Positions 1 to 34,254 of a DNA stretch of 34,254 bases are shown here, piece by piece. How positions within the stretch are numbered: position 1 is the stretch's first letter; every line of letters starts with the position of its first letter. Location of the stretch: positions 1 to 34,254 of the forward strand of contig CANLCU010000009.1 in assembly GCA_947489135.1 (NCBI GenBank), given 5' to 3'. Under the pieces are notes generated by a model, which ran no database searches, had not been told where the DNA came from, and was given only the letters and a program-made list of their open reading frames with translations. The translations under genes were made by a program, and so were the position numbers. Source of the stretch: Micrococcales bacterium (lineage in GTDB: Bacteria > Actinomycetota > Actinomycetes > Actinomycetales > Microbacteriaceae).

Positions 1-365
1 TTGACCGACTTAGGCCCCTGCTCACGGATGATTGCTGAAATCTTCTTAGCCTCAGGCTGTTCGATGCCATCTTTTAGTGTGGCTTCGATACGGAATTCTT
101 TACCTGAAGGAAAAGGCTTGCCGTCATCAAGGCTCTTTAGTGAGATGCCGCGCTTTACTAGCTTGCTCTGGAATACATCCAGAATTGCCTTTACGCGTTC
201 TTCGCTGTTTGCCTTCATCAGGATTTTGTCGCCTGACCATTCAATAGATGCACCAACACCTTTGAAGTCGTAGCGCTGTTCAATCTCTTTTTGAGCCTGG
301 GTTAGAGCGTTAGACGCTTCTTGCTTGTCAACTTTGCTGACTATGTCGAATGAGGAATCTGCCAT
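1..365 (-). CDS. YajQ-family (DUF520) nucleotide-binding protein, 3' part truncated by window edge
   Basis: Reverse-strand reading from CAT at 363-365 gives MADSSFDIVSKVDKQEASNALTQAQKEIEQRYDFKGVGASIEWSGDKILMKANSEERVKAILDVFQSKLVKRGISLKSLDDGKPFPSGKEFRIEATLKDGIEQPEAKKISAIIREQGPKSV, typical of YajQ proteins. Confidence 0.9.
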   Translation of the reverse strand, partial: MADSSFDIVSKVDKQEASNALTQAQKEIEQRYDFKGVGASIEWSGDKILMKANSEERVKAILDVFQSKLVKRGISLKSLDDGKPFPSGKEFRIEATLKDGIEQPEAKKISAIIREQGPKSV

Positions 366-383
366 AAGAGTGATTCTAACTAA

Positions 384-1406
384 CTACTGGGCTGAAGCAG
401 CTCTGGCTGTGCTGCTACGAACAATTAATTCGATAGGCCACTCAGTCACATCAGGTACGGTCTGGTTTGGGTTATCCAATAGTTCAAGCATGGTCTTAGC
501 CATAAGCTCACCCTGACCCACAACATTCTGGTTGATTGTTGTAATGCCAAAGAAGTCTGCAAGCTCGTGGTTGTCCACCCCAACAATAGATAGATCAGCA
601 GGAACGCTTAGACCTAAGTCTTTAGCTGCTAGCAATACTCCCACTGCTAATTCATCAGAAGAAGCAAAGATAGCGGTTGGTGCATTGTGCGGATCACCTA
701 GAAGATTCTTTGCAGCCGCATAACCTTCGCTAATTGCATATCTAGGTACTGCTCTATACCAACCAGGTCGTGGCTCAATGCCGGCTTCTCTTAGAGCTTC
801 TTCGTAGCCAACTTTTCTAACGTCGAAGACTTTATAGAAGTTATCGGTTGATTCGCTCTGACCAATCATTGCGATCTTGGTGTGACCCATGGAAATCAAG
901 TGGTTGGTAGCAAGAGCACCTGCAGCATGGTCATTAATTCTGATTGTCTTTGCACCAACAACAGAACCACCTAATGAAACCAAAGGCTTGTTCACATTTG
1001 TAAGTGCAGCAATCTCTTCTTCACTCATCTTTACTGAAACACAGATAACAGCATCTACTCTCTTTCGAGGGAGTGACTTAGTGAAGATAGATTTACGGTG
1101 CTCATCTCCTGAGGAGAGGTTATAAAGAGTTACGTCATAACCAGCTGCAACTAGTTCTCTGTCGATAGCTTCTAGAACTGTTGCAAAGAACCAACGGTCA
1201 ACATAAGGAACTACAACACCAATGTTCTTAGTTCTACCAGTTACAAGTGTGTAGGCAGAAGCTGAAGGGACATAACCCATGCGATCAGCTACTGATTGAA
1301 CTAGTTCCTTGGTCTCGATAGAAACATAGTCCTTGCCACTTAGTGCTCTTGAAACAGTTGCTGTTGAGACCCCAGCCTCACGAGCAACATCAACTATGCC
1401 AGCCAC
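384..1406 (-). CDS. LacI-family transcriptional regulator
   Basis: N-terminal MAGIVDVAREAGVSTATVSRALSGKDYVS HTH typical of LacI/GalR, followed by a periplasmic-binding-like sugar-sensor domain. Confidence 0.95.
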   Translation of the reverse strand: MAGIVDVAREAGVSTATVSRALSGKDYVSIETKELVQSVADRMGYVPSASAYTLVTGRTKNIGVVVPYVDRWFFATVLEAIDRELVAAGYDVTLYNLSSGDEHRKSIFTKSLPRKRVDAVICVSVKMSEEEIAALTNVNKPLVSLGGSVVGAKTIRINDHAAGALATNHLISMGHTKIAMIGQSESTDNFYKVFDVRKVGYEEALREAGIEPRPGWYRAVPRYAISEGYAAAKNLLGDPHNAPTAIFASSDELAVGVLLAAKDLGLSVPADLSIVGVDNHELADFFGITTINQNVVGQGELMAKTMLELLDNPNQTVPDVTEWPIELIVRSSTARAASAQ

Positions 1407-1534
1407 TTAAAACCTTTTCTGTAAATGTATGCAAATCCCTATGTAATCTATCTGCCCTTACACACCCTTACAGGTAAGAAGACCACATTGAGACCTATTC
1501 GTTGCATAAAGGCGATTAGCGGAGAAGACCAAAT

Positions 1535-1672
1535 TTCAGGTATTGTTGAGAAGCACCCGTCCGGCTGATTACAGGCGGCCGGGAGCACTGGCTAGTTACC
1601 CAAGCGGCCAAAGGGATCTGACTGTAAATCAGCCGGCTCAGCCTTCGGGGGTTCGAATCCCTCACTAGCCAC
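1535..1672. repeat. Left copy of 138-bp direct repeat (leader plus complete tRNA-Tyr)
   Basis: Matches 5554-5691 at a constant offset of 4019 bp. Differences seen only in GTTG (1545-1548) versus CTTT (5564-5567), i.e. 2 mismatches by eye. Confidence 0.93.
1590..1671 (+). tRNA. tRNA-Tyr (GTA), copy 1
   Basis: Acceptor GGCTAGT/ACTAGCC, anticodon loop CTGTAAA (GTA), long variable arm, T-arm GGGGGTTCGAATCCCTC. Confidence 0.94.
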
Positions 1673-1682
1673 ACTGTTTTGA

Positions 1683-1711
1683 CTCGAGGCATGCTTCTTA
1701 CATGTCTCGAG
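1683..1711. repeat. Inverted repeat directly downstream of tRNA-Tyr copy 1
   Basis: CTCGAGGCATG (1683-1693) versus CATGTCTCGAG (1701-1711), one mismatch, 7-nt loop. No strong T-tract follows. Confidence 0.6.
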
Positions 1712-1824
1712 ATCAGAACCTCATTGATCTAGATGCTGGAAAGTTGCCAATTCGAGGATCTCATTCACATTTCTTCTAAAATCTTTCACAAAACTTAAGA
1801 TCTGTGTAATACTAAAAGCACAAA

Positions 1825-1888
1825 GACCCGATTACCGAACTGTCACCGTATGGTGTGCGTGTCTCCCCGAGAGACTAGGTATCGGGTC
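1825..1888. other. Highly structured intergenic element (three-way-junction-like fold); candidate small RNA or bidirectional terminator
   Basis: GACCCGAT-T-ACC (1825-1836) pairs with GGTATCGGGTC (1878-1888), enclosing CACC-GTAT-GGTG (1844-1855) and GTCTC-CCCGA-GAGAC (1861-1875). Confidence 0.45.
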
Positions 1889-1906
1889 GATTTCTTTAAC
1901 GGCTCC

Positions 1907-2590
1907 TTATGGCACCTTCCAAAAATCCGACTTCCCATGGCTCGAAAATGGAGCAAGCATGGCTTTGTAAGAAGCTTGGTTTTTGTCCGATGTGTCGCTT
2001 GAGCGTCTTATGCAACCGGCGAACATGTCAGCAACCTGAATCAAAGAGTCGGTGTGAGATTTTACATAACTAACTTTTCTAATGAATTCAGTACCAGATT
2101 TATTCACCTCTGCCAGCAAGTATTTTCTAGCCGCAGACCTGTATTCTCGACTGCCTGTTCCATCAATTTTTACAGTGGCACCTTGGATAGTTCCTCCCGA
2201 ATTGGTTAGGACAAGTTGAATCACGTAGTTGTAGAAGGACTCAGTGCCATTTTGAAAGACATGCCTATCAATTGTTCTTTTATCCACCACTATGGATCGG
2301 ATAAAGAATAATTCAGGATTTAGCGAACTGAAGAATCTTTTCTGCAATTCGAGCTTTGTCTTGGAAAACTTAAATTCACTGTGACTTGACCTGCCAAGCT
2401 CATTACGAAGCTGTTTCACCAGGTGAGCAGTATGTTCTGCGTTCTCCGCCGACTCGAAGACGCAGCAAGCGATGACAAATAGATGGCTTGAACCGCTCTC
2501 AAGCTTGAAACCCGCATCGCCTGAGTCATCGATGAACACATACATTTGCTCAAGTGTAGGCGAATCATGCATCGAACGGCCTTCGCCCAA
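1907..2590 (-). CDS. DUF3800-type protein
   Basis: N-terminal MYVFIDDSGDAGF motif and later QVADMFAGCIRR typical of DUF3800 proteins. N-terminal start uncertain (possibly the internal M of MYVF). Confidence 0.8.
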   Translation of the reverse strand: MGEGRSMHDSPTLEQMYVFIDDSGDAGFKLESGSSHLFVIACCVFESAENAEHTAHLVKQLRNELGRSSHSEFKFSKTKLELQKRFFSSLNPELFFIRSIVVDKRTIDRHVFQNGTESFYNYVIQLVLTNSGGTIQGATVKIDGTGSREYRSAARKYLLAEVNKSGTEFIRKVSYVKSHTDSLIQVADMFAGCIRRSSDTSDKNQASYKAMLAPFSSHGKSDFWKVP

Positions 2591-2645
2591 GACGTATTGG
2601 GGACACCCAGAAACCAGATACTCTCAGCTGCGCAAGCAGCACTTC

Positions 2646-3902
2646 TTACGTAAGTTGTCTAGCAGCTTCACGCTTCAGACTTACGCCAGCGGCATCAACC
2701 GAGTTGCGGTAGCACTCTAAAGCGTGATCTGATTGATCTAGGCCCTCGTAAACCTCTGCCATCTGAGCCCAGATTTTGGCTGTTGCACGAGACTTATTGT
2801 TGTCTTTTAGAAGTGAGGCAGCTTCAAGAAGGAGGTTCAGCGGCCGTGATTCAACTTTGCAAGCCAGAAGTACTTGAGCGTTGTCAACCAATCGCTCAGC
2901 TTTTTCCAGTTTTGGTAAGTGATTGCAGTAACTCAACGATTCATTAGCCTTTGAAACAGAACTTTCAATTTCCCCTCTCAGGAGGTAGGCCATTGCGAGA
3001 GTGTTCAGGGTGTTGGCAAGGTCTGCATCGCTTTTCTCTAGACCAAAGAGTTCAATTATTTGAAGTAAGTCTGCGATGTCGCTGTCACTAGGAACTCTGT
3101 TTGTCAGGCATGAAATAAAAATGGACCCCTGGATAAGGCGGGCCTGGGACATCTTGCGATCGAGCCCTGCAATAAGTTGGCTCGCACCTACAATCTGTTC
3201 TCTTGCTTGAACGAAGTCCCCGCGCTCATATGAAACCTGGCTTGCAGACCAAAGACCTACAACTGCGTCCCAGGTTGTGTCTACTGAATCTGGTCTGGAT
3301 TTGATCAATTCACTAGCTTTGGTCAGATCTCCAACCGCTAGGTAAACAGAGGAAAGAGTTGCTTTAGTTTCAAGCTGTAGTGATGTGGTGTCGAAGTTTT
3401 GCTGAGCAAGGTGTTCAAGGTGCTGCTGACCCCAATATATTGCTGAATAGAAATCGCCGTGATTTCTTTCAAGCCTTATTAAGCCCAAGACTGCTCGCTG
3501 GAGAGACTTGACGGGAAGCGATTTATTTCTAGCAGCGGTCTCTAATGCTGAAATCGCTACCTGGTTGTCTCCATCTCTCACAGCGATCAAACCTTGAAGG
3601 AGTAGGGCTTCATTCTCATTCTTGAGGCGTGGTAGCCATAGCTTGGCAGCCCGAGAGGAGTTGTTTTGAAGCTCCAGGCATGCCTGAAGTAACTCGGTTG
3701 ACTCAGATTTGCTCGGAGCGTCTTCGTCTGAAATGCCTAGTCTGAGGTGGATGGCCCCCAAGATCTCAGGGCTAGCATTTCGTTGACCGCGTTCTATAAG
3801 GGATAGGAGGCTAACCGAGCAAATGCCTTTAGCAGTATCTTCAAGGGACCGCCCAGCCCGAAGCCTTGCCTGCCTCAAATATTGTTTGTCAAAGTCTTTC
3901 AC
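2646..3902 (-). CDS. HTH (XRE-like) regulator with a long C-terminal TPR-like helical-repeat region
   Basis: N-terminal LRQARLRAGRSLEDTAKGICSVSLLSLIERGQRNASPEILGAIHLRLGI is HTH_3/XRE-like. The remaining ~350 aa is all-helical with TPR-like repeats (e.g. AKIWAQMAEVYEGLDQSDHALECYRNSVDAAG). GTG start. Confidence 0.8.
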   Translation of the reverse strand: MKDFDKQYLRQARLRAGRSLEDTAKGICSVSLLSLIERGQRNASPEILGAIHLRLGISDEDAPSKSESTELLQACLELQNNSSRAAKLWLPRLKNENEALLLQGLIAVRDGDNQVAISALETAARNKSLPVKSLQRAVLGLIRLERNHGDFYSAIYWGQQHLEHLAQQNFDTTSLQLETKATLSSVYLAVGDLTKASELIKSRPDSVDTTWDAVVGLWSASQVSYERGDFVQAREQIVGASQLIAGLDRKMSQARLIQGSIFISCLTNRVPSDSDIADLLQIIELFGLEKSDADLANTLNTLAMAYLLRGEIESSVSKANESLSYCNHLPKLEKAERLVDNAQVLLACKVESRPLNLLLEAASLLKDNNKSRATAKIWAQMAEVYEGLDQSDHALECYRNSVDAAGVSLKREAARQLT

Positions 3903-3916
3903 AAGACAACACTATC

Positions 3917-3947
3917 TTGACAAAATAGCTCAGAGAGCGTGTATGCT
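3917..3947 (+). promoter_or_regulatory. Putative housekeeping-type promoter for the peptide/secreted-protein operon
   Basis: TTGACA at 3917-3922 and TATGCT at 3942-3947, 19-nt spacer (longer than optimal). Confidence 0.45.
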
Positions 3948-3950
3948 CTT

Positions 3951-3975
3951 CATGTGTCAAAAATATTGACACATG
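3951..3975. promoter_or_regulatory. Perfect inverted repeat, likely regulator operator
   Basis: CATGTGTCAA-aaata-TTGACACATG: 10-bp perfect arms, 5-bp spacer, in the divergent intergenic region just downstream of the putative -10. Confidence 0.7.
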
Positions 3976-3994
3976 TGAAATACAAGGGGCCAAA

Positions 3995-4090
3995 ATGATC
4001 GAGTTTATTTACTTTCTCATCACTGGGGGACAATCGAGTCAATACGAAATCACGACAACAGGCACTCCTGTCTGCTGCGAGTTCGAATAA
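3995..4090 (+). CDS. Small ORF (31 aa), candidate signalling or modified peptide precursor: MIEFIYFLITGGQSSQYEITTTGTPVCCEFE
   Basis: Not in the supplied ORF track. ATG preceded by AAGGGG (3984-3989) at 5-nt spacing; TAA at 4088-4090; the next gene has the same AAGGGG RBS 18 nt before its GTG. Confidence 0.55.
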   Translation: MIEFIYFLITGGQSSQYEITTTGTPVCCEFE

Positions 4091-4108
4091 AAATAAAAAG
4101 GGGTAGCT

Positions 4109-4714
4109 GTGTCAAAAAAACAAATTGCACTGGCATTACTGATTCTAGGCATTGTGGGGTTTTCCGCCCAAGGTATCTATGCACAGGTGCAGAAATCAAA
4201 TTCAATCTCTCAATGGGACAATCTCAAGCCAAAACTAGAGGAAAGTCTTGCTGATGTCGGTGACGAGCAACTGGTCGAATCCTTGAGGGGAAGAATCGTA
4301 GAGCTCATGGAGGCAAGGGCTACTTTGTCGAACGTTGATGTGACAACTGCTCAAAGGACTGATCTGGAATCATCCTCAGAGATACGTCAGACCGTTGAAG
4401 AGCTGGTGTCAAAAGTTTGGACCTCCAGAAACCTAGCAAAAAGAACTGACGACATAGTAGCTGGTTGGAACATTGCAAAATTGCATCCAAACTATAGACC
4501 ATTTACAAACGCTAAGTACGTGTTGGATTCTTGGCAAGGAATACGAGTTGCGGAAGGCGGACTTTCAGCAGAAGCTATTGTGACAGGTACAATGACATAC
4601 GTTTACGACGACGGAGCTATCGCTGACAGCCTCGATCAAAGTCAAATTAAAGTTGTCAAAGAAAACGGAATTTGGCTCCTCGATGAAACTGTCATGGTGT
4701 ACGTGGGGCGATGA
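4109..4714 (+). CDS. Secreted/membrane-anchored hypothetical protein (possible NTF2-like C-terminal region)
   Basis: GTG start with AAGGGG RBS; N-terminal MSKKQIALALLILGIVGFSAQGIYAQ signal/anchor sequence. Confidence 0.8.
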   Translation: MSKKQIALALLILGIVGFSAQGIYAQVQKSNSISQWDNLKPKLEESLADVGDEQLVESLRGRIVELMEARATLSNVDVTTAQRTDLESSSEIRQTVEELVSKVWTSRNLAKRTDDIVAGWNIAKLHPNYRPFTNAKYVLDSWQGIRVAEGGLSAEAIVTGTMTYVYDDGAIADSLDQSQIKVVKENGIWLLDETVMVYVGR

Positions 4715-5406
4715 AATTGATGAAGAAGAGGACGGCCGTTCTAATTTCGGCAATTTTTGCCTTCCAGGCAGGGTGGGCTGGATCTTCGAGCGCAAGCACG
4801 TTGGGTTATACATACAACAGAGCAGCTGCAGTCGCCTATGCAAATAAGTGGTCATGCAATGGGAGCACATCATGTCGAAACGGCGATTACCAAAACCTTG
4901 GAGATGAAGACTGTACCAACTTTGTCTCTCAGGCTCTATTCGCCGGAGGCGTAACTGAAGTAAAAACTGGCCAGGGCTTCGAGCAGTGGTGGTACGACGG
5001 CTATGAAGGCCTATGGCTAATTGGACCCTTGAACCGCTCCCTAAGCTGGGGTCTGGTCACGAACCTTTCAACTCATCTACAAGCAACAGGAAGGGCCACC
5101 GGAGTTACTCTCACCAACATGACAACAAAGTACTCTGGAGCTCATTCCGCAGGCGGTGATATTTTTATGTATGACTGGGGGAAAGGCGAAGGCTATTCAC
5201 ACATGGCGTTATCTACTGGGCGTGAAACTTACTACCCGTATACAGATCCAATATACGGGTCTTACACAAACATCACCGGTGGTTCAGGAGATTCAATTTC
5301 CCAACATTCAACCGATAGGGATCATGCTCCTTGGAATTGGGGATATTGGACAACCACATTGGAATACCGCGCAAAATACAGGGTCAAGCTCCTAAAAATG
5401 AATTAA
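4711..5406 (+). CDS. Secreted putative amidase-domain protein (Amidase_6-like, Cys/His catalytic motifs)
   Basis: Overlaps the upstream gene by ATGA. Signal peptide MKLMKKRTAVLISAIFAFQAGWAGSSSAS; YNRAAAVAYANKW, EDCTNFVSQALFAGG, YSHMAL and SQHSTDRDHAPW motifs typical of amidase-domain proteins. Confidence 0.85.
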   Translation: MKLMKKRTAVLISAIFAFQAGWAGSSSASTLGYTYNRAAAVAYANKWSCNGSTSCRNGDYQNLGDEDCTNFVSQALFAGGVTEVKTGQGFEQWWYDGYEGLWLIGPLNRSLSWGLVTNLSTHLQATGRATGVTLTNMTTKYSGAHSAGGDIFMYDWGKGEGYSHMALSTGRETYYPYTDPIYGSYTNITGGSGDSISQHSTDRDHAPWNWGYWTTTLEYRAKYRVKLLKMN

Positions 5407-5553
5407 AACAACGATTCCCAGTACCTCAAACACTGTTCCTGATTCTGGGCATTCCAGTAATAGCAGCAGTTAGTTTCTTGGTTGGACCACCTAAGCGTTA
5501 CAAGTTCAACCCAAGGTTGGCTCTCGACTAGACCAGCTAACTCGAAGAGGATA

Positions 5554-5691
5554 TTCAGGTATTCTTTAGAAGCACCCGTCCGGCTGATTACAGGCGGCCG
5601 GGAGCACTGGCTAGTTACCCAAGCGGCCAAAGGGATCTGACTGTAAATCAGCCGGCTCAGCCTTCGGGGGTTCGAATCCCTCACTAGCCAC
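5554..5691. repeat. Right copy of 138-bp direct repeat (leader plus complete tRNA-Tyr)
   Basis: See 1535-1672. Confidence 0.93.
5609..5690 (+). tRNA. tRNA-Tyr (GTA), copy 2
   Basis: Identical to the copy at 1590-1671. Confidence 0.94.
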
Positions 5692-5696
5692 GAATG

Positions 5697-5722
5697 CCCC
5701 AGCCCTCCACGGCTGGGGTTTT
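5697..5722 (+). terminator. Rho-independent terminator after tRNA-Tyr copy 2
   Basis: CCCCAGCC-ctccac-GGCTGGGG followed by TTTT. Confidence 0.85.
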
Positions 5723-5787
5723 CACTTTAATTAGGTCTATGCGACTTATGCGGAGTCCCGCTTAGTCTCTGGCGATAGGTTGTACTG

Positions 5788-6729
5788 GTGAGTAAAAGCG
5801 AAATACAAGAAAAGCCAGTGCACGTGAAGAACGTAGCCAAGGGTCTAGGGCTTGGGCTCACCGCTTACCTAATTTGGGGTTCTTTTCCACTGATCATCAC
5901 CGGGCTAGCTTCTTTTGCTAATCCTTGGGAGATTGTGGTTTGGCGAATAGTGTTTGGCTTTGCTACGGCTGTAGTTCTGATTTCTGTAACTCGTTCATGG
6001 GCCTCACTTCGAGCTGTATTTAGAAACCGCAGCATGCTTGGCTGGATTGGGCTCAGCTCAGTTCTGATCATGATCAACTGGCAAGTGTATGTAATAGGTA
6101 TCGCATCTGGTCGTGTGCTTGAAACCTCGCTCGGTTACTTCATCAATCCTTTGGTGACTATTGTGCTTGCTGTTTTCTTCTTGCGAGAGAAATTGAACCT
6201 AGTTCAGTGGATGGCTGTGGCTTTGGGAGCTATCGCTGTAACTGTCCTCAGCATCGATTACGGGCATCTGCCATGGGTGGCTTTGACTCTGGCTGCAACT
6301 TTTGGAGTTTATGGTTTGGCAAAGAACAAACTTGGGGGTCAGGTAACCCCATTGAACTCCTATGCCATTGAGTCGGGGGCACTATTGCCGGTGGCAATTA
6401 TTCAAGGGGCAATTGTCGCGAGCATCAGCCCAGGGCTTCAGATCACCTCACAAGGTTGGCAGGGTGTGGCTGGGTTAGCGTTCTTTGGAATAATGACTGC
6501 TATTCCATTGATCCTCTTTGGCACCGCTGCTGAGAATCTTCCATTGAGTTGGATCGGCTTCATGCAGTTCATGACCCCTAGCATCCAGTTCGTTTTAGGT
6601 CTAACGGTGTTCAAGGAGCAAATGTCACCGGCTAGGTGGGTTGGCTTCATTTTGGTCTGGTTGGCCTTGCTCATTCTGACCTCTGATGCGTTAAAGAGGA
6701 ATCAGGCAAATCGCAAGCTTCGTAGCTAA
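5788..6729 (+). CDS. rarD: EamA-family transporter RarD-like
   Basis: KGLGLGLTAYLIWGSFPLIITGLASFANPWEIVVWRIVFGF and TM pattern typical of RarD; GTG start. Confidence 0.85.
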   Translation: MSKSEIQEKPVHVKNVAKGLGLGLTAYLIWGSFPLIITGLASFANPWEIVVWRIVFGFATAVVLISVTRSWASLRAVFRNRSMLGWIGLSSVLIMINWQVYVIGIASGRVLETSLGYFINPLVTIVLAVFFLREKLNLVQWMAVALGAIAVTVLSIDYGHLPWVALTLAATFGVYGLAKNKLGGQVTPLNSYAIESGALLPVAIIQGAIVASISPGLQITSQGWQGVAGLAFFGIMTAIPLILFGTAAENLPLSWIGFMQFMTPSIQFVLGLTVFKEQMSPARWVGFILVWLALLILTSDALKRNQANRKLRS

Positions 6730-6909
6730 ATAAAGGGCTTTAGCCCGAATGTTTCGTTCGTATAACTTTTCCTAGCCCAAGCAATAATAATTCGTAACAC
6801 TCTGTTTTACCCCGAATCCGTTGGCTATGCTTTACCCAAGCGTTTCAGACTATGCTGGCGCGTGCCCGTTGATGTTGACGGGCAAAAACATTCTGAAAAG
6901 GACAAAATA

Positions 6910-8163
6910 ATGACCGTATTCTCAAAGAAGAAACTAGCGGGTGTTCTAGCAGTGGTTACCGCCACAGCACTGGCACTTACTGGTTGCTCAACTCCATCGC
7001 CGTACGCGGCTGGAGATGGTGTACTAAAGATTGGTGGAGTTCTTCCACTAACCGGTTCACTTGCTTTCCTATCACCACCTGAAATTGCTGGTGTTGACTT
7101 GGCTATTGCCGACATCAACGCAGCTGGTGGAGTTCTAGGTCAGCCAGTTGAATGGGAACTAAAGGACTCAAGCGACGGTGACAACCCTGCAATCGCACCT
7201 GCATCAGCAACCGAGCTACTTGACTCAGGTGTTGACGCAATCGTTGGTGCTGCTGCATCAGGTGTTACACGTTTGATCATCGACCAGGTCACAAAGGCTA
7301 AGGTTGTTCAGATTTCAATGTCAAACACTGCTCCTGACCTTTCAACATGGGACGATGGCGGATACTACTTCCGTACAGCTCCAAGCGACCTTCTACAGGG
7401 TGCAATTGTTGGAAACCAGATCGTTGCTGCAGGTAAAGAAAACGTAGCAATCATCTACCAGCAGAGCCCATACGGTGAAGGCCTTGTCGCTAAGGCTAAG
7501 GCAACTCTAGAAGCTGCTGGTGCAACCATCGTTTCAGAGCTATCTTTCCCTGAAGGCGAGTCAAACTTCGACACCATCGTTGACCAGACAGTAGCAGCAG
7601 GCGCTGACTCACTTCTAGTTATTTCATACGATGAGTTCAAGAAGATTGCTCCAGCTCTAGAGAAGAAGGGCTTCCCAGGAAGCGACATCTTCCTAGTTGA
7701 CGGAAACCTAGCTAACTACTCAGATCAGGGCTTCGCGTCTTATCTTGAGGGTGCTAAGGGAACTCTTCCTGGTGGCGAGCTAAACGAAGACCTAAAGGCT
7801 CGTGCATCTGCTCTTTTCCTAGACAACTACGGTGAAGAACTAATTGAGTTCTCATACCTATCTGAGACATACGATGCAGTTATGCTTCTTGCACTTGCTG
7901 CAGAGCAGGCTAAGAACGACTCAGGTGAAGCGATTGCTGCCAACATGATTTCAGTTTCAACCGGTGGCGAGAAGGTAACTAACTTCGCTGATGGTCTAGC
8001 TGCTATCAAGGCTGGTAAAGACATCGACTACGAGGGCTACTCAGGTCCAATCGAGTTCGATGAAAACGGAGACCCAACCGGTGCTTCAATCGGTATCTAC
8101 CAGTACGGCAAAGACGGAAACTACGTGTTCCTAGAAGCTGTTGCTGGTAACTCTGTAGAGTAA
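6910..8163 (+). CDS. Branched-chain amino acid-type ABC transporter substrate-binding lipoprotein
   Basis: MTVFSKKKLAGVLAVVTATALALTGCS lipoprotein signal; LKIGGVLPLTGSLAFLSPPEIAGVDLAIADINAAGGVLG typical of LivK-like SBPs. Start set to 6910 rather than 6862 in the track. Confidence 0.92.
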   Translation: MTVFSKKKLAGVLAVVTATALALTGCSTPSPYAAGDGVLKIGGVLPLTGSLAFLSPPEIAGVDLAIADINAAGGVLGQPVEWELKDSSDGDNPAIAPASATELLDSGVDAIVGAAASGVTRLIIDQVTKAKVVQISMSNTAPDLSTWDDGGYYFRTAPSDLLQGAIVGNQIVAAGKENVAIIYQQSPYGEGLVAKAKATLEAAGATIVSELSFPEGESNFDTIVDQTVAAGADSLLVISYDEFKKIAPALEKKGFPGSDIFLVDGNLANYSDQGFASYLEGAKGTLPGGELNEDLKARASALFLDNYGEELIEFSYLSETYDAVMLLALAAEQAKNDSGEAIAANMISVSTGGEKVTNFADGLAAIKAGKDIDYEGYSGPIEFDENGDPTGASIGIYQYGKDGNYVFLEAVAGNSVE

Positions 8164-8180
8164 CTCGCAATTCAAAACTA

Positions 8181-8218
8181 AAAAGAATCCCCCGAGCAAA
8201 TGCTCGGGGGATTCTTTT
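8181..8218. terminator. Bidirectional rho-independent terminator between convergent genes
   Basis: AAAAGAATCCCCCGAGCA-aa-TGCTCGGGGGATTCTTTT. Confidence 0.9.
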
Positions 8219-8249
8219 GTTTATAGACCTAAAGGCCATTCAAATGTTT

Positions 8250-8981
8250 TTAGAGTTCAGCTAGATTACCTAGATATAGCTCGACCATCTTTGGATCGTT
8301 TAGAAGGTCGCGACCAGTTCCTGTGTATGCATCTTTACCTTGGTCAAGAACATATGCGCGGTCACAAATTTGCAGACAACGACGAGCATTCTGCTCAACC
8401 ATGATCACAGTCACACCGGCAGCATTTACTTCTTTGACTCGAATGAAAGTCTCATCTTGTCTAACAGGTGACAGACCAGCTGAAGGTTCGTCCAGTAGAA
8501 GCACTGATGGGTCAGTCATAAGTGCACGACCCATTGCAACCATCTGACGCTCACCACCGGATAAAGAGCCTGCGCGCTGGTTCTTACGCTTGCCTAGGTC
8601 AGGGAATAGTTCTGTTACAAACTCAAAGCGTTCTTTGAATCGCTTTGGAGTTTGGAATACACCCATCTCGAGGTTCTCTTCAATGGTCAAGCTTGGGAAG
8701 ACGTTGTTTGTTTGTGGAACGAAGGCTACGCCTTTCTCCACTAACTTGTTTGCCTTTAGACCTGTGATGTCTTCACCCTTGAGGAGTACTCGACCAGATC
8801 TAATGTTTACCTGTCCAAACACTGCCTTTAGCAAGGTTGATTTACCTGCACCGTTAGGTCCAATAATTCCAATTAGTTCACCTTGGTAGGCAGTTAGGCT
8901 ACAGCCATTAAGAATGTTGATTCCAGGAAGGTAGCCAGCAACTAGATCTTCAGCGTGTACTACTAATTCGCGACTGCTCAT
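8250..8981 (-). CDS. livF: Branched-chain amino acid-type ABC transporter ATP-binding protein (LivF-like)
   Basis: Walker A GPNGAGKST, signature LSGGERQMVAMGRALM, Walker B VLLLDEPSAGLSP. Confidence 0.9.
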   Translation of the reverse strand: MSSRELVVHAEDLVAGYLPGINILNGCSLTAYQGELIGIIGPNGAGKSTLLKAVFGQVNIRSGRVLLKGEDITGLKANKLVEKGVAFVPQTNNVFPSLTIEENLEMGVFQTPKRFKERFEFVTELFPDLGKRKNQRAGSLSGGERQMVAMGRALMTDPSVLLLDEPSAGLSPVRQDETFIRVKEVNAAGVTVIMVEQNARRCLQICDRAYVLDQGKDAYTGTGRDLLNDPKMVELYLGNLAEL

Positions 8982-9871
8982 TTAGTGTCGCCTTTCTTGG
9001 AACGAGTTGATGCAGGCTTTGACATGGTGCCAAGGTCAGTGTCGTGGTGAGCACCTAGGTAAGCATCAATCACAGCTTGGTCTTTCATAACTGTTGATGG
9101 TGGACCTTCGGCAACTACCTTGCCTTCAGCCATGACGATGACCCAGTCACTGATGTGGCGAACCATGTGCATATCGTGCTCAACGAATAGAACTGTTGTG
9201 CCATTAGATTTCAGATCTTTGATGTGATCTAGAAGACTTTGGGTAAGTGCTGGGTTCACACCTGCCATTGGCTCATCAAGCATGATCAGCTTTGGTTCGC
9301 TCATCAGTGCTCTTGCCATCTCTAGAAGTTTTCTCTGACCTCCAGAGAGGCTAGCTGCATAGTCTTCACGCTTTGCATCCAGTTTGAATCTCTTGAGCAA
9401 AGTGTCCGCTACTTCGGTGATTTCCTTTTCGCGACGAATCCAAAGAGGACGAATCAATGAAGTTAGGAAACTTTCACCAGGTTGCTTCTGAGCACCAAGG
9501 CGCATGTTCTCAATGACTGTTAGAAGGCTTAGGGCTTTGGTTAGCTGGAAGGTTCTAATCATTCCTAGGCGAGCAACCTTATAAGGAGACATACCAGCAA
9601 GGTTCTGTCCTTCAAATGACCAGTTACCCTGGTTCGGCTTATCGAAACCAGTTAGCAGGTTAAAGAATGTTGTCTTACCTGCACCGTTAGGACCAATAAG
9701 AGCAGTAATTAAACCTCTTGGGATTTCAACGTGAGCAACATCAACAGCAGTGAGTCCACCAAACTGACGCTTCACACCATCGGCAATAAGAATCGGATCT
9801 ACCTTGCGGCAACCTGGTGCTACTTCACCAATACAGATTTTGTCTATAGACACAGATTTAGAGTTAGACAT
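8978..9871 (-). CDS. livG: Branched-chain amino acid-type ABC transporter ATP-binding protein (LivG-like)
   Basis: GPNGAGKTTFFNLLTGF, LSGGQRKLLEMARALM, LIMLDEPMAGVNP. Start taken at MSNSKSVS (9871) because the 9925 start runs into livM. Confidence 0.88.
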   Translation of the reverse strand: MSNSKSVSIDKICIGEVAPGCRKVDPILIADGVKRQFGGLTAVDVAHVEIPRGLITALIGPNGAGKTTFFNLLTGFDKPNQGNWSFEGQNLAGMSPYKVARLGMIRTFQLTKALSLLTVIENMRLGAQKQPGESFLTSLIRPLWIRREKEITEVADTLLKRFKLDAKREDYAASLSGGQRKLLEMARALMSEPKLIMLDEPMAGVNPALTQSLLDHIKDLKSNGTTVLFVEHDMHMVRHISDWVIVMAEGKVVAEGPPSTVMKDQAVIDAYLGAHHDTDLGTMSKPASTRSKKGDTK

Positions 9872-10847
9872 TGAACTGGGTCTCCCTCTTGTTTCCAAAC
9901 AGACCCTGCGGTCTAAAGATGACAAGCAGCATCAGTGATAGACCGATGAGTAGCAAACGAATCTGAGCTATGTCTGGCTGAGTTAGGAATGGCAGTAAGC
10001 CAAGCTCTACTAATCCACCCATGATGCCCTGAGTGATGCTAATCAATGCGATGAAGATCATTCCACCTGCAATAGGACCAAGGATTGTTGCAGCTCCACC
10101 CAAGAGTAGAACTGACCAAATAGTGAATGTGAAGTTTGTAGTCCAAACCTGAGGCTGAACGTTTGAAAGGTTGAGCACGAAGATCATTCCACCGATGCTA
10201 GCGAACACACCACCAATCATCAGAGCCTGCAGCTTATAGAAGAAGACGTTCTTACCAAGGCTTCTAACAGCATCTTCGTCTTCACGGATACCTTTTAGTA
10301 CTCGACCCCAAGGTGAGCGCATAAGAAGACGCAAGATTAGAGCACCGATAATTACAGCACCCCAACCAACCATAAACACGTATAGCTGATCTGCTCGGTA
10401 TGAAACAAAGCCGAAGTTGTAGTTACCTTCTGGAATAGGGTTTAGTGCCCAGAATTCAGCACCAAACTGGCTCAGTCCGTTAGAACCACCAGTGACCTTA
10501 GAGAAACCAATAGTTGTCATGAAGTATCTGAATACTTCAGCTGTAGCAATCGTCACAATAGCTAGGTAGTCAGCACGAAGTCTCAGGGTTGGGATACCTA
10601 GAATCAAAGCAAAGATGATCGAACAAAGAAGACCCATAAGAACTGCCAAGAACAACGGCAGCTTCAAGGTGTCGATGCTGATAACCATTCCGTAAGCTCC
10701 AACAGCTGCGAAAGCAGCCTGCCCGAAGTTCAGAAGACCTGTGAAGCCGAAGTGCACTGCCAACCCTAAAGCACAAAGCACGAAGGTGATTGTGGTTGGA
10801 CTCAGCATTTCGCCTAAGGCGAGTTTCAATATGTTCAGAATGTCCAT
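9864..10847 (-). CDS. livM: Branched-chain amino acid-type ABC transporter permease (LivM-like)
   Basis: Polytopic; LRADYLAIVTIATAEVFRYFMTT and TGGSNGL motifs typical of LivM. Confidence 0.9.
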   Translation of the reverse strand: MDILNILKLALGEMLSPTTITFVLCALGLAVHFGFTGLLNFGQAAFAAVGAYGMVISIDTLKLPLFLAVLMGLLCSIIFALILGIPTLRLRADYLAIVTIATAEVFRYFMTTIGFSKVTGGSNGLSQFGAEFWALNPIPEGNYNFGFVSYRADQLYVFMVGWGAVIIGALILRLLMRSPWGRVLKGIREDEDAVRSLGKNVFFYKLQALMIGGVFASIGGMIFVLNLSNVQPQVWTTNFTFTIWSVLLLGGAATILGPIAGGMIFIALISITQGIMGGLVELGLLPFLTQPDIAQIRLLLIGLSLMLLVIFRPQGLFGNKRETQFNV

Positions 10848-10851
10848 TTAC

Positions 10852-12156
10852 CTATCCGATTCTCTGCTTTTTGCCTAGAACACCCTGAGGGCGAACAAGC
10901 AAGACAACGATGAGGATGATTAGAGCCGCTGCATACTTCAAGTCAATTGGGATGAACAGAGCTGATAGCTCCACAACAAAACCGATGATCATTGCACCTA
11001 CGGTTGCTCCAAGTGCCTTACCAAGACCACCTAGAGTAACGGCTGCAAACAAGAGGAGAAGAATTTGTGCACCTAGGAGGTAGTTGGCTTGGAACTGAAG
11101 TCCATAGAGGATACCGGCAAGACCGGTAAGGGCTCCAGCCATTACCCATACGATTCTGATGATGCGCTCCACGTTGATACCGGTGGCTGCTGCAAGAGAT
11201 GCGTTATCTGAAACAGCACGAGCAGCTTTACCGATTCTGGTTCTGGTTAAGAACCAAGCAACAAAGGCAAGGGCAACAACGCTTAGTCCCATTGACACCA
11301 GCGATGAGCTTGTTGTGTTAATTGGGCCTAGAACAACCAATTCGTATTCGCTAGACAGAACCTTGGTATCACCTTGGAAGAAGAGAATGTAGAGCTGGCG
11401 CAGCATTATGGATAGACCGATTGAAACAATCATGATCTGGTTTAGCCCCAGTCTTCGCTTTCGAAGAGGTTTCCATAAAGCAGAGTCTTGAAGCCAACCG
11501 AAACCGGCACTCAACACAATTGTTATGGCAGCTGCAACTAGAAGAGGCAACTTCAGTTCAACGTGGAATAGCCAGGTGAACAATGCACCAAAGGTAACCA
11601 TCTCACCGTGAGCGAAGTTATTAAGTCCCGTGGTTCCGAAGATCAATGAGATACCGATAGCAGCAACTGCTAGGAGAAGACCAAGGTTTAGACCAGCAAA
11701 GAGTCGAATGATTATCTGATCACCAATAGGTTGAATCACTCTGGTGTCTTTACCTAGAGGAAAGAGAACAGCAGCGGTGTTTGTGACAGTTAGGTTGGCT
11801 TCACGAATATTGGCTTCAGGATCGCGAAGGCCAACTCCTTTAGGCAAGGATTCAAGCAGAATCTCTACTTGGTAGATGCCTTTCTTTTGTACTTCTAGAA
11901 GCCATTTACCTTCAGAGTTTGATGTTGCAATCTCATCTATGCCGTTACCGGTGATTCGGAACTCAACGCCTTCAACCGGCTTCTTTTCGTTCTTAACAGT
12001 TCCTGTGATGATCAGTGCTGAGCCATCAGTTTGGGCAGCTGAAGCCTGAGAAAGGATTGGGGCACCAAAGATTGAGATGAGTATGGTGAACGCAGCTAAG
12101 AGACGACCGAATCGACCCATTACAGCTCTGAGGGCGATGTCCAAACCAACCTCCAT
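10852..12156 (-). CDS. livH: Branched-chain amino acid-type ABC transporter permease (LivH-like) with N-terminal signal peptide and extracytoplasmic beta-rich domain
   Basis: C-terminal permease GLNLGLLLAVAAIGISLIFGTTGLNNFAHGEMVTFGA; N-terminal GTVKNEKKPVEGVEFRITGNGIDEIATSNSEGKWLLEV resembles carboxypeptidase-regulatory/CNA-B-like repeats. True start may be MGRFGR at 12120. Confidence 0.88.
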   Translation of the reverse strand: MEVGLDIALRAVMGRFGRLLAAFTILISIFGAPILSQASAAQTDGSALIITGTVKNEKKPVEGVEFRITGNGIDEIATSNSEGKWLLEVQKKGIYQVEILLESLPKGVGLRDPEANIREANLTVTNTAAVLFPLGKDTRVIQPIGDQIIIRLFAGLNLGLLLAVAAIGISLIFGTTGLNNFAHGEMVTFGALFTWLFHVELKLPLLVAAAITIVLSAGFGWLQDSALWKPLRKRRLGLNQIMIVSIGLSIMLRQLYILFFQGDTKVLSSEYELVVLGPINTTSSSLVSMGLSVVALAFVAWFLTRTRIGKAARAVSDNASLAAATGINVERIIRIVWVMAGALTGLAGILYGLQFQANYLLGAQILLLLFAAVTLGGLGKALGATVGAMIIGFVVELSALFIPIDLKYAAALIILIVVLLVRPQGVLGKKQRIG

Positions 12157-12326
12157 TTTTATCAGCGCATGTCGCGCTTCTTTTCACTATCCCTTGAGAT
12201 TACCCGAAAAACCCGCATTAGATTGGCCTGTAATAAGAAAGAGACAGAGCTAAACCCCTTACTGCAAGGGAAAACCTTGTCATCTAAGCCCTAAACACAA
12301 CGCATCTGCCAAATACCATTGGTCTA

Positions 12327-15300
12327 GTGAACATCCAGAAGATTACCTACCCGCAAGACCTGCCGGTTAGTGCTCGCCGTAGCGAGATTCTGGAGGCCAT
12401 AAAGGACAACCAGGTGGTTGTTATAGCAGGAGCCACAGGTTCAGGTAAGACCACCCAGATTCCTAAGATGTGTCTTGAGTTGGGGAGAAGCAGCATTGCT
12501 CATACTCAACCAAGAAGAATTGCAGCCAGGGCTGTAGCGGAGCGAATTGCAGAAGAACTAAAGGTAGATCTTGGAGATCTAGTTGGCTACCAAGTTCGTT
12601 TCACTGACAAAGCAGGACCTAAGACCAAGGTCAAGGTGATGACCGATGGAATCTTGCTAAATGCTATGCAAAGAAACAGGAAACTTGAGCAATACGACAC
12701 CATCATCATTGATGAGGCTCACGAGAGAAGTCTTAACATCGACTTCCTGCTTGGCTACATAAAACAACTTCTTCCTAAGCGACCAGACCTTAAAGTAATC
12801 ATCACCTCAGCAACTATTGACCCTGAGTCATTTAGTAAGCACTTCAATGATGCTCCCATCATTGAAGTCTCTGGAAGAACATTTCCAATTGAAGTCAGGT
12901 ATCGTCCAATCAATCAGGATGAAGAAGACAATCCAGATCCAGATGCCAGCACAACTGCTAGAGATTACATCGACGGCATCTTGAGTGCTCTAGATGAACT
13001 AGCTACAGAACCTAAAGGTGATGTTCTTGTATTCCTCTCAGGTGAATCAGAAATCAAGGATGCTCAAGAAGCTATTCAAGGAAGAATCACTTCTGGTTCT
13101 CTAGGTAAAGGAACTGAAGTACTCCCTTTATATGGAAGGTTGTCTTCTGCTGAACAACACAGAGTATTTGAAACAAGCAAGCTTGCAGGACTGCAAAGAA
13201 GGATCATTCTGGCAACTAACGTTGCTGAAACGTCTCTTACTATTCCAAACATCAAGTATGTAATTGATGCTGGAACTGCTCGTATCTCTAGATATTCACC
13301 TGCAGCTAAAGTTCAACGACTTCCTATTGAAGCTATCTCTAAGGCAAGTGCTAACCAGAGAGCAGGTCGTGCTGGTAGAACTAGCCCAGGTGTTGTAATC
13401 CGCCTGTATTCAGAAGATGAGTATGAAGCTAAATCGGAATTCACGGATCCGGAGATTCTAAGAACCAACCTTGCATCTGTAATCCTTCAAGCAGCTCAAC
13501 TAGACCTTGGTGAGATAACAAAGTTCCCTTTCCTTCAAGCCCCTGAGCAAAGGGGAGTCAAAGACGGCCTTGCTCTTCTAGGGGAACTTGGTTGTCTGAA
13601 AGACCCGAAGAATAAGGTAGTTGAGCTGACTGCTGTTGGTAAGGACTTGGCTAGACTGCCTATCGAACCTCGCTTCGGTCGCATGCTGTTGGAATCGAAG
13701 AAGCACGACCTAGTTCGTGAAGTGATGATCATTGTTGCTGGTCTTACTATTCAAGACCCTAGAGAACGACCAGTAATCAAGAGACCTCAAGCAGATCAAG
13801 CTCATGCCAGGTTTACCGATGTGACCAGTGATTTTCTCACTCTTCTGAATCTATGGAACTACATAGAACAGAAACAGAAGTCTCTATCTTCTTCTGCATT
13901 TAGAAGACTCTGCAAAGCAGAGTTTTTGAACTACCTAAGAGTTAGAGAGTGGCAAGACTTAGTTAGACAGATTACGTCTATCGCTAAACCTCTTGGACTA
14001 ATTCCAGGGATTGCTAAATCGGATCCTGATGGCATTCATAAGAGCTTGCTTTCTGGTTTGTTATCTCAGATTGGTTTGAAACAACTAAGCGATAAGAAAG
14101 CAGGGGACTTAGTAAAAAAGAGTGACAAGCCAATCAAGACCAGTAATGAATATCTTGGTTCTAATGGCAAGAAGTTTGTTATCTTCCCTGGATCAGCGCT
14201 AGCTAAGAAACCACCTGTTGCTGTTATGAGTGCGGAACTAGTTGAAACCAGCAGAGTCTTTGCACGCATGAATGCTGCTATCAATCCTGAGTGGGCTGAG
14301 AATCTGGCTGGAGATTTAGTAAAGCGAAGCTTCAGTGAACCGCACTGGGAGAAATCGCAAGGATCAGTAGTTGCTTACGAGCGAGTAATGCTCTTTGGAG
14401 TTCCTATCGTCGTCTCAAGAAGAATGCAGTATTCAAGACTAGACATGAAACTCTGCAGAGAACTGTTTATTAGACATGCTCTAGTTCAAGGTGAATGGGA
14501 CTCCAAGCAAGCCTTCGATAGAGAGAACAAAGAGTTACTAAAGCGCTTAGAAGAACTTGCTGAGAATTCTAAGAAGCCTCTCTATGCTCCGGATGATGAA
14601 GATGTCTTCCGCTTCTACCAAACAAGAATTCCTCAAGAGGTTGTATCAACCAGAAGCTTTGAAGGTTGGTGGAAAAAAGCTCAGAGAGAAACCCCAGCTC
14701 TTCTAACCATGACTAGAGAAGATCTGCTTCCTCAAGAAACCACTGAACGTATCGAGATTCCAGATAGCTGGACCTTCGGAGAAGATACCTACAAGCTTGA
14801 ATACAAGTACCAGCCAGGCGAGATTGAAGATGGGCTGACAGTAGTTCTTCCTATTGAAGATCTGCCAACAGTATCTAGAGATGCCTTTGACTGGCTAGTT
14901 CCCCAGCTAAGGAAAGACCTAATCTCTGAACTGATTAGAACCCTGCCTAAAAACATTAGGAAGTATGTAGTTCCAGCAGCTGACTGGGCTAACAAGGCAC
15001 TGGCCACCCTTCCAGAGAACCCAACAGAACCACTTCTTGATACCTTGGCCAAGACACTTAGGACACTCAGCGGAAACCACATGACAGGTGCTGATTTCAA
15101 GTTAGAAGAACTGCCAGTCTCACTACGCATCACCTACAAGCTCATTGCTGAAAACAAAGAGGTTAAAGGTGTGAGCCTTGATATAGATGAACTAAAACAA
15201 AAGTTTGATCCTGCCTTCGTGAAACACAGGCCAGGTATGGCTAAAGTCCTAACTCCTAACGTAGATGCATTGAAGTTGAAACAGAAGTTTGTATCTGAAG

Positions 15301-15965
15301 TAGTGGCTTTAGTGAAAGCTCCCGTTGCTCAGGTAACTGAAGAACTTACTAAAGAGGAGAAGCTAGCAATTGTTTCGGTTGGCTATAGGAACATCGCTGC
15401 TTTTGTTGATGACGTGATTCTTGCTCTCATCCAAGGTGAGGTAGAGAATCAAACAAGTGCCAACCTAAACGCTCAAGAGATCAGTTCTAAGGTTTCAACT
15501 CAGGTTATTGAAGAGTGCAGAAATTGCATGAACTTAGTTTCTGAGATTGCTGTTATCTCACGAGATGCAAGCAAAGCCATCTCTAACATTCAAGACATCT
15601 CTTTGTTGTTTGTATTGGCTAACCAGAAGAAGCATCTTGCTCAGCTAATGACAAACAAACTAATCAGCACAACAACAATTCAGAGATTCGATCGTCTTCC
15701 TGTTTATCTCCAAGCAAACAAGATGCGAACAGCCAAGTTATTAGAAGATGTTGAAAGAGATAGACGACTAGAGATTGAACTCAATCAAGCGATTCTCTTG
15801 TTTGAGAATGCAGGTGGAGCAATCCCACTTAAAGATGGAATGCCAGAAAACATTGTTAATGCCAGATGGGCACTAGAAGAATTCAGAGTGAGCTTATTTG
15901 CTCAAAGCCTTGGAACTAAAGAACCAGTATCTCTAGAGAGAATCAAGAAGATTCTAAATTCTTAG
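12327..15965 (+). CDS. hrpA: ATP-dependent RNA helicase HrpA
   Basis: GATGSGKTTQIPKMCLELG, DEAH box, QRAGRAGRTSPGVVIRLYSE, DUF3418-like C-terminal region; GTG start. Confidence 0.95.
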   Translation: MNIQKITYPQDLPVSARRSEILEAIKDNQVVVIAGATGSGKTTQIPKMCLELGRSSIAHTQPRRIAARAVAERIAEELKVDLGDLVGYQVRFTDKAGPKTKVKVMTDGILLNAMQRNRKLEQYDTIIIDEAHERSLNIDFLLGYIKQLLPKRPDLKVIITSATIDPESFSKHFNDAPIIEVSGRTFPIEVRYRPINQDEEDNPDPDASTTARDYIDGILSALDELATEPKGDVLVFLSGESEIKDAQEAIQGRITSGSLGKGTEVLPLYGRLSSAEQHRVFETSKLAGLQRRIILATNVAETSLTIPNIKYVIDAGTARISRYSPAAKVQRLPIEAISKASANQRAGRAGRTSPGVVIRLYSEDEYEAKSEFTDPEILRTNLASVILQAAQLDLGEITKFPFLQAPEQRGVKDGLALLGELGCLKDPKNKVVELTAVGKDLARLPIEPRFGRMLLESKKHDLVREVMIIVAGLTIQDPRERPVIKRPQADQAHARFTDVTSDFLTLLNLWNYIEQKQKSLSSSAFRRLCKAEFLNYLRVREWQDLVRQITSIAKPLGLIPGIAKSDPDGIHKSLLSGLLSQIGLKQLSDKKAGDLVKKSDKPIKTSNEYLGSNGKKFVIFPGSALAKKPPVAVMSAELVETSRVFARMNAAINPEWAENLAGDLVKRSFSEPHWEKSQGSVVAYERVMLFGVPIVVSRRMQYSRLDMKLCRELFIRHALVQGEWDSKQAFDRENKELLKRLEELAENSKKPLYAPDDEDVFRFYQTRIPQEVVSTRSFEGWWKKAQRETPALLTMTREDLLPQETTERIEIPDSWTFGEDTYKLEYKYQPGEIEDGLTVVLPIEDLPTVSRDAFDWLVPQLRKDLISELIRTLPKNIRKYVVPAADWANKALATLPENPTEPLLDTLAKTLRTLSGNHMTGADFKLEELPVSLRITYKLIAENKEVKGVSLDIDELKQKFDPAFVKHRPGMAKVLTPNVDALKLKQKFVSEVVALVKAPVAQVTEELTKEEKLAIVSVGYRNIAAFVDDVILALIQGEVENQTSANLNAQEISSKVSTQVIEECRNCMNLVSEIAVISRDASKAISNIQDISLLFVLANQKKHLAQLMTNKLISTTTIQRFDRLPVYLQANKMRTAKLLEDVERDRRLEIELNQAILLFENAGGAIPLKDGMPENIVNARWALEEFRVSLFAQSLGTKEPVSLERIKKILNS

Positions 15966-16423
15966 TCAAACCAAGTTGTTGGTGAGCCAAGAGAAACAAG
16001 CAATACAAACAGTGCTGTAAGTCCAACAACAATCACAAGCACCAAAGTAATTGGTCTTGCTATGAACCAGCGGAATACACGATCAATAAAGCCCTTATCT
16101 CTTGGGTCATCAGAAGTAGTTGTTCTCCATGCACCTTCAAGAGAACCATTCTTCTTCACTGCCATTTCAAAAGGAATGGTTGCGAAAGGAACTATCGCTA
16201 GAGCTACAGCTAGAGCAGTCTTTCCAAAACCCCATCTCTGGTTCACACCAGTAAGAGCTGCTGTTACTGCGTACCCCAAGAACACTGCTCCGTGGATGCT
16301 TCCGGCAATAGCTACGGTTAGCGGATCTAGCCCTACTGCTCTAGCAATAAGAGCAGAGATAAGCAGTGTCCAGGTAACGGCTTCTGCTTTAGCGAATGTG
16401 TTGAATAGTTTCTTAGGGCTCAT
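15962..16423 (-). CDS. DUF3817-type integral membrane protein
   Basis: KAEAVTWTLLISALIARAVGLDPLTVAIAGSIHGAVFLGYAV typical of DUF3817; overlaps the 3' end of hrpA. Confidence 0.8.
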   Translation of the reverse strand: MSPKKLFNTFAKAEAVTWTLLISALIARAVGLDPLTVAIAGSIHGAVFLGYAVTAALTGVNQRWGFGKTALAVALAIVPFATIPFEMAVKKNGSLEGAWRTTTSDDPRDKGFIDRVFRWFIARPITLVLVIVVGLTALFVLLVSLGSPTTWFD

Positions 16424-16451
16424 GGTTACTTCCTGTTTGGGTACCTATCTA

Positions 16452-18122
16452 TTAAAGACCCTTGAGCCATAGAGTCTCGTTAGGGCGAACCTCGTCGCTT
16501 ACTCCCTCGAGGCTAGAGATCAGAACTTGGCCTTCAGGCATTGAGATTGCAACACTACCGAAGTTGTGAATTACAAGAATCCCATTGTTCCTAAAGGCAA
16601 GGGAACTATTGGTGCAGAGTTCTGTAACCCATTCAAATGAACCGTGGCCTAGATCTAGTTCTTTTCTAAGGGCTAAAACTGCTTTATACATCTCAAGAGT
16701 TGAACCTGCTTTGCCTTCTTGAAGATCTCTCGAGTAGTTCTTATAGATATCTGGTTGAGGTAGCCAGGCACTTCCAGTTGAAGAGAATCCGTTTGATGCG
16801 TTCACTCCAGCTTCCCAAGGAAGTGGAACACGGCAACCATCTCTTCCAACTCTTGCTCCATTGGTTCTAAAGAAGGTTGGGTCTTGTCTGAATTCATCTT
16901 CGAGAGTGGTGTGTTCAGGAAGACCTAGCTCTTCTCCTTGGTAAAGATACATAGAACCAGGAAGAGCGAGAGTGAATAGTGTCGCTGCTCTTGCTTTAGT
17001 TAGACCTAGCTCATTATCAGGTTGAGGATTCTTAGGACCAATGCCATCAGATGCTGTTGATCTTCCATAATCACCACCAAGTCTTGAAGCATGTCTAATC
17101 ACATCGTGATTAGAAAGCACCCAAGTGCTTGGTGCTCCAACACTGTCGAATGCTTCGAAGGATTCGTTGACTGTTTTGAAAATAGATTCAGCGGTCCAGA
17201 GTGAATCTAGATATCTGAAGTTAAAGGTTTGATGGAATTCATCTGGTCTAACCCATAGAGCCATAAACGAAAGAGGTAGAACATATGCCTCTCCACACAT
17301 CACTCGCTCACCTGGATAGCTATCTAGGATTGCACGCCATCTTCTAAAGATGGTGTGAACAGAATCTTGGAACCACATCGGAGGATTCTCTTCACCTTCA
17401 ATAAAGCCAGCACCTGCTCTATCAACATAAGGATGATCAGGCAGTCCTTTGGCTTTAGCCATGGCGTGTGGCTGGTCAACTCGGAAACCATCAACGCCTC
17501 TGTCTAACCAGAACTTGAGGACATCTTCAAAAGCTTCTTGAACTTTAGGGTTCTCCCAATTGAGATCTGGTTGAGATGAATCAAAGAGATGGCAGTACCA
17601 CTGGCCTAAAGAACCATCAGGGTTTGTGACTCTGGTCCAGGCAGGACCTCCAAACATAGACACCCAGTTGTTAGGCGGTAAATCTCCATTGCCATCTTTG
17701 AAGTGGTAGAACTCTCGCTCGGGTGAACCCTCAGGAGAGTTCAGAGCTGCTTGGAACCAAGCATGTTGATCACTTGAATGATTAGGAACAAGATCCACCA
17801 GGATCTTTAGTCCTAGTTCATGAGCTCTATTGAGCATCACATCAAAATCATCGAGAGTTCCAAATAGTGGATCAACCCCTCTGTAATCAGAGACGTCATA
17901 GCCAGCATCCTTTTGAGGGGATGGCATAAAAGGGGATAACCATATGGCATCTATCCCTAGAGAAGCAAGGGATTCAAGTCTTGAAGTAATACCTTTTAGA
18001 TCTCCCATGCCATCGCCATTGCCATCAGCAAATGACCTTGGATAAACCTGGTAGATAACTGCGGAACGCCACCAGTCTGCCTTTTTACTAGCTGGGTGAG
18101 TAACTGCTCCAAATAACTCCAT
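16452..18122 (-). CDS. GH13 alpha-glucosidase (paralog 1)
   Basis: WWRSAVIYQVYPRSFADGNGDGMGDLKGITSRLESLASLGIDAIWLSPF, VDLVPNHSSDQHAWF, VDGFRVDQPH, WVLSNHDVIRH. Confidence 0.93.
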   Translation of the reverse strand: MELFGAVTHPASKKADWWRSAVIYQVYPRSFADGNGDGMGDLKGITSRLESLASLGIDAIWLSPFMPSPQKDAGYDVSDYRGVDPLFGTLDDFDVMLNRAHELGLKILVDLVPNHSSDQHAWFQAALNSPEGSPEREFYHFKDGNGDLPPNNWVSMFGGPAWTRVTNPDGSLGQWYCHLFDSSQPDLNWENPKVQEAFEDVLKFWLDRGVDGFRVDQPHAMAKAKGLPDHPYVDRAGAGFIEGEENPPMWFQDSVHTIFRRWRAILDSYPGERVMCGEAYVLPLSFMALWVRPDEFHQTFNFRYLDSLWTAESIFKTVNESFEAFDSVGAPSTWVLSNHDVIRHASRLGGDYGRSTASDGIGPKNPQPDNELGLTKARAATLFTLALPGSMYLYQGEELGLPEHTTLEDEFRQDPTFFRTNGARVGRDGCRVPLPWEAGVNASNGFSSTGSAWLPQPDIYKNYSRDLQEGKAGSTLEMYKAVLALRKELDLGHGSFEWVTELCTNSSLAFRNNGILVIHNFGSVAISMPEGQVLISSLEGVSDEVRPNETLWLKGL

Positions 18123-18307
18123 AGCCTTGATTTTAGGCTCAAAAAGGGGCGGGGCTAGTCTACAGGAACAGGGCTGTTCCGTGTATTTACCCGAAATTAG
18201 GCTATAAAAGAAGTAGTTACAAATAAATAACGAACATTTACAAAGTTTCCAAAATGGAACAAGTAGTTACTAATCTGAACATTAACCATTTCAAAGGGGG
18301 AGTTTGA

Positions 18308-21300
18308 ATGTCTAAGCAACCAGCCAGCGCAGGAAAAATTATTGGGATCACCTGTGGGTCTCTATTCGCTGTGTTTGTGATTTTACCCATAGCGGGCATG
18401 CTCTTATCCTTTGTAGGCTTCGACCTACTCTCATTCGTCATACCACTACTAGTAGTGGGTCTCGTCGTATTCCTAATCCTTCGGGATAGGAAGAAGAGGT
18501 GGGCACCTCTTATTGCTCAAGCTATGGAACCTGTTCCAAGTGTGAGCGCTCAAGCGGCACCTCAGCAGACATTTGTTGGCGGGGATATTCCAACGACTGT
18601 TTGTCAACACAGTTTCTCTGCTGAAGATCTGGCGGGTAAAGCTACCATTACTTGTCCTTGTGGTTACAAGTTCAAAACTAGAGATCTGCTTGACTACCAA
18701 ACTCTGAGCGCTAGCTATCTGCGCATTGAGAGAGATTTGATGGCGGTGCGTCAAAGACTAGTTGCGTCAACTAACGCAACTGCTCCTGCAACTTCTTCTC
18801 AAAGTGTTTCTCCAGCTGCTCCGGTTGTTAAGAAAGTTAGAAAAGCAAAGAGCTCTCTTTCACTTCAGCAGTGGTTGATCATGGGTGCTAGCGCAATCAT
18901 CGTTGTTGCCGGAAGCATATTTGTTTCCACCAACCTAGATACCTTCCCAGAGGAAGGGTTCCTAGCAGTAACTCTCGGCGTTGGTATAGGAACGGCAATC
19001 TTGGCTTTCTGGGGAAGAAAGTTCTCCGTCATGTTGGCAAACTTCATGGCAACATTCTCTTCCGCCATGTTGATGTTTGCGATTCTGGTAGCAGGAGATA
19101 TTTCTAGCCCAACCTTCACTTGGGAAACAGCACCCGCCTGGTACTGGACTGCAAACCTCTTTGTTGTTTCACTCGTTTCATTTGTGCTCGCGAGATTCAA
19201 GTCAAACTTCGGTTGGAAGATTATTTCTCTAGCTGGTCTAGGTGCTTCAGCACTTGTGTTCATGTTTGGCGAGCTAGTAAACCGATTTGAAATTGGCTCA
19301 GATTCATTCGCTTGGTTCTGCTCAACTGCAACTCTGGGAGCAGTTCTAGTTGCTCTTGCAAGTAAGCGAGTTGCTCTGATCAAGTTCAAGCTTGATAAGG
19401 GAACTCCTGATCTTGAGTATGAGAAGGACTTAGCAAAGCGTGAAGATGACGCTCTGCAGAAGTTCACACTGTTTAGCGTTGCTGGTTTTGCTTTGCTAGG
19501 TGTGGGTTACCTAGTTATGAACATGCTTCGTTTTGGTGAGACTCCAGAGCCTGTGTCATTCACTGTCTTTGCACTGGTAAGCGTTTTAGCTGTAGCCACA
19601 AGATCTGTGTGGGTTGAAGCTCTTGGCACAGAAGAGAAGGTAGTGGGCCGAATCAATACTTGGCTACACATCTACGCTTATTCTGCGGTAGCTCTTGCTC
19701 TGAATACTTGGATTGTATTCATCGATCCAAGTAACTACTGGCTAGGAGTGTTTGGAACCGCAGCAATCATGTTTGGTGCCGTAGCTGTTGGTTACTTTGT
19801 CAAGAGAATTGGCGAGCACCCTATTGCCATTCAGGTAGCCCACTTCACTGTGGCAGCATCCTGGGTTCTTTGGTACATCGGTGTTGAGAAGGAGATATTT
19901 GAATACCTTGCAGCCTTCGGTATCTTCTTTGTAGCCTTCGGTCTGTCTTTGGTTTACCAGAGCTTGCTAGGTGCCAGAAGAGGCTCAATGGTTGTGGCTA
20001 CGGTATTCCACTTCTTAGGTCTAGGTTCTCTATTCCTAAGTGTGACCGGTGGGTCAGGTGTGATCTTCAGCTCTATTGAAAGTCGCGTTACTTTCGATGT
20101 TTACACACTTGAGTATGCGCTAGTTGCTCTAGGTATCGTGCTTCTAGCTGCTGCTTACTCTCCTCTGACTGCTTTGGTGAATAAGAAGCTAGGCAAAGCA
20201 CTTGACTCTGGTTCTCAGATAGTCATCTTCATCTTTACTACTCTGCTTACTGTTTTACTCACCTTCCAGTTCGAGTGGGAGAGGCCGGTAACTCCACTAG
20301 ATGAGATTTACCTCGCAGGTACATTAGGTGGAGCAGCCCTTACAACCGGTCTGCTTGCTGCAAGATATGCAGTCAAAGCACAGGGTCTGAGCGCAGTAGT
20401 TCTTCGCTACTCATATGCTTTCCAGGGAGTTTTGGCTCTGAGATTGTTAGTTACAGATCGCAACAACGAAGATCTGTTTGTAACAGGACTGGCACTAGTT
20501 GCAATAGCAGTAGTGAACTATGGCATCTCATGGATTGGGAAGGTCAAGTCTTCTGTTTGGTTGGCTTATGGCTTCTCACTCCTTGGATTACTTATCGTTG
20601 CAATTGCACAAAGAGACGAACTCGAAGTAGCAGCCCACCTTGCTCTGGTAATTGTTAGTGCACTTGCTTTGAACCTCGTACTGAGAATTGTGGACAAGCG
20701 AGTATCAGGACGTTACACAACGTACTTCTCACTCATAAGTGTGTTTGGTCTATCAGTTACATCGATTTTGATGAACACCGTAGAGTGGACTCTTTATGCT
20801 GATTCAACTCAGGTATACCTAGGTCTAGGAATTCTAACGTTGGTAGCTGTTCTTTCAGCAGGGGCAGCCGAACTAAAGACAGTGTCTTCAGAGAGAGTTG
20901 CTATTGCTCTGAGAGTGACTGGTTTGGCATATCTATTCCTTGCCTTCTCAACACTGGCCGGATTCAACATCCTTGATGTTACAAAGGAAGAAGTTAGCTT
21001 TAGAAGTATTGCACTTTCTGCGATCTTTGCTGTCATTGTCTTTAGACAGCTCAACGTATCTAGTACTGCAAAGTCTCAAACTACATACGGTTGGTTTGCT
21101 CTTAGCTATCTAGCTCCAGTAACAGTTGCTCTGTTTGTTAGCGATTTGCTAAGAGACTCAATTGATCTAGATAAGTTCAACCTCGAACTTTACACAGTGC
21201 CTCTAGCTATTGCTATTGCTCTTCCAGCTTTGTTCAACAAGGCAGCAAGCCAGAGCCTTAGAAGATTAGCTGGCATGGATGTGCCACTGCTATTCCCAGT

Positions 21301-22324
21301 AGCAGCATCTGCTATCTACTCTCTAACTCAGAACGTAAATGAAGAAGCAACTGTTTATCGACTAGTTGCATCGACAGCAATTCTTGCTCTGTACTCCTGG
21401 TTTAGATTCTCTAAGGCACCTAACCTGCTTTGGGCAATTCTGGAATACACAGGTCTTGTAGGTCTAGGTCTATCGCTAGCTCAACTAGTTGAGGTACTAG
21501 CTCCAGATCTAATGGAAGGTCCTGAGCTGTTTGGTCTGGGAGCTGCAGCTGCAATCGTGGTTGGCAACATGAACCTGAAGAAGATTGTTGATTTCAAATC
21601 AACCCTGTTCAGTTACGGATTGCCTCTGTTCACACTGGTACTGCCTTCGATCATCCATACCTACACAACTCTGGATATCTCGATTGCGCTAACTAACCCA
21701 ACTCAGATCACTCGCATTGTTGGAGTGCTATTGATTGCTCTGGTTTCACTAATTCTTGGTATTAGAAACGGAAACCTTGGAACAGCAGTAGCTGGTGGAG
21801 CTGCGCTATCACTACTTATCTTGCCTATCACTTGGGCAAGTGCAGGTCAGAGTTCAGACTATGAAACAACAGTTGCTCTTAGAGCACTAGGTGTTTCACT
21901 GTTCCTATTCCTCTTCCTAGGTGGATTGAGAAGTATCAACAAGTTACCTGATAGCAGCTACATCTATCTAGGTATTCCATCTGTAGTAGCCCTAGGTCCA
22001 TCATTGTTCTTGACCTTTACTTCAATCGGGAACTCATCTCTGACTCAGGTTGACTGGTGGAGATTCGGAATCATGATGGTTGCAACAGTTACCTTGCTGG
22101 TAGTTGGAGCTCTCAGATCTCTAGGTGGATTGTTCTTCCCAGGATTAGTTGGAGTCATAGTTGGTGTCCTACCGTATGCCTTCCAGCCAATTGCTCGAGA
22201 GAGCTGGTTCCTATGGGTAGTGCTACTTCTAATTGCAGCGGTGATGGTTTGGATTGCTGTTCGTCTAGAGCAGTTACGCAAGCTAGGTAAGTCCGGTGCA
22301 TCTTGGATTAAGTCTCTAAAGTAA
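18308..22324 (+). CDS. Giant polytopic membrane protein (1338 aa) with N-terminal zinc-ribbon-like segment; SCO7613-type family suspected
   Basis: Very many hydrophobic segments across the whole ORF; Cys/His-containing TVCQHSFSAEDLAGKATITCPCGYKF near the N terminus. Confidence 0.8.
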   Translation: MSKQPASAGKIIGITCGSLFAVFVILPIAGMLLSFVGFDLLSFVIPLLVVGLVVFLILRDRKKRWAPLIAQAMEPVPSVSAQAAPQQTFVGGDIPTTVCQHSFSAEDLAGKATITCPCGYKFKTRDLLDYQTLSASYLRIERDLMAVRQRLVASTNATAPATSSQSVSPAAPVVKKVRKAKSSLSLQQWLIMGASAIIVVAGSIFVSTNLDTFPEEGFLAVTLGVGIGTAILAFWGRKFSVMLANFMATFSSAMLMFAILVAGDISSPTFTWETAPAWYWTANLFVVSLVSFVLARFKSNFGWKIISLAGLGASALVFMFGELVNRFEIGSDSFAWFCSTATLGAVLVALASKRVALIKFKLDKGTPDLEYEKDLAKREDDALQKFTLFSVAGFALLGVGYLVMNMLRFGETPEPVSFTVFALVSVLAVATRSVWVEALGTEEKVVGRINTWLHIYAYSAVALALNTWIVFIDPSNYWLGVFGTAAIMFGAVAVGYFVKRIGEHPIAIQVAHFTVAASWVLWYIGVEKEIFEYLAAFGIFFVAFGLSLVYQSLLGARRGSMVVATVFHFLGLGSLFLSVTGGSGVIFSSIESRVTFDVYTLEYALVALGIVLLAAAYSPLTALVNKKLGKALDSGSQIVIFIFTTLLTVLLTFQFEWERPVTPLDEIYLAGTLGGAALTTGLLAARYAVKAQGLSAVVLRYSYAFQGVLALRLLVTDRNNEDLFVTGLALVAIAVVNYGISWIGKVKSSVWLAYGFSLLGLLIVAIAQRDELEVAAHLALVIVSALALNLVLRIVDKRVSGRYTTYFSLISVFGLSVTSILMNTVEWTLYADSTQVYLGLGILTLVAVLSAGAAELKTVSSERVAIALRVTGLAYLFLAFSTLAGFNILDVTKEEVSFRSIALSAIFAVIVFRQLNVSSTAKSQTTYGWFALSYLAPVTVALFVSDLLRDSIDLDKFNLELYTVPLAIAIALPALFNKAASQSLRRLAGMDVPLLFPVAASAIYSLTQNVNEEATVYRLVASTAILALYSWFRFSKAPNLLWAILEYTGLVGLGLSLAQLVEVLAPDLMEGPELFGLGAAAAIVVGNMNLKKIVDFKSTLFSYGLPLFTLVLPSIIHTYTTLDISIALTNPTQITRIVGVLLIALVSLILGIRNGNLGTAVAGGAALSLLILPITWASAGQSSDYETTVALRALGVSLFLFLFLGGLRSINKLPDSSYIYLGIPSVVALGPSLFLTFTSIGNSSLTQVDWWRFGIMMVATVTLLVVGALRSLGGLFFPGLVGVIVGVLPYAFQPIARESWFLWVVLLLIAAVMVWIAVRLEQLRKLGKSGASWIKSLK

Positions 22325-22338
22325 ATCGATAAGTTAAA

Positions 22339-22372
22339 CAGAAGTGCCCGGCTTCTATGCCGGGAACTTCTG
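22339..22372. terminator. Bidirectional terminator-like hairpin between convergent genes
   Basis: CAGAAGT-GCCCGGC-ttctat-GCCGGG-a-ACTTCTG. Confidence 0.7.
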
Positions 22373-22390
22373 CGTTAACCGCTTTCTTAT

Positions 22391-24118
22391 TTACAACTTT
22401 ATCCAAACTGTGTTGTCGTGCTCTAACTCACCCTCAATTGTTAGGTCGTGTTGAGTTGTTACGAGGATTTCACCAGCAGGTAGAACTACAGAGTTACCGG
22501 TGAAGTTTGAGAGAACCAATACGCCATTGTTTACGTAGGCAAGTGTTGATTCATCCATGAACTCAGGAGCCCAACGGAATTCACCGTTACCTAGATCATG
22601 AGCTTTACGCATCTTTAGTAGTTGCTTATAGAGCTCAAGGGTTGATCCAGCAACGCCTTCCTGCTCACTTCTTGCATATCTCTTGTATGAAGAAGGCTGA
22701 GGAAGCCAAGACTTTCCATTGCTTGAGAAGCCATTAGATTCGTTAGCTCCTGCTTCCCAAGGAAGTGGAACACGGCAACCATCACGGCCAACTCGCTCAC
22801 CATTGGTTCTAAAGAAGGTTGGGTCTTCACGGAACTTGTTGTCCAGAGTGGTGTGCTCAGGTAGACCTAGTTCTTCACCCTGGTAGATGTAAGCACCACC
22901 AGGGAGTCCAAGCATGAAGGCAGTAGCTGCTCTTGCTCTTCTTAGACCTTTAGCTTCATCTGGTTGTTCATACTTAGGGCCAATGCCATCACCTTGTTTA
23001 GGGATCTTGTCGTAAGCCATTCTTGTGGCGTGACGAATAACATCGTGGTTTGAAAGTACCCAAGTAGATGGAGCACCAACAGCACCAAACTCTTTTAGAG
23101 ATTCAGTAACTACGTTGTGTAGTTTGTCTTTGTCCCAAGGAGTTTCTAGATAACCGAAGTTAAAGGTCTGGTGGTATTCGCCAGGTCTAACCCAACGAGC
23201 CATTCTTGATAGTGGAAGCACCCATGCTTCACCACACATAGCTCTGTCATCGTATTCATCCAAGATTGCACGGAATCTCTTGTTGATTTCGTGAACACCG
23301 TTCTGGCCCCAGAAAGGATTCTCAACCTGAAGACGAGCAATAAGTTCTTCTTCTGTTTCTTGAGTCTTGATTGCATCAGGTGAATCTTGACCAGACATTG
23401 TTGAGTTGTTTGAAACAACATCAGGTAGTCCATCAACCTTGATCATTCCGTGAGCTACGTCAATACGGAAACCAGCAGCACCTCTGTCTAACCAGAATCT
23501 CAATACTGAATCAAACTCTGCTCTTACTTCTTCGTTCTGCCAGTCAAAGTCAGGCTGAGATGAATCGAAGATGTGTAGGTACCACTGACCTAGAGTTCCA
23601 TCTGGTTCTGTGATTCGACTCCAGGCAGCTCCACCAAATACTGACTCCCAGTTGTTTGGAGGTAGTTCACCGTTTTCACCCTTGCCGTCTCTAAAGATGT
23701 AGCGAGCACGTTCTTTAGAACCAGGAGCAGCCTCTAGAGCTTCCTGGAACCAAACGTGCTGGTCGCTTGAGTGGTTAGGAACTAGGTCAACAATGATCTT
23801 CAAACCAAGTGTGTTGGCTCTAGCCACCAATGCATCGAAGTCAGCAAGGTTTCCGAATAGCGGGTCAATGTCCTTGTAGTCAGCGACGTCATATCCAGCG
23901 TCTTTCTGAGGGGACTTGAAGAAAGGGCTGAACCAGATAGCGTCAATGCCTAGCTCAGCTAGGGATTCTAATCTCTGAGTAACACCCTTAAGATCTCCCA
24001 TTCCATCGCCATTGCCATCAGCAAAGGAGCGAGGGTAAATCTGGTAAATAACGCTAGTTCTCCACCATTCGGCGTCTTTTCTAGCGCTTGAGAGCACTTC
24101 GTTCGATATTCCAACCAT
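22391..24118 (-). CDS. GH13 alpha-glucosidase (paralog 2)
   Basis: WWRTSVIYQIYPRSFADGNGDGMGDLKGVTQRLESLAELGIDAIWFSPFF; same motifs as paralog 1 with an internal insertion (VVSNNSTMSGQDSPDAIKTQETEEELIARLQ). Confidence 0.93.
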   Translation of the reverse strand: MVGISNEVLSSARKDAEWWRTSVIYQIYPRSFADGNGDGMGDLKGVTQRLESLAELGIDAIWFSPFFKSPQKDAGYDVADYKDIDPLFGNLADFDALVARANTLGLKIIVDLVPNHSSDQHVWFQEALEAAPGSKERARYIFRDGKGENGELPPNNWESVFGGAAWSRITEPDGTLGQWYLHIFDSSQPDFDWQNEEVRAEFDSVLRFWLDRGAAGFRIDVAHGMIKVDGLPDVVSNNSTMSGQDSPDAIKTQETEEELIARLQVENPFWGQNGVHEINKRFRAILDEYDDRAMCGEAWVLPLSRMARWVRPGEYHQTFNFGYLETPWDKDKLHNVVTESLKEFGAVGAPSTWVLSNHDVIRHATRMAYDKIPKQGDGIGPKYEQPDEAKGLRRARAATAFMLGLPGGAYIYQGEELGLPEHTTLDNKFREDPTFFRTNGERVGRDGCRVPLPWEAGANESNGFSSNGKSWLPQPSSYKRYARSEQEGVAGSTLELYKQLLKMRKAHDLGNGEFRWAPEFMDESTLAYVNNGVLVLSNFTGNSVVLPAGEILVTTQHDLTIEGELEHDNTVWIKL

Positions 24119-24168
24119 GCTCTCAAAGTTACGCTAGAAAAAAGGCTCAAACGCCAGTGTTTACCAAA

Positions 24169-24184
24169 ATGTAATCGCTTACAT
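24169..24184. promoter_or_regulatory. LacI-family-like operator in the divergent GH13 intergenic region
   Basis: ATGTAATCGCTTACAT: arms ATGTAA/TTACAT with central CG. Confidence 0.55.
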
Positions 24185-24270
24185 TCTCTCTTGCTAGATT
24201 TGGTCTAAGCGTCAAATCTGACAAGACTTGTCTCTAGACCTAGCCCGCTAAGCCCAAGAACTGGATACTC

Positions 24271-26130
24271 ATGAAATCTGCTCTAGACCTTCTGCCAAGA
24301 GGGCTTTACCCTCACCATGATGGATCTGCTCTTTATGTTCCAAATCAGAAGCCGCAGGTTGGCGACAAGATCAAGCTCCGTATTCGAGTTCACTCTGCTC
24401 TAGGCAAGATCAAAGAGGTAAGAGTTCGATTCAGTGAATCAGGTGAAGCATTCCCATCTCCACCAGCCAAAGTAGTTTCAACTAAGAATGACTGGAGTTG
24501 GTTAGAAGCAGTTATCACCATGCATAACCCATACATGAACTACAGATGGTTTATTGAAATGACTGATGGCTCTAGCTATTGGCTAAACGCTCGAGGCTTA
24601 TCTGAACTTGAAATGCCTGATGTTGAAGATTTTAGAATCAATACTTTCTCTTCTGCTCCTGACTGGGGGAAGAAAGCTGTGATGTATCAGATCTTCCCTG
24701 ATCGTTTTGCTAAGTCAGAAAGATTGGCAAAGCAAAAAATTCCTAGTTGGGCAATAGCTAAACAATGGGGAGACAAAGTAATTGGGTCAGGTCCTGGAAC
24801 GAGCGAGCAGTTCTTTGGTGGAGACATCTATGGAATTACAGAACACCTAGATCACCTAAAGGCTTTGGGTGTGACATTGATTTATCTAACTCCAGTATTC
24901 CCAGCTAAGAGCAACCATAGATATGACGCATCTAGTTTTGATGAAGTAGATCCGCTCCTTGGTGGAGACAAAGCACTTATTGAGTTAGCGCAAGCTGCAC
25001 ATAAGAAGGGCTTCAAGATTATTGGCGATCTAACTTCTAATCACTCAGGAGCTGCTCATGAATGGTTCAAGGCTTCTTATAAGAAGCCAGGGGCCAAAGA
25101 GTCAGAGTTCTATTACTTCAGTAATAAGAACAAAGATTACGACTCTTGGTTTGGTGTTCCATCTTTACCTAAGTTCAACTGGAACTCACAGGAGCTAAGA
25201 AAGAGATTCATCACAGGTTCTAAGTCAATTGTGGCCAGATGGATCAAGAAGCCATTTGCTATGGATGGCTGGCGTATTGATGTTTCGAATATGACTGGTC
25301 GTATTCGTGAAGAAGATATGTATATGGAACTCCAGGTTCTTATTCGTGAATCTATGCAGAAGATAAATCCAGACACCATTCTTCTAGGTGAATATACCGG
25401 GGACGCTGCCTACCAAATTCAAGGTGAAGGTTGGCATGGAGCCATGACTTATTACAACTTCACTAAGCCTGTTTGGAGATGGTTCTACAACCCAAACGTT
25501 AAAGCTGAAGCTGGTTTCCTAGGTATTGGTAAGACAAAGATCAACGGTGTTGAGATGGTCAAACAGCATCTCGACTTTGCTGCTGGCTTCCCTTGGCATG
25601 TTCGTCTACACAACATGAACCCACTGGACACTCATGACATTCCTCGATTCAAAACCTTTGCAATGCCTGGAGCTCAGAAGGTAGCTGCAGGTATGCAATT
25701 CACATTCCCTGGTATGCCAGTTATCTGGGCTGGAGATGAGTTTGGTCTTGATGGTCATAACGGCGAAGAGTCAAGAACTCCTATTCCTTGGAATAACGAG
25801 AGACCTAACGATAGAACCATGCTTGTGAACTACAAGGCTTTCGCCAAGATCAGAAAAGAGAACAGTGCTCTGCACGATGGCTCTATGAGATTCGTTTATG
25901 TCTCCAACGAAGTCATCGCTTATGTTCGTGAGAACAAGAAGCAGACCATCTTGACTGTGGCTACCCGAGGCACAGACACCAATGCTGCTATTGCTTTGGA
26001 TGCTGTTGCTGGGTTGAAGCAGGCTGAGAATCTCTTTGGTGGAGCCAAGCTAACTTTTGATGGCAAGGTAGCCAAACTCCCTACAGATCCACTAACAATC
26101 AACATATATAGGCTTCCTGCGGCTATCTAA
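24271..26130 (+). CDS. GH13 alpha-amylase-family glycosidase (neopullulanase/maltogenic-like) with N-terminal beta domain
   Basis: KKAVMYQIFPDRFAKSERL, GVTLIYLTPVFPAKSNHRYD, IIGDLTSNHSG, DGWRIDVSNM, PLDTHDIPRF. Confidence 0.9.
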   Translation: MKSALDLLPRGLYPHHDGSALYVPNQKPQVGDKIKLRIRVHSALGKIKEVRVRFSESGEAFPSPPAKVVSTKNDWSWLEAVITMHNPYMNYRWFIEMTDGSSYWLNARGLSELEMPDVEDFRINTFSSAPDWGKKAVMYQIFPDRFAKSERLAKQKIPSWAIAKQWGDKVIGSGPGTSEQFFGGDIYGITEHLDHLKALGVTLIYLTPVFPAKSNHRYDASSFDEVDPLLGGDKALIELAQAAHKKGFKIIGDLTSNHSGAAHEWFKASYKKPGAKESEFYYFSNKNKDYDSWFGVPSLPKFNWNSQELRKRFITGSKSIVARWIKKPFAMDGWRIDVSNMTGRIREEDMYMELQVLIRESMQKINPDTILLGEYTGDAAYQIQGEGWHGAMTYYNFTKPVWRWFYNPNVKAEAGFLGIGKTKINGVEMVKQHLDFAAGFPWHVRLHNMNPLDTHDIPRFKTFAMPGAQKVAAGMQFTFPGMPVIWAGDEFGLDGHNGEESRTPIPWNNERPNDRTMLVNYKAFAKIRKENSALHDGSMRFVYVSNEVIAYVRENKKQTILTVATRGTDTNAAIALDAVAGLKQAENLFGGAKLTFDGKVAKLPTDPLTINIYRLPAAI

Positions 26131-26199
26131 GGTTTGCCTATGGTTTGCCTTGGTGGTAATCTCTAACGGTGCCTAAGCCTGTTTATTCAAGGTAGTCAC

Positions 26200-26271
<72 letters not shown>

Positions 26272-26275
26272 CTGC

Positions 26276-26352
26276 GGCGGGGTAGCTCAGGTGGTTAGAG
26301 CACACGACTCATAATCGTGGTGTCGCGGGTTCAAGTCCCGCTCCCGCTACCA
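26276..26352 (+). tRNA. tRNA with CAT anticodon, most likely elongator tRNA-Met (CCA encoded)
   Basis: Acceptor GGCGGGG/TCCCGCT, anticodon stem-loop CACGA-CTCATAA-TCGTG, T-arm GCGGGTTCAAGTCCCGC, encoded CCA. Confidence 0.88.
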
Positions 26353-26388
26353 GGGCCCTTTGGGCTAAATATCTGCGAAACTTGACCC

Positions 26389-26829
26389 ATGGTAAATCCA
26401 AATGTTCAGGGTAAGAAATACCCAGAAACCAGTCCCTATTTAGTTGGTAGAGAAAAGGTTAGAGAATTCGCTAATGCTGTCTTCTCAACAAACCCAGTCA
26501 ACCTAGATCTCTTTGCTGCTCAAGCAGCTGGCTACTCAGATCTAGTTGCTCCTCCAACTTTCGCTGTTGTGATTCAAGAGCGAAGCCTTCCTGCTGTTCT
26601 TCAAGACCCTGAAGCAGACATCGACTTTTCTAGAGTTGTGCACGGGGACCAGAGATTCGTATCTGTCAGACCAATTGTCGCTGGTGACGAACTTACTTCT
26701 GTTCTAGAAGTTGCTTCAGTTAAATCACTCGGTGCTCACTCTATGGTTACTTTCAACACTGAAGTATTTGATGCTGAAAAGAAACTCGTTTGTACTGCAA
26801 TCAGCACACTAGTAGTGAGGGGAGAGTAA
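26389..26829 (+). CDS. MaoC/FAS1-like dehydratase (HadA-like)
   Basis: GREKVREFANAVF...DLVAPPTFAVVIQ and VVHGDQRFVSVRPIVAGDEL, located before a second MaoC gene and murB. Confidence 0.88.
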   Translation: MVNPNVQGKKYPETSPYLVGREKVREFANAVFSTNPVNLDLFAAQAAGYSDLVAPPTFAVVIQERSLPAVLQDPEADIDFSRVVHGDQRFVSVRPIVAGDELTSVLEVASVKSLGAHSMVTFNTEVFDAEKKLVCTAISTLVVRGE

Positions 26830-27251
26830 TGACTCACATCAATATTGCTTCTCTAGAAGTAGGTCAAGAAATTGGAAGTCACACCTTCCACTTCACTCGT
26901 GATTCTTTAGTTCGATATGCAGGAGCCTCAGGAGACTTCAACCCAATTCACTACCGCGATGACTTTGCTAAGTCTGTAGGTCTTGATGGAGTTCTAGCTC
27001 ACGGAATGTTGACTATGGGAGCAGCTGTTCAGGTAGCTGTCAACTGGGTTGGCGATGCAGGCAAAGTTATTGACTATGGAGTTCGTTTCACTAAGCCTGT
27101 ATTTGTTGATGCTGACAAGGGTGCTGATGTATTGGTTATTGGCAAAGTTGGAGCAATTGATCTTGAGAACAACACAGTTCGTATAGATCTATCTGCAAGT
27201 TCTGCTGAACTAGCAGTTCTTGGTAAAGCTCAGGCAGTTATCAAGTTATGA
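26829..27251 (+). CDS. MaoC-family dehydratase (HadB-like)
   Basis: DSLVRYAGASGDFNPIHYRDDFAKSVGLDGVLAHGMLTMG. Start set at ATG 26829, overlapping the upstream stop (track begins at 26790). Confidence 0.9.
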   Translation: MTHINIASLEVGQEIGSHTFHFTRDSLVRYAGASGDFNPIHYRDDFAKSVGLDGVLAHGMLTMGAAVQVAVNWVGDAGKVIDYGVRFTKPVFVDADKGADVLVIGKVGAIDLENNTVRIDLSASSAELAVLGKAQAVIKL

Positions 27252-28219
27252 GCCAACCGCTTAGTGAACTAACCACCATCCGTGTCGGTGGTAGTCCTAA
27301 GCACATCCACACTGCTTCAAGTAGAGATGAGCTCATTGCAATTGCTAAAGATGTTTGGGCAAGAACTGATAACTGGTTAGTTCTTGGTGGCGGCTCAAAC
27401 TTAGTTGCAGCAGATGATGTATCAGATCTAGAAGTTATTTGGGTAAGAAACCTAGGCGTTGAATACATAGGTCAAGGCAGAGTCAGAGTTCAAGCAGGCG
27501 AGAACTGGAGTGACTTTGTTATTCGCACTGCTAAACAAGGTTTAGCCGGTATTGAATCTCTTGCCGGTATTCCTGGAACTGTTGGAGCAGCACCTATCCA
27601 GAACATTGGTGCATATGGTCAAGAACTATCTCTTACCCTTCATTCACTTGAGTTTCTAGATTTTGAAACTAATGAAGTGCAGGTTTTGACTAAAGCTGAT
27701 TGTGTGTTTGGTTATCGAGACAGCATCTTCAAGCGAGGTAAAAGAGGAATAGTTACCTGGGTTGAATTCCAATTCTTTACTGATCTTCCAGCAGCACACA
27801 ATGAACTACTAGAGGCCAGAGTTGAAGAGGTAGTCGGACTCAGAGCTTCTAAGGGAATGGTCTTAGACGATAAAGATCATGACACCTGGTCTTGCGGATC
27901 TTTCTTTACTAACCCAATAGTTTCTGAGAGCTTTGCTAAAACACTTCCACTAGATGCACCACAGTGGCCAACAGAAGCAGACGATGGCCTAACTGTGAAA
28001 CTAAGTGCTGCCTGGCTTATTGAACAAGCAGGTATTCAAAAGGGATTTAGTTTGCCAGGATCTAATGCTGCTATCTCTACTAAGCATGCTCTTGCAATTA
28101 CTAATAGGGGATATGCAACAGCAGATGAAGTTGTTGAGTTGGCTAGATACATTCAGACTCAGGTATCAAACAAGTTCGGAATCAATTTGGTTCCAGAACC
28201 AAACCTGATTGGTTTCTAA
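27248..28219 (+). CDS. murB: UDP-N-acetylmuramate dehydrogenase
   Basis: LTTIRVGGSPKH, VLGGGSNLVAADD, GLAGIESLAGIPGTVGAAPIQNIGAYGQEL, VPEPNLIGF. Confidence 0.95.
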   Translation: MSQPLSELTTIRVGGSPKHIHTASSRDELIAIAKDVWARTDNWLVLGGGSNLVAADDVSDLEVIWVRNLGVEYIGQGRVRVQAGENWSDFVIRTAKQGLAGIESLAGIPGTVGAAPIQNIGAYGQELSLTLHSLEFLDFETNEVQVLTKADCVFGYRDSIFKRGKRGIVTWVEFQFFTDLPAAHNELLEARVEEVVGLRASKGMVLDDKDHDTWSCGSFFTNPIVSESFAKTLPLDAPQWPTEADDGLTVKLSAAWLIEQAGIQKGFSLPGSNAAISTKHALAITNRGYATADEVVELARYIQTQVSNKFGINLVPEPNLIGF

Positions 28220-28851
28220 CCTAGATCTGCAACGGCTAAAGAAATAGCCAAGCTGAACATCACAGCAGCAATAAAGATGTCTAAGATTTTCCAGAATGAA
28301 GGCTTACTCACTAGTACCGATGCTTTTCTTGCACCAAAGCCCAAACTAAAGAACCAAATGAAACTTGCGGCTACCGCACCTATTACAAAGAACCACTTAT
28401 CTTCTTTGAACTGATTAGCAATGCCACCAATAAAGATGACTGTGTCGAGATATACGTGAGGGTTTAGGAAAGTGAGAGCCAAGACAGTTAGAACTGTTTG
28501 CTTTAGAGTTCCTGATCCAGCCTCAGCAGCCTTGAGCGATTCATTTTTCGCGAATCTTCTGAGAGAAGTCGATCCGTACCAAACAAGGAAGGCAACTCCC
28601 ACCCATCTGATTACCTCCAGAGCTCCAGGTAACAGGGAGATTAGAGACCCTAAGCCAAGCACCCCCAAGACAATCAAGGTCGCATCGCTTATTGCGCATA
28701 TAAGCACGATTGCCAGAACGTGCTTCTTGAGAAGCCCTTGTCTAAGAATGAATGCATTCTGAGCTCCGATGGCCACGATTAGTGAAAGACCGGTAAGTAG
28801 TCCTGGCAGGATGGCATTCATGAGTTTTAGGATACTTGGCTCTCTCTTCAA
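28216..28851 (-). CDS. LysE/ArgO-family amino acid exporter
   Basis: PGLLTGLSLIVAIGAQNAFILRQGLLKKHVLAIVLICAISDATLI and FLNPHVYLDTVIFIG typical of the LysE/ArgO family. Confidence 0.92.
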   Translation of the reverse strand: MKREPSILKLMNAILPGLLTGLSLIVAIGAQNAFILRQGLLKKHVLAIVLICAISDATLIVLGVLGLGSLISLLPGALEVIRWVGVAFLVWYGSTSLRRFAKNESLKAAEAGSGTLKQTVLTVLALTFLNPHVYLDTVIFIGGIANQFKEDKWFFVIGAVAASFIWFFSLGFGARKASVLVSKPSFWKILDIFIAAVMFSLAISLAVADLG

Positions 28852-28877
28852 TGATGAGGTTTCGGTAGGCTAGTGCT

Positions 28878-30077
28878 GTGAATGAATTCCCAAGAATATC
28901 TCATCGAATTGGCGCTATTGCAGAGTCAGCGACTCTAAAAGTTGATGCCAAGGCTAAGGCTTTGCAAGCAGCTGGTAAGCCAGTTATTTCTTATGCAGCG
29001 GGTGAACCAGACTTCCCAACTCCTCAACACATTGTTGAAGCAGCAGTTCTAGCCGCTAGAGATCCTAAGAACCACCGCTACACACCAGCAGTTGGTTTAC
29101 CTGAACTTCGTGAAGCTATTGCTCACAAAACAAAGATTGATTCAGGAACTGAAGTAACAGCAGCTCAAGTAGTGGTTACTAACGGTGGTAAGCAGGCTTG
29201 TTATCAAGCATTCGCAGCTCTACTAGATCCAGGCGATGAAGTTCTTGTGCCAACACCTTTCTGGACAACTTATCCAGAATCAATTCATCTAGCTGGCGGT
29301 GTTCCTATTGAAATCTTCGCTGGTAGTGACCAGGGGTATTTAGTAACAGTAGATCAACTAGAAAAAGCTAGGACTCCTAGAACAAAAGTTCTACTATTTG
29401 TTTCTCCATCAAACCCAACCGGAGCAGTTCACTCTCGTGAAGAAGTTGAAGCTATTGGTAAATGGGCATATGAAAATGGTCTTTGGGTAATCACTGACGA
29501 GATTTACCAGAACCTCACCTATGACGGTTTGAAGGCATATTCAATTACTGAAGTTGTTCCAGAACTTATTGACAGAACCATCCTGGTTAACGGTGTTGCT
29601 AAGACTTATGCCATGACTGGTTGGCGTTTGGGCTGGATGGCGGGGCCGCTGGATGTAATGAAGGCAGCAGGAAACCTTCAGTCCCACCTTTCATCTAACG
29701 TCTCTAACATCAGCCAGAGAGCAGCTATCGCTGCTCTTACTGGCCCTCAGGACGAAGTTCTAGCTATGCGTGATGCATTTGATAGAAGAAGAACTGTCGC
29801 AGTTGAGGAACTAAACAAGATCCCTGGTTGGATTGCTCCAACTCCTCAGGGTGCCTTCTATGTTTACTCAGACGTCACTGGTCTACTAGGTAGAGAATGG
29901 GGCGGCAAGAGAATTGAAACTAGCCTCGAGCTTTGTGACTACATGCTTGATGCTGCTGAAGTAGCTCTTGTTCCAGGTGAAGCTTTCGGACCTTCTGGAT
30001 ATGTGAGATTGTCATACGCACTTGGCGATGCCCAGCTTCTCGAAGGTATTCAGAGATTACAAAAACTATTTAGCTAA
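28878..30077 (+). CDS. Pyridoxal phosphate-dependent aminotransferase (aspartate-aminotransferase-like, class I)
   Basis: [58 protein letters not shown] start. Confidence 0.92.
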
Positions 30078-30516
30078 GTCGTTTCGATTCAGCAATTAGC
30101 TCATCCCAACTATTTGGCACTTTGCCTGATTCCAGCATTTTTCTAAAGACCAGATAAGCATCTGTTTTTGATCCATACGCACGTAGCGTGTCGTCGTTGT
30201 TCACCCAGGCGTAGACAATTGCTTGGCTGCGTGTGCTGTATCTAAAGAAGATTCTGTACTGCTGCAAGAATTTTGCTCTAAACCAATGTGTGTAGCTGGT
30301 TCCAAGTGAATCTCCTAGACGATACTCTGGGTTGCTTGGATCACTCGGAATGCTCTCTCGAACTTGTTTGTTTAGGGCAATAAATTTTTTACCGGCACGG
30401 GTCTTGAACCAATCTTCGCCAACTATTGACATAGCTTTAGCTGCGAGTTCCTTGTAGTTGTTGAACTCCAATTCGAAGGCTGGATGGATTTTGGTAGTCC
30501 ATTTAGTTTCAATCAA
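30070..30516 (-). CDS. YhaV-family type II toxin
   Basis: [62 protein letters not shown], directly downstream of an AbrB/PrlF-like gene. Confidence 0.88.
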
Positions 30517-30909
30517 CTACTTATCCTCGTCATCTTCGAGGGCCTCGTCCATATCAAATGGCAGGGGTTGAGCAATGAATTCAGCCAAAGTTGGTGGGAA
30601 ACCGGGGATACCAACTCCGCGTTCACCGGAGAGCTCAAAGACCATGTCTTCGTAGTGCTTTTCATCGAGAGGGATCAATCGCTCAGGATGTTCAAGCATG
30701 TCCCTTTCCAAGAAATCCAGCCATTGATCGAATATTGGGTCAGCGTGGTCTGATACTGGAGCTTTCTTGCTGACTCGGATACCTCCAGACTCATCGAGTA
30801 TCCACTCCAGCTTGTCTCTCTTGTTTAGACCAAGGAGTTTGCGTATTCTTGCTGGAACGGTGGTTTGGTACCGATCGGTAAGGCTTGATTCGAGTTCGTT
30901 ATCGTCCAT
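30517..30909 (-). CDS. PrlF/SohA-like (AbrB-fold) antitoxin
   Basis: SSLTDRYQTTVPARIRKLLGLNKRDKLEWILDESGGIRVSK AbrB-type domain. Start taken at MDDNELESS (30909) because the track start (30933) lies within a perfect palindrome. Confidence 0.85.
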   Translation of the reverse strand: MDDNELESSLTDRYQTTVPARIRKLLGLNKRDKLEWILDESGGIRVSKKAPVSDHADPIFDQWLDFLERDMLEHPERLIPLDEKHYEDMVFELSGERGVGIPGFPPTLAEFIAQPLPFDMDEALEDDEDK

Positions 30910-30917
30910 GCAGATAT

Positions 30918-30937
30918 GGTAATGCATATGCATTACC
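30918..30937. promoter_or_regulatory. Perfect 20-bp palindrome, likely TA autoregulatory operator
   Basis: GGTAATGCATATGCATTACC is identical to its reverse complement, 8 bp upstream of the proposed antitoxin ATG. Confidence 0.8.
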
Positions 30938-31081
30938 TACACAAGAGCCAAGATCTCCCTTTGCATTTAGAGGGTCTCAGGGCTAAACTCGTTAGAGGTA
31001 GTTTGACAACTGCCCCAAGCCTAATCTGGCAAATTTAATCATTTTAGATATCAATCTATTAGTGTGCCCATTTGCCTCCTT

Positions 31082-31154
31082 AGGGCAGTGGCTCAATTGG
31101 TAGAGCAGCGGTCTCCAAAACCGCAGGTTGCAGGTTCGAGTCCTGTCTGCCCTG
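31082..31154 (+). tRNA. tRNA-Trp (CCA)
   Basis: Acceptor AGGGCAG/CTGCCCT; anticodon stem-loop GCGGT-CTCCAAA-ACCGC; directly upstream of secE. Confidence 0.95.
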
Positions 31155-31215
31155 CAAACGATGTCACATTTGTGGCATCGAAGAAGTAACACCAGCACTA
31201 ACTGAAAGAAGAGAA

Positions 31216-31494
31216 ATGTCAGAAGAACTAGAGCAGGCATCTGAAGACTTAGTTGAAAAGTCCAATGTCAATAAAGCTGCTGCCCGCGGTCCTATCGGTC
31301 GCATCATTCTTTTCATTCAGCAGGTAATCGCAGAGCTTCGCAAAGTTAACAAGCCAACCTTCAGCGAACTTCGTAACTACACAGGAGTTGTTCTTGGTTT
31401 CGTAACTGTAGTTATGGTTATCATCTTTGGTTTTGACTTCTTGTTTGGATCAGGTGTTGCCTGGCTGTACACAGTCTTCGATACCACCAACTAA
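31216..31494 (+). CDS. secE: Preprotein translocase subunit SecE
   Basis: Single C-terminal TM; IILFIQQVIAELRKVNKPTFSELRNYTGVVL; precedes nusG. Confidence 0.93.
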   Translation: MSEELEQASEDLVEKSNVNKAAARGPIGRIILFIQQVIAELRKVNKPTFSELRNYTGVVLGFVTVVMVIIFGFDFLFGSGVAWLYTVFDTTN

Positions 31495-31523
31495 TTTTTA
31501 GCAACAACTAACTAAGGAAACAC

Positions 31524-32381
31524 GTGACCGATTTCGAATCAGAGCAGAACCAGCCAGAAGAGATCAACCTAGAGGTTGAATCTTCTGATTACGCTGAAAC
31601 CGATCCTGCTTACATTGATGACACCAACGCTGACGAAGCATCAGCTGAGGAGCTAGCTCTTCATGTTGAGACTGACGTTGAGGTTGCTGCAGAATCTGAA
31701 ACAGCAGCAGCTGCAGATATTCACGAAGCAGCTTCGGAAGAAGCAGCTGTTGAAGAAGAAGACCCATACGCTGCATTCAAGAAGGAACTTCGCGAGCAGC
31801 CAGGTAAGTGGTTCATCATTCACTCATACGCAGGTTACGAGAAGCGTGTGAAGCAGAACATTGAAAACCGTATGCTCTCAATCGTTGGTGGAGACAACAT
31901 CTACCAGATCGAAGTTCCAATGGAAGAATCCATTGAAATCAAGAACGGTCAGAGAAAGCTTGTAACCAAGGTACGTATTCCTGGTTATGTTCTAGTTCGT
32001 ATGGACATGAACGAAGACTCATGGTCTCTAGTTCGCGGTACTCCAGCTGTTACAGGCTTCGTAGGTCACAGCGAATACCCAAGCCCACTGCGTCCTCAAG
32101 AAGCATTCGACATGCTGAAGACTCTTTATGTTCTACCTGAAGAAGCGGCAGCTAAGGCAGCAGCTAAGGGTGGAGCTAAGGGTAAGCAGAAGTCAATCCC
32201 TGTTAACGTCAACTACAAACTTGGCGAAAGCATCATGATCAAGGAAGGTTCGTTCGCGGGTCTTCCTGGAACCATCAGCGAGATCAAGGCAGAAAGCGGC
32301 AAGCTTATTGTTCTGGTTTCATTGTTCGAACGTGAAACTCCTGTTGAACTTGCCTTCGACCAGGTATCAGCTCTCGTATAA
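31524..32381 (+). CDS. nusG: Transcription termination/antitermination protein NusG with acidic N-terminal extension
   Basis: [67 protein letters not shown] start. Confidence 0.96.
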
Positions 32382-32416
32382 AGATTTACAAACCTAAAAC
32401 CAAAGGAAACTAACAA

Positions 32417-32851
32417 ATGGCACCGAAGAAAAAAGTAACCGGCATGATCAAGTTGCAGATCCAAGCAGGAGCTGCTAACCCAGCCCCACCGATTGGTCCA
32501 GCTCTTGGTCAGCATGGTGTGAACATCATGGAATTCTGTACTGCATACAACAATGCAACTGCAGACCAGCGTGGAAACGTGGTTCCAGTAGAGATCACCG
32601 TGTATGAAGACCGTTCATTCACTTTCATCCTTAAGACTCCACCAGCAGCTGAGCTAATCAAGAAGGCAGCTGGAGTAGCTAAGGGTTCAGCAACCCCTCA
32701 CACAGTGAAGGTAGCAAAACTTACTCGCGAACAGGTTCTAAAGATCGCCGAGTCAAAGATGGCTGACCTCAACGCCAATGACGTTGAAGCAGCCGCAAAG
32801 ATCATCGCTGGTACTGCCCGCAGCATGGGTATCACAGTCGAAGGTTACTAA
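32417..32851 (+). CDS. rplK: 50S ribosomal protein L11
   Basis: [39 protein letters not shown]. Confidence 0.98.
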
Positions 32852-32873
32852 GCAACAAAAGAAACAAACGGAA

Positions 32874-32905
32874 GTGGGAGAGTCGCGCGCGACTCGTTCA
32901 ACCAC
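32874..32905 (+). promoter_or_regulatory. Putative L1-binding mRNA element (autoregulatory mimic of the 23S L1 site)
   Basis: GTGGGA-[GAGTCGCG/CGCGACTC perfect stem]-GTTCAA-CCAC in the rplK-rplA intergenic; GTGG/CCAC outer stem with asymmetric internal loop. Confidence 0.55.
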
Positions 32906-32939
32906 AACTGTGACCAACTAAACAAGAAGGAAAAGCAGA

Positions 32940-33641
32940 ATGGCTAAGCGCTCAAAGGCATATATTGCCGCAGCAGAAAAAATCACTGAAGGTAAGTTCT
33001 ACACACCTGCAGAAGCAGTAACACTAGTAAAAGAAACTGGCACATCAAAGTTCGACTCAACTGTTGAAGTTGCAGTGAAGCTTGGTGTTGACCCTCGTAA
33101 AGCTGACCAGATGATCCGTGGAACCGTAGGTTTGCCTCACGGTACTGGTAAGACAGCACGCGTTATCGTATTCGCAACCGGTGCAGCTGCAGATGCAGCT
33201 CGCGAAGCAGGTGCTGACGAAGTCGGTGGCGACGAGCTAATCGAGAAGGTAGCAGCTGGTTGGACAGACTTCGACTCAGCGGTATCAACACCTGAACTTA
33301 TGGGTAAGGTCGGTCGTCTAGGTAAGGTTCTAGGTCCTCGTAACCTAATGCCAAACCCTAAGACTGGAACTGTTACTCCAGATGTAGCAAAGGCTGTTAC
33401 TGACATCAAGGGTGGAAAGATTGAGTTCCGCATTGACAAGCAGTCAAACCTTCACTTCATCATTGGAAAGATCTCTTTCACTAAGGAACAGCTTGGCGAG
33501 AACCTGGCAGTTGCTCTAGATGAAATCTTGAGACTAAAGCCTTCATCTTCAAAGGGTAAGTACCTATTGAAGGCATCTCTAGCAACAACCTTTGGTCCTG
33601 GTATCCCACTAGACACCAGCGTTACCAAAGTAGAGTTCTAA
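32940..33641 (+). CDS. rplA: 50S ribosomal protein L1
   Basis: [55 protein letters not shown]. Confidence 0.98.
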
Positions 33642-33679
33642 ATAGTTTTACCTAGCGTTCACTAAAGAAAGTTAGGCTG

Positions 33680-33705
33680 AAGGACCAGGAGAAATCCTGG
33701 TCCTT
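33680..33705 (+). terminator. Terminator-like hairpin after rplA
   Basis: AAGGACCAGGA-GAAA-TCCTGGTCCTT, 11-bp perfect stem with GAAA tetraloop; weak T-tract. Confidence 0.65.
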
Positions 33706-33760
33706 CATCATCTTGTTAGCAGTTCGTAGAAATGCGAATGTAGATTGAAAGGTTGGGATA

Positions 33761-34254
33761 TTGCCAACAGAACCGTTTGGTGCAGCAACTCTGCTTGATA
33801 CAAAAGATCCAATGGGGCTAAGAGCAACAGCTCCTCTACTAGACGCGTGGATACGCGACATGGAGACAGACAGATCTCCTTTTCAAATCCCAGGCCATAA
33901 AGGCCGCACCAATCTAACCGGTCCCATCGTTGATGGCGACATTCCAGTTCTGCCAGGCAATCACCCATATCGAATCTCTCCATCCCTAATCCTTGAAGCA
34001 GAGAAACTAGCTGCTGATCTATGGGGAGCGGACCTATGCAGATTCGGTGTGAATGGGTCTTCAGGTTCTAACCACGCAGCTGTTATGGCGGTAGCCGGTC
34101 CTGGCGACAAAGTAATTGTTTCTAGAACTCTTCATAAATCAGTTCTTGTTGGAATGGTTTATGCAGGAGTAATCCCTGTCTGGGTAAGACCAGAGATTAA
34201 CCCAGCAACAGGACTACCTGAGTATCTACCTTCATCAAGGTTGAGAGAAACTCT
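33761..34254 (+). CDS. Orn/Lys/Arg decarboxylase-family protein, truncated by window end
   Basis: Open frame to the window end, absent from the ORF track: ...DTKDPMGLRATAPLLDAWIRDMETDRSPFQIPGHKGRTNLTGPIVDGDIPVLPGNHPYRISPSLILEAEKLAADLWGADLCRFGVNGSSGSNHAAVMAV. PGHKG motif; TTG start proposed with AAAGG upstream. Confidence 0.82.
   Translation, partial: MPTEPFGAATLLDTKDPMGLRATAPLLDAWIRDMETDRSPFQIPGHKGRTNLTGPIVDGDIPVLPGNHPYRISPSLILEAEKLAADLWGADLCRFGVNGSSGSNHAAVMAVAGPGDKVIVSRTLHKSVLVGMVYAGVIPVWVRPEINPATGLPEYLPSSRLRET

What the first reader, a model, noticed from the sequence alone, without database searches (positions are those of the whole stretch)
2646..5406. Candidate peptide-responsive regulatory cassette: HTH-TPR regulator, divergent operator, unannotated 31-aa peptide ORF and two secreted effectors
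Seen: a ~418-aa HTH-plus-helical-repeat protein (minus strand) is divergent from an operon starting with a 31-codon ORF, then a signal-anchor protein (4109-4714) and a secreted amidase-like protein (4711-5406, ATGA overlap). Known: RRNPP regulators (Rap, NprR, PlcR, Rgg, AimR) combine TPR-type sensor domains, usually with an HTH, with a small peptide gene encoded next to them; they are described mainly in Firmicutes and their phages. Inference: this may be an actinobacterial analogue, with the secreted amidase as peptide processor or regulated effector, in a tRNA-flanked accessory block.
Basis: partly seen in the sequence, partly recalled or inferred. Interest (0 to 1): 0.85.

Follow-up and report, generated by a model that had tools for sequence, protein, structure and literature searches.

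The report
Actinobacterial peptide-receptor signalling pair
The unannotated 31-residue gene beside this regulator belongs to a large, apparently undescribed family of small secreted-type peptides with two adjacent cysteines near their end, found next to the same kind of regulator across actinobacteria, which suggests these bacteria use peptide signals much as Bacillus and Streptococcus do.

Summary
An HTH-TPR regulator (2646-3902, -) is divergent, across a 25-bp palindrome, from a 31-codon ORF (3995-4090) and two export-type genes, the second an Amidase_6 protein. The block is a 4,019-bp insertion at tRNA-Tyr; a relative has the empty site. So do 21 of 22 order-level homologs and 26 of 29 class-level ones, the latter with Sec-type leaders and ends such as ...DWPGMCC. 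Together 56 of 60, against 0 of 37 loci of other XRE proteins (Fisher 1e-22). All nine codon-compared pairs show purifying selection. Pfam and NCBIfam hold no matching family; the papers searchable here describe RRNPP systems only in Firmicutes and their elements. Best explanation: an RRNPP-like exported pheromone and its cytoplasmic receptor, here controlling a mobile cassette of exported proteins. Pairing and coding are shown; export, re-import and binding are inferred. The window's own peptide has an atypical leader. The amidase as peptide processor is not supported: cargo differs in each island.

The parts
2646..3902 (-). HTH-TPR regulator, 418 aa (proposed peptide receptor), GTG start
   Evidence: Pfam HTH_3 and TPR hits; AlphaFold2 model is a TPR superhelix, mean pLDDT 74.5, HTH part of low confidence; PDB fold hits are peptide-binding TPR proteins including Rap-CSF 4gyo; homologs
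3951..3975 (.). 25-bp interrupted palindrome CATGTGTCAA-AAATA-TTGACACATG between the divergent genes; proposed operator
   Evidence: 0 of 2000 shuffles reach 10-bp arms; TGTCAAAAATATT shared with the G001 intergenic region, 0 of 1000 shuffles
3984..3989 (+). ribosome-binding-like AAGGGG before the small ORF
   Evidence: sequence
3995..4090 (+). 31-codon ORF, MIEFIYFLITGGQSSQYEITTTGTPVCCEFE; proposed signalling propeptide
   Evidence: same place, length and Cys-Cys tail as in homologous loci; codon-level selection in relatives
4109..4714 (+). 201-aa protein with N-terminal hydrophobic segment, function unknown; first cargo gene
   Evidence: model uninformative
4711..5406 (+). Amidase_6 (PF12671) protein with N-terminal signal-like segment; second cargo gene
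   Evidence: 7.6e-22; DCTNFVSQ motif seen in sequence
1907..2590 (-). DUF3800 protein, also inside the insertion; relation to the pair unknown
   Evidence: 6.5e-16; PADLOC candidate-defence model PDC-M04A 2e-13
1535..1672 (+). left copy of 138-nt repeat with tRNA-Tyr 1590-1672
5554..5691 (+). right copy of 138-nt repeat with tRNA-Tyr 5609-5691

Best explanation
This is a peptide-signalling pair that works like RRNPP systems. The small ORF makes a propeptide that is exported and trimmed to a short C-terminal peptide carrying Cys-Cys. The peptide re-enters cells through an oligopeptide transporter, binds the TPR superhelix of the HTH regulator, and changes its binding at the palindrome between the divergent genes, switching the operon that holds the peptide gene and the exported proteins (201-aa protein and Amidase_6). 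In the window the pair rides on an insertion at tRNA-Tyr. Shown: gene pairing across the class, coding selection in relatives, TPR fold, palindrome, insertion. Inferred: export, trimming, re-import, binding, direction of regulation.
For: Pairing: 9 of 9 genus/family, 21 of 22 order and 26 of 29 class loci versus 0 of 37 control XRE loci, Fisher 1.2e-22. Most relatives have Sec-type leaders with basic n-region and AxA-type sites, leaving short tails such as ...APVQPDWPGMCC. pN/pS below 1 in 9 of 9 peptide pairs. TPR superhelix resembling peptide-bound TPR proteins including Rap-CSF. Pairing persists while orientation changes between clades. Oligopeptide-binding (SBP_bac_5) and M50 protease genes occur in all three island genomes.
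Against: No binding, export or expression data. The window's own peptide and those of G001 and G007 lack a basic n-region and clear cleavage site. The window peptide aligns only weakly to its two nearest relatives (p about 0.02). TPR folds bind many ligands. SBP_bac_5 and M50 genes are common. Pairing is patchy at plasmid-borne Streptomyces homologs.
Confidence: 0.72

Rival explanations
1. The small ORF encodes an exported effector (bacteriocin-like, redox- or metal-active peptide) that the adjacent regulator controls; it is not the regulator's ligand.
For: Vicinal cysteines could bind metal or form a disulfide; the window operon also encodes other exported proteins.
Against: Conserved one-to-one pairing with a TPR sensor through orientation changes; very short tails after the leader, which vary except for CC; some loci have a second CC peptide beside the same receptor.
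Confidence: 0.13
2. The small ORF is a cysteine-responsive leader (attenuator) whose translation controls downstream genes, as proposed for Cys-rich upstream ORFs in mycobacteria (own knowledge).
For: CC near the stop codon; downstream genes 19 bp away in the window and about 70 bp in G007.
Against: The conserved hydrophobic leader and purifying selection over the whole ORF; no downstream co-directional gene is shared, and in G008 the peptide gene runs towards the gene on the opposite strand; in one clade the ORF precedes the regulator itself; cargo is not sulfur metabolism.
Confidence: 0.05
3. The island peptides (window, G001, G007) are no longer exported and act inside the producing cell on the regulator.
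For: These three lack a basic n-region and an AxA-type site.
Against: All three keep a hydrophobic N-terminus, and known pheromones without a Sec tag (SHP, PrgQ) leave by PptAB (PMC10075063).
Confidence: 0.07
4. The 31-codon ORF is a chance reading frame.
For: Alone it is short, and its alignment to the nearest peptides is weak.
Against: Position, length, ribosome-binding-like sequence and CC tail match nine of nine family loci; background is close to zero.
Confidence: 0.02

Closest known systems
RRNPP quorum sensing (Rap, Rgg, NprR, PlcR, PrgX, AimR; signature in PMC10075063)
   Same: HTH-TPR receptor of 418 aa; adjacent small propeptide (31 aa, 93 bp away); Sec-type leaders in most relatives; also on mobile elements
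   Different: Actinomycetes rather than Firmicutes; no sequence match to solved RRNPP receptors; conserved Cys-Cys in the peptide tail; mostly divergent gene order
ComRS and Rgg-SHP of streptococci (own knowledge)
   Same: XRE-TPR regulator and a very short hydrophobic propeptide without a Sec leader, as in the three island peptides
   Different: CC instead of the WW motif of some XIP peptides; no PptAB or Eep link tested
Arbitrium (AimR-AimP)
   Same: Receptor and propeptide gene pair on a mobile element
   Different: No phage genes here; IMG/VR gave only HTH-level hits

Membership tests
RRNPP | receptor of 250-500 aa with DNA-binding HTH (most members) and TPRs | tested here: met
   418 aa, HTH_3 and TPR hits, TPR superhelix model; criterion from PMC10075063
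RRNPP | adjacent propeptide gene of 10-100 aa within -60 to 400 bp | tested here: met
   31 aa at 93 bp; 30-62 aa within about 350 bp in relatives
RRNPP | propeptide exported (Sec signal, or PptAB for SHP/PrgQ) | tested here: inconclusive
   Sec-type leaders by eye and hydropathy in most relatives, not in the window peptide; SignalP not available
RRNPP | mature peptide re-imported and bound by the TPR domain | not testable with these tools
   Only transporter-family presence could be checked: SBP_bac_5 in all three island genomes
RRNPP | sequence relationship to a known RRNPP receptor | tested here: not met
   profile search of PDB sequences found generic TPR and HTH proteins only; structural similarity to Rap-CSF at rank 46
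Integrative element at a tRNA gene | direct repeats of tRNA sequence at both ends and an empty site in a relative | tested here: met
Integrative element at a tRNA gene | own integrase | tested here: not met
   no integrase-like ORF between 1673 and 5553; integrase-like ORFs, judged from sequence only, in islands of G069 and G076 at this site

The most novel reading that the evidence does not exclude
Actinomycetes have a class-wide peptide-pheromone family of their own: short exported peptides with an obligatory Cys-Cys, read by HTH-TPR receptors, in which the cysteine pair is essential for signalling (disulfide, thiol or metal chemistry), unlike the RRNPP pheromones known so far.
Probability: 0.5. 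Interest if true: 0.93.

Novelty: new variant of a known kind. Interest (0 to 1): 0.87.

Why it matters
Signalling in Actinomycetota is described as typically based on enzymatically made small molecules, and oligopeptide signals as a Firmicutes trait (PMC10075063). A propeptide-receptor pair with homologous receptors in 77 of 297 sampled class genomes, and the peptide at nearly all loci read, would add a peptide language to a phylum rich in antibiotic producers. Because each peptide tail is predicted from sequence, synthetic peptides could be tested directly, for instance as triggers of silent genes. The ORFs match no Pfam or NCBIfam family and are probably often unannotated.

Tried and rejected
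Chance ORF: rejected. Viral origin or arbitrium: only HTH-level matches in IMG/VR; the one phage-collection hit, MT836207, is an unverified fecal scaffold with a partial copy. Fold of the 201-aa protein: model useless (pLDDT 36); I suspected an NTF2-like domain split from an Amidase_6 protein but could not test it. Amidase_6 in phages or PDB: no real match. A genus search with a profile of the first three peptides found only those three above background; the more distant peptides appeared only when regulator neighbourhoods were scanned. Cysteine attenuator: considered and ranked low. The two 'null' hits both lie beside regulators (L070; L018 is the same place as L142), so they are not background.

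Full report
1. What is there. The coordinates given are right. Regulator 2646-3902(-): HTH_3 1.3e-7 and TPR families. ORF 3995-4090(+), 31 codons, with AAGGGG upstream. 4109-4714(+), 201 aa, unknown; 4711-5406(+), Amidase_6 7.6e-22. A DUF3800 gene (1907-2590, -) lies in the same block. Between the divergent genes is CATGTGTCAA-AAATA-TTGACACATG (3951-3975), whose 10-bp arms no shuffle reached.

2. The block is an insertion. A 138-nt repeat with full tRNA-Tyr genes flanks it. Relative G079 has the same neighbours (LacI-type regulator on one side, EamA-type transporter on the other, judged from sequence) around one tRNA-Tyr, and the left and right flanks of the window align to that single site. 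The same tRNA-Tyr is used by other islands in the genus: G001 and G007 with a sister regulator, G069 and G076 with what look like integrase and defence genes, G017 with a mini-island. The window insertion has no integrase-like gene.

3. The peptide test inside the genus. The two closest regulators (35 and 34% identical; both in Microbacteriaceae MAGs) have divergent 30-codon ORFs, MSIFFDLLFAFLGTSNVSSVSGPMHCCSVA and MSIFLNLFIALVSGRTPSASSGPIHCCSAT. Of their 13 identical residues after Met, eight use different synonymous codons, and changes by codon position are 14, 7 and 20: selection on the protein. A scan of 185 kb for short ORFs with a ribosome-binding-like sequence and CC near the end returned only ORFs beside these regulators, and so found the peptides of more distant relatives: G008 MKKFLRILLATTLVFATVQVGVSALGTGYKCCEIA, G021 and G031 ...SGTGGAQPCCAI/GI; then G062, G085 and G155.

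4. Wider test. A profile of nine regulators found 22 further full-length loci in the order; 21 have such an ORF within about 350 bp, and the 22nd (L147) has CC further inside a longer ORF. A second profile found homologs in 77 of 297 class genomes; of 29 loci read, 26 have a divergent ORF of about 40 codons ending in CC, for example MARLRRVVAVTLAALTLTATAAIVATPASAAPVQPDWPGMCC and MGRAKRVVIAVVASFALMFTVSTPAVAAFAPTASPGDFCC. Total 56 of 60. Control: 37 loci of other XRE proteins, none; Fisher 1.2e-22. Caveats: the controls are not matched for G+C, some loci are near-copies, and the scan rule was shaped on the first examples, so the class set is the fairest test. Nine of nine compared peptide pairs have pN/pS below 1, 0.11 to 0.73. 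In the regulator tree the three island proteins form one clade inside a nine-member Microbacteriaceae clade; peptide orientation changes between clades but pairing persists. On plasmid records pairing is patchy...KDIPLCC directly downstream (Streptomyces, L164, L171)...MTGDAGCC divergent (Nonomuraea, L166)...DLPLCC about 1.9 kb away (L165), none at several others.

5. Mechanism. The regulator model is a TPR superhelix; its HTH part is of low confidence. Best PDB fold hits are peptide-binding TPR proteins (LGN) and, at rank 46, the Rap-CSF complex. SBP_bac_5 and M50 proteins are present in the three island genomes, though such proteins are common. I therefore propose export, trimming, re-import and binding, with the palindrome as operator; these steps are inference. 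Whether the regulator represses or activates is open, because promoter calls here are weak. Cargo differs in each island: Amidase_6 in the window; a 339-aa exported protein in G001; two other exported proteins and, beyond the regulator, a DRT4-like reverse transcriptase (4e-98) in G007. The pair thus looks like a shared controller with interchangeable exported cargo.

6. Relation to known systems. By the published RRNPP signature (PMC10075063) the pair meets receptor length, HTH, TPR, propeptide length and distance. Sequence relationship to solved RRNPP receptors was tested and not met. So it works like RRNPP but is not filed as a member of a known RRNPP subfamily. The peptides match nothing in Pfam or NCBIfam. 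Paper searches found no actinobacterial RRNPP, but preprints and most subscription papers were not searchable, so an earlier description cannot be excluded.

Noticed in passing
L172:4009-4269 (-), Streptomyces sp. NBC_00342 plasmid: Small secreted-type ORF convergent to an HTH-TPR regulator, with four repeats of (N/D)IGWP(V/N)A(P/A); reminiscent of propeptides with duplicated pheromone units. No CC.
   Followed up: no
L187, L192, L197, L202: A second CC-tailed propeptide (for example MKRRIVLAALVAVAGLAGTAVVAAGGVGATPGEVAPWNDDGVRDTPDGGSDFCC) on the other side of the same regulator.
   Followed up: no
L014:9920-11497 (+), same as L065:7333-8910: DRT4-like defence reverse transcriptase in the G007 tRNA-Tyr island beside the sister regulator (PADLOC Drt4, 4e-98).
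   Followed up: partly
L091, L092 (G069, G076): tRNA-Tyr islands at the same site with integrase-like and defence-like genes; the site looks like a genus-wide insertion hotspot.
   Followed up: partly
L015, L066, L069, L070: Chromosomal members of the regulator family sit beside what look like kynureninase and tryptophan 2,3-dioxygenase genes, judged from sequence. G391 (L070) has a receptor without HTH and a convergent CC peptide ending VSIQPLSGCCRT.
   Followed up: no
window 1907-2590 (-): DUF3800 gene inside the insertion, matching a PADLOC candidate-defence model (PDC-M04A, 2e-13).
   Followed up: no

Follow-up and report, generated by a model that had tools for sequence, protein, structure and literature searches.

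Gene organization of the locus

The window, the whole stretch of 34,254 nucleotides that was analysed, contains an island of about 4 kb (1535-5691) that is flanked by two 138-bp direct repeats, with a complete tRNA-Tyr in each. Inside it a short open reading frame is followed by two genes for secreted-type proteins, and a divergent gene encodes a regulator with a helix-turn-helix (HTH) domain and tetratricopeptide repeats (TPR).

1535-1672, + strand: left 138-bp direct repeat with tRNA-Tyr, island border
1907-2590, - strand: DUF3800 protein, island gene downstream of the regulator (PF12686, E=6.5e-16)
2646-3902, - strand: HTH-TPR regulator, presumed receptor (HTH_3, E=1.3e-7; TPR matches; AlphaFold2 pLDDT 89.5)
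3887-3903, no strand: candidate operator O2, TGTCAA-N5-TTCACA (one mismatch), covering the regulator start codon
3951-3975, no strand: candidate operator O1, perfect palindrome CATGTGTCAA-AAATA-TTGACACATG, intergenic, core unique in the assembly
3984-3989, + strand: AAGGGG ribosome-binding site of the propeptide ORF, from direct reading
3995-4090, + strand: putative propeptide ORF, 31 codons, C-terminal ..TPVCCEFE, from direct reading and the Cys-Cys and position in relatives
4098-4103, + strand: AAGGGG ribosome-binding site of the next gene, from direct reading
4109-4714, + strand: 201-aa protein with an N-terminal hydrophobic segment, operon cargo, no known family
4711-5406, + strand: Amidase_6 protein with an N-terminal hydrophobic segment, operon cargo (PF12671, E=7.6e-22)
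5554-5691, + strand: right 138-bp direct repeat with tRNA-Tyr, island border

The layout described in the sequence-only reading is confirmed by direct reading of the DNA: the ATG at 3995, 5 nt after AAGGGG, opens 31 codons (MIEFIYFLITGGQSSQYEITTTGTPVCCEFE) that end with TAA at 4088-4090, and the second AAGGGG sits 5 nt ahead of the GTG at 4109. There is no in-frame alternative start upstream of the ATG. The ORF is the first gene of an operon with the 201-aa and Amidase_6 proteins, the former of which has one relative in the genus, there without the regulator. Because the ORF listing around it contains 126 ORFs of at least 20 aa within 8.2 kb, the length of the window ORF is by itself uninformative, and it is the context, a Cys-Cys (CC) ORF that recurs beside homologous regulators, that places it beyond chance. 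The encoded peptide has a short hydrophobic stretch only, and since a basic n-region (the leader has no Lys or Arg) and a long hydrophobic core are missing, classic Sec export is doubtful for it.

The core of O1, TGTCAA-N5-TTGACA, occurs once in the 1.09-Mb assembly, and O2 lies 68 bp from it; both were assigned as candidate operators from the palindromes alone. A consensus promoter scan gave nothing convincing for the peptide operon, and folding of the leader RNA (z -1.9) returned the palindrome as its strongest helix. In two loci from the genus of the window (L006 and L007), TTGACA occurs three times at intervals of 10 bp in the region ahead of the peptide ORF, and these repeats are candidate regulator sites.

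The regulator as a presumed receptor

Apart from the HTH and TPR matches, Pfam and NCBIfam have no model that names the regulator, and neither has one for the peptide. The AlphaFold2 model of the regulator (from a 58-sequence alignment, pLDDT 89.5) is all helical, with a predicted N-terminal HTH and a TPR array. A PDB profile search gave weak similarity to PlcR (E=1.1e-8, profile positions 7-175), and a Foldseek search with the model placed PlcR-PapR-DNA, Rap-CSF and PlcR-PapR at ranks 36, 40 and 43 of the top 50. As generic peptide-binding TPR proteins (LGN and MalT) outscore PlcR and Rap, the fold indicates a peptide-binding type of scaffold and not a function; the model would fit a regulator that binds peptides. 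This genome encodes a binding protein of the Opp type (PF00496).

A Cys-Cys peptide ORF accompanies the regulator across Actinomycetota

When 148 related genomes were searched with the window regulator, 10 other loci emerged. In every one of them the regulator is adjoined by a short ORF whose product begins with a hydrophobic stretch and has a Cys-Cys close to its C terminus, giving 11/11 with the window included; examples of the peptides are MSIFLNLFIALVSGRTPSASSGPIHCCSAT, MKRVKMILMTGALAILVSMTAITIAPMSGTGGAQPCCAI and MRPSRRTIAAAAVLAALLAGAVGAAAQASDTEAYGPGPACCTT. Searches with a profile of these first-set regulators (A1), which covered 396 genomes from the order and 396 from the class, brought in more families, whose peptides terminate in CC, often right at the stop codon (..FAPTASPGDFCC, ..VQQQRNVWCC, ..VLAGGTWCC and ..VAVLSAEPCC). 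Three more loci, with tails PWPPCC, PWPHCC and PFPGCCG, came from another Actinomycetota family in a phylum search; among phages there was a single match, on an unannotated faecal contig. In the first 11 loci the CC was seen before it became a criterion; its presence in the last 8 residues was fixed on the first loci as the search criterion and then applied to the rest.

Across loci from the order, class and phylum searches, the proportion with a CC ORF in the 4.3-kb locus declines with the regulator score: 15/15 in the bin with E of 1e-100 or better, then 29/34, 18/24, 11/16, 1/6 and 3/15, and 0/6 among the most distant HTH-TPR regulators, at about 1e-28. Some of the misses in this series are filter artefacts, such as L044, where ..GGSMPCCRGFQ is followed by a longer tail, and L083, where the CC frame has no accepted start and was counted as a miss. 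Near the family regulators L087, L094, L095, L100 (Streptomycetaceae), L104, L110 and L115 no CC ORF passed the filter. In a tree of 64 regulators, with bootstraps that are unsettled and some labels of non-carriers (L009) that are filter misses, the CC carriers cluster (11 changes versus 20.9 when shuffled), and the regulators of the window, L003 and L004 form one clade (100/99, bootstrap unsettled).

Scanning with a second profile (A2) gave 80 named loci from Cellulomonas, Actinotalea, Cellulosimicrobium, Kineosporia, Kitasatospora, Streptomyces and others. By strict criteria 78 of the 80 have a CC ORF at most 600 nt from the regulator, and L190, with a weaker Shine-Dalgarno sequence (SD), is the 79th; the control bands at 600-1450 nt and 1450-2300 nt contain it in 0/80 each. 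In the 650-nt upstream regions it occurs at 77/80 real loci versus a mean of 0.04/80 in dinucleotide shuffles. Since most of the 80 are Cellulomonadaceae, with a few duplicates of loci from the earlier searches, they are not independent, and the class-wide score series is the more independent support for the pairing. Chance as the origin of the ORF is rejected on these pairing statistics (control bands, shuffles and the fall-off with regulator score), and we regard the window ORF as a genuine gene.

Gene order differs among loci, the peptide ORF being divergent, co-directional and upstream (as in Cellulomonas, where it lies ahead of the regulator in the same direction) or at the regulator 3' end (as in family f45, where it is directed into that end). 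The peptide is retained throughout this variation, as expected of a two-gene unit.

Three further observations concern the wider set of loci. At L060, L063, L072 and L074 a second, different CC peptide (..GGSDFCC, ..GGSLYCC) lies 3' of the regulator, which suggests either that each locus has two peptides or that a second pair lies next to it. A second HTH-TPR type (E of about 1e-50) at L120, L121, L123 and L124 (family f35) has no CC ORF nearby; these may be orphan receptors or respond to another ligand. A BTAD-domain regulator on a plasmid of Streptomyces sp. ADI95-16 (L246, NZ_CP033582.1) has as its neighbours a family regulator and a protein that is annotated as hypothetical and ends in ..KDIPLCC, a neighbourhood that possibly links the system to natural-product control.

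Conservation and selection in the peptides

The Cys-Cys is the near-constant part of the peptides: 188 of the 198 cysteines in 94 distinct peptides fall in the C-terminal CC, and the tails, which would be very short once processed, otherwise vary freely. Of the CC and GG whose conservation the sequence-only reading proposed to test, it is the CC that is kept. The Gly-Gly, which had been offered as the mark of a double-glycine leader/core precursor, is absent even from the two closest homologues, L003 and L004 (FLGTS and LVSGRT), and there is no C39-type transporter gene at the locus, so we rejected this assignment. Most relatives have, by inspection and hydropathy, a Sec-like hydrophobic leader, often with an AxA-like site. 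The peptides of L003 and L004, nearest to the window by regulator, are 30-31 aa long and have a short hydrophobic leader as in the window.

Over all census pairs pN/pS was 0.91, a value that is uninformative through saturation, and we therefore used close independent pairs for the selection test. All 22 such pairs gave pN<pS (summed pS 0.267, pN 0.090, ratio 0.34). For L006/L007, in the genus of the window, pS is 0.21 and pN 0.02. The peptides of the relatives are thus under purifying selection, and the lack of amino-acid-level conservation that had been named in advance as grounds for refutation is not what the family displays.

The tRNA-Tyr island

In a close relative (G056, locus L236) with flanks that are 86% identical, there is one tRNA-Tyr and the cassette is absent, an empty site. 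G007 has another version of the system, located between a tRNA-Tyr and a perfect 54-nt copy of the 3' end of this tRNA; its secreted-type cargo is different, and a Drt4-type reverse transcriptase is present. Within the genus the system is sparse, being found in the genome of the window and 7 others among those searched, and no integrase was seen in the window island. In this genus the system is at least partly carried on tRNA islands. Two island genes resemble defence proteins: the reverse transcriptase beside the peptide-regulator pair of G007 (L016:9920-11494) matches anti-phage Drt4 (E=4e-98), and the DUF3800 protein of the window resembles the PADLOC candidate defence protein PDC-M04A (E=2e-13).

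A probable peptide pheromone and its presumed receptor

The window ORF probably encodes a pheromone propeptide, and the protein encoded divergently to it, with its HTH and TPR domains, would be both the receptor and a transcriptional regulator. There is direct support for the pairing of the two genes, the near constancy of the Cys-Cys, purifying selection in relatives, the palindromes that resemble operators, the order of genes in the operon and the location in an island, and the fold is predicted. In the mechanism that we propose, the hydrophobic N terminus would drive export of the propeptide, a C-terminal fragment with the Cys-Cys would be released, and at high density an oligopeptide permease would re-import it. 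The fragment would then bind in the TPR groove of the regulator and alter how tightly the regulator holds the operators between the two genes, switching the operon of peptide and cargo (the 201-aa and Amidase_6 proteins) and probably the regulator's own gene too. The sign of regulation is a guess; the position of the palindrome between the genes suggests repression that is relieved by the peptide. The weakest step is the secretion of the window peptide itself, for which the export route is uncertain.

Among the functions put forward for this ORF from the sequence alone, a signalling pre-peptide is the best supported, given the pairing with the regulator in 11/11 and 78/80 loci and the selection in 22/22 pairs. 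The suggestion of a leader peptide that controls the downstream genes is compatible with the window ORF itself, where the next gene begins 19 nt on in the same direction. In an attenuator of this kind, ribosomes would pause on the Cys-Cys codons before the stop at cysteine scarcity; only a few codons separate the CC from the stop, and the Cellulomonas peptide is upstream of the regulator in the same direction. A leader peptide is nevertheless a poor fit to the family. The leaders are conserved and selection acts at the amino-acid level along the peptide ORFs, a terminator-like hairpin follows the CC ORF in 10/22 loci of family f38 and 3/3 of f16 versus 18/345 random windows (in a scan that allowed longer hairpins), and the f45 ORF runs into the 3' end of its regulator. 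The neighbours, moreover, are a regulator and secreted-type proteins with no cysteine genes among them, and the window ORF has an SD whereas the known mycobacterial attenuators are leaderless. We therefore consider attenuation very unlikely.

It is less far-fetched, if still improbable, that the peptide is a secreted effector (a small toxin, a bacteriocin-like or a metal/redox-active peptide) that the regulator controls and does not sense, since the export-type leader, the Cys-Cys, the co-expression with secreted-type proteins and the island setting would also suit an antagonism cassette. The processed tails, however, would be very short and vary freely apart from the CC, the receptor has the architecture of a peptide-sensing regulator, and no consistent immunity or modification gene lies beside the pair in the loci that were read. 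It is hardly credible that, in a family functional elsewhere, the window ORF arose by chance or is a copy that has decayed or been orphaned. Its leader is short and without Lys or Arg, and no ortholog of the window ORF close enough for dN/dS was found, but the SD is good, the CC, the position and the regulator are all intact, and G001 and G007 share a matching form of 30-31 aa with CC.

Beyond the pheromone and receptor reading, one might envisage a phylum-wide peptide language of Actinomycetota built on the C-terminal Cys-Cys. The adjacent cysteines would be in the oxidised state extracellularly and would be reduced by mycothiol once in the cytoplasm, which would let the receptor sense both which peptide is present and its redox state; some copies would be spread by small tRNA islands. 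We put this forward as speculation that is rather unlikely to hold.

Signalling in the Actinomycetota, which include Streptomyces and relatives, the source of many antibiotics, is thought to be mainly by small molecules. If the pheromone reading is true, actinomycetes of many families have a genetically encoded, easily synthesised peptide signal, and the short Cys-Cys peptide would be a direct probe for the genes that it switches, including those near natural-product regulators.

Relation to known systems

A literature search, with most subscription journals and all preprints outside its reach, returned no earlier description of this system, and a review of quorum sensing in Actinobacteria mentions peptides in general terms only (PMC4748050). 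The family of short Cys-Cys peptides with HTH-TPR regulators is widespread in Actinomycetota and apparently undescribed.

Some members have weak TPR similarity to the NsdA family (NF053720, 36 bits for L010); this lies under the cut-off of 75, and the window regulator gives no NF053720 match. In mycobacteria, cysteine-responsive short ORFs act as attenuators, according to the part of PMC9094748 that cites Canestrari et al. 2020. These are likewise short actinomycete ORFs in which Cys codons come shortly before the stop, but they are leaderless, whereas the present ORFs are SD-led and have an export-type leader, an HTH-TPR partner and, in some families, a terminator at their end. The streptococcal SHP-Rgg and ComS-ComR systems likewise have a short hydrophobic propeptide adjoining the regulator, and the window peptide (31 aa, no clear Sec n-region) is SHP-like. 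The doubled CC recalls the doubled WW near the C terminus of ComS. The differences are the CC in place of WW, the other phylum, the other receptor lineage and, in most relatives, longer, Sec-like leaders.

The closest likeness in architecture is to the RRNPP(A) systems of Bacillota (PlcR-PapR, NprR-NprX, Rap-Phr and AimR-AimP), in which an HTH-TPR receptor is paired with a short exported propeptide (PMC9765709) and which censuses place in Bacillota/Firmicutes (PMC10075063, PMC9765709). Here too a cytoplasmic HTH-TPR regulator lies beside a short export-type propeptide with its C terminus as the presumed signal, and the genome of the window has an oligopeptide-permease binding protein. The present system differs in its phylum, in its weak similarity to PlcR and in its near-constant C-terminal Cys-Cys. 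This doublet is not a known feature of the PapR, NprX, Phr or AimP pheromones. We conclude that the system, whether or not it shares descent with RRNPP, would work like RRNPP quorum sensing yet forms a distinct, uncurated lineage of Actinomycetota.
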